Shown: positions 1-64,000 of the stretch, piece by piece
Layout of the letters: every line of letters begins with the position of its first letter
Numbering within the stretch: the stretch's first letter is position 1
DNA from: Pelagibacterales bacterium SAG-MED50
Lineage (GTDB): Bacteria; Pseudomonadota; Alphaproteobacteria; Pelagibacterales; Pelagibacteraceae
Assembly (NCBI GenBank): GCA_014653385.1
Contig: JACWER010000004.1
Span: 1-64,000, forward strand
Direction of reading: 5' to 3'
DNA: 64,000 nt
Program-made: the position numbers and the translations under genes
The notes under the pieces: model-generated
Databases searched by the model: none
What the model was told of the DNA's origin: nothing
Seen by the model: the letters and a program-made list of their open reading frames with translations, nothing else

Positions 1-68
1 AAAAATTTTATAAATTTCATTAATGAGTATTAAATTTAAAAATCTTAATAAAACAATTATTAAATGTA
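1..68. repeat. Inverted repeat arm A, exact reverse complement of 9319-9386
   Basis: Every base from 1 to 68 equals the reverse complement of 9386 down to 9319; the match breaks at 69. It contains, on the plus strand, a copy of the first codons of the uracil-DNA glycosylase gene (ATG at 23). The match is already running at base 1, so the repeat may extend left of the window. Immediately after it the reading frame of a truncated dehydrogenase opens. The simplest reading is a chimeric join at a contig end (amplification or assembly), not a natural repeat; that is inference. Confidence 0.9.
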
Positions 69-69
69 A

Positions 70-912
70 AAGTTTTTTGATGTTTCTACAGATGTAATTA
101 AAATTGCAAAACAGTCTGGGTTAAATGTAATCAATTCGATGGAAGAATTACTCGAAGGAGCAACTACAGTAATTTCTATGTTACCAGAAGGTAAACATGT
201 TCGTTCGCTTTATTTAGGAGATAATGGAATATTAAAAAGCATTCCAAAAAATTGTTTAATAATTGACTGTTCAACTATTGATATTGAAACATCTTTAGCT
301 CTTGGCAGTGAAGCAAAAAAAAATGGAATTAATATGATTGATGCTCCTGTTACAGGTGGAGTGATGGGTGCAAGAGTTGGAAAATTAAATTTTTTAGTTG
401 GAGGAACTGATGAAGCAGTAGCTTTAGCTAAACCACTGTTTGATATAATGGGACAAAAAATTCTGCATGCTGGTGCACAAGGGAGTGGAGTGGGTGTAAA
501 AATTTGTAACAATATGTCTTTAGGAATTTCAATGATAGCATCTGCCGAAGCTTTAATGTTAGCTCAAAGATTAAAAATGGATGTAAAAAAAGTTCACTCT
601 ATTATTAAAGAGGCATCAGGAAATAATTGGGCTATGACTAATTATACACCATTGCCAAACCTTACTGAAGGTGTTCCGTCAAATAATAAATATCGACCAG
701 GTTTTACAGCTGCTATGATGAAAAAAGATTTAAATTTAGCAAGAGATGCTGCAAAATCTGTAGATGCATCCACACCACTTGGTAAAGCTGCCTTAGATAT
801 TTTTTCTAAGTTTTGTGAAGACGGTGATAGTGAGACAGATTATTCCGGTATTTCTAAGATGATTGGTGGAGATGCTTGGGATTATCCATTTGATCCAAAA
901 GGTAAAGATTAA
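70..912 (+). CDS. 3-hydroxyisobutyrate dehydrogenase-like protein, 5'-truncated
   Basis: This is an NAD(P)-dependent beta-hydroxyacid dehydrogenase, probably 3-hydroxyisobutyrate dehydrogenase (valine catabolism) or a close relative. The frame is open from base 70, directly after the inverted repeat, and a TAA lies in frame at 67-69. The first internal ATG is at 139, but residues encoded before it (KFFDVSTDVIKIAKQSG) fit the end of the Rossmann first half, so about 30 N-terminal residues including the GxGxxG dinucleotide loop are missing. Counting from the ATG at 139, the substrate-binding signature DAPVTGG is at 68-74 and the catalytic lysine lies in GVGVKICNN (K121). The C-terminal helical domain is complete. 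The truncation is probably artificial, because it coincides with the chimeric junction. The exact substrate cannot be told from sequence. Confidence 0.85.
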   Translation, partial: KFFDVSTDVIKIAKQSGLNVINSMEELLEGATTVISMLPEGKHVRSLYLGDNGILKSIPKNCLIIDCSTIDIETSLALGSEAKKNGINMIDAPVTGGVMGARVGKLNFLVGGTDEAVALAKPLFDIMGQKILHAGAQGSGVGVKICNNMSLGISMIASAEALMLAQRLKMDVKKVHSIIKEASGNNWAMTNYTPLPNLTEGVPSNNKYRPGFTAAMMKKDLNLARDAAKSVDASTPLGKAALDIFSKFCEDGDSETDYSGISKMIGGDAWDYPFDPKGKD

Positions 913-1076
913 ACCAAAATTAAATTAAAATAGTATTAAAACAATACTATATCTAGTAATTACATTTCTAGTTGTAAAAATAAAAAAATATAGAATAAAA
1001 AGTTTTACTTTTGTGCAAATTTAAGGTTTATTTCATTTCTTATTAAGACTTAATAAATAAACGAGAGGGAAATATA

Positions 1077-2165
1077 ATGAAAAAAATCACTTCAATGATT
1101 TTAGCTTTAGTATTTGCAGTATCTCTAATTGGATCTGCTTCTGCTAAAACATTAAAAATCCAACTTACTTTTCCAAAAACTTCTTACGATGGACAAATCG
1201 TTAAGATGTGGACTGATAGAGTAACAAAATTAACTCGAGGTGAGTTAAAATTTGAACTTTTATCAAAAGGTGAAGTTGTTGGTATGAAAGAAACTTTAGA
1301 AGCTGTTGACAAAGGTCTTGTTGATGGTGGTGCTGCTTGGACTCACTACTGGTCTAACTATCACCCAGCTGCAATGTTATTTGGTTCGCCAGTTGCAGGT
1401 GGTGGTATTGGTTTAAGTACTAAATCATGGTTAGCTTGGTATTTTGATAACGGTGGTAAAGCTCTTTACGACAGAATGTGGGACGAAATGGGTATGAATG
1501 TTAAAGGTTTCGTTATGGCATCATCTGGTCCAGAGGCTTTAGGTTGGTTTAAAGAGCCGATCAACAGTATGGCTGATTTCAGAAAATACAGATTCAGAAC
1601 TCCTCCGGGAATTCCTGGACAAACTTACAAAGACATTGGTGTTGCATCAGTTTCTATGTCAGGTGGTGATATATTACCAGCACTTGAAAAAGGAACAATC
1701 GATGCTGCAGAATGGTGTTGTCCAAAACCTGACTCTGTTTTCGGTTTTCAAAAAGTTCTTAAAAACTACTACTTACAAGGTTTACACCAAAACGTTGTAA
1801 ATGGTGATATCTACATAAACGGTGACGTTTATAATTCTCTAACTGATCATCAAAAATATGCTATGGAAATTGCTTCTGAAGCTATGATCACTAGAAATAT
1901 CACTAACAGAGCAGTTGAAAATGGAAAAGCACTAATTGATTTAACAGAAAATCATGGTGTAATTCTTCATGATACTCCAGCTGATTACTTCACTGAGTAC
2001 ATGAATGCAGCTCAAGCTACACTTAAAAAGAATGCAGCAGAGAACGCTTTCTTTAAAGAAGTATATGAGCACATGACTGCACATGCAAAAATCGTAGTAC
2101 CTTTTATCGCTCAAATGGAAACATCTGATGCATCAATTGGAACTGCTTTTGCAAGTCAACAGTAA
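1077..2165 (+). CDS. dctP: TRAP transporter substrate-binding protein (DctP family, TakP-like)
   Basis: This is the periplasmic solute receptor of a tripartite ATP-independent transporter. Residues 1-23 form a Sec signal peptide ending ASA before K24. The conserved arginine region RFRTPPGIPG (172-181) and the EW pair in DAAEWCC (212-213) resemble receptors of the TakP / mannitol-chloroaromatic group, which bind 2-oxo acids or similar carboxylates, so an organic acid ligand is likely but not proven. Length (362 residues) is normal. A purine-rich GAGAGGGA ribosome site lies 6-13 bases before the ATG. The two permease genes follow after a terminator hairpin, so the receptor is probably made in excess over the membrane subunits. 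Confidence 0.9.
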   Translation: MKKITSMILALVFAVSLIGSASAKTLKIQLTFPKTSYDGQIVKMWTDRVTKLTRGELKFELLSKGEVVGMKETLEAVDKGLVDGGAAWTHYWSNYHPAAMLFGSPVAGGGIGLSTKSWLAWYFDNGGKALYDRMWDEMGMNVKGFVMASSGPEALGWFKEPINSMADFRKYRFRTPPGIPGQTYKDIGVASVSMSGGDILPALEKGTIDAAEWCCPKPDSVFGFQKVLKNYYLQGLHQNVVNGDIYINGDVYNSLTDHQKYAMEIASEAMITRNITNRAVENGKALIDLTENHGVILHDTPADYFTEYMNAAQATLKKNAAENAFFKEVYEHMTAHAKIVVPFIAQMETSDASIGTAFASQQ

Positions 2166-2177
2166 GTTATAAATTAT

Positions 2178-2208
2178 AAAAACGGGGATTTTAATAATCC
2201 CCGTTTTT
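2178..2208 (+). terminator. Intrinsic terminator / attenuator between dctP and dctQ
   Basis: A perfect stem pairs 2181-2190 with 2196-2205 (AACGGGGATT with its complement) around a 5-base loop, extended by A-T pairs at 2178-2180 and 2206-2208, and followed by a T run to 2211. It is a GC-rich hairpin in an otherwise AT-rich spacer, 12 bases after the dctP stop. Because dctQ-dctM follow on the same strand with no strong promoter that I can see, partial read-through is the likely way the permeases are expressed. Confidence 0.85.
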
Positions 2209-2253
2209 TTTAAGATCAATTCAATTAAAAATTAAAAGTCTAGTTTATTTAGA

Positions 2254-2910
2254 ATGGTAGAAAAAAAATCAGAACCTAATGTAAAAGAAAATCTAGACAT
2301 CACTGATGAACTGATAGCTGAGCGAAGAACAAGTCTTAAAATGCCTAAGGATATGACTCCTTGGATGGCTAAAACAATAGAATTTATAGATGCAAAAATG
2401 CTTATTACTGGCAAAATAATTTGCTGGATTACTGTACCACTTATTTTTGCAATGGTTTATGAAGTAATAGGCAGACATTTTTTTAACAGACCAACTCTTT
2501 GGTCTTTTGATATAAGCAGAATGTTAGCTGGAGCATTATTTATGCTTGGAGCCGCTTATACATTATCTAAAGGTATACATATTAGAGCCGATTTTTTATA
2601 TCGAAATTGGAGTGTTAAAAATCAAGCTAAAGTAGACTTGTTTTTATATTTATTATTTTTCTTCCCAGGCTTTTTAATCTTTTTCTTGGTTAGTTTTGAT
2701 TACGCATATACATCAATTTGTGGAAGATCAGACCTAATGGAATGTTTAGGTGGAAAAGTTAGAATTCAAAGGGCAATGGATACAACATGGATGCCAATTA
2801 TGTGGCCTCTTAAAAGCTGTATGCCGATTGGTGCTTTTTTACTTTTGATTCAAGGATTTTCAGAAGTTTTAAAAAGTTATTATGCTTTTGTTAAAGGAAG
2901 GTGGCCATAA
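2254..2910 (+). CDS. dctQ: TRAP transporter small permease (DctQ)
   Basis: Small membrane subunit of the TRAP transporter. The 218-residue protein has a charged cytoplasmic N-terminal stretch of about 45 residues, longer than many DctQ proteins, then four predicted membrane segments (about 50-70, 88-107, 128-148 and 178-200). The segment after the first helix (EVIGRHFFNRPTLWSFDISR) carries the family pattern around an Arg/Trp-rich loop. It lies between the receptor and the large permease and its TAA overlaps the dctM ATG by one base, so the two permeases are translationally coupled. Specificity comes from the receptor. Confidence 0.88.
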   Translation: MVEKKSEPNVKENLDITDELIAERRTSLKMPKDMTPWMAKTIEFIDAKMLITGKIICWITVPLIFAMVYEVIGRHFFNRPTLWSFDISRMLAGALFMLGAAYTLSKGIHIRADFLYRNWSVKNQAKVDLFLYLLFFFPGFLIFFLVSFDYAYTSICGRSDLMECLGGKVRIQRAMDTTWMPIMWPLKSCMPIGAFLLLIQGFSEVLKSYYAFVKGRWP

Positions 2911-4241
2911 TGGAAATTTTTAGTCCAGAAGTCATCGGAGCAATAATGATAGGTTGCATGCTTTTTGCAATCTTTATCGGTTTTCCAATATCATTTACAT
3001 TAATTTTTTTAGGAATTGTTTTCGGTTATTGGGGTTTTGGTAAATTAGTATTTTATCTAATGACACTCCAATTTAATATGATAATGACCGAAAATACCCT
3101 GGCCGCCGTACCCCTCTTTATTTTTATGGGAATCCTTATGGAGCAAGCTGGCTTAATGGAAAGATTATTTAATGCTGTGCAATTAATGCTTTCAAAAACA
3201 AGAGGAGCTTTATTTTACGCAGTGATGTTTGTTTCAACAATTTTTGCAGCAGCAACAGGTATAGTTGGTGCATCGGTTACAATTTTAGGAATTATGGCTG
3301 GTAAGACAATGATAAGATCAGGATATGATACAAGACTTTCTGCAGGGTTAATTTGTGCTGGGGGAACTTTAGGAATTTTAATTCCACCAAGTATCATGTT
3401 AGTTGTAATGGGACCAGTTTTAGAAATTCCAGTTACAGATTTATTCGCTGCAGCAATTATGCCAGGAATTATGTTAGCATGCTTATATGCTGGCTACACA
3501 ACATTAAGATGTTATTTAAATCCTAAACTTGGCCCAGTATTACCAGTAAGTGAGAGACCAAAGAACATGGGTAAAGTTTGGTATGAATTTATAATGGGAT
3601 TAGTACCACCTGCAGCTTTAGTATTTTTTGCACTCGGAAGTATTTTGTTTGGTTTAGCAACTCCTACAGAAGGAGCTGGTATGGGAGCTTTTGGATCTAT
3701 TATTCTTGCATTAGCTTATAAAAAATTTACCCTACAAGGTTTAAAAGATGCTCTAATTAAAACTTTAGAAATTACAGCTTTAATTATGTTTTTAGTTGCT
3801 GCATCAAATTTCTTTGGAGCAGTTTTTTCAAAATTAGGTACTCCTTCATTACTTACTGATTATTTATTAGGGTTAGAAATAAATAAATATTGGATTTTAG
3901 CTATTATGATGGCTGTAATTTTCTTATTAGGTTGGCCTTTAGAATGGGTTCCAATTGTATTAATAGTGCTACCTATTCTATTACCATTAGTTCAAGAACT
4001 TGGATTTAATTTAACTTGGTTTGCAATTTTAGTTGCTGTTAACCTCCAGACCGCATGGCTCTCACCACCTGTAGCTTTATCTGCTTATTTTTTAAAAGGT
4101 GTAGTTCCAGAATGGGATTTAAAAGATATTTACCTAGGAATGATGCAGTTTATGGTAATTCAAGTGATAGGTTTAGTATTAATAATTGCATTCCCTCAAA
4201 TAGCTTTATGGCTACCTGAGGTAATGTATCCATCACCTTAA
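2910..4241 (+). CDS. dctM: TRAP transporter large permease (DctM)
   Basis: The Na+/H+-coupled channel subunit of the TRAP transporter, about 12 membrane helices, 443 residues from the ATG at 2910. A GTG nine bases upstream is also in frame, but the ATG overlaps the dctQ stop (ATAATG) and has GGAAGG about 8 bases ahead, so I prefer it. Typical DctM features are seen: the PLFIFMGILMEQAG stretch near residues 65-80, the glycine/alanine-rich hairpin GIVGASVTILGIM, GILIPPSIM, and the second-half counterpart LQTAWLSPPV. It converges on the next gene with four bases between stop codons. Confidence 0.92.
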   Translation: MEIFSPEVIGAIMIGCMLFAIFIGFPISFTLIFLGIVFGYWGFGKLVFYLMTLQFNMIMTENTLAAVPLFIFMGILMEQAGLMERLFNAVQLMLSKTRGALFYAVMFVSTIFAAATGIVGASVTILGIMAGKTMIRSGYDTRLSAGLICAGGTLGILIPPSIMLVVMGPVLEIPVTDLFAAAIMPGIMLACLYAGYTTLRCYLNPKLGPVLPVSERPKNMGKVWYEFIMGLVPPAALVFFALGSILFGLATPTEGAGMGAFGSIILALAYKKFTLQGLKDALIKTLEITALIMFLVAASNFFGAVFSKLGTPSLLTDYLLGLEINKYWILAIMMAVIFLLGWPLEWVPIVLIVLPILLPLVQELGFNLTWFAILVAVNLQTAWLSPPVALSAYFLKGVVPEWDLKDIYLGMMQFMVIQVIGLVLIIAFPQIALWLPEVMYPSP

Positions 4242-4245
4242 TTTT

Positions 4246-5139
4246 TTATTTTTTGTTAATATAAGGAATAATTGTTCCTAATAATATTATACCTAGTGAT
4301 ATAAAAATTTTTAGGGTAATTTGTGCATCAATTACCAACCAAGCTGAAGTTGCTCCAATAGGTCCAGTAAGTGGATACATTAAGCTAATTCTTCCAACAG
4401 AAACTCTTCTTAATGCATAATTATAAAACAAATAAGCAGCAAAAGTGATAAAGGACAAAGTTAAAGCTGCCATTACTGAGGGTGTAAATTCAAGATGATA
4501 AGTGTAGTCAAAACTAGAGTTAGGCCAAATAATAAACAGTATTAAAAATGATAATACAAATCCTGTAAAATACTGAAAAGTATTAACTGATAATTGATTG
4601 ACTTTTGTTTGCATAAAACGTCTTCCAATAACTTCGTTAGTAGATGCACACAAAATTCCTAAAAAAATTATTAAATCACCCAAATAATTCCCAACACCTG
4701 ATTTTGATTGACTTGTAAGCAAGAGATAGGTTCCTATTACAGTAATAAATGCACCAATTATTACTTTTATTTCGATTTGTTCTTTTAAAAAAATTCTTGC
4801 AACAAATGGCTGTATAAGAGGTAAGGTGCTTATTATAGCAACTCCATTAACTGGACTTGTTAATAAAAGCCCAACATGGAAAGATAAAGTTACTAAAAAT
4901 GGGTTCAACAAGCCCATTAAAAAAGGTTTTAATCCAACTTGTTTTATTGAGATGTCTACTCTCATTATAAGACAAAAGATTACCATTAATAAAAAAGCGA
5001 TAAAAAATCTTACTGCTAACAAATCTATAATATAGAATTCTTCAAGTGCTAAAGTTACAAATGGAGGACCAGCACCAAAGCCTATTACAGCTAAGAGCAT
5101 AGCAAAATAACCACTATTTTTTTTAAAAAAATTAATCAT
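4246..5139 (-). CDS. EamA/DMT-family transporter
   Basis: A 297-residue integral membrane protein with two tandem EamA repeats, ten hydrophobic segments in all. The motif ending the first repeat (FLKEQIEIKVIIGAFITVIG, about residues 117-136) is the family hallmark. Such proteins usually export amino acids or other metabolites; the substrate here is unknown. It is convergent with dctM and divergent from the NCS1 permease, with a 67-base AT-rich spacer that must hold both promoters. There is no sign that it belongs to the TRAP operon. Confidence 0.82.
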   Translation of the reverse strand: MINFFKKNSGYFAMLLAVIGFGAGPPFVTLALEEFYIIDLLAVRFFIAFLLMVIFCLIMRVDISIKQVGLKPFLMGLLNPFLVTLSFHVGLLLTSPVNGVAIISTLPLIQPFVARIFLKEQIEIKVIIGAFITVIGTYLLLTSQSKSGVGNYLGDLIIFLGILCASTNEVIGRRFMQTKVNQLSVNTFQYFTGFVLSFLILFIIWPNSSFDYTYHLEFTPSVMAALTLSFITFAAYLFYNYALRRVSVGRISLMYPLTGPIGATSAWLVIDAQITLKIFISLGIILLGTIIPYINKK

Positions 5140-5206
5140 TTGGAATTTTTTATAAATTATTAAAAAAAAGATATTGTATCATAATTAATTAGTTTATTAT
5201 TCAATA

Positions 5207-6664
5207 ATGAATCAGCCAAAAGTTAAATATTCGCTTTCTAATTGGGATCTAGTTACAGTTAATCCTAATTATAAAAATTGGAATTGGAAAGATTTGTTTT
5301 GTTTTTGGGGTGTAAATATCCAGAGTGTTATTGCATTTTCTTTAATTGCATCACTATACATTGTGTACGACTTAAACACACTTGTAGTATTTTTTGGAAC
5401 TATTTTGGGATCTTTTCTCGTTTATCTTTTTTCTAATTTTATAGGTAAGCCGTCTCAGAAATTTGGCCTACCATTTGCTGTATTATTACGCTCTTCATTA
5501 GGATTTAGAGGAGCAAAATATTTTGGTTTACTAAGAGGTTTGGTTGGAATTTTTATGTTTGGTATTCAAACATATTTTTTATCGAAAGCTTTTGGTTATT
5601 TAATTAGAATTTTGATTTTTTCGATTGATAGTTCGTTATTAAATAACGATATTTTTTTAGTTTTTTTACTTGGTATTGATATTATTGATTGGATTTCATT
5701 TACTGTTGTTATTATTTTCCAAACTTTAATTTTTAGTGTGGGTATAAATTTAAATAAGAGATTAATTAATTATTCTGCAATTACAGTTTATGTGGGAATG
5801 ATAATATTTTTTTTAGGAATATTATTAAGTGATGTAAAACTTACATCAAAAGCATTTTCAGAATTGTTGGATTATAAAAATCTTTTTGATAAAGAAAACA
5901 TTTTTGCTTTATTGTCAGTTGCTGGATCAATTTTTGCATATTTTTCAATTATAATTATTAGTTTTGGTGATTTTTCTCGTTATGTTAAAAATGAAGATGA
6001 ACTAAAAAAAGGTAATTTTAGTTTAATTGCTAATCTGATCATCTTTTCTTTTTTCTCTGTATTTATCGTTATTGGGTCAGATGTATTTTTGAATTTAAGA
6101 TTTCTTGATTTAAGTTCAATTTTAACTAGTCCAACTGACATAATTGGCAAATTTGACAATACGTCTATTACAGTTATTGCTATTTTTTTTATTATTATTG
6201 CATCAGCATCAACTAATTTGATAGCTAATTTTATTCCTTCTCAATATTCACTTATTAATTTTATGCCCAGCTCACTAAATTTAAAAAGTGCAAGCTATGT
6301 AATTTCAATTATTGGTTTTTTTGTTGGTATTTTCTGGCTAACAATATTAAGCCAAATTGGTATTTTATCATTTGTTGACACTTTAATTTCCTTCTTTAGC
6401 CCAATATTTGGGGTAATGATTGCCGATTATTATTTGATTAAATCAGAGTCTATTAGCAATAAAGATATTTATTCAACAGATGCAGATAGTATTTATTATT
6501 TTTCAAAAGGATGGCATATAAAAGGTTGTTACTCAATATTAGTAGGTTTTATTTTTTCTGCTTCTACAATTTGGAATCCTAATTTAATGTTTTTACAATC
6601 CTTTGCCTGGATAATAGGTGCATTTATCTCTTTCTTAACTTATTATCTTTTAGCTAAAAAATAA
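5207..6664 (+). CDS. NCS1-family nucleobase:cation symporter
   Basis: A 485-residue permease with about 12 membrane helices. The N-terminal NWDLVTVNPNYKNWNWKDLFCFW followed by a helix and then FGLPFAVLLRSSLGFRGAK (about residues 85-103) is characteristic of the NCS1 (purine/cytosine/uracil/allantoin/thiamine) permeases. Codon and base composition match the neighbours. A short-chain dehydrogenase starts 5 bases after its stop, so the two are probably co-transcribed; import of a compound followed by its oxidation or reduction is a reasonable guess. The actual substrate cannot be deduced. Confidence 0.85.
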   Translation: MNQPKVKYSLSNWDLVTVNPNYKNWNWKDLFCFWGVNIQSVIAFSLIASLYIVYDLNTLVVFFGTILGSFLVYLFSNFIGKPSQKFGLPFAVLLRSSLGFRGAKYFGLLRGLVGIFMFGIQTYFLSKAFGYLIRILIFSIDSSLLNNDIFLVFLLGIDIIDWISFTVVIIFQTLIFSVGINLNKRLINYSAITVYVGMIIFFLGILLSDVKLTSKAFSELLDYKNLFDKENIFALLSVAGSIFAYFSIIIISFGDFSRYVKNEDELKKGNFSLIANLIIFSFFSVFIVIGSDVFLNLRFLDLSSILTSPTDIIGKFDNTSITVIAIFFIIIASASTNLIANFIPSQYSLINFMPSSLNLKSASYVISIIGFFVGIFWLTILSQIGILSFVDTLISFFSPIFGVMIADYYLIKSESISNKDIYSTDADSIYYFSKGWHIKGCYSILVGFIFSASTIWNPNLMFLQSFAWIIGAFISFLTYYLLAKK

Positions 6665-6669
6665 TTTTA

Positions 6670-7416
6670 ATGAACAAATTTGATTTTAATAACAGAACAG
6701 CTGTAATTACTGGTGGAGGACAAGGTTTTGGTCTTGATATTGCAAAAAGATTTTTAAATTCTGGAGCAAAAGTTATTATATGGGATATAGATGAGGAGTT
6801 GCTTCAATCGGCAGTTAAAGAAGTTAATCATTCAAATCTAAGTTATAATGTTATTGATGTTTCAAATTACTCACAAATAGAAAAAACTGTTTCAGAAATA
6901 ACATCTCAAAATAAAATTGATATTTTAATAAATAATGCTGGAATTACAGGACCTACAGCACCATTATGGGAATATGATATTGAGATGTGGAATAAAATTG
7001 TACAAATTAATTTAGTTGGTACTTTTAATTGTTGTAGGGCAATAGTTCCAAACATGATTGAAAATAATTATGGTCGAATAGTAAATGTAGCTTCTGTTGC
7101 AGGTAAAGATGGTAATGCTAATGCAAGTGCTTACAGCTCCGGTAAAGCTGGAGCCATAGGGCTTACAAAATCACTTGGTAAAGAATTAGCTGACAAAAAT
7201 ATAGCTGTAAATGCTGTAACACCAGCAGGTGCAAAAACTAGAATTTTAGATCAAATGAGTAAAGAACATGTTCAGAGAATGCTCTCAAAAGTTCCAAGAG
7301 GAAGATTTTTAGAGATATATGAATTTACATCTTTAATTTGCTGGCTTTCATCAGAAGAGAACACTTTTTCAACAGCTGCTATTTTTGATATAAGTGGTGG
7401 TAGATCTACTTATTAA
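6670..7416 (+). CDS. Short-chain dehydrogenase/reductase (SDR)
   Basis: A classical SDR of 248 residues. The cofactor loop TGGGQGFG is at 14-21, NNAG at 88-91, and the catalytic set is S142, Y155 and K159 (YSSGK). Acidic D39 after the second strand (IIWDID) favours NAD(H) over NADP(H). The C-terminal FDISGG motif is present. It resembles 3-oxoacyl-ACP-reductase/sugar-alcohol-type dehydrogenases, but neighbourhood (an NCS1 permease 5 bases upstream) argues for a catabolic rather than a fatty acid synthesis role. The substrate is unknown. Confidence 0.87.
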   Translation: MNKFDFNNRTAVITGGGQGFGLDIAKRFLNSGAKVIIWDIDEELLQSAVKEVNHSNLSYNVIDVSNYSQIEKTVSEITSQNKIDILINNAGITGPTAPLWEYDIEMWNKIVQINLVGTFNCCRAIVPNMIENNYGRIVNVASVAGKDGNANASAYSSGKAGAIGLTKSLGKELADKNIAVNAVTPAGAKTRILDQMSKEHVQRMLSKVPRGRFLEIYEFTSLICWLSSEENTFSTAAIFDISGGRSTY

Positions 7417-7422
7417 CTGAAT

Positions 7423-8073
7423 ATGAAAGTTGTAGCCAAGTTATTAATCATAATCTTAATTATATCAGGCCCAAGTTTTGCTGATAAAGTAAATATTTTT
7501 GAATTTACTGAGATAGAACTTTCAGAATTAGAAGTTAGAAAAGTGAGAGGGGCAGACAAAAAAACTGAGTATTCAGTCGGTTCTAACGATAATGGAAACT
7601 ATCTAAAAGCTGTGGCTGATAATGCTGCATCAGGATTAGGTAAAAAAGTAAATATTGATTTAAATAAAACACCAATAATCAACATTACTTGGAAAGTGGA
7701 AAAAGATTTAGAAGGCATAAAAGAAAATACTAAAAAAGGACATGATTTTGCAGCAAGAGTTTTTGCAATAAAAAAAACTGGAGCGACACCCTTATCAAAT
7801 AGAGCAATTAACTATGTATTTTCTAGCAATAATAAAGTTGGAGAAAATTTTCCAAGTCCTTATACAAAAAAATCAATAGATAATGTTTTGGCTACAACCC
7901 AAAAAAATTTAAATGAATGGGTTACGGTAAAAGCTAATGTTAAAGAAGATTTTAAAAGATTTCATAATTTGGATGTAGATCAACTAGATGGATTAGCAAT
8001 TATGTCAGATACAGATAATTCAAAGATGAAAGCAATAACTTATTATCAAAATATTTATTTTTCAGCAGATTAA
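7423..8073 (+). CDS. DUF3047-family exported protein
   Basis: A 216-residue protein with a signal peptide (about 1-20, ending SFA before D21) and the pattern of the DUF3047 family: an ITWKVEK strand near 86-92, DFAARVFAI near 108-116, a RAINYVFSS segment near 127-135, and W/D-rich C-terminal strands. The fold is probably a periplasmic beta-sandwich; no catalytic role is known to me. It starts 6 bases after the SDR and likely belongs to the same transcript. Its stop codon abuts that of a small opposite-strand gene. Confidence 0.75.
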   Translation: MKVVAKLLIIILIISGPSFADKVNIFEFTEIELSELEVRKVRGADKKTEYSVGSNDNGNYLKAVADNAASGLGKKVNIDLNKTPIINITWKVEKDLEGIKENTKKGHDFAARVFAIKKTGATPLSNRAINYVFSSNNKVGENFPSPYTKKSIDNVLATTQKNLNEWVTVKANVKEDFKRFHNLDVDQLDGLAIMSDTDNSKMKAITYYQNIYFSAD

Positions 8074-8214
8074 TTAAAATTTTAACCATTTCTTTAGCCC
8101 GATACTTAAAAAAGATAAAAGAATTGCAACAATTACATCTGCAATTGGAGAAGCGTTTGGAAAACCAAAGTTCCACAAGATAACTCCAATTAACCAAATG
8201 ATATATATTTTCAT
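8074..8214 (-). CDS. Small membrane protein, 46 aa
   Basis: An ATG at 8214 opens a frame of 46 residues ending at 8074. The product has one long hydrophobic stretch, WLIGVILWNFGFPNASPIAD then VIVAILLSFLSIG, that could be two short helices joined by a Pro/Asn turn, and a basic C-terminus KKWLKF. AAGGA sits directly before the ATG. Its stop abuts the stop of the DUF3047 gene, which fits a real convergent gene. I do not know its function. A different frame on the same strand is also open here, but it has none of these features. Confidence 0.6.
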   Translation of the reverse strand: MKIYIIWLIGVILWNFGFPNASPIADVIVAILLSFLSIGLKKWLKF

Positions 8215-8271
8215 TCCTTAATTATATCTTAGTTTGTATTAAAATATTATTTTTTTTGGTACAATATTTTC

Positions 8272-8694
8272 ATGCATGAAAATTTTTTTCACAATGTAAA
8301 AGTTTATTATGAAGATACTGATGCTGGTGGTGTTGTCTATTATGCTAATTATCTTAAATATTTGGAAAGAGCTAGAACGGAGGCTTTATCAACTATCGGA
8401 TTAAGTAATCTTCAAATAAAAGATAAATTTGGTGCACAGATCATAGTTAAGTCATGCAATATAGAATATAAAAAATCTGCACAGTTAGAAGATGAATTAC
8501 AAATTAAATCTTTTATAAAATCAGTTACCAAAACTTCTTTTTATATGAACCAAATTATAACTAATGATGAAACTACAATTACTGAAGCTCAAGTTCATTT
8601 AGTTTTTGTTAATGAAAAAGGAAAACCAGTCAAAGTTCCAGTTATAATTTTTGATAATTTTAAGCCCTATTTTTGTGATAGTATCAAATTGTAG
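8272..8694 (+). CDS. ybgC: YbgC-type acyl-CoA thioesterase
   Basis: A hot-dog-fold thioesterase of 140 residues. The motif YEDTDAGGVVYYANYLKYLE (about 13-32) with its conserved aspartate and the following ERARTE is typical of the YbgC/4-hydroxybenzoyl-CoA thioesterase group, which hydrolyses short-chain acyl-CoA or acyl-ACP in the cytoplasm. In many proteobacteria ybgC leads the tol-pal operon; no tol gene is adjacent here. The 3' end overlaps the convergent uracil-DNA glycosylase gene by 11 bases. Confidence 0.9.
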   Translation: MHENFFHNVKVYYEDTDAGGVVYYANYLKYLERARTEALSTIGLSNLQIKDKFGAQIIVKSCNIEYKKSAQLEDELQIKSFIKSVTKTSFYMNQIITNDETTITEAQVHLVFVNEKGKPVKVPVIIFDNFKPYFCDSIKL

Positions 8695-9364
8695 ATAATT
8701 TTTTTGCCTTCTTAAATAAATCAATCATCATTTTTTGAGATACTAATTTTGTATTTACATTTCGAGGACTTGGGTGATAGGAGGGCATTAAAATTACATT
8801 ATCTGGTAAAATATAAGTTTTACCATGTTTAAAATGAAATTTTTTATCTAGATTATATTTTTTTTTATAAAATTTTAGACAATTATCAAAAGCAACTTTC
8901 CCCAATGTAATGATGATTTTTAATTTCTTTAAATTAAAAATTTCAAGATCAAAATATTTAGAACAATTATTCAGCTCTTTATTAAGAGGCTTATCTCCTG
9001 GTGGAACACATTTTAAAATATTAGTAATATAAGTAGACTTAAGCTTTAGACCATCATTTAAATTCTCAGAAGTTGATTGATTAGAAATTTTTGCATTATA
9101 TAAGCATTTGAATAAAAATTCTGATGATTTATCACCTGTAAAAGCCCTTCCGGTTCGGGTTCCACCATGAGCAGCTGGCGCAAGACCTAATATTAAAAGT
9201 TTAGCACTAGTGTCTCCAAACCCAGTTACTGGTTTTCCCCAATAAACTTCATTAATATATTTTTTTCTTTTTTCAGTAGTAATTTTTTTTATAAACTTCA
9301 CTAACCTTGGACATTTTCTACATTTAATAATTGTTTTATTAAGATTTTTAAATTTAATACTCAT
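8684..9364 (-). CDS. Family 5 uracil-DNA glycosylase (UDGb-type)
   Basis: Removes uracil and possibly other deaminated bases from DNA. The 226-residue protein has four cysteines placed as for a 4Fe-4S cluster (C15, C18, C119, C134), motif A GLAPAAHGGTRTGRAFTGD (60-78), and the second motif MPSYHPSPRN (193-202). The alanine/histidine pattern GLAPAAHG and the absence of the family 4 GEAPG(E/Q)xE motif point to family 5. Its ATG is only two bases from the ATG of the divergent histidine phosphatase gene, so its promoter must lie inside that gene. The 5' end is duplicated in inverted form at 1-68. Confidence 0.9.
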   Translation of the reverse strand: MSIKFKNLNKTIIKCRKCPRLVKFIKKITTEKRKKYINEVYWGKPVTGFGDTSAKLLILGLAPAAHGGTRTGRAFTGDKSSEFLFKCLYNAKISNQSTSENLNDGLKLKSTYITNILKCVPPGDKPLNKELNNCSKYFDLEIFNLKKLKIIITLGKVAFDNCLKFYKKKYNLDKKFHFKHGKTYILPDNVILMPSYHPSPRNVNTKLVSQKMMIDLFKKAKKLSTI

Positions 9365-9386
9365 TAATGAAATTTATAAAATTTTT
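9319..9386. repeat. Inverted repeat arm B, source of the copy at 1-68
   Basis: This 68-base stretch covers the first 46 bases of the glycosylase gene, the 2-base divergent gap, and the first 20 bases of the phosphatase gene. Both genes are intact around it, so this is the native location and the copy at the window start is the displaced one. Confidence 0.88.
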
Positions 9387-9924
9387 ATTAATAATATTTA
9401 TAACTATTAATTCACCAATTAAAGCAGATTCAAATCAGAATTTGATTAATGAACTCAAACAAGGGGGAAAATTAATTTTTATTAGACATGCTTATGCCCC
9501 TGGTGGAGGTGATCCTAATAATTTTGATATTAATGACTGTAACACCCAACGTAATTTGAGCGATTCTGGTAGAGAGCAAGCAAATAAAATTGGCTCTTTT
9601 TTTAAGGTTAACAATATCTTGATTGATAAAATATATTCAAGTGAATGGTGTAGATGTAAAGAAACATCATTAATTGCTTTTAATAAGTTTGAAAATAAAA
9701 GTTTTTTAAATTCATTTTTTAGTTCAAAATTTGCTCAAAATAAAGATCCGCAGATTAAGAAATTAAAAAGATTTATTAATAATTGGGATGGAAAAAAAAA
9801 CTTAGTATTCGTTACTCATTATGTGGTTATTTCTGAAATATTAAATTATGGATCTTCATCAGGTGAGATAGTTATTTCAGATAAAGATTTAAAAGTTATT
9901 GATACTTTTGAAATTGAATATTAA
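9367..9924 (+). CDS. Periplasmic histidine phosphatase-family protein
   Basis: A 185-residue protein with a signal peptide (hydrophobic 5-17, ending KA before D21) and a phosphoglycerate mutase-like domain. The phospho-acceptor motif is FIRHAYAPGGG with R40 and H41; R96 in SSEWCRCKET and H151 in VTHYVV complete the usual phosphate pocket. The family removes phosphate from small phosphorylated compounds; export suggests phosphate scavenging, which is inference. The start is separated by two bases from the start of the divergent glycosylase gene, so there is no space for a conventional leader. Confidence 0.82.
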   Translation: MKFIKFLLIIFITINSPIKADSNQNLINELKQGGKLIFIRHAYAPGGGDPNNFDINDCNTQRNLSDSGREQANKIGSFFKVNNILIDKIYSSEWCRCKETSLIAFNKFENKSFLNSFFSSKFAQNKDPQIKKLKRFINNWDGKKNLVFVTHYVVISEILNYGSSSGEIVISDKDLKVIDTFEIEY

Positions 9925-9935
9925 AATAAACTATT

Positions 9936-10061
9936 ATGTCTTCCAAAAAAGCAATGAAGCAAGCGCAAAAACAATCTTACGCTAAACACAGAAGTAATAT
10001 TTCTTATAATAAATTTAGTTTTAAAAAAAAAGAATTACCTAAGACAAAAAAAAATAAATAG
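9936..10061 (+). CDS. Small lysine-rich protein, 41 aa, hypothetical
   Basis: An ATG at 9936, 11 bases after the phosphatase stop, opens a 41-residue frame ending TAG at 10059-10061. The product starts MSSKKAMKQAQKQSYAKH and ends in a KKKELPKTKKNK tail: highly basic, no hydrophobic stretch, no cysteines. It could bind nucleic acid or be a ribosome-associated small protein. I do not recognise a family. In an A-rich genome a short lysine-rich frame can arise by chance, so confidence is moderate. Confidence 0.45.
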   Translation: MSSKKAMKQAQKQSYAKHRSNISYNKFSFKKKELPKTKKNK

Positions 10062-10066
10062 TATAT

Positions 10067-10240
10067 CTATCGTTTTTGTTTTTTATCTATATAAAAAAGA
10101 GCAATTAAAAAAATAATTGTCCATACAAACACTGACATAGTTTTTAAGAAAGTTGTTTCTGCTCCCCAAACATCAAAAAAAAGTGCTCCAATTATAATTC
10201 CAACGATATAAATAATTGTTAATAAAGTTAATTTATTCAT
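10067..10240 (-). CDS. Small two-helix membrane protein, 57 aa
   Basis: The frame runs from ATG at 10240 to TAG at 10067. It encodes two hydrophobic segments (about residues 5-23 and 36-52) joined by a short loop DVWGAETTFLK, and ends in a basic KKQKR tail, a credible inner-membrane hairpin with cytoplasmic C-terminus. It starts 9 bases after the stop of the DUF1289 gene on the same strand, so it is probably its operon partner. I do not recognise a named family. Confidence 0.65.
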   Translation of the reverse strand: MNKLTLLTIIYIVGIIIGALFFDVWGAETTFLKTMSVFVWTIIFLIALFYIDKKQKR

Positions 10241-10249
10241 TATAATAAT

Positions 10250-10501
10250 TTAATCTTTAATAAGATTTTTTTTAAAAAGAGACATTCCATTATTGATTTT
10301 ATGCTCATATGACTCATTAAAGCTTTCTAATTGCCATCCATTAAGTCTTTTTTTTATTTCTTCTAAATTATTTGTTTTCCATTCGTTAGTAGTAGTTTCA
10401 ATTTTCCACGTCTTTTTTTCTTCATTGGTTCGTCCACATCCATAGCAATATCCTGTTGATGGGTCAGTTTTACAGATACTAATACATGGTGAAATTATCA
10501 T
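10250..10501 (-). CDS. DUF1289-family small cysteine protein
   Basis: An 83-residue protein with the DUF1289 signature SPCISICKTDPSTGYCYGCG at residues 4-23, containing four cysteines (C6, C10, C19, C22) that probably bind a metal or Fe-S cluster, followed by RTNEE and a tryptophan-rich helical part. The family is widespread in proteobacteria and I know no firm function for it. It leads a two-gene unit with the 57-residue membrane protein. Confidence 0.85.
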   Translation of the reverse strand: MIISPCISICKTDPSTGYCYGCGRTNEEKKTWKIETTTNEWKTNNLEEIKKRLNGWQLESFNESYEHKINNGMSLFKKNLIKD

Positions 10502-10559
10502 AATTTTAAAATTAATATAAATTACAACAGATAAATAGTTATTTTTTCATCAATTGTCA

Positions 10560-10588
10560 TTGGACAAACAGTTTCAATAATATATAAA
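10560..10588 (+). promoter_or_regulatory. Sigma-70-type promoter for tRNA-Leu and tig
   Basis: TTGGAC at 10560-10565, a 17-base spacer, and TATAAA at 10583-10588 match the -35/-10 consensus closely. Transcription would begin near 10595, about 8 bases before the tRNA. No other good promoter is seen before tig, so tRNA and tig may share it. Confidence 0.65.
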
Positions 10589-10602
10589 ACCACCTAATTT
10601 GT

Positions 10603-10687
10603 GGGGCGATGGCGGAATTGGTAGACGCGTTGGTCTTAGGAACCAATATTTTCGGATGTGAAGGTTCGAGTCCTTTTCGCCCTACCA
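10603..10687 (+). tRNA. tRNA-Leu (anticodon UAG)
   Basis: An 85-base class II tRNA with CCA encoded. Acceptor GGGGCGA pairs with TCGCCCT (first pair G-U), the D arm reads GCGGAATTGGTAGACGC, the anticodon loop is CTTAGGA (UAG), a short variable arm follows, and the T arm contains GGTTCGAGTCC. It sits 11 bases before the tig ATG. Confidence 0.95.
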
Positions 10688-10698
10688 TTTAAATTATT

Positions 10699-12150
10699 AT
10701 GAAAGTAACAATAGAAAACATAAAAGGTCTTAATAAAGACATTAAAGTTTTTATAGATAAAGACACTATGAACTCTCATATGGATGAAAAGTATGAGGAA
10801 ATTAAAGGTACTGTTAATTTAAAAGGATTTCGTCCAGGAAAAGTACCAAAAGAAGTTTTAAAAAGACAATTTGGGAAAGCATTATTTGGTGAAGTTTTAG
10901 ATAAAGTTTTAAAAGATACATCAACCAAAGCACTTGAAGAAAATAAGATTAAACCCGCAGGACAACCAAAGCTTGATCTAAAGATTTATGGTGAAGATAA
11001 GGAATTAGAGTATGTGCTGTCTGTCACTGAACTTCCTAAAGTTGAAACCAGGTCTTTAGAGAATATAAAATTTGATCAATATTCTGTTAAAATTGATGCT
11101 AGTGAAACTGATAAAAGAATTAAAGAAATTGCAAAAAATCAACCAAGTTTTAAAGACGCATCACCTGAAACCAAAGCTAAAGAAGGCGATCTAGTAGTAT
11201 TAGATTATCAAGCAACAGTTGATGGTAAAGAGTTTAAAGGTAGTGAAGGTAAAAATACTCAATTAACACTTGGTAAAGATTTATTTTTAAAAGGTTTTGA
11301 TAAACAGTTAATAGGTGTCAAAAAAGATGAAGAAAAAACAGTTGATGCTACTTTACCAGAAAATTTTCCTGAAAAGGAATTGGTAAATAAAAAAGCTAAA
11401 TTTGTATGTAAAATTATAAATGTTAAAAATCCTGAGGATGTAAAAATTGATGATACTTTTGCAAAAAATTTAGGTGCTAAAGATTTAAATGATCTTAAAA
11501 CTTTAATATCAAAACAGATCAATGATGAATATAAAAATTCATTAGATCAATTATCTAAAACTCAAATATTAAAAGAAATTGAAAAAATTAAAATAGATGA
11601 AATTCCTGAAAATTTAATTGAAGAAGAAGTTAAAATTCTTTCACAAGGTATGGATGAACAGGAAGCTAAAAAAAATAAAGCTAAATTTACTGAGACTGCA
11701 AAAACTAGAATTAAAACTGGATTAATATTAAACGAGTTTGGTGAAAAAAATAAAATCCAAGTAACTGAACAGGAAATTCAAGCCGAAGTTCAAAAGCAAT
11801 TAAGAATGATGCCTGGACAGGAAAAAATGGTAATGGATTTTTATCAAAAGAACCCTTCAGCTGTAGCTAGTTTAAGAGGAACTGTTTATGAAGAAAAAAT
11901 TTTAAATTTGATTAAAGAAAAAGCCAAACCAAATAAAAAAGAAATTTCAAAAGATGAAGCTGAAAAGATTTTAAAAGAAGCTCATAATCATGACCACAAT
12001 CATGACCACAACCATGATCATGATCATGATAAAAAAGATAAAAAAAAAGATACAAAGAAAAAAGCTGAAGCTAAATCTGAAAAGAAAAAAAAACCTACAC
12101 CAAAAGCTTCTAAATCTAAGTCTGTAACAAAAAAAGTTAGCAAAAAGTAA
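10699..12150 (+). CDS. tig: Trigger factor, ribosome-associated chaperone, with His/Lys-rich tail
   Basis: Folds nascent chains at the ribosome exit. The N-terminal ribosome-binding signature GFRPGKVP is at about 44-51, the FKBP-type PPIase domain spans roughly 150-245 ([17 protein letters not shown] at its start), and the C-terminal arms follow to about 410. Length is 483, some 40-50 longer than usual: residues 429-444 are an alternating His/Asn/Asp run ([16 protein letters not shown]) and 445-483 are mostly lysine with Ala, Ser and Pro. The tail could bind metal ions or nucleic acid; that is inference. The gene starts 11 bases after tRNA-Leu and heads the tig-clpP-clpX-lon order seen in many bacteria. 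Confidence 0.95.
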
Positions 12151-12182
12151 TCTCAAGTTGTATAAGTAATACGAATCAACTT

Positions 12183-12794
12183 ATGACAACAAAATTATCT
12201 GAGCATATGAATACTTTAGTTCCAATGGTAGTGGAACAATCTAACAAAGGCGAAAGAGCCTACGATATTTATTCTAGGCTTTTAAAAGAAAGAATAATTT
12301 TTTTAACTGGCCAGATAAATGATAATGTTGCGTCACTAGTTACAGCTCAATTATTATTTTTAGAAGCAGAAGATCCTAAAAAAGAAATTTATTTATACAT
12401 AAACAGCCCTGGTGGACTTGTTACTGCTGGTCTTGGAATTTATGACACTATGCAATATGTAAAACCAGATATTTCAACATTATGTATTGGTCAAGCAGCT
12501 TCAATGGGATCATTTCTACTTGCAGCTGGAACAAAAGGTAAAAGGTTTTCACTTCCAAACTCAAGAGTTATGGTTCATCAACCTTCAGCAGGTTTTCAGG
12601 GTCAAGTAACAGACATTGAAATTCACGCTAATGAAGTCTCATCTCTAAAAAAAAGATTAAATGAAATTTATTCTAAGCATACAGGTAAATCTGTTGATGA
12701 AGTTAAGTCTGCTTTAGAAAGAGATAACTTTATGACAGCAGAAGTTGCTAAAGACTTTGGCTTGATAGACGAAGTAGTAGATAAAAGATCTTAA
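12183..12794 (+). CDS. clpP: ATP-dependent Clp protease proteolytic subunit
   Basis: The 203-residue serine peptidase of the ClpXP complex. Catalytic Ser107 lies in GQAASMGS and His132 in [14 protein letters not shown] (74-79) forms the oxyanion strand. Length is standard. It lies between tig and clpX, its usual partner genes, with 32 bases before it and 92 bases after it. The spacer before clpX contains a short inverted repeat (806-811 with 820-825 of the 12000s) and a possible -10 sequence, so clpX may have its own start of transcription. Confidence 0.97.
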
Positions 12795-12886
12795 ACCACA
12801 ATATATTGGATATGATACAATCCAAACTTGATTAGTGGGACTCTTCTATAATAAAGTAACCTAATTGATTCGTAAAAAAATATATT

Positions 12887-14155
12887 ATGACAACAAGCAA
12901 TAAAAATATTCTTTACTGTTCTTTCTGTGGAAAGAGTCAACATGAAGTAAGAAAACTTATAGCTGGCCCAACAGTATTCATTTGTGATGAGTGTGTTGAA
13001 CTGTGTATGGACATCATTAAAGAAGAAAGCAAAGACACTTTTGTTAAACATCAGGATGGACTTCCGTCACCGAAAGAAATTTGCTCAGTTTTAGATGATT
13101 ATGTAATTGGTCAACCTCATGCAAAAAAAGTTTTATCAGTTGCTGTTCATAATCATTATAAAAGACTGAATTATGAGAGTAAAACTAGTAAAAATGTTGA
13201 ACTTGCAAAATCTAATATACTTTTAGTAGGTCCCACAGGGTGTGGTAAAACTTTACTTGCTCAAACTTTAGCAAGAATTTTAGATGTTCCATTTACAATG
13301 GCAGATGCAACAACATTAACAGAAGCTGGTTACGTAGGTGAAGATGTTGAAAATATTATTTTAAAATTATTACAAGCATCAGATTATAACGTTGAAAAGG
13401 CTCAAAGAGGAATTGTCTACATTGATGAAGTAGATAAGATTAGCAGAAAATCTGAAAATCCATCAATCACTCGAGATGTTTCTGGTGAAGGTGTTCAACA
13501 AGCTTTACTAAAAATTATGGAAGGAACAGTTGCAAGCGTTCCACCTCAAGGAGGAAGAAAGCACCCACAACAAGAATTTTTACAGGTTGATACAACAAAT
13601 ATATTATTTATTTGTGGTGGAGCTTTTGCTGGACTTGATAAGATTATTTCTCAAAGAGATAAAGGTACATCAATAGGCTTTGGTGCTGATGTTAAAAATA
13701 CCCAAGATAAGAAAACAGGTGAATGGATGAAAACTTTAGAACCAGAAGATCTATTAAAATTTGGTTTAATCCCAGAATTTATTGGAAGATTGCCTATGAT
13801 TGCAACACTTGAAGATTTATATGAAAAATCTTTAATTAAAATTTTACAAGAGCCAAAAAACTCATTAACAAAACAATACCAAGAATTATTTAAACTTGAT
13901 GGTGCAAAATTAACTTTTAAAGAAAATGCACTAAAAGAAATTGCTCAAAAAGCAATTAAGAAAAAAACAGGTGCAAGAGGTTTAAGATCAATTTTAGAAA
14001 ATATTTTACTAAAGACTATGTATGACCTTCCTAGCCAAGAAAATATAGAAGAAGTTATAGTTGATGCAGGATCAGCTAAAGGTCAGTCTCAGCCTATATT
14101 AGTTCATGCTAAAGGTGACAGTAAATCGAAGTCTAATAAGCCATCAGCGGCTTAA
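12887..14155 (+). CDS. clpX: ATP-dependent Clp protease ATP-binding subunit ClpX
   Basis: A 422-residue AAA+ unfoldase that feeds substrates to ClpP. The N-terminal zinc-binding domain has C11, C14, C33 and C36. Walker A GPTGCGKT is at 115-122 and Walker B IVYIDEVD at 176-183; the ClpP-contact IGF loop is present as IGFGAD near 264. Full length, collinear with clpP and lon. Control by a heat-shock factor is common for this set, but I see no clear heat-shock promoter. Confidence 0.97.
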
Positions 14156-14215
14156 TATCCTTAATAACTAACAAAAAGCTATTGCAATATAAAATATAAT
14201 ATCCATATTAATGCC

Positions 14216-16594
14216 ATGGATGTTAAAATCACATTACCTTTACTACCACTTAGAGACATAGTTGTGTTCCCAAGTATGGTAATACCTTTGTTTGTTGGAA
14301 GAGATAAATCTATTTCAGCTTTAAACGAAGTAATGAAGACTGATAAAAAAATAATTCTTGTTACTCAAAAAAATTCTGAAATTGACGATCCTAAAAAAAC
14401 AGACATATTTATGTTTGGTTGTGAAGGAAACATTCTTCAGCTTTTAAAACTTCCAGACGGAACTGTTAAAGTATTGGTTGAAGGTATTAAAAGAGTAAAA
14501 ATATTAGATTTTAAAGATAATGATAAATTTATAACTTGTGACTATGCTAATTATAGTGATGTAGTTACAAAAGATGAAGATTTATATCCACTTGCTGCAA
14601 CTGCTTTAAGACGATTAGAAAAATTAACTTCTATTAATAAAAAAGTTTCAAGCGAAACCATTAATACAATTAAACAACTCAAAGACCCATCTCAAATTGC
14701 AGATAACATAGCATCTCATATAAATGCAACTATATCTGAGAAACAACAAATCTTTGAAACAGTCGATGTCAAAAAAAGATTAAATGCCATTATTAAAATA
14801 ATGGAAAATGAAACAAGCATCATTGGTGTAGAAAAGAGAATTAGGGGAAGAGTTAAAACTCAAATGGAGAAAACTCAAAGAGAATATTATCTAAATGAGC
14901 AGTTGAAAGCTATTCAAAAAGAATTAGGTGAAATTGAAGATGGTAAAGATGAAACTACTAGTCTTAATAAAGCTATCACAAAAGCAAAAATGCCTAAAGA
15001 AGTTGAAAAGAAATGTCTTCAGGAGTTAAAAAAATTAAAAAATATGAGTCCAATGTCAGCAGAAGCGACTGTTGTTAGAAACTACCTAGATTGGATGACA
15101 GATCTTCCTTGGCACAAGAAAAGTGAAGTTGATATTGATTTAACAAAAGCTCTAAATATTTTAGATAAAGATCATTTTGGATTAGAGAAAGTAAAAGAAA
15201 GAATAATCGAATTTCTTGCTGTTCAAAAAAGAATGGAAAAAATTAAAGGACCAATATTATGTTTAGTTGGACCTCCAGGAGTAGGTAAAACTTCATTAGG
15301 AAAATCTATTGCAAAAGCAACTAACAGAGAGTTTGTAAGAATGTCAGTTGGTGGTATGAGAGATGAAGCAGAAATTAGAGGTCACAGAAGAACATATATT
15401 GGATCCTTACCTGGAAAAATTATTCAAATGATGAAAAAAGCTGGAACCAAAAATCCACTAATTTTACTAGATGAAATAGACAAAATTGGAAATGATTATA
15501 GAGGAGATCCTTCATCTGCTTTATTAGAAGCCTTAGATCCTGAACAGAACACTACTTTTAATGATCATTACTTAGAAGTTGATTATGACTTGTCTGATGT
15601 AATGTTTGTAACTACAGCTAATACGTTAAATATTCTTCCACCACTTTTAGATAGAATGGAAGTGATTAGACTTGCTGGCTATACCGAAGATGAAAAAATT
15701 AGTATTGCCAACAAATTTCTTTTACCTAAGCAAATTAAAGATAACGGTGTCAAAGATAAAGAAATGAAATTAGAAAATGATATTATTAAAGAAGTTATTA
15801 GAGGTTACACTAAAGAATCTGGGGTCAGAAACTTAGAAAGAGAAATTTCAAAATTAGCAAGAAAAGTTGTTAAGAAAATAGTTGCTGGTGAAGAAAAAGA
15901 AGTAAATATAAATAATAAAAATTTATCTGATTTTCTTGGAATAGCTAAATTTAAATTTGGCGAACTAGAAGCAGGGAACAGAGTCGGAGTTGTTACTGGA
16001 CTTGCATGGACCGAGTATGGCGGTGAAATTTTAAAAATTGAAACTGTAACAATGCCAGGAAAAGGTAGAATGCAAATTACAGGTAAACTTGGTGATGTAA
16101 TGCAAGAATCTGTTAAAGCAGCCAAATCTTTTGTAAGATCAAAATGTTTAGAGTATGGAATTATTCCTCCTTTATTTGAAAAGAAAGATTTTCATATTCA
16201 CGTACCTGAAGGAGCGACACCAAAAGATGGACCATCAGCAGGGATTGGAATGGTAACTTCAATCGTCTCATCGATTACTGGTATTCCAGTTAGACGAGAT
16301 GTTGCAATGACAGGTGAAGTTACTTTAACTGGTCAAGTACTTCCAATTGGTGGATTAAAAGAAAAACTTTTAGCTGCTCACAGAGCAGGAATTAAAGAGG
16401 TATTGATACCAAAAGAAAATGAAAAAGATTTAGTTGATATGCCTAAAAAAATTATTGATGATATTAATATCACACCAGTAGAATATGCTGATCAAGTTTT
16501 AAAAGTTGCTTTAACAAAAGAACTTAAAAGAACTGAGTGGGTTGAGGTCGATATATCAAAAAAAAATGATAAATCTCAAGCTAGTATTCAATAA
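14216..16594 (+). CDS. lon: ATP-dependent protease Lon
   Basis: A 792-residue LonA protease: N-terminal substrate-recognition domain (1-200), coiled-coil, AAA+ module with Walker A GPPGVGKT (352-359) and Walker B ILLDEID (416-422), then the protease domain with the Ser/Lys dyad at S674 (DGPSAG) and K715 (GGLKEK). It degrades damaged and regulatory proteins in the cytoplasm. The ATG at 14216 is inside CCATGG; an out-of-frame ATG occurs 5 bases earlier. Often an HU gene follows lon; here an oxygenase gene does. Confidence 0.97.
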   Translation: MDVKITLPLLPLRDIVVFPSMVIPLFVGRDKSISALNEVMKTDKKIILVTQKNSEIDDPKKTDIFMFGCEGNILQLLKLPDGTVKVLVEGIKRVKILDFKDNDKFITCDYANYSDVVTKDEDLYPLAATALRRLEKLTSINKKVSSETINTIKQLKDPSQIADNIASHINATISEKQQIFETVDVKKRLNAIIKIMENETSIIGVEKRIRGRVKTQMEKTQREYYLNEQLKAIQKELGEIEDGKDETTSLNKAITKAKMPKEVEKKCLQELKKLKNMSPMSAEATVVRNYLDWMTDLPWHKKSEVDIDLTKALNILDKDHFGLEKVKERIIEFLAVQKRMEKIKGPILCLVGPPGVGKTSLGKSIAKATNREFVRMSVGGMRDEAEIRGHRRTYIGSLPGKIIQMMKKAGTKNPLILLDEIDKIGNDYRGDPSSALLEALDPEQNTTFNDHYLEVDYDLSDVMFVTTANTLNILPPLLDRMEVIRLAGYTEDEKISIANKFLLPKQIKDNGVKDKEMKLENDIIKEVIRGYTKESGVRNLEREISKLARKVVKKIVAGEEKEVNINNKNLSDFLGIAKFKFGELEAGNRVGVVTGLAWTEYGGEILKIETVTMPGKGRMQITGKLGDVMQESVKAAKSFVRSKCLEYGIIPPLFEKKDFHIHVPEGATPKDGPSAGIGMVTSIVSSITGIPVRRDVAMTGEVTLTGQVLPIGGLKEKLLAAHRAGIKEVLIPKENEKDLVDMPKKIIDDINITPVEYADQVLKVALTKELKRTEWVEVDISKKNDKSQASIQ

Positions 16595-16642
16595 TAATTA
16601 ATTTTCTTTATTAAATAATAAATATTGTTAAATTTTATTATA

Positions 16643-17437
16643 ATGAAGAGTAGCATGAAATTTATTGATATTAATAGACTTCTTTACTTACGTGACGACC
16701 TAAATAAAGAATTTCAATCAAAATCACCATTTCGATATTTAGTGTTTGATAATATATTACTAGAAGAAGCGGCCGAATCTATTCACGACTCATACCCTAG
16801 AGTAATTGATGGTGCTTGGGATAAAAAAACATATTTAGATCAAAACAATAAATTTCATAAACGAAATTTTGAAAATAACTCTTTAATACAAAAGGTATTT
16901 GATGAATTAAACTCAAAATCTTTTTTAGAATGGTTAAATTTCATCACCAATATTGAAGAACCATTAATTGCAGATCCAGAGTTATTTGGTGGTGGATTAC
17001 ACCAATCAATAAATGGAGCTTTTTTAAATGTTCATGTTGACTATAACTTTCATCCTAAAACAAAGTATCATCGTAGAATAAATGTATTAATATATATGAA
17101 TAAAAACTGGAAAGATGAGTATGAAGGACATTTGGAACTTTGGGAAATAAATGAGTCGAAACAAACTTTATTAAAAAAAATTTCACCAAAATTTAATCGT
17201 TGTGTTATATTTGAAACTAATGAGGTAAGTTTTCATGGACACCCTAAACCTCTTAATATTCCTGATGGAATGAGCCGTAAATCTTTAGCAACTTACTACT
17301 ACACAAAAACTAGACCATCGTCTGAAATATCACATGATCATAATACTATATATGTTAATACTGAAGGATCCAAAGGAAATATTAAAAGATTTAAATCAGG
17401 CGTTAAGTCTTTTCTAGAGCGTATCAATAAAAAGTAA
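16643..17437 (+). CDS. 2-oxoglutarate/Fe(II)-dependent oxygenase family protein
   Basis: About 264 residues from the ATG at 16643; an in-frame TTG at 16625 is less likely and an ATG at 16655 is also possible. The double-stranded beta-helix metal triad is visible: H131-x-D133 (NVHVDYNF), H198 or H200 (SFHGHP), and R212 in RKSLATYYY for 2-oxoglutarate. The layout resembles prolyl-hydroxylase-like 2OG-Fe(II) oxygenases that modify proteins, cell-surface sugars or small molecules. It stands alone between lon and two tRNA genes, so context gives no substrate. Confidence 0.8.
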   Translation: MKSSMKFIDINRLLYLRDDLNKEFQSKSPFRYLVFDNILLEEAAESIHDSYPRVIDGAWDKKTYLDQNNKFHKRNFENNSLIQKVFDELNSKSFLEWLNFITNIEEPLIADPELFGGGLHQSINGAFLNVHVDYNFHPKTKYHRRINVLIYMNKNWKDEYEGHLELWEINESKQTLLKKISPKFNRCVIFETNEVSFHGHPKPLNIPDGMSRKSLATYYYTKTRPSSEISHDHNTIYVNTEGSKGNIKRFKSGVKSFLERINKK

Positions 17438-17578
17438 GATAATTTATAAAAACTTATTAAAATTTTGTGTGAAAAATTAAGTTTTAACTATTAAAGTTTA
17501 TGAGTGATTTGAATAGCCAATCATCTTTTGATGTAATAAATTGATCACAAATGGAGAGAAATAGCTATTATTCATTTA

Positions 17579-17605
17579 TTGCTTTCTAAAAATTTCTATT
17601 ATAAA
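17579..17605 (+). promoter_or_regulatory. Possible promoter for the tRNA-Val/tRNA-Asp pair
   Basis: TTGCTT at 17579-17584 and TATAAA at 17600-17605 are separated by 15 bases, about 20 bases before tRNA-Val. The spacer is short and the region is AT-rich, so this is tentative. The rest of the 188-base gap after the oxygenase gene (17438-17625) shows no gene. Confidence 0.35.
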
Positions 17606-17625
17606 AACTCATGTATTTTGATTTT

Positions 17626-17701
17626 GGGTGGTTAGCTCAGTTGGTAGAGCATCTCGTTTACACCGAGGGGGTCAAAGGTTCGAGTCCTTTACTACCCACC
17701 A
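17626..17701 (+). tRNA. tRNA-Val (anticodon UAC)
   Basis: A 76-base tRNA with CCA encoded. Acceptor GGGTGGT pairs with ACTACCC, D arm starts TAGCTCAGTTGG, the anticodon loop is TTTACAC (UAC) on a TCTCG/CGAGG stem, and the T arm is AGGTTCGAGTCCT. It is followed 14 bases later by tRNA-Asp, likely on one transcript. Confidence 0.96.
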
Positions 17702-17715
17702 AAATAACAAAAAGT

Positions 17716-17792
17716 GGGGGTGTAGCTCAGTTGGTTAGAGCGATCGCCTGTCACGCGATAGGTCGAGGGTTCGAGTCCCTTCACTCCCGCCA
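17716..17792 (+). tRNA. tRNA-Asp (anticodon GUC)
   Basis: A 77-base tRNA with CCA encoded. Acceptor GGGGGTG pairs with CACTCCC, discriminator G, anticodon loop CTGTCAC (GUC) on an ATCGC/GCGAT stem, T arm GGGTTCGAGTCCC. It lies 87 bases before nuoA. Confidence 0.96.
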
Positions 17793-17879
17793 CTTTTCCC
17801 TATTTTATTCTGTTAATATCAATTAAAATGTGACGTATCAGCTCTTCAACAAAGGATAAAAACTGGTATATAGACTTCC

Positions 17880-18248
17880 ATGTTATCTGAATTTTTAAAA
17901 GATTACTTACCAATTATTCTATTTTTAATTATAGCATTAGGGCTCAGCTGTGCTTTTATTGTTGTAAACTTTATACTTTCACCAAAAAAACCTGATCCAG
18001 AAAAATTATCTGCCTATGAGTGTGGATTTGAACCATTTGAAGATTCAAGAATGGAATTTGATGTTAGATTTTATTTAGTTGCTATTTTGTTTATTATTTT
18101 TGATTTAGAAATTGCATTTTTATTTCCTTGGGCAATATCACTTGGCAATATTGGTATATTAGGATTTTCTTCAATGATGATTTTTTTATTCATACTTACA
18201 ATTGGTTTTATTTATGAATGGAAAAAAGGTGCTTTAGATTGGGAATAA
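17880..18248 (+). CDS. nuoA: NADH-quinone oxidoreductase subunit A
   Basis: A membrane subunit of complex I at the junction with the peripheral arm; 122 residues, three membrane helices, with the conserved loop [20 protein letters not shown] (about 44-63) that closes the quinone site. First gene of a complete nuoA-N run. TTCAAC and TATATA lie 16 bases apart at 17845-17872, but that would leave almost no leader, so the promoter is uncertain. Confidence 0.95.
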
Positions 18249-18260
18249 ACATTAACCACA

Positions 18261-18776
18261 ATGAATAACAAAATAGATCAAGTCCCAGATGAATTTAAAC
18301 AACTCGCTAAAGATTTTAGTGAGAATGGTTTTATTACAACTTCACTAGATAACTTAATAAACTGGTCTAGATCAGGTTCATTGCATTGGATGACCTTTGG
18401 TCTAGCATGTTGTGCTGTTGAGATGATGCAAACTGCTATGCCAAGATATGATGTAGAGAGATTTGGAGCGGCACCAAGAGGATCACCTAGGCAATCAGAT
18501 GTAATGATTGTAGCCGGAACTCTTACAAATAAAATGGCACCAGCTTTAAGAAAAGTTTATGATCAAATGCCAGAACCAAGATACGTAATATCTATGGGAA
18601 GTTGTGCTAATGGTGGTGGTTACTATCACTATTCATACTCTGTAGTCCGTGGTTGTGATCGAATTGTACCTGTTGATATTTATGTACCAGGGTGTCCGCC
18701 TTCAGCAGAAGCATTATTGTATGGAATACTTCAACTTCAAAAAAAAATAAGGAACAAAGGTTCATTTATTAGATAG
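18261..18776 (+). CDS. nuoB: NADH-quinone oxidoreductase subunit B
   Basis: Carries the terminal 4Fe-4S cluster N2 that hands electrons to quinone. Ligands are the tandem cysteines C50-C51 ([11 protein letters not shown]), C115 (GSCANGGG) and C145 (VPGCPPSAE). 171 residues, normal length. It lies between nuoA and nuoC, with 12 and 2 bases between coding regions. Confidence 0.97.
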
Positions 18777-18778
18777 TC

Positions 18779-19384
18779 ATGAATAATTTAGAAGATTTAG
18801 AAAAAAAAATTAATTCAGAGTTAACTACTAAAATCAATAGCACTGAAATTAAACATAATCAGTTGTATATAGAAATTGATAAAGATGATTTAATTGATGT
18901 AACACTTTTATTAAAAACAAATCAAGAAACTAAATTTAGACAACTGATAGATGTTACAGTTGTAGATTATCCAGAAAACTCACAAAGATTTAAAATGGTT
19001 TATTTATTTTTAAGTCATGAATTTAATCAGAGAATTATTTTGAGTTATTTTATAAATGAAAATGAAATAATCTCATCTTTAACAACTATCTTTCCAGCAG
19101 CTAATTGGATGGAAAGAGAAGTTTTTGATATGTATGGTGTATCATTCAAAGATCATCCTGATCTTAGAAGAATATTAACAGATTATGGTTTTGAAGGTCA
19201 TCCTTTAAGAAAAGATTTCCCTTTAACTGGACATAGTGAGGTTAGATATAGTGAAGAACAAAAAAAAGTTATTAGTGAACCAGTGAAATTAGAGCAAAAT
19301 TATAGAAATTTTGATTATGAAAGTCCTTGGGCAGGAACAAAATATATTAAAGAAGAAATAGACAATAATGACAAAAAAAATTAA
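18779..19384 (+). CDS. nuoC: NADH-quinone oxidoreductase subunit C
   Basis: A 30-kDa-type hydrophilic subunit of the quinone-module. The family signature spans about 110-151: [12 protein letters not shown], then [20 protein letters not shown] and DFPLTG. 201 residues. Its 3' end overlaps nuoD by 17 bases; nuoC and nuoD remain separate genes here, unlike the fused form in enterobacteria. Confidence 0.96.
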
Positions 19385-20543
19385 AAATTTAAATTTAAAT
19401 TTTGGACCTCAGCATCCAGCTGCTCATGGAGTTCTAAGATTAATTTTAGAACTAGATGGGGAAGTTGTTGAAAAAGCTGATCCACATATAGGTCTGCTTC
19501 ATAGAGGAACCGAAAAGTTAATTGAAAACAAAACTTATATGCAAGCTGTTCCTTATTTTGATCGGTTAGATTATGTTGCTCCCATGAACCAAGAGCATGC
19601 TTTTGCTCTAGCTATTGAAAAGATATTAAATATCGATGTACCTATTAGAGCACAATACATAAGAGTAATTTTTTGTGAGATAGGAAGAATTTTAAGTCAT
19701 ATTTTAAATGTGACTACACAAGCTTTAGATGTTGGTGCTTTAACGCCTTCTTTGTGGGGATTTGAAGAACGAGAAACATTAATGACTTTTTACGAAAGAG
19801 CGTCTGGTTCTAGACTTCATGCAAATTACTTTAGAGCAGGAGGAGTTCATCAAGATCTTCCTAGTGGACTTGAAGATGATATAGGAAAATTTTGTGAATC
19901 ATTCCCAAAAATTATTGATGATTTGGAAAGTCTTCTAACTGATAATAGAATTTTTAAACAAAGAAACGTTGATATAGGAATTGTATCAAAACAAGATGCT
20001 TTAGATTATTCATTTTCAGGTGTTATGGTGAGAGGATCTGGTGTTCCGTGGGATTTAAGAAAATCTCAACCATATGATTGTTATGATCAATTAAATTTTA
20101 AAATTCCTGTTGGTAAAAATGGAGATTGTTATGATCGTTACTTGTGCAGAATTGAAGAAATGAAAGAGAGTGTTTCTATAATCAAACAATGTCTTTCAAA
20201 AATGGAAAAAGGACCAATTAAATCTTTAGATGGAAAAATAAGTCCCCCACCTAAAAAAGATATTAAACAATCTATGGAAGCTTTAATTCATCATTTTAAA
20301 CTTTTTACAGAGGGTTATAGAGTTCCAAAAGATGAAATTTATACTGCTGTAGAAGCGCCCAAAGGTGAATTTGGTGTATATTTAATTTCTGATGGTTCAA
20401 GCAAACCATATAAATGTAAAATTAGAGCACCTGGATTTTCACATCTTCAAGCTATGGATTATTTGATAAAAGGACACATGTTAGCTGATGTACCCGCTGT
20501 ATTAGGGTCTATGGATATAGTTTTTGGAGAGGTTGACAGATGA
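19368..20543 (+). CDS. nuoD: NADH-quinone oxidoreductase subunit D
   Basis: The 49-kDa subunit that forms the quinone-binding cavity with Nuo[10 protein letters not shown] is at 13-21, and the C-terminal [12 protein letters not shown] near 355-366 is also diagnostic. 391 residues. The start lies within the nuoC 3' end and the stop overlaps the nuoE start by four bases, consistent with coupled translation. Confidence 0.97.
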
Positions 20544-21148
20544 GTTTAAGAAAACCAGCAAAAGATCAACCAGAAACTTTTGAATTTAACTCTTCATCAT
20601 TAGATGCAGCCAAAACTATAGTTTCAAAATATCCTTCAGATAAACAACAAAGTGCAGTTATGGCTTTATTATATATAGCTCAAAAGCAAAATAATAATTG
20701 GATACCATTAGCTGCAATGAAGTACATAGCCAAATTTTTAGAGATGCCGTACATCAAAGTTTATGAAGTTGCTACTTTTTACACGATGTACAATTTGTCT
20801 CCAGTTGGAAATTATTTTGTACAAGTTTGCACAACTACTCCATGCATGATTAGAGGAGCTAACAAGTTGGTTGAAGCATGTAAAGAAAAAATTTCTGAGA
20901 ACGAGTCTGAATTATCATCTGATAAAAGTTGTTCTTGGATGGAAGTAGAGTGTCTTGGAGCCTGTGTAAATGCACCCATGATGCAGATTAATGATGATTA
21001 TTATGAAGATCTTGATAAAGAAAAAACTTTAGTAATCTTAGATCAAATTTTAGAAGGTAAAACGCCAAAACCAGGATCTTATAGAGGACGTATAAATAAT
21101 GAACCTGAAAACAATAGAAAAACATTGCTGGATTTAAAAAATGCTTAA
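20540..21148 (+). CDS. nuoE: NADH-quinone oxidoreductase subunit E
   Basis: The thioredoxin-fold subunit with 2Fe-2S cluster N1a in the NADH-oxidising module. The four ligands are C97 and C102 (VCTTTPCM), C138 and C142 ([10 protein letters not shown]). 202 residues, including an extra C-terminal segment of about 30 residues (PKPGSYRGR onward) common in alphaproteobacteria. It overlaps nuoD by 4 and nuoF by 8 bases. Confidence 0.96.
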
Positions 21149-22472
21149 AGATAAAGATAGAATTTTTCAAAACCTATATAACGATATGGGATCAGATATT
21201 TCATCGTCTCAGAAAAGAGGTGACTGGGTTAATACTAAAGAATTAACAGATAAAGGAAGAGATTGGATAATTAATGAAATTAAATCCTCACAATTAAGAG
21301 GAAGAGGTGGAGCAGGATTTCCAACTGGATTGAAATGGTCTTTTGCACCTAAAGAGATTGGGTCCAGACCTCATTATTTAGTAATTAACGGAGATGAATC
21401 GGAACCAGGCACATGTAAAGATAGAGATATATTAAGATTTGAACCCCATAAGTTAATAGAAGGTTGTTTAATAGCTTCTTACGCTGTTCAGGCACATGTT
21501 TGTTATATTTATATTAGAGGAGAATATTTTGTTGATGGTCAAAAACTTCAAGCTGCAATTGACGAAGCTTATGAAAAAAAATTAATTGGTAAAAATGCAG
21601 CTGGTACTGGATGGGATTTAGATATTTATATTCATTATGGTGCAGGAGCATATATATGTGGAGAAGAAACAGCTTTACTTGAAAGTATAGAAGGAAAAAA
21701 AGGTCAACCAAGATTAAAACCTCCATTCCCAGCTTTGATAGGTCTTTATGGTTGTCCAACAATTATTAATAATGTTGAGACTATAGCTGTAGTTCCCACT
21801 ATTTTAAGACGTGGTGGAGAGTGGTTTGCCTCGTTAGGTAGAGAAAAAAATACAGGTACTAAAATTTTTTGTATTTCAGGAAATGTAAATAATCCATGTA
21901 ATGTTGAAGAAGAAATGAATATTCCTTTAAAAGAATTAATTGAAGTTCATGCAGGTGGTGTCATTGGTGGTTGGGATAACTTACAAGCCGTAATTCCAGG
22001 AGGTTCATCAATGCCTTTAATACCTAAGGAAAAATGTGAAACATTAACTATGGATTTTGATTCTTTGATGGCTGAAAAAAGTGGACTAGGTACAGCTGGT
22101 ATAGTTGTAATAAATAAAGATCAAGACATTATTAAATGCATGGCAAGAATTGCGAGATTTTACAAACATGAAAGTTGTGGTCAATGCACACCTTGTAGAG
22201 AGGGATCTGGGTGGATGTGGAGAATGTTAGAGCGTATGGCAAAAGGTGAGGCAACAAAAGATGAAATTGATATGTTAGGCGATGTAACAAATCAAATAGC
22301 TGGTCATACCATTTGTGCATTTGGAGAGGGCTCTTCTTGGCCAGTACAAGGATTATTAAGACACTTTAAAAAAGAAATTGAAGATAGAAACAACCTAAGT
22401 CCTATTCATGAGAAAAAAAATAATATTCCTTATTTAGTCGATCAACACTTATTAGATAAAAAAAATGCTTAA
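21141..22472 (+). CDS. nuoF: NADH-quinone oxidoreductase subunit F
   Basis: Binds NADH and FMN and carries cluster N3. The FMN/NADH glycine loop [14 protein letters not shown] is at 53-66; the 4Fe-4S ligands are C346, C349, C352 (SCGQCTPC) and C392 (HTICAFGEG). 443 residues. The 3' end overlaps nuoG by 8 bases. Confidence 0.97.
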
Positions 22473-24504
22473 ACTTAAAGTAAATGACATTGATGTAGAA
22501 GTTGAGGAGGGTTTAACCGTTCTTCAAGCTTGCGAAAAAGTAGGAGTTGAAATTCCTAGGTTCTGTTATCACGAAAAACTCTCAATAGCAGGAAATTGCA
22601 GAATGTGTTTAGTTGAAATGGAAAAATCTCCAAAACCAGTTGCTTCTTGTGCAATGCCAGCAGCAGATGGAATGAATATAAAAACAAATACCGCCTTTGT
22701 TGAAAAAGCAAGAAAAGGTGTAATGGAATTTTTGCTAGCTAACCACCCTTTAGATTGTCCAGTTTGTGACCAAGGTGGAGAATGCGATCTTCAGGATCAA
22801 TCGATGTTTTATGGAGTAGATAAATCAAGATTTAAAGAAAATAAAAGATCTGTTCCTGAAAAAAATATGGGCCCTTTAATTAAAACTCAAATGACAAGAT
22901 GTATTCATTGTACGCGATGTGTAAGATTTGCTACAGAAATAGCAGGTGTGCCAGAAATTGGTGCTATTGGTAGAGGTGAAGATATGCAAATTACAACGTA
23001 TTTAGAACAATCAATGCAATCCGAGCTTTCTGCAAACGTAGTAGATTTATGTCCTGTTGGAGCATTAACTTCAAAACCATATGTATTTGAAGCAAGACCT
23101 TGGGAGCTCAAAAAGACCGAGTCTATAGATGTTATGGATGCTGTTGGATCAAATATAAGAGTTGATACCTATGACTGGGAAGTAAAAAGGGTATTACCTA
23201 TTATTAACGAAGATATTAATGAAGAGTGGATTTCAGATAAAACAAGATATGCTTGTGACGGTCTTTTAAATCAAAGGTTAGATACACCTTTTATCAAATA
23301 TAATGGAAAATTTGAAAAAGCTTCATGGGAAGAAGTTAATAAAATTATTAAATCAAAGTTTGAAAATACTTCAAAAGAAAAAGTTTGTGGCTTTATTGGT
23401 GATTTAACAAACATGGAAACAAGTTATATTTTTAAGGAATTTTTTGATCGAACATTAGATATAAAAAATTATGAGTCTAGATCGGATAATCGATTTATTG
23501 ATATAAATAAAAGAGAAAACTATTTGTTCAATTCTTCTATTAATGGAATCGAAGAATCTGATTTAATTTTTTTAATTGGAACAAATCCTAGATATGAAGC
23601 AACAATATTAAACGCAAGAATTAGAAAGTCTTTTTTAAACAATAATACTAAAGTTATTTCATTAAATGATTTAGGCGATTTAACTTTTCCTTATGAAAGT
23701 TTAGATGGTCAAACTCAAACATTAAAAGATATTTTTGAGGATAATCATGAAATTTCTAAAAAAATTATAGCAGCAAATAAACCAATTATAATAATAGGAG
23801 AGTCATTGCTAAATTTGAAATCTTCAAAATATTTCTTTAACATAATTAAAGAATTTCTTGTTTCAAATGGCAAAATTAATGATGATTGGAATTCATTTAA
23901 TATTTTATCTTCTGATGCTGCAACAGTTGGTAATTTTGATCTTGGTTTAGTTAATGAGGATAATAACTTATTAGAAGATTTACAAAATCATAAATTTGAT
24001 ATTATTTATTTAGTTGGACAAGATAATTTAAATTTTGATAAAAAAGATGAATTCATAATTTACCAAGGTAGCCATGGTGATAAAGGTGCTGAAATGGCTG
24101 ATATTATTTTACCAGGATCTGCTTATACTGAACAAGATGGTTTTTTTACTAATTTAGAGGGCAATCTTCAAAAAGCTTATAAAGCCTCATATCCTCCAGG
24201 AGAAGCAAAAGAAGATTGGCAAATCATTAACGAGTTAGCCGAAGTTATGAATAATAGAAAATTATTTAATGATAAAGATGAATTAGAAAGCAGCATGATT
24301 AATTATCTTAATTTAAAAAAAGAAAAACAGAATAGTTTAGTTGATCAAAATAAAGATATCAGCACAGATGATTTTAACAATGAAACTTTAACTGTTAGTG
24401 TTAAAGATTATTATTTTTCTAATGTAATTGCTAGATCTTCGAAAACAATGGTTGAATGTAATAACTCAAAATTGAATTTAAAACCTACAGGGACAGAAGG
24501 ATAA
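22465..24504 (+). CDS. nuoG: NADH-quinone oxidoreductase subunit G
   Basis: The large Fe-S subunit of the peripheral arm. N-terminal 2Fe-2S ligands are C34, C45, C48 and C62; the next cluster uses H94, C98, C101 and C107 ([14 protein letters not shown]); a further 4Fe-4S has C146, C149, C152 and C195. The remaining two thirds is a degenerate molybdopterin-oxidoreductase-like domain without cofactor function. 679 residues, typical of alphaproteobacteria and shorter than the enteric protein. Confidence 0.96.
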
Positions 24505-24505
24505 A

Positions 24506-25504
24506 ATGGAATACTTTAATACAGTTTTTCAAGAAGTTTATAAGATTTTATTTTTGTTGGTACCCGTTCTTATATCTGTTGCTATGATAGTTTGGTTGGA
24601 TCGAAGAGTTTGGGCATTCGTTCAAAAAAGACAAGGACCAAATGTTGTTGGACCATTTGGACTGCTTCAATCATTAGCAGATGCCTTAAAATATATATTC
24701 AAAGAAATAATAATCCCGTCTACTTCAAATAAAGTAATTTTTATTTTAGCTCCAATCGTAACAATGACACTAGCTTTGATTTCATGGGCAGTAATACCTT
24801 TCAGTGCTACATTAGTATTAGCCGATATTAATGTTGGAATACTTTATCTTTTTGCAGTTTCATCTTTAGGTGTTTATGGAATTATTATGGGTGGTTGGGC
24901 TTCAAATTCAAAATATCCTTTTCTGGGAGCGATAAGATCAGCAGCTCAAATGGTTTCTTATGAAGTGTCTATAGGTGTAATAATTATCAATGTATTGTTA
25001 TGTGTTGGATCGTTAAATTTAAATGATATTGTTGAAGCTCAACAAAACCTTTGGTTTATAATTCCATTATTTCCGATGTTTGTTATTTTTTTTATTTCAG
25101 CATTAGCTGAAACAAACAGACCTCCTTTTGACTTACCAGAGGCTGAAGCAGAATTAGTAGCTGGTTATCAAACAGAATATTCTGGAATGATGTATGCAAT
25201 GTTTTGGTTGGGTGAGTATGCTAATATTTTATTGATGTGTGCAATGGGAGCAATTTTATTTTTGGGAGGATGGATGTCACCTATAGAAATCTATCCTTTT
25301 ACACTCGTTCCAGGTGCAATATGGTTAATATTAAAAATACTATTACTTTTTATTTTATTTGCGCTAGTTAAAGCTATTGTTCCAAGATATAGGTATGATC
25401 AATTAATGAGACTAGGTTGGAAAGTTTTTTTACCATTATCATTAATTTGGGTAGTTTTAACTTCTAGCTATTTATTTTACTTCAATCTTTTACCGACAAA
25501 TTAA
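24506..25504 (+). CDS. nuoH: NADH-quinone oxidoreductase subunit H
   Basis: The membrane subunit that forms the floor of the quinone chamber; 332 residues, about eight helices. Diagnostic loops are [17 protein letters not shown] (about 38-54) and [20 protein letters not shown] (about 203-222), the latter rich in the glutamates thought to start proton transfer. The gene begins one base after nuoG. Confidence 0.97.
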
Positions 25505-25506
25505 TT

Positions 25507-25992
25507 ATGAAATTATCAAGATTTTTAAAAACTATATTTATGACTGACTTTGTTGGAGGTTTAATCATTGCAATTAAAGAAGTATTTAAATCTAAGAAGA
25601 CTATTAATTATCCGTTTGAAAAAGGAAAAATAAGCCCACGTTTTAGAGGAGAACACGCCCTTAGAAGATACCCAAACGGTGAAGAGAGATGTATTGCATG
25701 CAAGTTATGTGAAGCTGTTTGTCCAGCACAAGCAATTACAATCGAGTCAGCTGAAAGAGATGATGGAAGTAGAAAAACAACTAGATATGACATAGATATG
25801 ATGAAGTGTATTTACTGTGGCTTATGTGAAGAATCATGTCCAGTTGATGCAATTGTTCAAGGACCAAATTTTGAATTTTCTACAGAAACAAGAGAAGAAC
25901 TTTATTATACAAAAGAGAAACTTTTAGATAATGGAGATAGATGGGAAAATATTTTAGCTGCAAATATTAAAGCTGATAACCCTTACAGGTAA
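25507..25992 (+). CDS. nuoI: NADH-quinone oxidoreductase subunit I
   Basis: A ferredoxin-like subunit with clusters N6a and N6b. The two 4Fe-4S motifs use C62, C65, C68, C72 and C101, C104, C107, C111. 161 residues; the [20 protein letters not shown] stretch (48-67) is typical. It follows nuoH by two bases. Confidence 0.97.
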
Positions 25993-25996
25993 ATTG

Positions 25997-26629
25997 ATGA
26001 TAGCACATTCAATTTTTTTTTATACATTTTCAATCATTGCTATAATTTCAGCAATCATGGTTACAGTTTCTAAAAATACTGTCCATTCTGTTTTTTTTTT
26101 AATTTTAGATTTTATAAGCATATCTTGTCTTTTTATAATGATAGGTGCTGAATTTTTGGGAATGATAATGTTAATTGTTTATGTTGGAGCTGTTGCAGTT
26201 TTGTTTTTATTTGTTGTTATGATGCTAAATGTGGCTCAACAAAAAAACCAGTGGTTTGCATCTGAAGCAAGCTCAAAACATATACCTGTAGGATTAATAA
26301 TAAGTACAATTATATTTTTTGAATTAATTATTGTTATAGGTGGGTGGAAATATAAACCTGATCTTTTTGATATAAATAATACAACCAATAACTTTAACGT
26401 TAGTAATACCCATTCACTTGGCCAAGTATTGTATACAGACTATATTCATGTGTTTCAACTGAGCGGTATGATTTTATTAGTTGCAATGATTGGTGCTATT
26501 GTGCTTACTTTTAGAAAAAGAGAAGGTGTTAAAAAACAAAGTTATATAAAACAAATATCCAGAGAAAGGTCTGAAGGAGTTGAATTATTAGACGTTAAAA
26601 CCAATAAAGGGGTTAAAATTGATGACTGA
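25997..26629 (+). CDS. nuoJ: NADH-quinone oxidoreductase subunit J
   Basis: A membrane subunit with five helices, 210 residues from the ATG at 25997; an in-frame TTG precedes it by three bases. The long helix containing [20 protein letters not shown] (about 52-71) holds the pi-bulge region known from other NuoJ proteins. The C-terminus is a basic cytoplasmic tail. It overlaps nuoK by 8 bases. Confidence 0.95.
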
Positions 26630-26933
26630 AATTGGTTTAGGACATTATCTAACATTGGGTGCTGTTATTTTTTCAATAGGTGTTATTGGAATTTTTCTTA
26701 ATAGAAAAAATATCATTGTAATATTAATGAGCATAGAATTAATATTGCTTGCAGTTAACATAAACCTAGTTGCGTTTTCAATATTTCTTGGAGATTTAAC
26801 AGGTCAAGTCTTCACTTTATTCATTTTAACAGTTGCAGCAGCAGAGGCTGCTATAGGTCTTGCAATTATAGTTGTTTATTATCGAAACTCGGGAACCATT
26901 CGAGTTGAAGAAATAGATCAATTGAAAGGGTAA
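26622..26933 (+). CDS. nuoK: NADH-quinone oxidoreductase subunit K
   Basis: A three-helix membrane subunit, 103 residues from the ATG at 26622; an in-frame TTG lies three bases earlier. Two buried glutamates needed for proton translocation are visible, one in [11 protein letters not shown] and one in [11 protein letters not shown]. It overlaps the nuoJ 3' end and is followed by nuoL after two bases. Confidence 0.96.
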
Positions 26934-26935
26934 TT

Positions 26936-27403
26936 ATGGAAATTTCAATTTTATTTCTTCCACTTATAGCTTCAATAATTTCAGGTTTTTTTGGAAAATA
27001 TATTGGTGATAGAAATTCTGAAATTTTAACTAGTGCTCTTGTATCAATTTCAGCACTTTTGTCTGTTTTTGTATTATATCATGTAATTTTTAATCAATAT
27101 GAAGAAAATATTGTCATAGCCACTTGGATTAATTCAGGATCATTGGATGTAAATTGGTCAATGTTAATTGATCCTTTATCTGCCGTGATGCTAGTTGTTG
27201 TTACATTTGTTTCGTCTTTAGTACATATTTATTCAATTGGTTACATGTCTCATGATCCACATAAACCAAGATTTATGGCCTATCTGTCATTATTTACATT
27301 TGCAATGTTAATGTTGGTTACTTCTGATAATTTCATTCAGTTATTTTTTGGTTGGGAAGGTGTTGGTCTATGTTCATATTTTTTAATTGGTTTTTTGGTT
27401 TAA
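26936..27403 (+). CDS. nuoL: NuoL, N-terminal part, frameshifted
   Basis: Encodes the first 155 residues of the antiporter-like subunit NuoL: membrane helices 1-4 and the start of the conserved block GWEGVGLCSYFLIGF. After that the frame runs into TAA at 27401. The next frame continues exactly with FWFKKESANAAAIKAFVVNR, the expected sequence, so the gene is split by one extra base in a T6 run (27391-27396). With five T the frames join into about 638 residues, a normal NuoL. Either a sequence error or a real mutation or slippage site. Confidence 0.9.
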   Translation: MEISILFLPLIASIISGFFGKYIGDRNSEILTSALVSISALLSVFVLYHVIFNQYEENIVIATWINSGSLDVNWSMLIDPLSAVMLVVVTFVSSLVHIYSIGYMSHDPHKPRFMAYLSLFTFAMLMLVTSDNFIQLFFGWEGVGLCSYFLIGFLV

Positions 27404-28850
27404 AAAAGAAAGTGCTAACGCTGCAGCAATTAAAGCGTTTGTGGTAAATAGAGTGGGAGACTTTGGGTTTGCTCTAGGAATATTTCTAATTTTTTATTTA
27501 TTTGGAACCGTGAACTACTCAGAAGTTTTTCAACAAATTCCAACTGTACTTGACAAAAATTTATCTTTTCTAGGCTTTGAGGTTAAAGCTATAGATTTAA
27601 TTTGTTTGTTATTGTTCATAGGTGCTATGGGTAAATCAGCTCAAATTTTACTACATACTTGGTTGCCAGATGCAATGGAAGGACCTACTCCTGTATCAGC
27701 ACTAATTCATGCCGCAACAATGGTAACAGCAGGAGTATTCTTAGTTGTCAGATGCTCACCAATCTATGAGTATTCACCTTTAATATTAAACTTGATTACT
27801 ATTGTAGGCATGACAACAGCTTTTTTTGCTGCAACTGTGGCCTTAGTTCAAACAGATATTAAAAAGATTATCGCATATTCAACTTGTAGTCAGCTAGGTT
27901 ATATGTTTTTTGCAGCTGGTGTTGGCGCATATAATGTAGCCATGTTTCATTTGTTCACTCATGCTTTTTTTAAAGCACTACTTTTTTTAGGCTCAGGATC
28001 AGTAATTCATGCATTTAAAGATGAGCAAGATATTAATAATATGGGAGGTGTTTGGAAAAAATTACCTTACACGTATGCATTAATGATTATAGGAACTCTT
28101 GCTTTAACTGGTTTTCCATTTTTATCGGGCTTTTACTCTAAGGATGCAATTATAGAATTTGCGTATTTAAAAGGAAACACTACTGGTTTCTACGCCGCTG
28201 GAATTGGAATATTTACTGCTTTTTTAACTTCAATTTATTCTTGGAGATTAATTTTTAAAACTTTCCATGGTGAATATAATAATAAAGAAGTTAAAATTGA
28301 AGAAACACACGAGTCACCATTAGTAATGTTGATACCTCTAATGATATTATCAATAGGTGCAATATTTGCTGGCTTTCTATTTAAAGATTTGTTTGTAGGT
28401 CATGTAGAAAGTAATGATTTTTGGTCCGATTCTATTAAATTTTTAGTACCATTAAGTACCGATCATCCACCAACTTGGTTTTTATTAATAACACCATGCT
28501 TAGTGCTATTTTCTATTCCAATTGCATATTATCTATTTGTCAAAAACAAAGAATTACCAAATCAAATAGCGAATATGAACAAGCCTTTATACAACTTTTT
28601 AATCAACAAGTGGTATTTTGACGAACTTTATGAGGTAATTTTTATTAAACCTTCAAAAAAAATAGGCTTATTTCTGTGGAAATTTTGTGATGGTAAACTA
28701 ATTGATGGTTTTGGTCCTGATGGAATTTCATCATTTATTAAAAAATGCTCAATTAAAGCTAATAAATTTCAAAGTGGCTTCATATATCAATATGCTTTTG
28801 TAATGCTATTAGGTTTTTCTGCTTTATTAACTTTTTTAATTATTAAATAA
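27387..28850 (+). CDS. nuoL: NuoL, C-terminal part, frameshifted
   Basis: Carries the rest of NuoL: the antiporter core (LLHTWLPDAMEGPTPVSALI, about residues 88-107 of this frame), the key lysines and histidines of the proton channels, and the long lateral helix with the final anchoring helix. A start at 27387 (TTG) would give 487 residues but is unlikely to be a genuine initiation site, because it sits inside the split codon region. NuoL pumps protons as part of complex I, so a true break would harm the whole enzyme. Confidence 0.9.
   Translation: MVFWFKKESANAAAIKAFVVNRVGDFGFALGIFLIFYLFGTVNYSEVFQQIPTVLDKNLSFLGFEVKAIDLICLLLFIGAMGKSAQILLHTWLPDAMEGPTPVSALIHAATMVTAGVFLVVRCSPIYEYSPLILNLITIVGMTTAFFAATVALVQTDIKKIIAYSTCSQLGYMFFAAGVGAYNVAMFHLFTHAFFKALLFLGSGSVIHAFKDEQDINNMGGVWKKLPYTYALMIIGTLALTGFPFLSGFYSKDAIIEFAYLKGNTTGFYAAGIGIFTAFLTSIYSWRLIFKTFHGEYNNKEVKIEETHESPLVMLIPLMILSIGAIFAGFLFKDLFVGHVESNDFWSDSIKFLVPLSTDHPPTWFLLITPCLVLFSIPIAYYLFVKNKELPNQIANMNKPLYNFLINKWYFDELYEVIFIKPSKKIGLFLWKFCDGKLIDGFGPDGISSFIKKCSIKANKFQSGFIYQYAFVMLLGFSALLTFLIIK
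27391..27396 (+). other. nuoL: T6 homopolymer at the nuoL frameshift
   Basis: Six T occur where GGT TTT TGG needs five. Removing one T restores LIGFWFKK, the NuoL consensus at this position. Homopolymer miscounts are a common sequencing or assembly error; RNA polymerase slippage at the T6 could also restore the frame in some transcripts. Confidence 0.88.
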
Positions 28851-30331
28851 TGAACTTTCCAATTTTATCTTCATTAATATTATTACCAGTTATTGGTGCT
28901 TTATTTTTATTTTTTACCAAAGATAAAAATGGAAATAATTTAACTGCAAAATATGTTTCTTTATTCACAACAATTGTAAATTTTTTAATTTCAATTTATT
29001 TATGGATTTCTTTTGACCAATCTACTTCAAGCTTTCAATTTATTGAAGATAGAGAATGGATTAATGGTTTTATAAACTATAAAGTAGGGGTAGATGGAAT
29101 TTCAATTTTATTCATAATCTTAACTACATTTATAACTCTAATTTGCATTATCTCCGTAAATAATACTATAAAAGTTAGATTAAGAGATTTTCTAATAGCA
29201 ATATTAATTATGGAAAGTTTCATGATAGGAGTGTTTTGTGCACTTGATTTAGTTGTATTCTATTTATTTTTTGAAGCTGGTTTAATTCCTATGTTTTTAA
29301 TTATAGGTATTTGGGGTGGCCCTAAGAGAGTTTATTCAGCATTCAAATTCTTTCTATACACTTTATTAGGATCAGTTTTAATGCTAGTTGCTATTATCTC
29401 TATATATTGGATTTCAGGCACAACAGATGTGATGAAACTTTATGAACTTGGAATAGACGCAAAATATCAAAATCTTTTATGGCTTGCTTTTTTTAGTTCA
29501 TTTGCTGTTAAAACACCTATGTGGCCTGTACATACTTGGTTACCTGATGCTCATGTCGAAGCACCTACTGCTGGATCCGTATTACTTGCTGCAATATTAC
29601 TTAAAATGGCTGGTTATGGGTTTATAAGATTTTCTCTAGGACTTTTTCCGATTGCATCAGAAATATTTACACCTTTAATTTATACCTTAAGTGTAATTGC
29701 AATCGTATTTACATCGTTGATTGCTTTAATGCAGGAAGACATGAAAAAGTTAATTGCTTATTCTTCAGTTGCCCACATGGGCTTTGTAACTTTAGGTATT
29801 TTTACAATCCAACAACAAGGTATAGAAGGAAGTATAATACAAATGATAAGTCATGGCTTAGTATCAGCCGCTTTATTCTTATGCGTAGGTGTTGTTTATG
29901 ATCGTATGCACTCAAGACTGATTAGTTCGTATGGTGGAATTGTGACTATTATTCCAAAATACTCAGTTTTATTCATGTTATTCACTCTAGCTGCTCTAGG
30001 TTTGCCTGGAACTAGCGGGTTTATAGGAGAGTTTTTGATTTTAATGGGTGCTTTCAAAGATAATTTTATAGTAGCTGTTATAGCAAGCTTAGGAGTAATT
30101 CTAGGAGCTGCATATATGCTTTGGTTATATAAAAGAGTAGTTTTTGGGAAACTAATTAATACAGATCTAATAAAAATGGTTGATTTAAATAAATCTGAAT
30201 ATTTTATCTTAACCTGTTTAGCTGTACCAACTTTATTCTTTGGGTTTTATCCAGACCCATTAATTAATACAATTGAAGTTTCTGTTAATGATTTAATAAA
30301 TACATATAACGCCAACCTTATAAGTAAATAA
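28850..30331 (+). CDS. nuoM: NADH-quinone oxidoreductase subunit M
   Basis: Antiporter-like proton-pumping subunit, 493 residues, about 14 helices. Recognisable blocks are FYLFFEAGLIPMFLIIGIWG (about 138-157, with the essential glutamate) and TPMWPVHTWLPDAHVEAPT near 222-240. Overlaps the nuoL stop by one base. Confidence 0.96.
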   Translation: MNFPILSSLILLPVIGALFLFFTKDKNGNNLTAKYVSLFTTIVNFLISIYLWISFDQSTSSFQFIEDREWINGFINYKVGVDGISILFIILTTFITLICIISVNNTIKVRLRDFLIAILIMESFMIGVFCALDLVVFYLFFEAGLIPMFLIIGIWGGPKRVYSAFKFFLYTLLGSVLMLVAIISIYWISGTTDVMKLYELGIDAKYQNLLWLAFFSSFAVKTPMWPVHTWLPDAHVEAPTAGSVLLAAILLKMAGYGFIRFSLGLFPIASEIFTPLIYTLSVIAIVFTSLIALMQEDMKKLIAYSSVAHMGFVTLGIFTIQQQGIEGSIIQMISHGLVSAALFLCVGVVYDRMHSRLISSYGGIVTIIPKYSVLFMLFTLAALGLPGTSGFIGEFLILMGAFKDNFIVAVIASLGVILGAAYMLWLYKRVVFGKLINTDLIKMVDLNKSEYFILTCLAVPTLFFGFYPDPLINTIEVSVNDLINTYNANLISK

Positions 30332-30332
30332 A

Positions 30333-31751
30333 ATGGAAAATCTTAATTTAGTATTACCCGAAATCTTTGTTTCATTATCAATTATGTTTTTATTGGTTTT
30401 AGGTGTTTTCAAAAATGACAGTTCAAAATTAATTTTTAATATTTCTCTATTGGTACTTTTAATTACAGCTACTATTACTTTAAATGAAACATCTAATATT
30501 GATCACACAACTTTATTTAATAATAGTGTTGTAATAGACCATATGTCTTCACTAATGAAAATTATTACTCTAGTAGGAGCTTTTTTGGTTTTAGTAATTT
30601 CATTTAATTATCTTAAAACATTTAAAATTTTTAAAATTGAATATCCTATTCTAATTTTAAGTTCAGTTTTAGGGATGATGGTAATGATTAGCTCAAATGA
30701 TTTAATGGTATTTTATATTGGTTTAGAACTTCAATCTTTAGCATTATATGTTTTAGCAACTTTTAATAGAGATCAACTAAAATCATCAGAAGCAGGCTTG
30801 AAATATTTTGTTCTAAGCGCGTTATCATCAGGATTACTTTTATATGGATGCTCACTAATTTATGGATTTTCAGGTTCAACTAACTTTGATGTAATTTCAA
30901 ATCAGCTTAATTCATCAAATTATGTTCTAACTTTTGGAATTGTATTTATTTTAGTTGGATTAGCATTTAAAATTTCAGCTGTTCCATTTCACATGTGGGC
31001 ACCTGATGTTTATGAAGGGTCACCTACATCTGTTACATTATTTTTTACAATGGTGCCAAAGATTGCTGCGTTAACTGTATTTATAAGATTTTTATATGTA
31101 CCTTTTTTAAATTTAATTGATCAATGGCAAATGATTATAATTTTCCTATCAATTGCCTCTATGCTATTTGGAGCTATTGCAGCAATAGGTCAAACTAATA
31201 TTAAAAGACTTATCGCTTATAGTTCGATTGGTCATATTGGTTATACACTAGCTGGATTAGCCACAGGGTCTAATGAAGGAATTCAAAGCTCAATAGTATA
31301 TATAACTATTTATGTAATTATGAATTTGGCATTTTTTTCATGTTTATTAATGCTGAAGAGAAATAATCAATATTATGAAGATATTGAAGATTTATCAGGT
31401 TTGTCAAAAAATCATCCCCTATTATCTTTATCATTTCTAGTTATATTGTTCTCGTTAGCTGGAATACCTCCACTAGCTGGTTTTTTTGCAAAATTCTATA
31501 TTTTTACTGCAGTACTTGAACAATCAATGTACTTTTTGGCAATCGTTGGATTACTGTCGACAGTAATCGCAGCTTTCTATTATTTGAGAATTATTAAAAT
31601 AATTTATTTTGATAAGGAAAAAGAAAAATATGATGACGATCACAGTCTGTGGTTAAAATTCTCACTTACATTTTCTACAATATTAATTCTTTTATACTTC
31701 ATTTTTCCAAGTCAACTGATTGAAGTTGTATCAAGAATTAATATTATTTAA
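30333..31751 (+). CDS. nuoN: NADH-quinone oxidoreductase subunit N
   Basis: Third antiporter-like subunit, 472 residues, about 14 helices. The blocks YIGLELQSLALYVLATF (about 129-145) and AVPFHMWAPDVYEGSPT (about 217-233) are the family markers. Ends the complex I run; its stop overlaps the start of the biotin ligase gene by one base, so the operon continues. Confidence 0.96.
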   Translation: MENLNLVLPEIFVSLSIMFLLVLGVFKNDSSKLIFNISLLVLLITATITLNETSNIDHTTLFNNSVVIDHMSSLMKIITLVGAFLVLVISFNYLKTFKIFKIEYPILILSSVLGMMVMISSNDLMVFYIGLELQSLALYVLATFNRDQLKSSEAGLKYFVLSALSSGLLLYGCSLIYGFSGSTNFDVISNQLNSSNYVLTFGIVFILVGLAFKISAVPFHMWAPDVYEGSPTSVTLFFTMVPKIAALTVFIRFLYVPFLNLIDQWQMIIIFLSIASMLFGAIAAIGQTNIKRLIAYSSIGHIGYTLAGLATGSNEGIQSSIVYITIYVIMNLAFFSCLLMLKRNNQYYEDIEDLSGLSKNHPLLSLSFLVILFSLAGIPPLAGFFAKFYIFTAVLEQSMYFLAIVGLLSTVIAAFYYLRIIKIIYFDKEKEKYDDDHSLWLKFSLTFSTILILLYFIFPSQLIEVVSRINII

Positions 31752-32302
31752 TGAAATTTAAAAAATTTAAATTCAAAAAAGTTAAAAGTACAAACAATAC
31801 AGCAATAAGAATTATTAAAAGTTCAAATTCAAAATATGGAATGGTTATTTCTGATACTCAAACAATGGGTAGGGGTCAATATGGTAAAAAATGGATTTCT
31901 CACAAAGGTAATTTATTTGTAAGTTTTTTTTATGAACTTAAAAATATCAAATTATCCTTACCAAGATTAACAATAATTAACTGTTTATTAATTAAAAAAT
32001 TATTAAAAAATTATTATAAAAAAAAAATTGTATTTAAAAAACCTAATGATTTATTAATCCAAAAAAAAAAGATAAGTGGAATATTGCAAGAAATAGTAAC
32101 TATATTTGGTGATAAATTTTTAATTGTTGGTATAGGTATAAATATTAAGAAAAGTCCCAAAATTAGAAATTATCCAACAACAAGTTTGGATGAATTGACC
32201 AGTAAATCTATTAGTAAAAGACATGTTGAGAATAAATTAAAATTAATTTTTGAAAGGAATTTCTTAAAAATGTATAAATTGAATAAAAAATTTAATAAAT
32301 AA
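31751..32302 (+). CDS. birA: Biotin--[acetyl-CoA-carboxylase] ligase, minimal form
   Basis: Activates biotin as biotinyl-AMP and attaches it to carboxylase carrier proteins. The ATP/biotin loop GRGQYGKKW is at 40-48, KPNDLL at 97-102 with K107 and the ISGIL motif next to it, and GIGINI near 127-132. Only 183 residues: there is no N-terminal DNA-binding domain (so not the repressor type) and the usual C-terminal SH3-like domain is also missing or reduced. The sequence is very lysine-rich, as are its neighbours. Confidence 0.88.
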   Translation: MKFKKFKFKKVKSTNNTAIRIIKSSNSKYGMVISDTQTMGRGQYGKKWISHKGNLFVSFFYELKNIKLSLPRLTIINCLLIKKLLKNYYKKKIVFKKPNDLLIQKKKISGILQEIVTIFGDKFLIVGIGINIKKSPKIRNYPTTSLDELTSKSISKRHVENKLKLIFERNFLKMYKLNKKFNK

Positions 32303-32305
32303 TTA

Positions 32306-33052
32306 ATGTATATACTTGGAGACATAGGAAATACTGAAACTAAAATATTTTTGGTTTCAACTAATAATAAGATTATTAAAAAATTAAATCTGTCAACTAC
32401 AAATATAAATTATACTAGACTAAATAAATTATTTATTAATTTTATAGCCGATTATAAAAAAGTAAATAAAATACTATTTTGTAGTGTTGTGCCTAAATCA
32501 TTAAATATTATTAAAAAATTTTTATCCAAAAAAACAAAACTTAAATGCCATGAGGTAAAAGAATTAAATTTAAAATCTTTAATAAGAATTAAAGCAAACT
32601 ATAAGCAGGTTGGTTCTGATAGATTGACGAATGCGATCAGCTTAGTAAATAATAATAATAATTTTATTATTCTAGATTTTGGAACAGCTACTACTTTTGA
32701 CATTTTAGTAAAGAATGTTTATTCAGGTGGTATTATTGCTCCTGGTGTAAGACTTTCTCTAAATACACTTTCAGATAAAGCGACTCTTATTCCTAAAATA
32801 GATTTGAAACAGATTAAGAATGTAATAGGTAATAATACAATCTCTGCTGTTAGATCTGGTTTTTTTTGGGGATATGCAGGATTAATTGACAATATTATTT
32901 ATTTAATTAAGAAAGAGACTGGAAAATCTTTTAAAGTAATAATTACAGGAGGGTTTTCTGATTTATTTAAAAAATCAATTAAAACAAAAGTTAATCACAA
33001 CAAAAACATTACAATTAAAGGTCTAATTAAGATTTCAAAATTAATTAAATAG
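32306..33052 (+). CDS. coaX: Type III pantothenate kinase
   Basis: First step of coenzyme A synthesis, phosphorylating pantothenate. The ASKHA-fold markers are DIGNT (6-10), GSDR (103-106), DFGTATTFD (124-132) and GGIIAPG (141-147); the aspartate of the second and third blocks act in catalysis. 248 residues, standard. birA-coaX-RNase J in a row downstream of nuo is a common alphaproteobacterial arrangement. Confidence 0.94.
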   Translation: MYILGDIGNTETKIFLVSTNNKIIKKLNLSTTNINYTRLNKLFINFIADYKKVNKILFCSVVPKSLNIIKKFLSKKTKLKCHEVKELNLKSLIRIKANYKQVGSDRLTNAISLVNNNNNFIILDFGTATTFDILVKNVYSGGIIAPGVRLSLNTLSDKATLIPKIDLKQIKNVIGNNTISAVRSGFFWGYAGLIDNIIYLIKKETGKSFKVIITGGFSDLFKKSIKTKVNHNKNITIKGLIKISKLIK

Positions 33053-33053
33053 C

Positions 33054-34709
33054 ATGAAAGATGAATTATTATTTTGTCCATTAGGTGGATCTGGTGAAAT
33101 TGGCATGAACATGAATTTATTTGCTTACGGAAAGCCTAGTGAGCAGAAATGGATTATGGTTGATATTGGTGTTACCTTTGCTGATGATACTCTTCCAGGT
33201 ATTGATTTAATTTACCCTGATCCTGGATTTATTGTTGATAGAAAAGATGATCTACTAGGAATTGTTTTAACTCATGCTCACGAAGATCATATTGGGGCTA
33301 TAGCACATCTTTGGCCAAAACTAGAATGTAAGATATTTGCTACACCATTTACTGCTGTTCTAATTAAAGAAAAATTTAAAGAAAAGCACATTGATATAAC
33401 TAGCCATCTAAAGATAGTTCAATTAAATGGAACAGTAGATTTAAATCCATTTAAAATTGAATACATAACATTAACTCACTCTATTTTAGAGCCAAACGGT
33501 TTAAGAATTGAAACACCTGCTGGTATAATTTTGCATACTGGAGATTGGAAAATTGATCCAGAACCTTTAATTGGTGGAAACATTAACTCTAATAGATTGA
33601 AAGAAATTGGTAACGATGGTGTCTTAGCAATGATTTGTGACTCAACAAATGTTTTTAGTTTGGGTAAAGCAGGCTCAGAATTAGATGTTAGAAAAAATAT
33701 GCTTAATATCATGAGCAGTTTAAAAAAAAGAATTATTATTGCTTCTTTTGCCTCAAATGTAGCTAGATTAGAAACGGCTTTTTATTGTGCTGAAAAAACT
33801 GGTAGACAAATCTCTTTAGTCGGAAGATCAATGCATAGAATTTTTAAAGCTGCAAGACAATGTGGTTATCTAAAAAATGTTATTGAGCCGATCGATTCTC
33901 GTGAGGCAAAAAATATTGCAAGAGAAAAGATAGTTTATCTTTGCACAGGTAGTCAGGGCGAGCCTATGGCAGCATTAATGAGAATAGCTAAATATACTCA
34001 TCCAGATGTTTTTATAGAAAAAGATGATACTGTTATATTTTCATCTAAAATTATTCCAGGCAACGAAAAAAAATTATACAATTTACAAAATCAATTAGTT
34101 AAAGATGGTATTGAAGTAATTTCTGAAGAAAATGAATTTGTTCACGTTTCAGGACATCCAAATAGAGATGATCTAAGAGAAATGTATGAATGGGTAAAAC
34201 CGAAGTGTGTCATCCCTGTTCATGGAGAGCACAGACATATGATTGAGCATATAAAATTTGCAAAAGAAATGAATGTACCAAACCCTGTCCAAGTAGAAAA
34301 CGGTGATATTGTTAAGTTATATCCCGGCAAACCTGAGGTATATGATAAAGCACCAAGTGGTAGGCTTTATGTAGATGGTAATATTAGTGTAGTAGAAGAT
34401 GCTCAATCGATTAAAGATAGAAAAAATTTAAGTGCCAATGGATATATTGAGGCTACTATATTAATTACTCCAAAAGGCAACATTCATAAAAGACCAGTTT
34501 TAACGTTTAGAGGTATTCCAGTTGAGGATACTGAAGAGTTTGTTTATGGTCTAGAGGATGCAATTGAAGAAATTACAAGAACTTTTAGATTGGGAAGTAA
34601 ACAACAAGAACATAATTTAATAGATGCTCTTAAGATAGCATGTAGAAAATTTTCAAAAGAAAAAACTGGAAAAAAACCTTTCACAAATATTAACTTAGTA
34701 AGAATTTAA
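33054..34709 (+). CDS. rnj: Ribonuclease J
   Basis: A metallo-beta-lactamase/beta-CASP ribonuclease of 551 residues with endo- and 5'-exonuclease activity in RNA processing and decay. Metal ligands are H74, H76, D78 and H79 (THAHEDH), with HTGDWKIDP and SGHPNRDDL further on, then a C-terminal domain. It starts one base after coaX and overlaps the following DUF1467 gene. Confidence 0.94.
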   Translation: MKDELLFCPLGGSGEIGMNMNLFAYGKPSEQKWIMVDIGVTFADDTLPGIDLIYPDPGFIVDRKDDLLGIVLTHAHEDHIGAIAHLWPKLECKIFATPFTAVLIKEKFKEKHIDITSHLKIVQLNGTVDLNPFKIEYITLTHSILEPNGLRIETPAGIILHTGDWKIDPEPLIGGNINSNRLKEIGNDGVLAMICDSTNVFSLGKAGSELDVRKNMLNIMSSLKKRIIIASFASNVARLETAFYCAEKTGRQISLVGRSMHRIFKAARQCGYLKNVIEPIDSREAKNIAREKIVYLCTGSQGEPMAALMRIAKYTHPDVFIEKDDTVIFSSKIIPGNEKKLYNLQNQLVKDGIEVISEENEFVHVSGHPNRDDLREMYEWVKPKCVIPVHGEHRHMIEHIKFAKEMNVPNPVQVENGDIVKLYPGKPEVYDKAPSGRLYVDGNISVVEDAQSIKDRKNLSANGYIEATILITPKGNIHKRPVLTFRGIPVEDTEEFVYGLEDAIEEITRTFRLGSKQQEHNLIDALKIACRKFSKEKTGKKPFTNINLVRI

Positions 34710-34954
34710 TGAGCATCACAGGCTTAGCGATAATCTACATAATCATTTGGTGGATAGTTTTTTTTGCTATCTTACCAATTGATGTAAACAGAACAAAAAC
34801 AGTTAAAATTGATGGTGAGGACCCTGGATCACCTGAAAATCCAAAAATGCTAAAAAAAATCCTTTATTGCACAGGAATAACGACAGTTATTTTTATAATA
34901 ATTTATCTATTAATAAAATTTGAATATTTAAATTTAAGAAATATTATTAACTAA
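34709..34954 (+). CDS. DUF1467-family small membrane protein
   Basis: An 81-residue protein with two membrane helices (about 4-24 and 50-70) and the family loop LPIDVNRTKTVKIDGEDPGS. The DUF1467 family sits between RNase J and proS in many alphaproteobacteria, as it does here (1-base overlap upstream, 1-base gap downstream). The function is unknown to me. Confidence 0.85.
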   Translation: MSITGLAIIYIIIWWIVFFAILPIDVNRTKTVKIDGEDPGSPENPKMLKKILYCTGITTVIFIIIYLLIKFEYLNLRNIIN

Positions 34955-34955
34955 G

Positions 34956-36290
34956 ATGTTTTTATCAAAATCTTTTATTCCAATTTTAAAGAATAATCCT
35001 TCAGAGGCAAAAATTAAATCTCATCAACTAATGTTGAGAGTAGGAATGATCAAACAAGCTTCGGCAGGTATTTATTCTTGGTTACCTCTTGGATTTAAAG
35101 TGATGAAAAAAATCGAAGCTATTGTAAGACAAGAACAAGACAAAATTGGTGCACAAGAAATCTTAATGCCTACAATTCAATCAAGTGAAATTTGGAAAGA
35201 GAGTGGAAGATACGATGATTATGGAGAGGAAATGCTTAGAATTAAAGATCGTCAAGATAGAGAAATGCTTTACGGACCAACTAACGAAGAACAAGTAACT
35301 GAAATTTTTAGATCCTCATTTAAATCTTATAAATCGTTACCTCAGCTTTTATATCACATACAATGGAAATTTAGAGATGAGATAAGACCTCGATTTGGAA
35401 TCATGAGAGGTAGGGAATTTTATATGAAAGATGCATATTCATTTGATGTTACAGATGAAGATGCATTTTATTCTTATAATAAATTTTTCTTATCATACTT
35501 AAGAACTTTTAAAAGATTATCATTAACAGCAATTCCCATGGCTGCTGATACAGGTCCTATTGGAGGGAATTTATCTCATGAGTTTATAATTTTAGCCGAT
35601 ACAGGTGAAAGTAAAATTTTTACTGACAAAAGAATTTTTGATTTAACTAGCGAAGGTACTAATTTGGAAAAATCTTCCTTAGAACAAATGCGTAAAAAAT
35701 ATGAGCAGTTTTATTCAGTAACAGATGAAAAATTCAACAAAGATGAATTCGAAAAAATAGTTTCAAAAGAAAATAGATTGATAACAAAAGGTATTGAGGT
35801 AGGTCATATATTTTATTTTGGTGACAAATATTCAAAGTCTATGGATGCTGCAGTTGATCTTCCTGGTGGAAAAAAGGATTTTGTTAAAATGGGCTCTTAC
35901 GGTATTGGTGTATCAAGGTTAGTAGGGGCAATAATTGAGGCTAAATATGATGATAAAAACGAAATCATGAAATGGCCATTGTCTGTTGCTCCATATGATA
36001 TTGCTCTAATACCTATGATAAATAAGAATGATACTACCGCTTTAGAAAAAGCAAATAATATAAATTCTGAACTGATAAAAAATAGTATTGAAGCAATTAT
36101 TGATGACACTGATGAAAACTATTCTTCTAAAATAAAAAAGATGAATTTAATTGGAGCTCCGTATCAAATTATTATAGGAAAAAAATCTGAGGGTGATCTT
36201 CTTGAATTTAAGGAGACAGGTGGTGAAACTCAGAATTTCAGTTTAGATAAAATAATAGAAATTATAAAAAAACAAAAAGCTTCAAATTGA
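34956..36290 (+). CDS. proS: Prolyl-tRNA synthetase, short alphaproteobacterial type
   Basis: Charges tRNA-Pro. Class II motifs are visible: motif 1 around SWLPLGFKVMKKIEAIVRQ, motif 2 as FRDEIRPRFGIMRGREFYMK (about 138-157), and motif 3 as GSYGIGVSRLVG (about 314-325), followed by the anticodon-binding domain. At 444 residues it lacks the inserted editing domain found in about 570-residue bacterial enzymes, as is usual in this class. Confidence 0.95.
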   Translation: MFLSKSFIPILKNNPSEAKIKSHQLMLRVGMIKQASAGIYSWLPLGFKVMKKIEAIVRQEQDKIGAQEILMPTIQSSEIWKESGRYDDYGEEMLRIKDRQDREMLYGPTNEEQVTEIFRSSFKSYKSLPQLLYHIQWKFRDEIRPRFGIMRGREFYMKDAYSFDVTDEDAFYSYNKFFLSYLRTFKRLSLTAIPMAADTGPIGGNLSHEFIILADTGESKIFTDKRIFDLTSEGTNLEKSSLEQMRKKYEQFYSVTDEKFNKDEFEKIVSKENRLITKGIEVGHIFYFGDKYSKSMDAAVDLPGGKKDFVKMGSYGIGVSRLVGAIIEAKYDDKNEIMKWPLSVAPYDIALIPMINKNDTTALEKANNINSELIKNSIEAIIDDTDENYSSKIKKMNLIGAPYQIIIGKKSEGDLLEFKETGGETQNFSLDKIIEIIKKQKASN

Positions 36291-37522
36291 TTTCTACGTT
36301 AGAAAAAGAAATTACTTTTAGATTTTTAAAAGCTAGAAAAAAAGATGGCTTTTTAAATGTTATATCAATTTTTTCCTTTATAGGCATTAGTCTCGGTGTT
36401 GCTGTTTTAATAATTGTTATGTCCGTTATGAATGGATTTCGAACAGAATTAATAAATAAGATAGTAGGCTTTAACCCCCATATAACAGTAAAATCTTATG
36501 ACAATAATGGGATTGATCTCAATAAATTAGATAACAATAATTTAAAACTTATTACTAAAAATTTGATTTTTAGTAACTCAGGCGAAGCCATTATTTTAAA
36601 AAAAGATACTTCAAAAGGAATAGTGTTAAGAGGATATCAAGCTAAAGAATTTTCTAATTTGACAATAATTAAAAATGATAAATTCAAAGGTGATAATTCG
36701 AAATTAGATAAAAATTCTATATCTATAGGTAACGAACTAAGTTTTAGTTTGGGTCTTAAAATTAAAGACAAAATTACTATTATGTCCCCTTCAGGAGTTG
36801 AAACTATTATTGGTAGTATGCCAAAACAAAAGACTTTTGAAGTAACTTCAATTTTTAATAGTGGATTAGCAGATTTTGATAACAATATAGCTCTTATTAA
36901 TTTAGATACATTAGATGATTTTTTTGGTTTTGACCAAAAAGATAGAAATTTAGAAATATATTTAAATGATCCTAAAAATATAGACTCACAAAAGCAAATA
37001 GTTCAAAAAATTTTTGATCAAGAATTTATTTATACATGGGCAGATATGAATAGCTCTTTGTTTTCAGCACTAAAGGTTGAAAGAAATGTAATGTTTATAA
37101 TATTATCTTTAATAATTATTGTTGCTGCATTTAATATAATATCTGGATTGACAATTTTAGTTAAAAATAAAACAAGAGATATTGCAATTTTAAAATCAAT
37201 TGGAGTTTTAAATAAATCAATTATTAAAATATTTTTTTTAATTGGAGTAATAATTGGAACTTCAGCAACTGTTTTTGGAATTTTTTTAGGTATTACTTTT
37301 TCTCTATATATAGAAAATTTTAGACAATTTTTAAGTTCAACTTTTAATATTATTTTATTTCCTGAAGAAATTTATTTTTTAAGTACTATGCCTTCAGAAA
37401 TTAATCCTACGTCCATCCTATTGATTGCAATCAGTTCAATATTAATAACAACTATTGTTTCCATATTTCCTGCATTTAAAGCTGCTAATTTAGATCCAAT
37501 TAAAGCATTAAAATATGAATAA
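36287..37522 (+). CDS. lolC: Lipoprotein-releasing system permease LolC/E
   Basis: Inner-membrane part of the ABC complex that extracts lipoproteins and passes them to the outer-membrane pathway. 411 residues: one N-terminal helix (about 21-45), a large periplasmic domain, and three C-terminal helices with the FtsX/MacB pattern (RDIAILKSIG near 302-311; ATVFGIFLGI). The start must be TTG at 36287, overlapping the proS stop; no nearby ATG fits. The genome seems to use a single LolC-type gene rather than separate lolC and lolE, judged only from this window. Confidence 0.9.
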   Translation: MISTLEKEITFRFLKARKKDGFLNVISIFSFIGISLGVAVLIIVMSVMNGFRTELINKIVGFNPHITVKSYDNNGIDLNKLDNNNLKLITKNLIFSNSGEAIILKKDTSKGIVLRGYQAKEFSNLTIIKNDKFKGDNSKLDKNSISIGNELSFSLGLKIKDKITIMSPSGVETIIGSMPKQKTFEVTSIFNSGLADFDNNIALINLDTLDDFFGFDQKDRNLEIYLNDPKNIDSQKQIVQKIFDQEFIYTWADMNSSLFSALKVERNVMFIILSLIIIVAAFNIISGLTILVKNKTRDIAILKSIGVLNKSIIKIFFLIGVIIGTSATVFGIFLGITFSLYIENFRQFLSSTFNIILFPEEIYFLSTMPSEINPTSILLIAISSILITTIVSIFPAFKAANLDPIKALKYE

Positions 37523-38192
37523 TTTTTTAAGATTAAGAAATATTTCTAAAAACTTTAATAATGAAAAAAAAATTAAAGTTTTAAAAAATCTGTCATATGA
37601 TTTTAGTAAAGGAAAAATGTACGCATTAGTGGGTCCTTCAGGGTCTGGGAAATCAACATTACTTAATTTGATATCTTTAGTAGATAAACCTACTCTTGGA
37701 TCAATTAAATTTAATGATGACATAGTTAATTTCAAAAATAATAAAAAAAACGATATCTTTAGAGCTAAGAATATTGGTATTGTTTATCAACAAAATAATT
37801 TGCTTCCTGATTTTACAGCATTAGAAAATGTTTATTTGGCAAACCTATCCATAAATAATAATAAAGACATAGCAATGACAAAAGCAAAAGATTTGTTAAG
37901 AAGAATAGGCTTATCAAATAGATTGAATCATTTTCCCTCTCAACTATCTGGCGGTGAATGCCAGCGTGTAGCAATTGTAAGAGCAATTATTAATGATCCA
38001 GATATAATTCTTGCTGATGAACCTACTGGAAGTTTAGATTTAAATACTGCAAAAGAAATATTTCAACTTTTAAATAACCAAAAAAAACCTAACAGACTTA
38101 TTATATTTGCAACCCATAATAGATTTTTTGCCAATAAGGCAGATTGCCTTTTGGAGATGATAAATGGTAGTGTAAAAACTATTAATGCCTGA
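37515..38192 (+). CDS. lolD: Lipoprotein-releasing system ATP-binding protein LolD
   Basis: The ATPase partner of LolC, 225 residues. Walker [10 protein letters not shown] is at 40-48, ABC signature LSGGECQR near 143-150, and Walker [10 protein letters not shown] after it. Overlaps lolC by 8 and dnaE by 8 bases. Confidence 0.95.
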
Positions 38193-41100
38193 GTCTTCTA
38201 ACCAAAATTTTAACCATCTAAAAATACATTCTCAATACTCTATTTGCGAAGGTGCTATAAAAATAGATGATTTACAAGATTTTTCAAAATCAAATAAAAT
38301 AAGATCATTAGCTCTATGTGATACCTCTAATTTATGTGGAGCTTTAGAATTTGCTGAAAAAATTTCTAAAGTTGGGACACAGCCAATTATTGGTACTCAA
38401 ATTAATTTTAAATATGGTGACTGTATAGGTTTATTACCTTTGTTTGCTCTTAATGAGGAGGGTTATAAAAGAATAATTAAGCTGTCATCAAATTCATTCC
38501 TTGAAAATGATGAACTATCTGACCCACACGTTGATTTTAATGATTTATTAGATGACAATACAGGTGTTGCTATTTTTTCGGGAACTATTTTTGGATTATT
38601 TGGAGAATTATTTAATAAAGGAAAATTTAACGAAATCTCTGAATCATATAAAAAACTAAAATTAAACTTTGATGATCGATTTTATATAGAGATACAAAGA
38701 CACAATGATCATAATGAGTTAGATTTTGAAAGATTTAATCTAACTAAATCTTTAGAATTAGAAATTCCAATAATTGCAACTAATGAGGTTTTTTATCTAG
38801 ACAAAGATATGCATGAAGCTCACGATGCATTGATATGTATTGGAAATAAAACTTATGTTAATGAAAAATCAAGAATAAGACTAAGTAATCAACACTATTA
38901 TAAAAATAATTCAGAGATGACAGAATTATTTGCAGATCTACCTGAAGCATTAGAAAATAATTATAATTTTCCCTTAAGATGTAATTTTAGACCATTATTT
39001 TCAGATCCAATTTTACCAAATATTAGTTCCGAAGAAGGTGGAAATGCTGATGATATTTTAAAAAAAGATTCTTTGCATGGGTTAAGAATTAAATTTGATA
39101 AAATTTTTGGTAACAAAGCTAATAATCTTGAAAATAATAAAACATACTTAGATTATAAAGATAGATTGGAACATGAATTATCAATTATAATAGAAATGAA
39201 ATATTCTAGTTATTTTCTTATCGTATCTGACTATATTAAATGGGCAAAAAATAATGATATTCCAGTTGGCCCCGGTAGAGGATCTGGAGCTGGATCTTTA
39301 GTTGCTTGGTGTCTTTCAATTACTGATGTCGATCCAATCAAATTTAATTTAATTTTTGAAAGATTTTTAAATCCTGACCGTATTTCAATGCCAGACTTTG
39401 ATATAGATTTTTGTGAGGATAAAAGAGATCTCGTTTTTGAATATTTGACCAAAAAATATCAAGATAGTGTCGCTCACATCATTACCTTTGGTAAATTGAA
39501 AGCGAGAATGGTAATAAGAGATGTAGGAAGAGTGCTAGGTTTACCTTATGGTTTTGTTGATAACATTTCAAAAATGATACCGTTTGATCCGTCCAGACCA
39601 CAAAGTTTATCTCAATGTATAGCAGGTGAACCAAGATTACAAAAACTTATAAATGAAGACCCTAGAGTAAAAAAATTAACCAATCTTTCTTTAAAACTCG
39701 AAGGATTAAATCGTAATGTTGCAACACATGCTGCTGGTGTTGTAATTGCAGATAAAAAACTTACAGAAATTGTGCCTCTTTACAAAGATGTTTCTGCAAA
39801 TTTGCTATTACCTTCCACACAGTTTGACATGTATTCTGCAGAAAATGCAGGTTTAGTAAAATTCGATTTCTTAGGATTAAAAACATTAACTGTAATTAAT
39901 AATACTCAAAAATTAGTCAAAAAAATTGATAAAAATTTTGATATAGAAAATATTAGTTATGAAGACCAAAAAGTATTTGATCTATTATCAAGTGGTTACA
40001 CGGTTGGATTATTCCAGGTTGAGAGTGCTGGAATGAGGGAAGCACTAATTCAGATGAAACCTAATCATATTGAAGATATTATTGCTTTAGTTGCGCTTTA
40101 TAGACCTGGACCAATGAGCAATATTCCAACCTATAACGATTGCAAACATGGAATACAAACTCCAGATTATCTTCATCCTTTATTAGAAGACATTTTAAAA
40201 CCTACATATGGTGTAATCATTTATCAAGAACAAGTTATGCAAATAGCCCAGAAATTGTCTGGTTTTACAGCTGGTCAAGCTGATCTTCTTAGAAGAGCAA
40301 TGGGAAAAAAGAAAAGAGTAGAGTTAGAAAAACAAAAACAAGGTTTTATTGCTGGAGCACTAAAAAATGGAATAGCAAAAGATGTTGCCGCTGGAATTTT
40401 TTTAAAAATTGAGCCTTTTGCAGAATATGGATTTAATAAAAGTCATGCAGCAGCTTATGCAATAATTTCTTATCAAACTGCTTTCTTAAAAACCTATTAT
40501 CCTAAAGAATTTATTGCTGCATCAATGACTATGGATATTTCAAATCAAAACAAGTTAAGTGAATTTTATGAAGAATTAAAAAGATTAAATATTGAAATTA
40601 AAAGACCAGATATAAATGAGTGTTTTGCTGATTTTAAATCAATAGATAATAAATTTTATTATGCTTTGGGTGGTATAAAGGCTGTAGGATTTGAGGCTAT
40701 CTCAAACGTTGTTAAGGAAAGAACTGAAAATGGAAAATTTCAATCTATAAATGATTTTTTAAGTAGAATTAACCCAAAAGATATGAACAAACTTCAGCTA
40801 GAAGGTTTAGTTAAAGCTGGTGCCTTCGATAGTATAAATAAAAATCGGCATTCACTTTTTGAATCTATACCCAATTTCATTCTAAAAACTAAAAATATGT
40901 TTGAAAATAAATCTGCAAATCAAATTGATTTATTTTCTGATGAAGATGCCTCAGAAAATAATATTGTTAATGAATTTGAAGATTGGAAGTTTGAAGAACG
41001 ATTATCTAAAGAATTTGAAGCAGTTGGATTTTTTATATCAGATCATCCACTGAATCAATTTACAGAAATTTTTGAAGATTATAAAATTACTGATTACTCA

Positions 41101-41601
41101 AATTTTAATTCTAGTAATGAATTAAAAGAAGCAAATATTGCAGCTACTTTGCTAAAAGTTCAAGAAAGAAAAACTGCAAAAGGAAATTCTTATGCCGTAT
41201 TAAAATTAACCGATTTAAGCAGTGTTTTTGAAATATTTATTTTTTCTGATATTTTAGAATTAAACCGTGAAATTTTAAAAGAAGGCAGTTCTTTACTATT
41301 AACCTTGGTTAAAAGTATATCAAATGATGAAAATAGATTTAAAAGAATTAATGTTCATAAAATAGGATCTTTGACTGAGCTATTTAACAGTCCAATTAAT
41401 AAAGTATATTTTGAAGTTAATTCTAATGAAAATCTGGACTCAATCTCAAAAACTTTAGCTGTAGAAGGCAAAACAGAGGTTAATTTTAATATTGTTGTTG
41501 ATGACAAAACCTTAAAATTTAAACTTAACAATACAAGGAGTCTTGATCGAAAATCACTAAATCTTTTGAGAAAAAGAGAAATTTTAAGTACTATAAGCTA
41601 A
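38185..41601 (+). CDS. dnaE: DNA polymerase III subunit alpha
   Basis: The replicative polymerase, 1138 residues. It begins with a PHP domain (HSQYSICEGA at about 12-21), then the palm with PVGPGRGSGAGSLVAW (about 361-376) and the catalytic aspartates in PDFDIDF (403-409), fingers, a helix-hairpin-helix region near 820, and the OB-fold (KGNSYAVLKLTDLS). It ends the run that began at nuoA. Length is close to other DnaE1 proteins. Confidence 0.97.
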   Translation: MPESSNQNFNHLKIHSQYSICEGAIKIDDLQDFSKSNKIRSLALCDTSNLCGALEFAEKISKVGTQPIIGTQINFKYGDCIGLLPLFALNEEGYKRIIKLSSNSFLENDELSDPHVDFNDLLDDNTGVAIFSGTIFGLFGELFNKGKFNEISESYKKLKLNFDDRFYIEIQRHNDHNELDFERFNLTKSLELEIPIIATNEVFYLDKDMHEAHDALICIGNKTYVNEKSRIRLSNQHYYKNNSEMTELFADLPEALENNYNFPLRCNFRPLFSDPILPNISSEEGGNADDILKKDSLHGLRIKFDKIFGNKANNLENNKTYLDYKDRLEHELSIIIEMKYSSYFLIVSDYIKWAKNNDIPVGPGRGSGAGSLVAWCLSITDVDPIKFNLIFERFLNPDRISMPDFDIDFCEDKRDLVFEYLTKKYQDSVAHIITFGKLKARMVIRDVGRVLGLPYGFVDNISKMIPFDPSRPQSLSQCIAGEPRLQKLINEDPRVKKLTNLSLKLEGLNRNVATHAAGVVIADKKLTEIVPLYKDVSANLLLPSTQFDMYSAENAGLVKFDFLGLKTLTVINNTQKLVKKIDKNFDIENISYEDQKVFDLLSSGYTVGLFQVESAGMREALIQMKPNHIEDIIALVALYRPGPMSNIPTYNDCKHGIQTPDYLHPLLEDILKPTYGVIIYQEQVMQIAQKLSGFTAGQADLLRRAMGKKKRVELEKQKQGFIAGALKNGIAKDVAAGIFLKIEPFAEYGFNKSHAAAYAIISYQTAFLKTYYPKEFIAASMTMDISNQNKLSEFYEELKRLNIEIKRPDINECFADFKSIDNKFYYALGGIKAVGFEAISNVVKERTENGKFQSINDFLSRINPKDMNKLQLEGLVKAGAFDSINKNRHSLFESIPNFILKTKNMFENKSANQIDLFSDEDASENNIVNEFEDWKFEERLSKEFEAVGFFISDHPLNQFTEIFEDYKITDYSNFNSSNELKEANIAATLLKVQERKTAKGNSYAVLKLTDLSSVFEIFIFSDILELNREILKEGSSLLLTLVKSISNDENRFKRINVHKIGSLTELFNSPINKVYFEVNSNENLDSISKTLAVEGKTEVNFNIVVDDKTLKFKLNNTRSLDRKSLNLLRKREILSTIS

Positions 41602-41608
41602 ATAAAAC

Positions 41609-41637
41609 TTGTTAATTTCATGAATTATTAGTAAATA
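41609..41637 (+). promoter_or_regulatory. Probable promoter of the rpsB operon
   Basis: TTGTTA at 41609-41614 and TAAATA at 41632-41637 are separated by exactly 17 bases, in the gap after dnaE. Transcription would start near 41644, leaving a leader of about 85 bases before the rpsB ATG at 41731. Confidence 0.5.
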
Positions 41638-41661
41638 AAGCCTAATTTAAATTAACACGCA

Positions 41662-41723
41662 CACAGTTGTTGGTTTTATACCTCCGGTCCTTAATTGGAA
41701 ATTACTGTGGTGGCTCAACCGGG
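41662..41723 (+). promoter_or_regulatory. Candidate structured leader of rpsB (possible pseudoknot)
   Basis: Two short helices can form and they interlock. CACAGT at 41662-41667 pairs with ACTGTG at 41704-41709. CCGGT at 41684-41688 pairs with ACCGG at 41718-41722, with a flanking T-G pair at 41683/41723. The order of the four strands makes an H-type pseudoknot, and the last strand overlaps the GGGA that would serve as ribosome site, 7-10 bases before the ATG. This stretch is clearly more GC-rich than surrounding spacers. Autoregulation by S2 is the natural guess. I recall that a structured RNA candidate before rpsB has been described in Pelagibacter, but I cannot confirm identity here. Confidence 0.5.
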
Positions 41724-41730
41724 AATAAAT

Positions 41731-42549
41731 ATGAAAATACCTAACATAACAATACAGCAATTATTAGAAGCAGGTGTTCATCTTGGACACAAAACTTTAA
41801 GATGGAATCCAAAAATGAAAAAATACATTTTTGGTAAAAGAGACTCGATCCATATTTTGGATTTAACTCAAACATTAGAATTAACTAAAGTTGCTTTAGA
41901 AAAAATTTATTCAACAGTAGCAAATAATGGCAAAATTTTATTTGTTTCAACTAAAAAACAAGCGTCAGAAGCAATTGCTGAAGTCGCCAAAGAAACAGAT
42001 CAGTACTTTGTAAATTATAGATGGCTTGGTGGTATGCTTACTAACTGGGGAACTATATCTGGATCTATCAAAAAAATGAAAAAATATGAATCTGATTTAG
42101 TTGCTGAAAATAGAGGTTTCACAAAAAAAGAACTTCTTAAAATGAGTGTCAAAAAAGATAAACTTGAAAGATCATTAGGTGGAATAGCTGAAATGAAAAA
42201 AACTCCTGATTTGGTTTTCATAATTGACACAAATTATGAGTCGTTAGCAATTGCAGAGTCAGTCAAGTTAGGAATTCCAATAATTGCTATTCTAGATAGT
42301 AATTCAAATCCAGAGAACATTGATTATCCAATACCTGGTAATGATGACGCTCGTAGATCAATAGATCTTTATTGCAATTTAATTAAAGAGACTATTAATA
42401 ATGCAAAAAGTTCAATTCCAGCACCTGAACCTAAAAAAGAAACTGTTCAGGAAACTAAAGATAAAACTCTAGGGAAGACGGTTCAAGAAATTGACAGAGA
42501 AAAATTAGAACAAAAATTTTCTAAAGAAAAAAAGGAGACTTTAAATTGA
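41731..42549 (+). CDS. rpsB: 30S ribosomal protein S2
   Basis: 272 residues from the ATG at 41731. In-frame codons upstream to a TTG at 41695 exist but would read through the leader, and conserved S2 sequence starts just after this ATG ([19 protein letters not shown], about 9-27). LGGMLTNW and the C-terminal PGNDDARRS are also typical. A charged C-terminal extension of about 40 residues is present. Followed by tsf after one base, the classic S2/EF-Ts pair. Confidence 0.96.
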
Positions 42550-42550
42550 T

Positions 42551-43402
42551 ATGAGTGATATAGAAAATGTTAAGAAATTAAGAGAAGCGACAGGTGCAGG
42601 ATTTAAAGATTGTAATCTTGCGATAAAAGAGTCTGGTGGTGATATTGATAAAGCTATTGAGATTTTGCGTGTAAAAGGAATTTCAAAAGCGTCAAAAAAA
42701 ATGTCTAGAGATGCCAAAGAAGGCGTTGTTGCTGTAAGTGGCGATGAAACCAAAACATCAGTCATTGAGGTTAATTGTGAAACAGACTTTGTTGCCAAAA
42801 ATGAAGATTTTACCAATTTTGTTAAAGAACTTAGCGAATTAAATAATGAAAAAAATTCTAATTTAGATAATTTAAAAAGCTCAAAAATGAAAAATGGTGA
42901 AACAGTTGAAGACAACGTTGTATCTTTAATTGCTAAAATTGGTGAAAAAATAACAATTGGAAAAGCAAAAACTATCGAAAATGGTGGAACTGTAAATAAT
43001 CATTATTTACATACAGTTGTTAAGGATAATATTTCAAAACTAGCAGTTATTGTTTCTTTAGAAACAAAAGATAACTCTGATACTGTTAAAAATTTTGGAA
43101 AACAATTATCTATGCACATTGCTGCCTCAAATCCATTAGCACTTACATCTGATTTAATTGACAAATCAGTTATAGATAAAGAGCAGGAATTAGTAACTGA
43201 AGAGTTAAAAAATTCTGGAAAACCTGAGGATATTGCTAAAAAAATTAGCTTAGGTAAGATGAATAAATTTAAAGAAGAAAATTCTCTTTTAACTCAAGCT
43301 TGGGTTATGGAGCCTAAAAAGAAGGTGCAAGATATAGTCAAAGAACTTTCAATTGCTGATTTAAGAATAAAAGAATTTTATAGAATTAAGATTGGAGAGT
43401 AA
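42551..43402 (+). CDS. tsf: Elongation factor Ts
   Basis: Nucleotide exchange factor for EF-Tu, 283 residues. The N-terminal UBA-like part with [16 protein letters not shown] (about 9-24) and the [10 protein letters not shown] core signature (about 77-86) are plain. Its stop is followed immediately by the frr start; pyrH, which usually lies between them, is missing. Confidence 0.96.
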
Positions 43403-43954
43403 ATGTTTGACGAAAAGTCATACAATATCAAAATGGATAAAGCCATTGAGGTTTTCTCAAAAGAACTATCTTCACTACGTACTGGTAGAGCTAATGCGGG
43501 AATGCTAGATTTGGTTAAAGTTGATGTTTACGGACAACAAATGCCTATAAACCAAGTTGGTAGTATAACTACTCCCGAACCTAGAATGATAAATATTCAA
43601 GTTTGGGATGCAAACAATGTACAATTAGTTGATGCTGCAATTAAAAAATCAGATTTAGGTTTAAATCCACAAATAGATGGCCAATTAATTAGGCTTCCAG
43701 TTCCGGAGCTAAATGAAGAGAGAAGAACAGAAATAAAAAAAATAATAAAATCTATTGGTGAAAAGTGCAAAGTTTCTATTAGAAATATTCGAAGAGAAGC
43801 AAATGAAGAATTAAAAAAACTTTTAAAAGCAAAAGAAATTGGTGAAGATGAAGAAAAATCATCTGAAAAAAATGTCCAAACAATTACAGATGATCATATT
43901 AAAATTGTTGACGAAAAGGTTTCTTTAAAAGAAAAAGAAATAATGACCATATAA
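43403..43954 (+). CDS. frr: Ribosome recycling factor
   Basis: Splits post-termination ribosomes together with EF-G. 183 residues with the usual start of the long helix bundle (LSSLRTGRANAGMLDLVKVD, about 22-41), PEPRMINIQVWD, and PELNEERRTE near 105-114. It directly abuts tsf, with no spacer base, and uppS begins at the next base after its stop. Confidence 0.96.
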   Translation: MFDEKSYNIKMDKAIEVFSKELSSLRTGRANAGMLDLVKVDVYGQQMPINQVGSITTPEPRMINIQVWDANNVQLVDAAIKKSDLGLNPQIDGQLIRLPVPELNEERRTEIKKIIKSIGEKCKVSIRNIRREANEELKKLLKAKEIGEDEEKSSEKNVQTITDDHIKIVDEKVSLKEKEIMTI

Positions 43955-44629
43955 ATGAATCCACTTAGTCATGTAGCCATTATAATGGATGGTAATGGAA
44001 GGTGGGGTTTAAAACATAAAAATTCTCGAAATGAAGGTCATAAAGCTGGCCTTAAGACAGTAGAAATAATTATTAAAGAAACTATTAAACTTAAAATTAA
44101 ATATCTAACGTTGTACGCATTTTCGACTGAAAATTGGAATAGACCTCAATATGAAATAAAATATTTATTTAGTTTACTTGAGGATTTTCTTTTAAAAAAA
44201 ATTGATGATCTTCACAAACAAAATATTAAACTTAATATTATTGGAGTTAAAAATTTTTCAAAAAAATTAAATAAACTTTTAAATTCTTCTGAAAAAAAAA
44301 CATCAAAAAATACCAGACTTCAAATTAATTTAGCATTAAACTATGGTTCAAAATCTGAAATAATAAATGCAATTAAGAAAATAAGCATAAATAATGATAA
44401 GATTAATGAAAAAAATTTATCAAAATATCTACAAACTAAAAATACTCCTGACCCTGAAATATTAATCAGAACAGGTAATACAAAAAGATTAAGCAATTTT
44501 TTACTTTGGCAATTAGCTTATTCAGAAATTTTTTTTGAAAAAAAGTTATGGCCAGATTTTGGTGAAAAAGATTATATCAAGATAATTAGAAAATTTAAAA
44601 AAATAAAACGAAATTTTGGTAAGATTTAA
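43955..44629 (+). CDS. uppS: Undecaprenyl diphosphate synthase
   Basis: cis-Prenyltransferase making the lipid carrier for peptidoglycan and LPS. 224 residues; MDGNGRWG (11-18) holds the catalytic D12, followed by HKAG and the ENWNRP motif, and DPEILIRTGNTKRLSNF near the C-terminus binds isopentenyl diphosphate. Overlaps cdsA by one base. Confidence 0.95.
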   Translation: MNPLSHVAIIMDGNGRWGLKHKNSRNEGHKAGLKTVEIIIKETIKLKIKYLTLYAFSTENWNRPQYEIKYLFSLLEDFLLKKIDDLHKQNIKLNIIGVKNFSKKLNKLLNSSEKKTSKNTRLQINLALNYGSKSEIINAIKKISINNDKINEKNLSKYLQTKNTPDPEILIRTGNTKRLSNFLLWQLAYSEIFFEKKLWPDFGEKDYIKIIRKFKKIKRNFGKI

Positions 44630-45318
44630 TGAAAAAAGATTTGTTAAAAAGAATAATAACTTCTATTATTTTATTATCTTTATTAATTATTATTAATTTT
44701 AGTAATCAATTGATTTTTATTTCATCAATTTTAATACTTGGTTTATTAATTAATTTTGAAGTAAATAATATTTTTTCAAGACTTTCAAAGACTCAGTTTC
44801 AAAAAAAAAAATTACATACTAAAATAATTAACTTTAAATTTCTTGTCTTGCATTTTATATCTTTTTACTACGTTTTTTTTATTTTTTGTAATTTTTCGTA
44901 TGAAATACATAGATTTGAAGGCCCAATTTTTTATCTTTATTTAATTTCTATATGTTTTTTTACTGATATTGGAGGTTATGTATTTGGTAAGATTATCGGT
45001 GGTCCAAAATTGACAAAGATTAGTCCAAATAAGACTATATCAGGAACAATAGGTTCGTTTATTTTCTGTATAGTTCCATTTATTTTATTTTTAAATCTAG
45101 GATATTTAGATTTAGAGGTTAATTTAAATGATATTGTATTTTTTTTATTAGTTTCATTAGTAAGTCAATTAGGTGATTTATTTATCTCATATCTTAAAAG
45201 AAAAGCTAAAATTAAAGATACAGGAAAAATATTACCTGGTCATGGAGGAATTTTAGATAGGGTTGATGGCATTATATTTGCTGTGCCATTTTCTTATTTT
45301 TTATTGAAATTAATTTAA
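44629..45318 (+). CDS. cdsA: Phosphatidate cytidylyltransferase
   Basis: Makes CDP-diacylglycerol for phospholipid synthesis. 229 residues with several membrane helices; ISPNKTISGTIGS (about 136-148) and the signature SQLGDLFISYLKRKAKIKDT through HGGILDRVDG (about 180-213) are diagnostic. It lies between uppS and dxr as in many proteobacteria. Somewhat shorter than the E. coli enzyme. Confidence 0.92.
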   Translation: MKKDLLKRIITSIILLSLLIIINFSNQLIFISSILILGLLINFEVNNIFSRLSKTQFQKKKLHTKIINFKFLVLHFISFYYVFFIFCNFSYEIHRFEGPIFYLYLISICFFTDIGGYVFGKIIGGPKLTKISPNKTISGTIGSFIFCIVPFILFLNLGYLDLEVNLNDIVFFLLVSLVSQLGDLFISYLKRKAKIKDTGKILPGHGGILDRVDGIIFAVPFSYFLLKLI

Positions 45319-46479
45319 ATGAAAAAAAAAATTGCAATACTTGGTTCAACAGGTTCAATTGGTAAAACATTAATTGAATTAATTAAAAAAGATAAAAATA
45401 ATTTCAAAATAGTCCTTCTTACTGCAGATAGAAATTATAAAGAAATCCTTAACCAAGCAAAAATTTTTAAAGTAAGAAACATAATAATAACCAATAAAAA
45501 TTCTTATCTAATTTTAAAAAAAAAAAAAATAAAAAATATCAAGATCTTTAATAATTTTAGTTCACTTAATAAAATTTTTAATAAAAAAATTGATTATGTT
45601 ATGAGCTCTATATCAGGTGTTTATGGTTTAGAACCAACAATTAATATTATCAAATATACAAAAAAAATAGCTATTGCTAACAAGGAAGCAATTATATGTG
45701 GCTGGCATCTTATTCAAAAAGAAATTAAAAAATTTGATACTTTATTTATACCTGTAGACTCAGAACATTTTTCGATCTTTTATTCCTTACGTGGTAATAA
45801 TATTTCAAATATACAAAAGATATATTTAACTGCGTCTGGAGGTCCATTAAATAATTTTCCTAAAAATAAATTTAAGTCAATCAAAATTTCTGAAGCAATT
45901 AATCATCCTAATTGGAAAATGGGAAAAAAAATATCTGTAGATTCAGCTACTATGATGAATAAGGTTTTTGAAATTATTGAGGCAAAAAAAATATTTAATT
46001 TAAAATATGAAACATTGGATATTTTAGTACATCCCTCATCATATATCCATGCAATTGCCAAATATAATGATGGTATAATTGATATTATTGCTCACGATAC
46101 AAACATGAAAATTCCTATATTTAATTCATTATATAATAATGAAAATAAGTTAATTAAGACTGATAATTTAAATATAAAAAAATTAAATTTTTTAAATTTT
46201 AAAAAGGTTGATATGAATAAGTTTCCATCAATTAAAATTATAAAATTGCTAAAAAATAAAGATTCGTTGTTAGAAACTTTAATTGTTTTAGCTAATGACG
46301 AGTTAGTAAATCTTTTTTTATTAAAAAAAATTAATTTTACTGATATAACTGTTATTCTTCTAAATTTAATTAAAATGAAAGAATTTAAAAAATATAATAA
46401 AAAGAAACCAGGTAATATTAAGTCAATATTCGAATTAAATAATTATATTCGAAAAAAAATTAATGATTTAATTTTATAA
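45319..46479 (+). CDS. dxr: 1-deoxy-D-xylulose 5-phosphate reductoisomerase
   Basis: Second step of the non-mevalonate isoprenoid pathway, supplying UppS among others. NADPH loop GSTGSIG is at 9-15; ANKEAII (about 118-124), PVDSEHFSIFYSL (about 145-157) and the C-terminal SVDSATMMNK region carry the metal and substrate ligands. 386 residues. Downstream, rseP is usually found before bamA, but here bamA begins five bases after the dxr stop. Confidence 0.95.
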   Translation: MKKKIAILGSTGSIGKTLIELIKKDKNNFKIVLLTADRNYKEILNQAKIFKVRNIIITNKNSYLILKKKKIKNIKIFNNFSSLNKIFNKKIDYVMSSISGVYGLEPTINIIKYTKKIAIANKEAIICGWHLIQKEIKKFDTLFIPVDSEHFSIFYSLRGNNISNIQKIYLTASGGPLNNFPKNKFKSIKISEAINHPNWKMGKKISVDSATMMNKVFEIIEAKKIFNLKYETLDILVHPSSYIHAIAKYNDGIIDIIAHDTNMKIPIFNSLYNNENKLIKTDNLNIKKLNFLNFKKVDMNKFPSIKIIKLLKNKDSLLETLIVLANDELVNLFLLKKINFTDITVILLNLIKMKEFKKYNKKKPGNIKSIFELNNYIRKKINDLIL

Positions 46480-46484
46480 ATATT

Positions 46485-48728
46485 ATGCCTTTACTTAGAA
46501 ATTACTTTAAATTATTTTTATTAATTCTAATTTTTTCTACAACAAATGCTTTATCTGACACTATAAAAAATATAAAAATTACTGGTAATGATCGTATATC
46601 AGATCAAACAATAAAGTTATTTATTTCAAAAGATATCAATGATGAAATTGATTATAATGATTTAAATAAAATATTAAAAGATCTTTATGAAACTAACTTT
46701 TTTAAAGATGTAAAAATTAATTTAAAAAACCAATCTTTATTTATTTATGTAGTAGAAAATCCTATTATAGAAAATATTTACTATACTGGTATCAAAAGTG
46801 ATAGAATTTTAGATATAATAAAAGAAGGCACTTCTGTTAAATCAAGATCTTCATTTAATGAAACGCTTTTAAATAAAGAAAAATTACAAATTCAAGATAT
46901 TTTAAAAACACTAGGTTATTATAATTCAAAATTAGATATATTGATTGAAGAATCAAATGATAATCTAATTAATATAACTTATGAAATAAATTTAGGAAAA
47001 AAATCAAAAATTAAAAAGATAAGTTTTGTTGGTAAAAAGGTATTTAAAGACAATAAACTTCGTAGAATTATAACTAGTACAGAATATAGATTTTGGAAGT
47101 TCATCAGTGGTAGAAAATATTTAAATCAAAATACAGTTTCACTTGATGAAAGACTTCTAAAAAACTTTTATAAAAATAATGGATATTATAATGCTAAGAT
47201 TAATTCTTCTTTTGCTAAATTAATTGATAAAAATAAATTTGAACTAATATTTAATATTGATGCTGGATCTAAAGTTTTTTTTGGTGATTTGAGCCTTAGT
47301 CTACCTTCTGATTTTGATGAAAAAAATTTTAAATCAATAAAAAAAATATTTAACAAAACTAAAGGTAAGCAATATTCGATTAACTCAATAGAAAGAATAC
47401 TTGATGAAATTGATTTAATTACAACTCAAGAACAATATAAATTTATTAAGGCCTATGTAGATGAAAATATTGATGAAGATCTAATTAATCTAAAATTTAT
47501 TGTAGAAGATAGTGATAAATTTTACGTTGATAGGATTAATATTTTTGGTAATACAATTACCTCAGAACATGTAATTCGTAACCAATTAGTGTTGGACGAG
47601 GGTGACCCATATAGTGAAATATTAGTAAATAAATCTATTAACAATATTAAAAGCCTCAATTTTTTTAAAATCGTAAAACAAAAAACTAAAATTAATAACG
47701 AAACCAAGACAAAATCAATTGATATTTTTGTTGAAGAAAAACCCACAGGTGAAGTTTATGCCTCTGCAGGCGCGGGGACATCTGGTGCCTCATTTGGCTT
47801 TGGTGTAAAGGAGAATAATTATTTAGGTAATGGGATAGGTTTAGACTCAAATTTATTAATTTCAACTTCTCAATTTAAAGGAAAGTTTTCTTTTACAAAT
47901 CCTAATTTTAATAATTCAGATAAATCACTTTATTTTTCAGCAGAAGCAACCGAAATTAATAATTATGAAACATTTGGTTATAAAACAAATAAAACAGGCT
48001 TTCGTGTTGGTACTAATTTTGAGTATCTAAATGATTTTTATTTAGGTTTAAATAGTTCAAATTTTTACGAAAGAATAGAAACCAACAGCACTGCTTCGGC
48101 TCAACAGCAAAGTCAAGAAGGAAACTATTGGGACTCTTTTTTAAAATTTGATATGAATTATGATAAAAGAAATCAAAAATTTCAAACAAGCTCAGGTTTT
48201 AAATCTTTCTACTCAATTAGTTTGCCAGTTGTTAGTGACACAAATACTTTTAAGAATTATTATAATTATTCAAAATACTTTAGTTTTTATGATAAAAATT
48301 TTTCATCAATGTCTTTATCTCTTCAATCGGCAAATTCAGTAAATAATAAAAACATCAAATTATCTGAAAGAATATCAATTCCATCAAGTAAACTTAGAGG
48401 TTTTCAATATGGTAAAATAGGCCCAAAAGATGGTGATGATTTTGTAGGAGGTAATTATGCGTACTCATTAAATTTTGTATCTAATATACCATTAGTTTTT
48501 GAAGAATCTCAAAATTTAGATTTTATGATTTTTGCAGATATGGCTGATATTTGGGGTGTAGATTATAATTCGTCTATAGAGGGAAATGGCATAAGATCTT
48601 CTGTTGGTGTAGCTTTGGATTGGATGACACCTATTGGCCCAGTTAACTTTACCTTGGCATATCCAATATCAAAACAAACTGGAGACAAAACAGAGTCTTT
48701 TAGATTTAACTTAGGAACAACTTTTTAA
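46485..48728 (+). CDS. bamA: Outer membrane protein assembly factor BamA
   Basis: Central component of the machine that inserts beta-barrel proteins. 747 residues: signal peptide (about 1-24, ending NALS), five POTRA domains to about 420, and a 16-stranded barrel with VRGF-type loop visible as LRGFQYGKIGPKDG (about 636-649). The final residue is phenylalanine, as required for barrel assembly. Followed by the Skp-like gene with a one-base overlap. Confidence 0.95.
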   Translation: MPLLRNYFKLFLLILIFSTTNALSDTIKNIKITGNDRISDQTIKLFISKDINDEIDYNDLNKILKDLYETNFFKDVKINLKNQSLFIYVVENPIIENIYYTGIKSDRILDIIKEGTSVKSRSSFNETLLNKEKLQIQDILKTLGYYNSKLDILIEESNDNLINITYEINLGKKSKIKKISFVGKKVFKDNKLRRIITSTEYRFWKFISGRKYLNQNTVSLDERLLKNFYKNNGYYNAKINSSFAKLIDKNKFELIFNIDAGSKVFFGDLSLSLPSDFDEKNFKSIKKIFNKTKGKQYSINSIERILDEIDLITTQEQYKFIKAYVDENIDEDLINLKFIVEDSDKFYVDRINIFGNTITSEHVIRNQLVLDEGDPYSEILVNKSINNIKSLNFFKIVKQKTKINNETKTKSIDIFVEEKPTGEVYASAGAGTSGASFGFGVKENNYLGNGIGLDSNLLISTSQFKGKFSFTNPNFNNSDKSLYFSAEATEINNYETFGYKTNKTGFRVGTNFEYLNDFYLGLNSSNFYERIETNSTASAQQQSQEGNYWDSFLKFDMNYDKRNQKFQTSSGFKSFYSISLPVVSDTNTFKNYYNYSKYFSFYDKNFSSMSLSLQSANSVNNKNIKLSERISIPSSKLRGFQYGKIGPKDGDDFVGGNYAYSLNFVSNIPLVFEESQNLDFMIFADMADIWGVDYNSSIEGNGIRSSVGVALDWMTPIGPVNFTLAYPISKQTGDKTESFRFNLGTTF

Positions 48729-49255
48729 TGAGAATATTAAAAAATTTTTTTTTTATAACAATTATATTATTACTTTCAAATAATTTACTAAAAGCAGATG
48801 ATAAAGTTGCTTATATAGATATTGATTTTATTTTAGCAACTACTCTATCTGGTAAATTACTGTTAGATAATCTGAAAAAAGAAGAACAATTAAAAGTTAA
48901 TGAATTTAAAGAAATTGATAAACGTTTTAAAAATGATGAAAATAAAATATTAGCTAAAAAGAATTTAATTTCCAAAGAAGAAGTTAATAAAGAGATGAAA
49001 TCTTTACAAATAAAATTTCAAAAATATAAGGAAAATAAAAATAGAGAAATTAATGAACTTAAAAAAAAAAGAAACAGAAATATTATGAATTTTTTAAATT
49101 TGATAAACCCAATTATAGAAAAATATATGGATGATAATTCAATTTATATACTTTTGGATAAAAAAAATATTTTTATTGCAAGTAAAAACTATGACATTAC
49201 AAATAAATTAATTGAACTCATTAATAATCAAATTAAAACAGTTGATATAAAATAA
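48728..49255 (+). CDS. OmpH/Skp-family periplasmic chaperone
   Basis: A 175-residue protein with signal peptide (about 1-23, ending KA before D24), then VAYIDIDFILATTLSGK and a long lysine/glutamate-rich coiled-coil (about 45-115), and a final beta strand pattern SIYILLDKKN. Position between bamA and the lpx/fab genes matches skp. Sequence identity to enteric Skp looks low, so the assignment rests on layout and context. Confidence 0.85.
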   Translation: MRILKNFFFITIILLLSNNLLKADDKVAYIDIDFILATTLSGKLLLDNLKKEEQLKVNEFKEIDKRFKNDENKILAKKNLISKEEVNKEMKSLQIKFQKYKENKNREINELKKKRNRNIMNFLNLINPIIEKYMDDNSIYILLDKKNIFIASKNYDITNKLIELINNQIKTVDIK

Positions 49256-49702
49256 ATGAATAGTCTAAATAAAAAAGATATTGAAAATTTGCTTCCTCAT
49301 AGAGACCCTATGTTGTTAATAGACGAGCTTCATGATATTAAAAAACTTACATCTGCTACTGGTATAGTTAATGTTAAAAAGGATAGTTTTTTTGTTCAAG
49401 GTCATTTTCCTGGTCAACCAGTGATGCCAGGTGTTCTGATAGTTGAAGCTTTTGGTCAAACAGCTGCTGCTCTAACAGCTCATGGTATAGATAAATCCAC
49501 CTATGAAAATAAGCTTGTATTTCTTATGGGCGTTGAAAAAGCACGCTTTAGAAGCCCTGTTATTCCTGATTGTAAACTCTTGCTTAAAATTCAAGCTATA
49601 AGATCTCATGGTAGAGTTTGGAAGTATAAGGGAGAAGCTTTTGTTGACGATAAAAAAATGGCTGATGCAATATGGTCAGCCACAATTGTAGATAAGAAAT
49701 AA
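49256..49702 (+). CDS. fabZ: (3R)-hydroxyacyl-ACP dehydratase FabZ
   Basis: Dehydrates beta-hydroxyacyl-ACP in fatty acid elongation, and competes with LpxA for the same intermediate. LLPHRDPMLLID is at 12-23; the catalytic pair is H50 in GHFPGQPVMPG and E64. 148 residues. It lies between skp and lpxD; in most proteobacteria lpxD comes first. Confidence 0.96.
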   Translation: MNSLNKKDIENLLPHRDPMLLIDELHDIKKLTSATGIVNVKKDSFFVQGHFPGQPVMPGVLIVEAFGQTAAALTAHGIDKSTYENKLVFLMGVEKARFRSPVIPDCKLLLKIQAIRSHGRVWKYKGEAFVDDKKMADAIWSATIVDKK

Positions 49703-49753
49703 ATAGCAATAATTATTGATAACCCAAACTTTTTTGCTTTGTTAAAAGCAATC

Positions 49754-50734
49754 ATGGTAAATCCATTTTTTAAAAATAATGGTCCTTTTAAATTAAGTGA
49801 AATTTTAAAAGTATTAAGCATTGAGACTTTTGAAAATAATAGTGATTTAAATATTATAGACATTAAAGATTTGCAAAACTCTAACCCAAATGAAATTACT
49901 TTCTTTCATTCAAAAAAGTACAAATTAATTGCAAACAATACTAAAGCCGCTTTTTGTATAACGTATGAAAATTTGAAAAATGAATTACCAAAAAATTGTA
50001 AACCAATAATTGTAGATAATGTTTTTGTAGCAACTTCTATTATTACTGCTAAATTTTATCCAGACGCTGTTATTGATGATTATGATTATAACGTAGAACA
50101 AATTAATGATACAAAATTTAACGATAATGTTAAATTTGGTAAAAACGTATTGATAGGACAAAATGTTTCATTAGGCTTAAATTGTTTAATTGGACATAAT
50201 TCTATTATTGAAAAAAATGTTACTATTGGTGATAATTGTTCTATTGGATCAAATACAATTATTAGAAATACTTTAATTAAAGATAATGTTCGAATTTTAG
50301 ATAATTGTGTCATAGGGAAACATGGTTTTGGTTTTTTTCCTAATCAAAATAAAAACCTAAGATATCCTCATATAGGAATTGTCATAATTGAAGATGGTTG
50401 TGAAATTGGGTGTGGCTCAACTATTGATAGGGGCTCTATGTCAAATACTACTATAGGAAAAAATACTTATTTAGATAATCAAATTCATATTGCTCACAAT
50501 GTCAGAATAGGTAAAAATTCAATCATTGCTGGACAGGTAGGAATAGCTGGTAGTTCTGTGGTTGGAGATAATGTTAAAATTGGTGGTCAAGTGGGAATTT
50601 CAGGTCATTTAAAAATTGGTAATAATGTTGAAATAGCTGGTGGTTCTGGAGTTATAAAAGACATACCCGATAACTCAAAGGTTATGGGCTACCCCGCAAA
50701 AAATATCAGAGATTTTTTGAGAAAAAATAAATGA
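49754..50734 (+). CDS. lpxD: UDP-3-O-acylglucosamine N-acyltransferase
   Basis: Third acylation step of lipid A. 326 residues from the ATG at 49754; a TTG at 49739 is in frame but lies in the spacer. The N-terminal uridine-binding domain is followed by about ten left-handed hexapeptide repeats (I/V-G-x-N pattern from about 105) with the catalytic histidine in the QIHIAHNVRIG region. A stop overlap of 4 bases joins it to lpxA. Confidence 0.93.
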   Translation: MVNPFFKNNGPFKLSEILKVLSIETFENNSDLNIIDIKDLQNSNPNEITFFHSKKYKLIANNTKAAFCITYENLKNELPKNCKPIIVDNVFVATSIITAKFYPDAVIDDYDYNVEQINDTKFNDNVKFGKNVLIGQNVSLGLNCLIGHNSIIEKNVTIGDNCSIGSNTIIRNTLIKDNVRILDNCVIGKHGFGFFPNQNKNLRYPHIGIVIIEDGCEIGCGSTIDRGSMSNTTIGKNTYLDNQIHIAHNVRIGKNSIIAGQVGIAGSSVVGDNVKIGGQVGISGHLKIGNNVEIAGGSGVIKDIPDNSKVMGYPAKNIRDFLRKNK

Positions 50735-51513
50735 TACACAAAACAGCAATTATAGACTTTAAAGCAGAAATTTCTTCAAATGTAAAAATTGGACCATATT
50801 CTGTAGTTGGCCCAAATGTTAAAATTGATGAAAATTCAGAAATACAATCTCATGTAAGTATTGTTGGTAATACCAAGATTGGTAAAAATAATAAAATATA
50901 TCCTTTTTCATCTATTGGTAATGATCCTCAAGATTTAAAATTTAACGGTGAAGACACCAAACTTGAGATTGGTGATAATAATAAAATAAGAGAATATGTT
51001 ACAATCAATCCTGGGACAAATGGTGGAGGTGGATTGACGAAGATTGGTAATAACTGTCTTTTTATGGTTTCATCACACATTGCACATGATTGTATAGTTG
51101 GAAATAATGTAATTTTAGCAAACAATGTTCCATTAGGTGGACATGCAGAAATTGAAGATAATGTTATCATTGGTGGTAATTCAGCGGTTCAACAGTTTAC
51201 AAGAGTAGGTAGATCAGCAATGATTGGTGGAATGTGTGGTGTTGTAAGAGATATAATACCTTATGGAATAGCTCATGGTAACAGAAGTGTATTACAAGGT
51301 TTAAATTTAATTGGCCTTAGAAGAAAAAATATTCCAAACAAAGAAATAATGACTTTAAGCAATGCTTATAAAGAAATATTTAAAAATGAAAATTTAACTG
51401 ATAATTTAAATAGTTTAAGTGAAGATTTTAAAAGGAATGATTTAGTTTTGGAAGTGGTTAATTTTTTAGAAAAAGATAAAAAAAGACCAATTTGCACTCC
51501 TTTTTCAAAATAA
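50731..51513 (+). CDS. lpxA: UDP-N-acetylglucosamine O-acyltransferase
   Basis: First step of lipid A synthesis, adding a 3-hydroxyacyl chain from ACP. 260 residues; hexapeptide-repeat beta-helix for the first two thirds with the catalytic H119 in SHIAHD (115-120), and the C-terminal helical ACP contact including GLNLIGLRRKNI. Together with lpxD, lpxI and lpxB this shows that the organism makes lipid A. Confidence 0.96.
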   Translation: MIHKTAIIDFKAEISSNVKIGPYSVVGPNVKIDENSEIQSHVSIVGNTKIGKNNKIYPFSSIGNDPQDLKFNGEDTKLEIGDNNKIREYVTINPGTNGGGGLTKIGNNCLFMVSSHIAHDCIVGNNVILANNVPLGGHAEIEDNVIIGGNSAVQQFTRVGRSAMIGGMCGVVRDIIPYGIAHGNRSVLQGLNLIGLRRKNIPNKEIMTLSNAYKEIFKNENLTDNLNSLSEDFKRNDLVLEVVNFLEKDKKRPICTPFSK

Positions 51514-51514
51514 A

Positions 51515-52300
51515 ATGATTGGATTATTTTTAGGTGATACTGATTTTTCAGAAATTGTTCTTAACAAAATTATAAAATTAAAAAAAAGATATTTTATAAT
51601 AGATTTTTCAAAAAATAATAAATTTAAAAAAGATTTAAATTCAAATCGAATAAGTATTGGTAAATTCGGAAAAATAATAAATTTAATTAAAAAGAAAAAA
51701 TCAAAAAAAGTTTTGTTTGCAGGAAAAATATCTAAACCTAAATTTTCAACATTAAGACTTGATCTGAAAGGAATGTATTATATGCCAAGTGTCATTAAAG
51801 CTGCTAAATCAGGCGATGCTGCAATCATAAAAGCAATTATTAAAATATTAAATAGAGAAAATATAAAAGTAATAAGCTCAAATTTTTTTAGTCCTGAACT
51901 ATCATTAAAAGCTGGAATTTATACGAAAATAAGACCAACGTATAAAGATGGTAAATCTATAAAAAAAGGAGTTGATTACTTTAATCAATTAAACAGTTTA
52001 GATCATGTTCAGGCTTTAATAGTAAAAGATGACAAAATTATAATTACAGAAGGCAATCAAGGAACTAAAAAAATGTTATCAAAATTAAAAAAAAAATCAG
52101 CAGGAATTTTAATTAAATTACCTAAGAAAAAACAGGATTTAAGAATGGATTTACCAACAATTGGTCTAAACACGTTAAAAGATTGTAAAAAATACGGTTT
52201 AAATGGCATCGTTTTAAAATCAAAAAAAAATATTTTCTTAGATAAAGATAAATGCATAAACTTTGCCAACAAAAACAAGATATTTATTAAGATTATATGA
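51515..52300 (+). CDS. lpxI: UDP-2,3-diacylglucosamine pyrophosphatase LpxI
   Basis: Hydrolyses UDP-2,3-diacylglucosamine to lipid X; the alphaproteobacterial replacement for LpxH. 261 residues. Diagnostic parts are the KPKFSTLRLDLKG region near 83-95, GDAAIIKAII (about 108-117), ITEGNQGTKKML near 184-195, and the C-terminal RMDLPTIGLNTL (about 220-231). It lies between lpxA and lpxB and overlaps lpxB by 4 bases. Confidence 0.93.
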   Translation: MIGLFLGDTDFSEIVLNKIIKLKKRYFIIDFSKNNKFKKDLNSNRISIGKFGKIINLIKKKKSKKVLFAGKISKPKFSTLRLDLKGMYYMPSVIKAAKSGDAAIIKAIIKILNRENIKVISSNFFSPELSLKAGIYTKIRPTYKDGKSIKKGVDYFNQLNSLDHVQALIVKDDKIIITEGNQGTKKMLSKLKKKSAGILIKLPKKKQDLRMDLPTIGLNTLKDCKKYGLNGIVLKSKKNIFLDKDKCINFANKNKIFIKII

Positions 52301-53433
52301 AGAAAATATTTATTTTAACTGGCGAACCCTCTGGAGATAAATTAGCTTCAACAGTTATTTCAAAACTAATGCTACAAGACCCTAATGTTGAGTATTTATC
52401 AGTAGGAGGAACTCATATAAAAAAGCTTGGTATTCAATCAATTTTTGACCTCAAAGAAATTACTTATCTTGGGTTTACAACCGTGTTACTTAATATTTTT
52501 AAGATAAGGAATAGAATTAATAAAACAGTTGATGAAATTATAAAATTTAATCCAGATATATTGTTTAGCGTTGACAGCCCAGATTTCACATTAAGAGTAG
52601 CTGAAAGAGTTAAAAAAATAAATAATAATATTAAAACAATTCATTATGTTGCTCCTCAAGTCTGGGTTTGGCGTAAAAATAGGGTTAGAAAAATTAAAAA
52701 GTTTATAGATCATATGCTTTTGTTATTTAATTTTGAAAAAAAATATTTTGAACCAGAAAATATTAAAACAACATTTGTAGGACATCCTTTAATTGAAAAA
52801 AAAGAAAATATAAAAACAGATTTAAATAATTTAATATCCAAAGATAAGAAAATTATATCAATTTTTCCTGGTAGTCGTAAATCAGAAACAAACGTACTTT
52901 TACCTATATTGTTAGATTTTGTTAAACTGATGAATAAAAAAGAAAATATTTATTTTTTTGTTTTTCATGCGACAGATGAAAATAAAGATTTTATTATTAA
53001 TGAAATTAATAATATTAATTTAAATAACGTAGATGTTGTTTCTGATGAAAATATCAAATCACAAATATTATCTAATTCAATATTCGCTGTCTCTAAATCA
53101 GGTACTGTTTCATTACAAATTTCAAGTGCAAATGTACCATCAATAATAATTTATAAATTAAGTTTTTTAAACTTTATGATTTTTAAATTATTAGTGAATG
53201 TTAAATTTGCTAATATTATTAATATAATAAATAACAGAGAAGTAATTCCAGAATTATTACAAAACGAATGTAATGCTAAAGAAATTTTTAATACAGTTAT
53301 TTATTTTTTAAAAAATCCTGAATTAATTAAAAAACAATTAAGTGATTGTAATAAAACTTTAGAGGGTATTAAATCTAAAACATCTTCTTCAAATGAATCA
53401 GCTTCAATCTTAAGCAAGTATCTTACTTCCTAA
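52297..53433 (+). CDS. lpxB: Lipid-A-disaccharide synthase
   Basis: Glycosyltransferase condensing lipid X with UDP-diacylglucosamine. 378 residues; TGEPSGDKLAS (7-17) at the N-terminus, HYVAPQVWVWRKNR (about 115-128), FPGSRKSE (about 190-197) and the KSGTVSLQ motif near 267 are typical. Last gene of the long plus-strand run; it converges with gltX and overlaps it by 24 bases. Confidence 0.95.
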   Translation: MKKIFILTGEPSGDKLASTVISKLMLQDPNVEYLSVGGTHIKKLGIQSIFDLKEITYLGFTTVLLNIFKIRNRINKTVDEIIKFNPDILFSVDSPDFTLRVAERVKKINNNIKTIHYVAPQVWVWRKNRVRKIKKFIDHMLLLFNFEKKYFEPENIKTTFVGHPLIEKKENIKTDLNNLISKDKKIISIFPGSRKSETNVLLPILLDFVKLMNKKENIYFFVFHATDENKDFIINEINNINLNNVDVVSDENIKSQILSNSIFAVSKSGTVSLQISSANVPSIIIYKLSFLNFMIFKLLVNVKFANIINIINNREVIPELLQNECNAKEIFNTVIYFLKNPELIKKQLSDCNKTLEGIKSKTSSSNESASILSKYLTS

Positions 53434-54810
53434 TCTTTTTTTAACTTCATCTTTACCTAAAGAAATTACAATATCATAAAGTCCTGGGCCAAATTTGGAT
53501 CCAGTTAAGGCCACTCTTAATGGTTGCCCAACTCCTTTGAAATTTGTTTCATATTTTTTTATTAATTGATTTACGACTGGTTCAAGACTTTCTTTATTTA
53601 AATTTTCTATATTTGATAAGTTATTATTAAATTCTTTTATGATTTTTTTTGCTTTTTCATCTATTAATTTGAAATCTTCATCTTCAAATTTTACTTCATC
53701 TAATAGTATGTATTTTGCATTATTGTAAATATCCTCTAAAGTTTTCGCTTTATTTTTGAGAAAAGATAATGAAGTTTTGATTTTTACTTCTTTTGCTTGA
53801 TATATTTTTTCTTTATATATATCACAATATTCGACCAAATGTTGATAGAGTTCATTTTCTTCTATGTTTTTTATATAATATTCATTTATCGATAAGATTC
53901 TGCTCATATCTAGTTTTGAAGGAGATTTGCCAATACCTTCTAAATTAAAGTGCTCAATACTTTCTTTTAAAGTAAATATTTCTTTATCTTCAAAGGACCA
54001 ACCTAATCTTAGCAAATAATTCCTTAATGCATCAGGCATAATGCCAATTTTTGAATAATCATCCAAAGTTGATGCGTTATCCCTTTTTGATAATTTCTTA
54101 CCTTCTATTGTGTGAATAAGAGGTATATGTGCAAATTTTGGTAAATCCCAGTTCATTGCTAAATAAATTTGCATTTGTTTAAATGTATTAATTTTATGAT
54201 CATCTCCTCTAATAATATGTGTCATATTCATTTGGTGATCATCAACTGTTGCAGACAAATTATATGTTGGCGAACCATCATTTCTTAAAATTATAAAATC
54301 TTCAATTGTGTTATTATCAATTTCTACGTCACCTTGAACCAAATCCTTTAATATTGACGAGCCTTCTATTTTACTTTTAAATCTTATTACTGGTTTTATG
54401 TCTTTTGGAGCTTCAGATTCTGGTATATCTCTCCATTTTCTATTGTAGATATAGGGAAGTTTTTTTTGTCTAGCTCTCTTTTTTTGTTCTTCAATTTCAT
54501 CTGTAGAACAATAACATTTATATGCATTACCATTTTTTAATAGTTCATTTGCAACATTAACGTGGTCTTTAATTTTAGTTGATTGAATATATTCTTCTCC
54601 ATCATGTTCTATGCCAAGCCATTTTAAAGATTTAATAATCTGAATTTTATGTTCATCTTTAGATCTTTCTTTATCAGTATCTTCAATTCTAAGGTGAAAA
54701 GTCCCTTTTTGGTTTTTGGAAAATAACCAATTAAAAAGGGCTGTTCTTACACCACCAATATGAAGAGCTCCAGTAGGTGAGGGAGCAAATCTAGTTGCTA
54801 TTTTTGACAT
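53410..54810 (-). CDS. gltX: Glutamyl-tRNA synthetase
   Basis: Charges tRNA-Glu, and in alphaproteobacteria typically also tRNA-Gln for later amidation (inference). 466 residues. The HIGH motif is in SPTGALHIGGVRTALFNWL (about 10-28) and KMSKS appears as KKLSKRD (about 239-245). Lies immediately downstream of lexA on the same strand; in many relatives comEC and sometimes gltA are nearby. Confidence 0.95.
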   Translation of the reverse strand: MSKIATRFAPSPTGALHIGGVRTALFNWLFSKNQKGTFHLRIEDTDKERSKDEHKIQIIKSLKWLGIEHDGEEYIQSTKIKDHVNVANELLKNGNAYKCYCSTDEIEEQKKRARQKKLPYIYNRKWRDIPESEAPKDIKPVIRFKSKIEGSSILKDLVQGDVEIDNNTIEDFIILRNDGSPTYNLSATVDDHQMNMTHIIRGDDHKINTFKQMQIYLAMNWDLPKFAHIPLIHTIEGKKLSKRDNASTLDDYSKIGIMPDALRNYLLRLGWSFEDKEIFTLKESIEHFNLEGIGKSPSKLDMSRILSINEYYIKNIEENELYQHLVEYCDIYKEKIYQAKEVKIKTSLSFLKNKAKTLEDIYNNAKYILLDEVKFEDEDFKLIDEKAKKIIKEFNNNLSNIENLNKESLEPVVNQLIKKYETNFKGVGQPLRVALTGSKFGPGLYDIVISLGKDEVKKRLGSKILA

Positions 54811-54832
54811 CAGTGATGTTTAGACTATTTTT

Positions 54833-55510
54833 TTAGAAGTTTCTATATAAAGATACCAAAACTCCTTGGACTTTAACTCTGTCTGGTCCAAAAATTTTAG
54901 TTTCATAATTTCTATTAGCACTTTCAAGTGCAACCACTTTACCTTTTTTACGAATTCTTTTAAGCATAGCCTCATGCTCATCAATTAAAGCTACTACAAT
55001 TTTTCCATTATCAGCAGTATCTGTTCTTCTTATAATTACAGTATCACCTTCATTGATACCAGCTTCTATCATTGAGTCCCCCTGAACTTTTAATCCAAAA
55101 TAATCACCATTTTTTTCTAGATTACTTGGTAGAGGAATTCTTGATACTTCATTTTGTATAGCTTCAACTGGAGTACCAGCAGCTATTTTACCAAGAACAG
55201 GAACTTCCATTTCATCAGAATTAATATTAACCTCATCTAAACCACCTTTAATTACACTAGGCGAGAAACTGTTATAAATATCATTTGCAGAAGCGGTTTC
55301 TGGCAATTTAATTACCTCTAAGGCTCTTGCCTTGTGGGCTAATCTTTTAATAAATCCTCTTTCCTCTAATGCACTAATTAATCTATGGATACCTGATTTA
55401 GATTTTAGATTTAACGACTGTTTCATTTCTTCATAAGAGGGAGAGACACCAGAACTCCTCAACTTCTTGTTGATAAATAAAAGCAGGTTTTTTTGTTTTT
55501 TAGTAAGCAT
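54833..55510 (-). CDS. lexA: LexA repressor
   Basis: Represses SOS genes and cleaves itself after RecA activation. 225 residues: winged helix (about 1-65), linker, and S24 peptidase domain with cleavage site A111-G112, catalytic S146 (GDSMIEAG) and K184. A clear SOS box lies upstream of its start. Stands between trpC and gltX; both neighbours are on the same strand, with 22 bases to gltX and 89 to trpC. Confidence 0.96.
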   Translation of the reverse strand: MLTKKQKNLLLFINKKLRSSGVSPSYEEMKQSLNLKSKSGIHRLISALEERGFIKRLAHKARALEVIKLPETASANDIYNSFSPSVIKGGLDEVNINSDEMEVPVLGKIAAGTPVEAIQNEVSRIPLPSNLEKNGDYFGLKVQGDSMIEAGINEGDTVIIRRTDTADNGKIVVALIDEHEAMLKRIRKKGKVVALESANRNYETKIFGPDRVKVQGVLVSLYRNF

Positions 55511-55534
55511 AAGAACAAATATCGTACAAACAAT

Positions 55535-55549
55535 GTTCTATAAAAGTTC
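55535..55549 (-). promoter_or_regulatory. SOS box (LexA operator) of lexA
   Basis: On the minus strand this reads GAAC, seven bases, GAAC; on the plus strand GTTC-N7-GTTC. It matches the alphaproteobacterial LexA direct-repeat box exactly and lies 25 bases before the lexA ATG. A weaker half-matching GAAC at 55513-55516 is near. It implies autoregulation and an active SOS response. Confidence 0.85.
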
Positions 55550-55599
55550 TTATCAATAAACAACAGTAAAAAAACTTAGTAAAATGTGGGGTAATTTAA

Positions 55600-56391
55600 C
55601 TACAAAACTGAGAAAATAGAATTTTCTGATAAATTTTTTAAAAGTGATTCACCAATTAAAAAAGTTTTTATAGAAGTTTTATTCTTCAAATCCAAAAGTT
55701 CATCTTTTGTTTTAATTCCACTCTCAGAAATTAAAGGTCCCTGATGATTTAAAAGCACATTATGAATATCGTAGGTTGTATTAATATCAGTTTTAAGTGT
55801 TTTTAAGTTTCTATTGTTAATTCCAATTATAGCTTCTTTAAAATTCAAAGCTTTTTTCGCTTCTTCTACAGTATGCACTTCAACGATAACTGACATGTTA
55901 AATTTTAATGCTTCTTCATATAATTCATTAGCTAAATCATCTGATACTCCCGCCAGAATAATTAAAATAGCATCAGCACCATAACTCTTTGCTAAAGGTA
56001 TTTGAAATTTATCAATAAAAAAATCTTTACACAAAATTGGTAAATTAAATTTTTGTTTAATTTTACTGATATGAATTAAATTTCCTAAAAAAAAATCTTC
56101 CTCAGTAAGTACTGATAAGCAAGTTACATTATTTTCGTTATAAATTTTTGCAATTTCAACAGGATTATAATCTTCTATAATTACTCCCGCTGAAGGACTT
56201 GCTTTTTTAATTTCAGCTATAATTGAGATTTTATCTTGAATTATATTATTTTGAATTTTTTCTTTAAAATTAGTAAAATTTCTATTTTTATCAATAATTT
56301 CATTTAAAGAATCTAAACTTATGGATTTCTTTAGAGCATCGACTCTTTCAATTTTTTTTGTGATAATATTATTTAATATATTCTCAGACAT
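55600..56391 (-). CDS. trpC: Indole-3-glycerol phosphate synthase
   Basis: Tryptophan synthesis, closing the indole ring. A TIM barrel of 263 residues; IIAEIKKASPSAGVI (about 57-71) holds E60 and K62, then CLSVLTEEDFF, LCKDFFID, and GINNRNLKT near 195. Stop 89 bases before lexA. Overlaps trpD by 8 bases. Confidence 0.95.
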   Translation of the reverse strand: MSENILNNIITKKIERVDALKKSISLDSLNEIIDKNRNFTNFKEKIQNNIIQDKISIIAEIKKASPSAGVIIEDYNPVEIAKIYNENNVTCLSVLTEEDFFLGNLIHISKIKQKFNLPILCKDFFIDKFQIPLAKSYGADAILIILAGVSDDLANELYEEALKFNMSVIVEVHTVEEAKKALNFKEAIIGINNRNLKTLKTDINTTYDIHNVLLNHQGPLISESGIKTKDELLDLKNKTSIKTFLIGESLLKNLSENSIFSVL

Positions 56392-57376
56392 TTTGTATTT
56401 TTACCAAATGTGAGTAGGGCTTACCAGTTAAGATAAACTCTCTTGTAAATTTATATGCATCTGAAAATTCTATGAATTTTTCATCTACTATTAATCCAGC
56501 TGCTGCATTTAAACAAACAGCTTTTGAAAAATCATTATCTTTACCTTTAAAAATTTCAATCATTTTATTAGCGTTGAAGTTAGCATCATCTCCAATTAAA
56601 TTTTCAAATTTTTCTGCATTTACATTAAGAATTTTTGGATTAATTATAATTTCAGATATTTTTCCATCTTTTAATTGAATAACATTTGTATTTACGTATG
56701 GAGAGATTTCATCTAAACCATCTTCACTATTTACAATCCATGCAAATTTTATACTTAGGTTTTTAAGTCCTTTAGCAAATATTGTAAGTAATTTTTTATC
56801 GAATACTCCTACAACCTGTCTATTAACTAATGCAGGGTTGCTTAATGGACCAATCATATTAAAAATAGTTCTTTTACCAATTTTCTTTCTTACAGGCCCA
56901 ACAAATTTCATTGCACTATGATAGTTTGGTGCAAACATAAAACCAAAATTGTTATTATTAATTTCTTTTTCTATGTCGTTTGGCTCAAGATCTATTTTAA
57001 TTTTAAGTGCCTCCAAAACATCACCAGACCCACATTTTGATGAGACTGCTTTATTACCATGTTTAGCTACTTTTGTGCCCATACTAGCTAAAAGTAAAGC
57101 TGATGCAGTAGAAATATTTAAGGTATTCATGCCATCACCACCTGTTCCGCAGGTATCAACACAATCAGTTACATTTACTCTTTTTGATTTTTCTCTAAGG
57201 ACATAAACTCCACCAGCAATTTCATCTGAAACTTCACCTTTTTCAGAGAGTAGGGTTAAAAAATCATAAATTTCCTCTTCATTGGCTTTACCTGTCATTA
57301 ACAATTCAAAAGCAGATTTGCTTTCTTCAAAAGTTAAATCATTTTTTTTTCTCAATTTTTCTAAAATTAATTCCAT
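56384..57376 (-). CDS. trpD: Anthranilate phosphoribosyltransferase
   Basis: Adds phosphoribose to anthranilate. 330 residues; the diphosphate loop GTGGDG is at 77-82 in DTCGTGGDGMNTLNISTA, and KHGNKAVSSKCGSGDVLE follows. Typical length. Between trpG and trpC in a trpE-G-D-C order. Confidence 0.95.
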   Translation of the reverse strand: MELILEKLRKKNDLTFEESKSAFELLMTGKANEEEIYDFLTLLSEKGEVSDEIAGGVYVLREKSKRVNVTDCVDTCGTGGDGMNTLNISTASALLLASMGTKVAKHGNKAVSSKCGSGDVLEALKIKIDLEPNDIEKEINNNNFGFMFAPNYHSAMKFVGPVRKKIGKRTIFNMIGPLSNPALVNRQVVGVFDKKLLTIFAKGLKNLSIKFAWIVNSEDGLDEISPYVNTNVIQLKDGKISEIIINPKILNVNAEKFENLIGDDANFNANKMIEIFKGKDNDFSKAVCLNAAAGLIVDEKFIEFSDAYKFTREFILTGKPYSHLVKIQNV

Positions 57377-57379
57377 AAA

Positions 57380-57946
57380 TTAATAATTTATAAAGTTCTT
57401 TAATATTTTTATTCCTAATTTAGTTTTAATACTTTCTGGATGGAATTGTACACCATGAATATTGTATTTTTTGTGTTGAACACCCATGATTAATCCATCA
57501 TTTGTTTCAGCAGTAATTTCTAAATTTTCAGATAAGGATTTTTTATCAATAATTAAACTATGATATCTTGTGGCTTCAAATGATCTTGGAAGATTTTTTA
57601 AAATCCCAATTTGTCTAGATTTGATTTTACTTGTTTTTCCATGCATTAATTTTTTTGCTTGAATAATTTTTGATCCAAAAACTTGACCTATGATTTGATG
57701 TCCCAGGCACACTCCAAGAAATGGAAGATCTTTATGTAAGGTTTTTAAAATATTCAAACAATTTCCCGATTGATTTGGATTCCCAGGTCCGGGTGAAATT
57801 ACAATTTTATTATATCTTTTTTTAATAATTTCTTTTGAAGTAATTTTATCATTTCTGACGACATCGACTTTTGTTTTTAAAGATGAAAGATAATGATAAA
57901 GGTTAAATGTAAAACTATCGTAATTATCAATTAGTAATATTTTCAT
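57380..57946 (-). CDS. trpG: Anthranilate synthase component II (glutamine amidotransferase)
   Basis: Supplies ammonia from glutamine to TrpE. 188 residues; class I amidotransferase triad C80 (GVCLGHQ), H169 and E171 (HPES). The protein may also serve para-aminobenzoate synthesis, as in other bacteria with one such gene; undecided here. One-base overlap with trpE. Confidence 0.94.
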   Translation of the reverse strand: MKILLIDNYDSFTFNLYHYLSSLKTKVDVVRNDKITSKEIIKKRYNKIVISPGPGNPNQSGNCLNILKTLHKDLPFLGVCLGHQIIGQVFGSKIIQAKKLMHGKTSKIKSRQIGILKNLPRSFEATRYHSLIIDKKSLSENLEITAETNDGLIMGVQHKKYNIHGVQFHPESIKTKLGIKILKNFINY

Positions 57947-59406
57947 TATCTCAATGCACTAATTAAAGCTTTAGCTTTGTTTACTGTTTCTTCATATTCT
58001 TTTATTGGTTTGCTGTCTGCAACTATCCCAGCACCAGCTTGAACATAAAATTTTTTATTTTTTGCAACAGCTGTTCTTAAAGCAATACAAGTATCAAATT
58101 CTCCGTTTGCTGAAAAATATCCAATACCTCCGGCATATACTTTTCTTCTTGTTATTTCTAATTCATCAATAATTTCCATAGCTCTTATTTTAGGAGCTCC
58201 AGATACTGTGCCAGCTGGAAAGCCTGCCAATAATGATTTAAATTTTGAGAACTTTTTATTATATTCTCCTATTACATTAGAAACTATATGCATGACATGT
58301 GAATATCTCTCAATAATAAAACTCTCAGTGACTTTAACAGAATTGATTTTAGAAACTTTACCCGCATCATTTCTACCTAGATCTAAAAGCATTAAATGTT
58401 CTGACAATTCTTTTTTATCTTTTAATAAATCTTTTTCGTAACAAAGATCTTCTTTTTTTGTTTTTCCTCTTGGCCTTGTTCCAGCTATTGGTCTTACAGT
58501 TATCTTGTTATCTCTTAATCTTACTAGTATTTCAGGACTAGCCCCAACTATTTGAAAATCGTTAAAATTGAAGAAAAACATGAAAGGAGAGGGGTTTGTA
58601 ACCCTTAATTTTTTATAAATCTCAAGAGGGTTTTTTGTAAGTTTTGCTTCAAACCTTTGGCTCAAAACTACTTGAAAAATATCACCTAATTTAATGTATT
58701 TTTTTGCTTTGTTAACCATATTAAGAAATTTGTATTTAGGTGTATTGGACTTAACTTTAATTTCTTTAAGAGCATTACTTTTAGATTTGTTTAAATTTTT
58801 TAAAGAAGATTGAATTGTAAGTTTGAAAAGTTCAGAATTTATATCATCAAATTTCTTTTGATAATTCGTAATTTTTTCATCATTAAATATATTAATTATA
58901 TAAAATATTTCTTTTTTTAAATTATCATGAATTACAAGAGTTCTAGGTCTTAGCAATCTAACGTCTGGTAAATTAAGATCATTTTTACATTTATTAGGGA
59001 TTTTTTCGATATATCTAATGGAATCGTATGAGAAATATCCCGAGATTAAAGAACAAATCTTTGGTAATTCTTTAGGAGTTTCAAATTTAAACTCCTCAAT
59101 TATCTTTTCTATTAATTTTTCAGGCTTATCTTTTAACTTAATTTTTTTTTTGTTTTTAGTTAGATAAGAATTTTTGTTATTAAATTCCCAAATTTTATCA
59201 GGATTTTTGCCAAAAATAGTATATCTTCCTTTTATCTTCCCTTTTTCAACAGACTCAAAAATAAAGCTATTTTTTTCAATTAAAAAATTATCAATTAAAT
59301 TAATTACTTCATCATCATTTTTGACTTTTTTAGAAGTATAGATAATTTGATTTTTTTTGCTTCTATGTCGAAACTTAAAATCCTTGAAGTTTCGATTGAT
59401 TATCAT
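57946..59406 (-). CDS. trpE: Anthranilate synthase component I
   Basis: Converts chorismate to anthranilate. 486 residues. The N-terminal tryptophan feedback region has the LLES-like FIFESVEKGKIKGRYTIFG (about 48-66); the chorismate domain shows PSPFMFFF, PIAGTRPRG, LGRNDAGKV and the C-terminal AGAGIVADSKP. Its ATG overlaps the stop of ppiD by 3 bases, so trp genes are probably read through from ppiD. I see no leader peptide with tandem Trp codons at trpE. Confidence 0.95.
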   Translation of the reverse strand: MIINRNFKDFKFRHRSKKNQIIYTSKKVKNDDEVINLIDNFLIEKNSFIFESVEKGKIKGRYTIFGKNPDKIWEFNNKNSYLTKNKKKIKLKDKPEKLIEKIIEEFKFETPKELPKICSLISGYFSYDSIRYIEKIPNKCKNDLNLPDVRLLRPRTLVIHDNLKKEIFYIINIFNDEKITNYQKKFDDINSELFKLTIQSSLKNLNKSKSNALKEIKVKSNTPKYKFLNMVNKAKKYIKLGDIFQVVLSQRFEAKLTKNPLEIYKKLRVTNPSPFMFFFNFNDFQIVGASPEILVRLRDNKITVRPIAGTRPRGKTKKEDLCYEKDLLKDKKELSEHLMLLDLGRNDAGKVSKINSVKVTESFIIERYSHVMHIVSNVIGEYNKKFSKFKSLLAGFPAGTVSGAPKIRAMEIIDELEITRRKVYAGGIGYFSANGEFDTCIALRTAVAKNKKFYVQAGAGIVADSKPIKEYEETVNKAKALISALR

Positions 59407-60824
59407 TTGAAATAATTTTTAACTCTATCAATAGTTTTTTGATTTAATTGTACTTGGTATTTAATATTTAGTAGTTGATCGTAAGATTGAAGAATAGTTT
59501 TTCTAGTATTAGTATTTTGGTTATTAACAAAATCAAGATAATCTTTATCAGTTTCGCTAAATGTATTTTTTTTTGTGCTAACTAGTTTTACTAAATATAT
59601 TTTGTTTTCTTTATCATTTACTAATGTGAAAGAATTAATGGGTAATGAATAAAGCATTTTTACTGAATTTGATTCAAATTTCTCAATATCATCTATTGAA
59701 TTTATAGTTATATACTCAATACTAAAACCAGCCATTTCTTTAAACTTATTGTTATCGAATTCATTTTTTTGAATGTTTTCTAATATATTTTTATTTTTAT
59801 CAAATTTACCTTTTTGATACACCAATTCACGTATTCCTTTTTTGATAGTTTCATCTGTTAAATCTGGCACTTTGTCGTATTGGTTAGTGATATTATATAA
59901 TAAAAAATTATCTCCATCTTCAATAAGGTCTAATTTTGTAGATCTTTTTGAATATATATTATCTTCATTTTTTTTTTCAGTTGCAGTAGGAGTGAATTCT
60001 TTTACTTCATTTACGACTACACTTAAATTTTCAATAATAGATTCAAAACTGTTTCCTTGAGAGATTCTATTTTCAATTTTATCTATTTCATCAAAAAACT
60101 CTTGATTAAATTCTTCTAAACCAATTAAATTTTTAGGATTTAGAACAGCATATTTAAAATCTATATACTCACTTTTTAATTGTTCTTTATTTTCCTCTAA
60201 AAATTTTTCAATTTCCAAATTAGTATATTCATTTTTATCTTTATAAAGATTTTCCATTGCAAAATATTCAAGATCTAAAGATTTATTCTCTTCTTCAAAT
60301 TTCTTTTTAGTAAGAAAATTGGGAGTTATTGTTCCAGCTCCAATAAAATCAAATAGATGTTTTTGCAGTTCACGATTTTTTAATTGTAATTCAAACATTT
60401 GTGCTGACATATTGTTTGATAGTAAAAATTTTTCATACTTAGTTCTTTGAAAAACGTTATTCTCATTTTGAAAATTTTTGTTTTCTTTAATTTTTTTTAA
60501 AACTGTTAATTCAGTAATTGAAAGATCAAAATCTTCTACTTCTAAGTCAATTAAAGTTGTTGAGATTAAACCTGACAATAGTTCCTCAATTATATTATTT
60601 TCTAAATTTTCTCTAATAGCTTGTTGTGAAATTCCACTTTCATTAACATAGTTCATAAAATCTTGAGTAGTTACATTAGTTTTATTAATTTTAGCGATGT
60701 TGTTTTGGTTGTTAGTACTAAAACCTCCTCCAAAGCCACCAAAGCCAAAAGCAATTATAATGACAGCAATTAAGATTAAACCACCTAATTTTTTTGCACC
60801 AAATTTTTTCAAAGTTTCTATCAT
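59403..60824 (-). CDS. ppiD: PpiD/SurA-type membrane-anchored periplasmic chaperone
   Basis: A 473-residue protein with a single N-terminal membrane anchor (about 14-33) and a periplasmic SurA_N-like helical domain, as in PpiD, which helps proteins leaving the Sec channel. I cannot see a convincing parvulin-type catalytic motif, and the length is well below 600 residues, so it may be a chaperone without isomerase activity. Position next to tpiA-secG is typical for ppiD in alphaproteobacteria. Starts 55 bases from tpiA, divergent. Confidence 0.8.
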   Translation of the reverse strand: MIETLKKFGAKKLGGLILIAVIIIAFGFGGFGGGFSTNNQNNIAKINKTNVTTQDFMNYVNESGISQQAIRENLENNIIEELLSGLISTTLIDLEVEDFDLSITELTVLKKIKENKNFQNENNVFQRTKYEKFLLSNNMSAQMFELQLKNRELQKHLFDFIGAGTITPNFLTKKKFEEENKSLDLEYFAMENLYKDKNEYTNLEIEKFLEENKEQLKSEYIDFKYAVLNPKNLIGLEEFNQEFFDEIDKIENRISQGNSFESIIENLSVVVNEVKEFTPTATEKKNEDNIYSKRSTKLDLIEDGDNFLLYNITNQYDKVPDLTDETIKKGIRELVYQKGKFDKNKNILENIQKNEFDNNKFKEMAGFSIEYITINSIDDIEKFESNSVKMLYSLPINSFTLVNDKENKIYLVKLVSTKKNTFSETDKDYLDFVNNQNTNTRKTILQSYDQLLNIKYQVQLNQKTIDRVKNYFK

Positions 60825-60879
60825 TAGCTATAAATTTATTGATCTGTAAAAAACAAATCTATAGATTAAAATTTCAATT

Positions 60880-61620
60880 ATGACAAATAAATATATGTAT
60901 TTTATAGCTAATTGGAAAATGTTTGGTGATTTAAAAACATTAAATTCACTTGATAGTGTTATAAAATTTTCAAAAAATAATAAAAACACCAAGTTTAGAA
61001 TTATTTATTGTCCACCTAGCACTCTTATACGCCCATTATCAAAGAGGCTAAAAAAAACAAATCTTGAAGTTGGAGCACAAAATTGTCATGAGAGTGAAAA
61101 CTATGGAGCATTTACAGGTCATGTAAATTCAAAAATGTTAAAAAATGTTGGAGCTAAATATGTTATCTTGGGACATTCAGAAAATAGACTATCTGGTGAG
61201 ACTGACAAATTAATTAATTTAAAAATTAAAAGTGCGATTAAGTCAAAATTAAAAGTAATTTTTTGTATTGGTGAAACATTTAGTGAAAAAAGAAAAAAAA
61301 GAACTAACAAAGTATTAGCAAAACAAATTCATAATGGACTGAAGTCTATTAACGATACTTCAAATATTATCGTAGCTTATGAGCCTGTATGGTCAATTGG
61401 AACTGGTTTAATTCCCAAATCAAATGATTTATTAAATTCGATATCATTTATCAAAAATAAATTTCGTAAAAAAATTCCAAAAGTTTTATATGGTGGCTCT
61501 GTAAACAGTAAAAATATTGCCCAATTAAAAGATATCAGTGTTATTGATGGTTTTTTGATTGGTGGAGCTTCACAAAATTCAAAAAAATTTATTGATATAA
61601 TTAAAAAAACCTTTAATTAA
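60880..61620 (+). CDS. tpiA: Triosephosphate isomerase
   Basis: Interconverts dihydroxyacetone phosphate and glyceraldehyde-3-phosphate. 246 residues with N11 and K13 (ANWKM), H99 (LGHSENR), E168 (AYEPVWSIGTG) and the phosphate loop GGSVN. The first ATG is used; MYFIANWKM five codons later is also possible. Followed by secG after six bases. Confidence 0.95.
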   Translation: MTNKYMYFIANWKMFGDLKTLNSLDSVIKFSKNNKNTKFRIIYCPPSTLIRPLSKRLKKTNLEVGAQNCHESENYGAFTGHVNSKMLKNVGAKYVILGHSENRLSGETDKLINLKIKSAIKSKLKVIFCIGETFSEKRKKRTNKVLAKQIHNGLKSINDTSNIIVAYEPVWSIGTGLIPKSNDLLNSISFIKNKFRKKIPKVLYGGSVNSKNIAQLKDISVIDGFLIGGASQNSKKFIDIIKKTFN

Positions 61621-61626
61621 CCCTTC

Positions 61627-61926
61627 ATGGAAAATGTACTGTTAGTAATTAACATCATCTTAGCTTTAATCTTGGTGTCTTTGATATTATTGCAAAAATC
61701 TGAAGGGGGAGCCTTAGGTATAGGTGTTTCTCAAGAAAATTTCATGCTATCAAGATCAGCAGGTGGTTTTATGACTAAAGCAACAGCGATAGTTGCTACT
61801 CTATTTATAATTTGTAGTTTAGCATTAACTATTATTTCAAGAGCTGAATTAACACCAACAAGTTCAGTTTTAGATACTATTGAAGAAAAAACAGAAGATA
61901 CACCTTCAATACCTGAAAATAATTAA
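61627..61926 (+). CDS. secG: Protein-export membrane protein SecG
   Basis: A small subunit of the SecYEG channel, 99 residues, two helices (about 4-22 and 52-70) separated by the family loop LQKSEGGALGIGVSQENFML with the FM..RSAGGFMTKATAI pattern. C-terminal acidic tail. tpiA-secG-pyrG is a widely conserved order. Confidence 0.93.
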   Translation: MENVLLVINIILALILVSLILLQKSEGGALGIGVSQENFMLSRSAGGFMTKATAIVATLFIICSLALTIISRAELTPTSSVLDTIEEKTEDTPSIPENN

Positions 61927-61970
61927 TTAACACTTTCCAATTCAATTTTTATTCGCTATAAGATAATTCC

Positions 61971-63587
61971 ATGGCGCGATATATATTTGTCACCGGCGGC
62001 GTGGTTTCTTCCCTAGGAAAAGGTCTCTCTTCAGCATCGCTTGCTTATTTGTTACAATCTAGAGGTTATAAAGTTAGATTAAGAAAATTAGATCCATATC
62101 TAAATGTAGATCCAGGAACAATGAGTCCATTCCAACATGGTGAGGTTTATGTAACAGATGATGGTGCAGAAACTGATTTAGATCTTGGTCATTATGAAAG
62201 ATTTTCTGGTGTATCAGCTAAAAAATCTGACAATATTACAACTGGAAAAATTTATAGCGATGTTCTTAAAAAAGAGAGAAAGGGTGAATATTTAGGAAAG
62301 ACAGTACAAGTAATTCCACATATCACTGATCGTATAAAGCAGTTTATTAAAAACGATTCTTCAAAAGAAGACTTTGTAATTTGTGAAATTGGAGGAATAG
62401 TAGGTGATATAGAAAGTTTACCATTTGTTGAAGCAATTAGACAGTTTGCAAATGATGTAGGTAAAAAAAATGCATTATTTATTCATTTAACATTAGTACC
62501 TTATTTAAAAGCCTCTGATGAAATTAAAACAAAACCAACTCAACATTCTGTTAAAGAATTAAGAAGTATTGGAATTCAGCCAGATATAATAATTTGTAGA
62601 TCAGAAAGATCAATACCACTTGATCATAGAAAGAAAATCTCTTTATTTTGTAATGTTGATATTAAAAATGTAATTGAAACTGTTGATGTTCGAACTATTT
62701 ACGAAGCTCCTTTGAGTTTTTTTAGAGAAAAACTAGATCTTCAAGTTTTAAGTTATTTCAAATTAAAATCAAAAAAATCTGCAAATCTTAATCCTTGGAA
62801 AAAAATTACTAAAATTATTTTAAATAACAAAAAACAAGTAAACATTGCAATAATTGGAAAGTATGTAGAGTTAAAGGATGCTTATAAATCCTTAGATGAA
62901 GCATTAACTCACGGTGGAATAAATAATAAAGTTAAAGTTAATTTAGTTAGAATAGACTCTGAAAAATTAAAAGTTTCAGAAATTAAAAATAAACTTAAAA
63001 ATATTTCAGGAATATTAATACCAGGTGGATTTGGAAAAAGAGGAACGGATGGAAAAATAGAGGCGATTAAATATGCTAGATTAAATAAGATTCCCTTCCT
63101 AGGTATTTGTTATGGAATGCAAATGGCAATTATTGAATTTGCTAGAAATCAATTAAATTTAAAAAATGCTACATCAAGTGAATTTGACAAAAAAGGTTTA
63201 CCAATTATTGGATTAATCAATGAATGGACTAAAGATGGACAAATGATCAAGGGTACTGATAAAGATCTTGGTGGAACAATGAGATTAGGTTTATATGATG
63301 CTAAATTAAAAGATAACTCATTAATAAGAAAAATATATAAATCTAGATTAATTAAAGAAAGACATAGACATAGATATGAAGTGAATATTGCTTTTAGAGA
63401 AAAATTTGAAAAAAAAGGTATGATTTTTTCAGGTTTATCACCCGATAGTAAGCTACCAGAGATTATAGAGTTAAAAAATCATCCCTGGTTTATTGGAGTA
63501 CAGTTTCATCCTGAATTTAAATCTAGACCTTTAGCCCCTCATCCTTTATTCTCTTCATTTATCAAGGCAGCTAAAAATCATAAATGA
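61971..63587 (+). CDS. pyrG: CTP synthase
   Basis: Amidates UTP to CTP. 538 residues: N-terminal synthetase with IFVTGGVVSSLGKGLSSASL (about 5-24), then ITDRIKQFI and CEIGGIVGDIESLPF, then the glutamine amidotransferase domain with C380 in GICYGMQ and HPEF near 515. Overlaps kdsA by four bases (ATGA). A spacer of 44 bases separates it from secG. Confidence 0.97.
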   Translation: MARYIFVTGGVVSSLGKGLSSASLAYLLQSRGYKVRLRKLDPYLNVDPGTMSPFQHGEVYVTDDGAETDLDLGHYERFSGVSAKKSDNITTGKIYSDVLKKERKGEYLGKTVQVIPHITDRIKQFIKNDSSKEDFVICEIGGIVGDIESLPFVEAIRQFANDVGKKNALFIHLTLVPYLKASDEIKTKPTQHSVKELRSIGIQPDIIICRSERSIPLDHRKKISLFCNVDIKNVIETVDVRTIYEAPLSFFREKLDLQVLSYFKLKSKKSANLNPWKKITKIILNNKKQVNIAIIGKYVELKDAYKSLDEALTHGGINNKVKVNLVRIDSEKLKVSEIKNKLKNISGILIPGGFGKRGTDGKIEAIKYARLNKIPFLGICYGMQMAIIEFARNQLNLKNATSSEFDKKGLPIIGLINEWTKDGQMIKGTDKDLGGTMRLGLYDAKLKDNSLIRKIYKSRLIKERHRHRYEVNIAFREKFEKKGMIFSGLSPDSKLPEIIELKNHPWFIGVQFHPEFKSRPLAPHPLFSSFIKAAKNHK

Positions 63588-64000
63588 GTAGTATTAAAGT
63601 TAATTGCGGAAACATAGAAATTTCTAACGACAATAAAATTTGTATTATCGCAGGTCCTTGTCAGCTTGAAACAGAGCAACATGCAATGGATATGGCTGGT
63701 CAAATTAAAGAGATTACAAAAAAATTTGGACTTGGATTTATTTACAAAACTTCTTTTGATAAAGCTAATCGTACGAGTCTTAAAGGACAAAGAGGAGCAG
63801 GTTTAGATACTTCACTTCCAGTTTTTGATAAAATTAAAAAAGAATTAGAAGTTCCAATATTAACTGACATTCATAACGTAGAGCAATGTTCACTTGTTTC
63901 TGATCATGTTGATGCATTACAAATCCCGGCTTTTTTATGCAGACAAACAGATTTATTGATTGCTGCTGCTAAAACAAATAAAATTATAAATGTTAAAAAA
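63584..64000 (+). CDS. kdsA: 3-deoxy-8-phosphooctulonate synthase, 3'-truncated by the window
   Basis: Condenses arabinose-5-phosphate and phosphoenolpyruvate to KDO-8-phosphate for the LPS core. The first 139 residues are present: CIIAGPCQLETEQHAMD (about 19-35), FIYKTSFDKANRTS, the RGAG loop, LTDIHNVEQC, and LQIPAFLCRQTDLL. The coding frame continues past the window edge. It ties in with the lpx genes: lipid A plus KDO. Confidence 0.95.
   Translation, partial: MSSIKVNCGNIEISNDNKICIIAGPCQLETEQHAMDMAGQIKEITKKFGLGFIYKTSFDKANRTSLKGQRGAGLDTSLPVFDKIKKELEVPILTDIHNVEQCSLVSDHVDALQIPAFLCRQTDLLIAAAKTNKIINVKK

Follow-up and report, generated by a model that had tools for sequence, protein, structure and literature searches.

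The window analysed here, a 64,000-nucleotide stretch of a Pelagibacterales genome, starts at base 1 of a contig of 88,027 bases (C34). This is one of the 54 contigs (1,257,069 bases, completeness 86.36%) of the assembly referred to below as G000. The left end carries, on the plus strand, a gene of the 3-hydroxyisobutyrate dehydrogenase type (69-912; Pfam PF03446 and PF14833), which lacks its N-terminus and whose listed open reading frame begins at 139. Further inside lie two intact genes with divergent starts, a uracil-DNA-glycosylase-superfamily gene on the minus strand (8684-9364) and a histidine-phosphatase-superfamily gene on the plus strand (9367-9924). The 68 bases that precede the dehydrogenase gene (the tip, 1-68, plus strand) are an exact inverted copy, without a mismatch, of 9319-9386 (minus strand), 9.25 kb inward. 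This source straddles the two divergent starts, with 9319-9364 inside the glycosylase-type gene and 9367-9386 inside the phosphatase-type gene.

The original prediction, made from the sequence of the window, had claimed an inverted match of 68 bases that stops abruptly inside a broken dehydrogenase gene, with the internal copy sitting in two intact genes, and each of these points was confirmed. When the window was compared with itself by BLASTN, the inverted match extended to 71-72 bases at 98.6% identity (E = 3e-29), which is far above chance, and the remaining repeat pairs listed had E = 3e-4. Past the tip, 13 of 20 positions were identical in the block containing the join, and at most 9 of 20 beyond it. 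A search of G000 with window 1-2200 as query located the tip sequence in two places only, 1-68 and 9319-9386, although a copy in the 25 of 54 contigs that read as N could have escaped this search. Elsewhere, the window contains a short repeat of about 40-55 bases (45493-45545, 56233-56286 and 59138-59178), the second and third copies of which are inverted relative to the first at 82-87% identity, and a direct repeat of about 80 bases in two adjacent copies at 17625-17792 (78% identity).

The same locus was intact in a relative. The genome G024 (AG-390-D18) was colinear with window 62-8688 (93.8% identity) and 8699-12532 (89.9%), and it passed straight through the position of the join. There, the 3-hydroxyisobutyrate dehydrogenase gene was complete (308 amino acids counted from the first ATG; PF03446 and PF14833), and the gene ahead of it encodes an aldehyde dehydrogenase (506 amino acids, PF00171). 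The sequence around the internal source also aligned with G024, whose copy of 9319-9386 stands in the same context as in the window. We extended the comparison to other SAR11 loci, taking the best 80 of 114 and dropping four non-SAR11 ones. The N-terminal dinucleotide-binding motif of the dehydrogenase was kept in 75 of the resulting 76; the single exception (L105) belongs to a contig that stops before the N-terminus. Since G024 and 75 of the 76 loci keep this N-terminus, the gene in the window has been truncated by the join. The join itself (68/69) was absent from G024 and from all 75 SAR11 loci that have the gene start (from the best 80 of 114), and the exact 68-base tip had no match in a search of the contigs of other genomes, a search that may leave out near records. 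Because the contig of L105 ends nearby, a natural breakpoint shared among genomes was also considered; it was rejected, as no inverted tip was present in the 2.5-4.4 kb covered for each of nine loci at contig ends.

In order to look for the true left neighbour of the dehydrogenase gene, we used as query 5,836 bases of G024 comprising the start of this gene and the sequence to its left. In G000 this query matched window 62-138 and, beyond that, only eight weak, scattered fragments, none longer than 111 bases. The search of the assembly thus revealed no left neighbour, although the 25 contigs reading as N could hide it; its absence is what would be expected, given that the genome is incomplete.

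We then asked how often such tips occur in G000. Both ends of all 54 contigs were taken (108 ends, in stretches of up to 15 kb), and 25 small contigs, which are mostly or wholly N, were dropped with their 50 ends, leaving 58 readable ends. An end was counted when at least its last 20 bases were copied exactly and in inverted orientation within the same end stretch. Terminal inverted copies were present at eight of the 58 ends, with exact lengths of 24-108 bases and sources 0.9-9.4 kb inward, and terminal direct copies at none of the 58. Four of them were left ends: C2 (24 bases, copy ending at 2,676), C5 (41 bases, ending at 2,272, and continuing to base 49 after one mismatch), C53 (37 bases, ending at 3,236) and C34, the tip of the window (68 bases, ending at 9,386). 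The other four were right ends: C8 (62 bases, ending at 2,307), C10 (42 bases, ending at 8,611), C12 (33 bases, ending at 7,172, and reaching base 90 past a length difference of one base) and C23 (108 bases, ending at 905). A scan of each end with words of 20 bases, at offsets of 0-58, returned the identical eight ends and no more. Partners at greater distances or on different contigs were sought among the retrieved end stretches. There, the ends of two further small contigs found matches: bases 1-78 of G000:C19 (L050) matched 313-390 of G000:C23 (L142) at 98.7% identity, and bases 1-96 of G000:C15 (L046) matched 2665-2759 of G000:C4 (L035) at 99.0%, both in opposite orientation; these matches are perhaps chimeras joining more distant places.

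Interior cuts through the contigs served as controls. Within a range of 7.5-12 kb, the same kind of copy was seen at 2 inverted and 2 direct of 10,080 cuts in G000, at 0 and 0 of 5,600 cuts in the single-contig genome G012 and at 0 inverted and 1 direct of 2,520 cuts in G024. Fisher's test of 8/58 ends against 2/10,080 cuts gave p = 3e-17, which is only a guide, since neighbouring cuts are not independent. In this comparison the ends had been searched over up to 15 kb and the cuts over 7.5-12 kb. The contrast between ends and interior became stronger once the ranges were equalised. At 10 kb, inverted copies were present at 8/58 ends compared with 0/6,552 cuts in G000, 0/3,640 in G012 and 0/1,638 in G024, while at 7.5 kb the figures were 6/58 ends compared with 0/10,152, 0/5,640 and 0/2,538 cuts, respectively. 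Among relatives, none of 29 left contig ends from five genomes (nine from G024 and five each from G031, G006, G004 and G005) carried an inverted tip.

Five of the eight joins (C34, C8, C53, C10 and C5) were compared with relatives. In all five, the match of the contig body to G024 broke at the join, and the source of the tip mapped elsewhere in G024, on the opposite strand. At C34, the 7-base motif AAATGTA (62-68, plus strand) is common to the internal copy and to the dehydrogenase gene of G024, and it is likely to be the site of re-priming. A three-way comparison gave 7 exact shared bases at C34, 2 at C53 (5 if one mismatch is allowed), 7 at C5, 4 at C8 and 4 at C10, the last measured against G012; these lengths are approximate, as they were judged against diverged relatives in place of the true sequence, which is lost. 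Directly adjoining the join of the window is a run of six T (73-78, plus strand), where the alignment with G024 shows five, and the extra T shifts the reading frame of the dehydrogenase. The exact six-T string was found in none of the 76 SAR11 loci, although an exact-string test is weak in diverged relatives. Low coverage at the contig end may have led to an error here: mistakes in the consensus of poorly covered tips are a plausible cause, since the tip of C12 likewise holds a one-base length difference.

These findings indicate that the tip at 1-68 is almost certainly an artefact rather than a genuine chromosomal rearrangement. The origin that we favour, at a probability of roughly 90%, is a chimera formed during multiple displacement amplification (MDA) by phi29 polymerase and carried into the assembly, the amplification of G000 by MDA being something that we infer. 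While amplification proceeds, a 3' terminus lying free at the microhomology would re-anneal to a displaced strand close by that has the opposite polarity, and it would then be extended. The true left neighbour would be poorly amplified and so not assembled, and the assembler would run briefly into the chimeric reads before stopping. The suspicion raised in the original prediction of an amplification chimera or an assembly error is therefore supported by the intact locus of G024, the missing left neighbour, the microhomology and the seven similar ends.

Several observations speak against a chimera formed by MDA. The 29 left ends of relatives had no tips, even though their names suggest single-cell genomes. 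We take the AG-plate names of most relatives to denote such genomes; some titles say MAG, and two of the best 80 say SAG. End trimming would explain why the ends of relatives are free of tips. In addition, template switching alone does not account for the extra T at 73-78, and in the comparison of C5 with G006, unlike those with G024 and G012, the match passes the join as far as base 6, although this alignment is weaker and contains gaps. Finally, one comparison of single-cell and metagenome assemblies states, in a passage on chimeric reads, that these seemingly had no substantial impact on single-cell assembly (PMC6162917). According to the same source, chimeric reads overlap the edges of contigs more frequently than other reads do.

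An artefact that arose without MDA, either as a chimera of library preparation or as a purely computational misjoin, is unlikely, but it is the alternative that survives best. In its favour, the amplification of G000 is deduced rather than proven, and the tips are short (24-108 bases exact, and about 90 in C12 with its one-base length difference). A computational misjoin, however, would in our judgement have no evident reason to be always inverted, to draw on partners less than 10 kb away and to share 2-7 bases. Far less probable is the edge of a real, cell-specific and longer inverted duplication that extends to the left of position 1 and breaks the 3-hydroxyisobutyrate dehydrogenase gene, which the original prediction had held open. 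The intact internal copy is what a duplication requires, but genuine duplications would not be concentrated at the ends of contigs (8/58 ends compared with 0/6,552 interior cuts at an equal range of 10 kb), this one would disrupt a gene of which 75 of 76 SAR11 loci (from the best 80 of 114) retain the start, and it would leave the other seven tipped ends unexplained. As no relative examined carries the join, this part of the original prediction found no support here. Least credible of all is a real inversion in the chromosome of the cell with one breakpoint at 68/9319: real rearrangements may also show microhomology, but the source at 9319-9386 still stands in its normal, uninterrupted context, which is not what a simple inversion would leave behind if nothing were duplicated, the inversion is seen in none of the relatives examined and a separate event would be needed for each of the seven other contig ends.

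With the tips read as artefacts, about one in seven readable contig ends of G000 (8/58) carries a short false inverted tip. Such tips can truncate genes or pass for terminal inverted repeats or rearrangements. Cutting 100-200 bases off the contig ends would clear the tips seen in G000, and in one single-cell study, which did not concern the relatives compared here, 200 bases were trimmed from each contig end (PMC6142677). A standard for single-cell genomes describes MDA as giving rise to both chimeric molecules and biased coverage (PMC6436528).

An inverted chimera of the MDA type is an already known kind of artefact, not a real feature of a genome. In the data given by Lasken and Stockwell (2007) for MDA of a single E. 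coli cell, 406 of 475 chimeras were inverted, the partners lay less than 10 kb apart in 337 of these 406, and at least 2 and up to 21 complementary bases were present at 76.8% of the joins; the explanation offered there is that displaced 3' ends prime on nearby displaced strands (PMC1855051). The tips of G000 agree with this description. All eight terminal copies were inverted and none was direct, the distance was 9.25 kb at C34 and 0.9-9.4 kb over the eight, and the complementarity of 7 bases at C34 and of 2, 4, 4 and 7 at four other joins falls within the range of 2-21. The join of the window is, moreover, absent from independent genomes of the group (G024 and 75 of 76 SAR11 loci). The chimeras of that study were observed in individual 454 reads from amplified E. 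coli DNA, whereas the tips of G000 are assembled ends of SAR11 contigs. Both are inverted, have partners less than 10 kb apart, share a short sequence at the join and occur several times per genome (PMC1855051).
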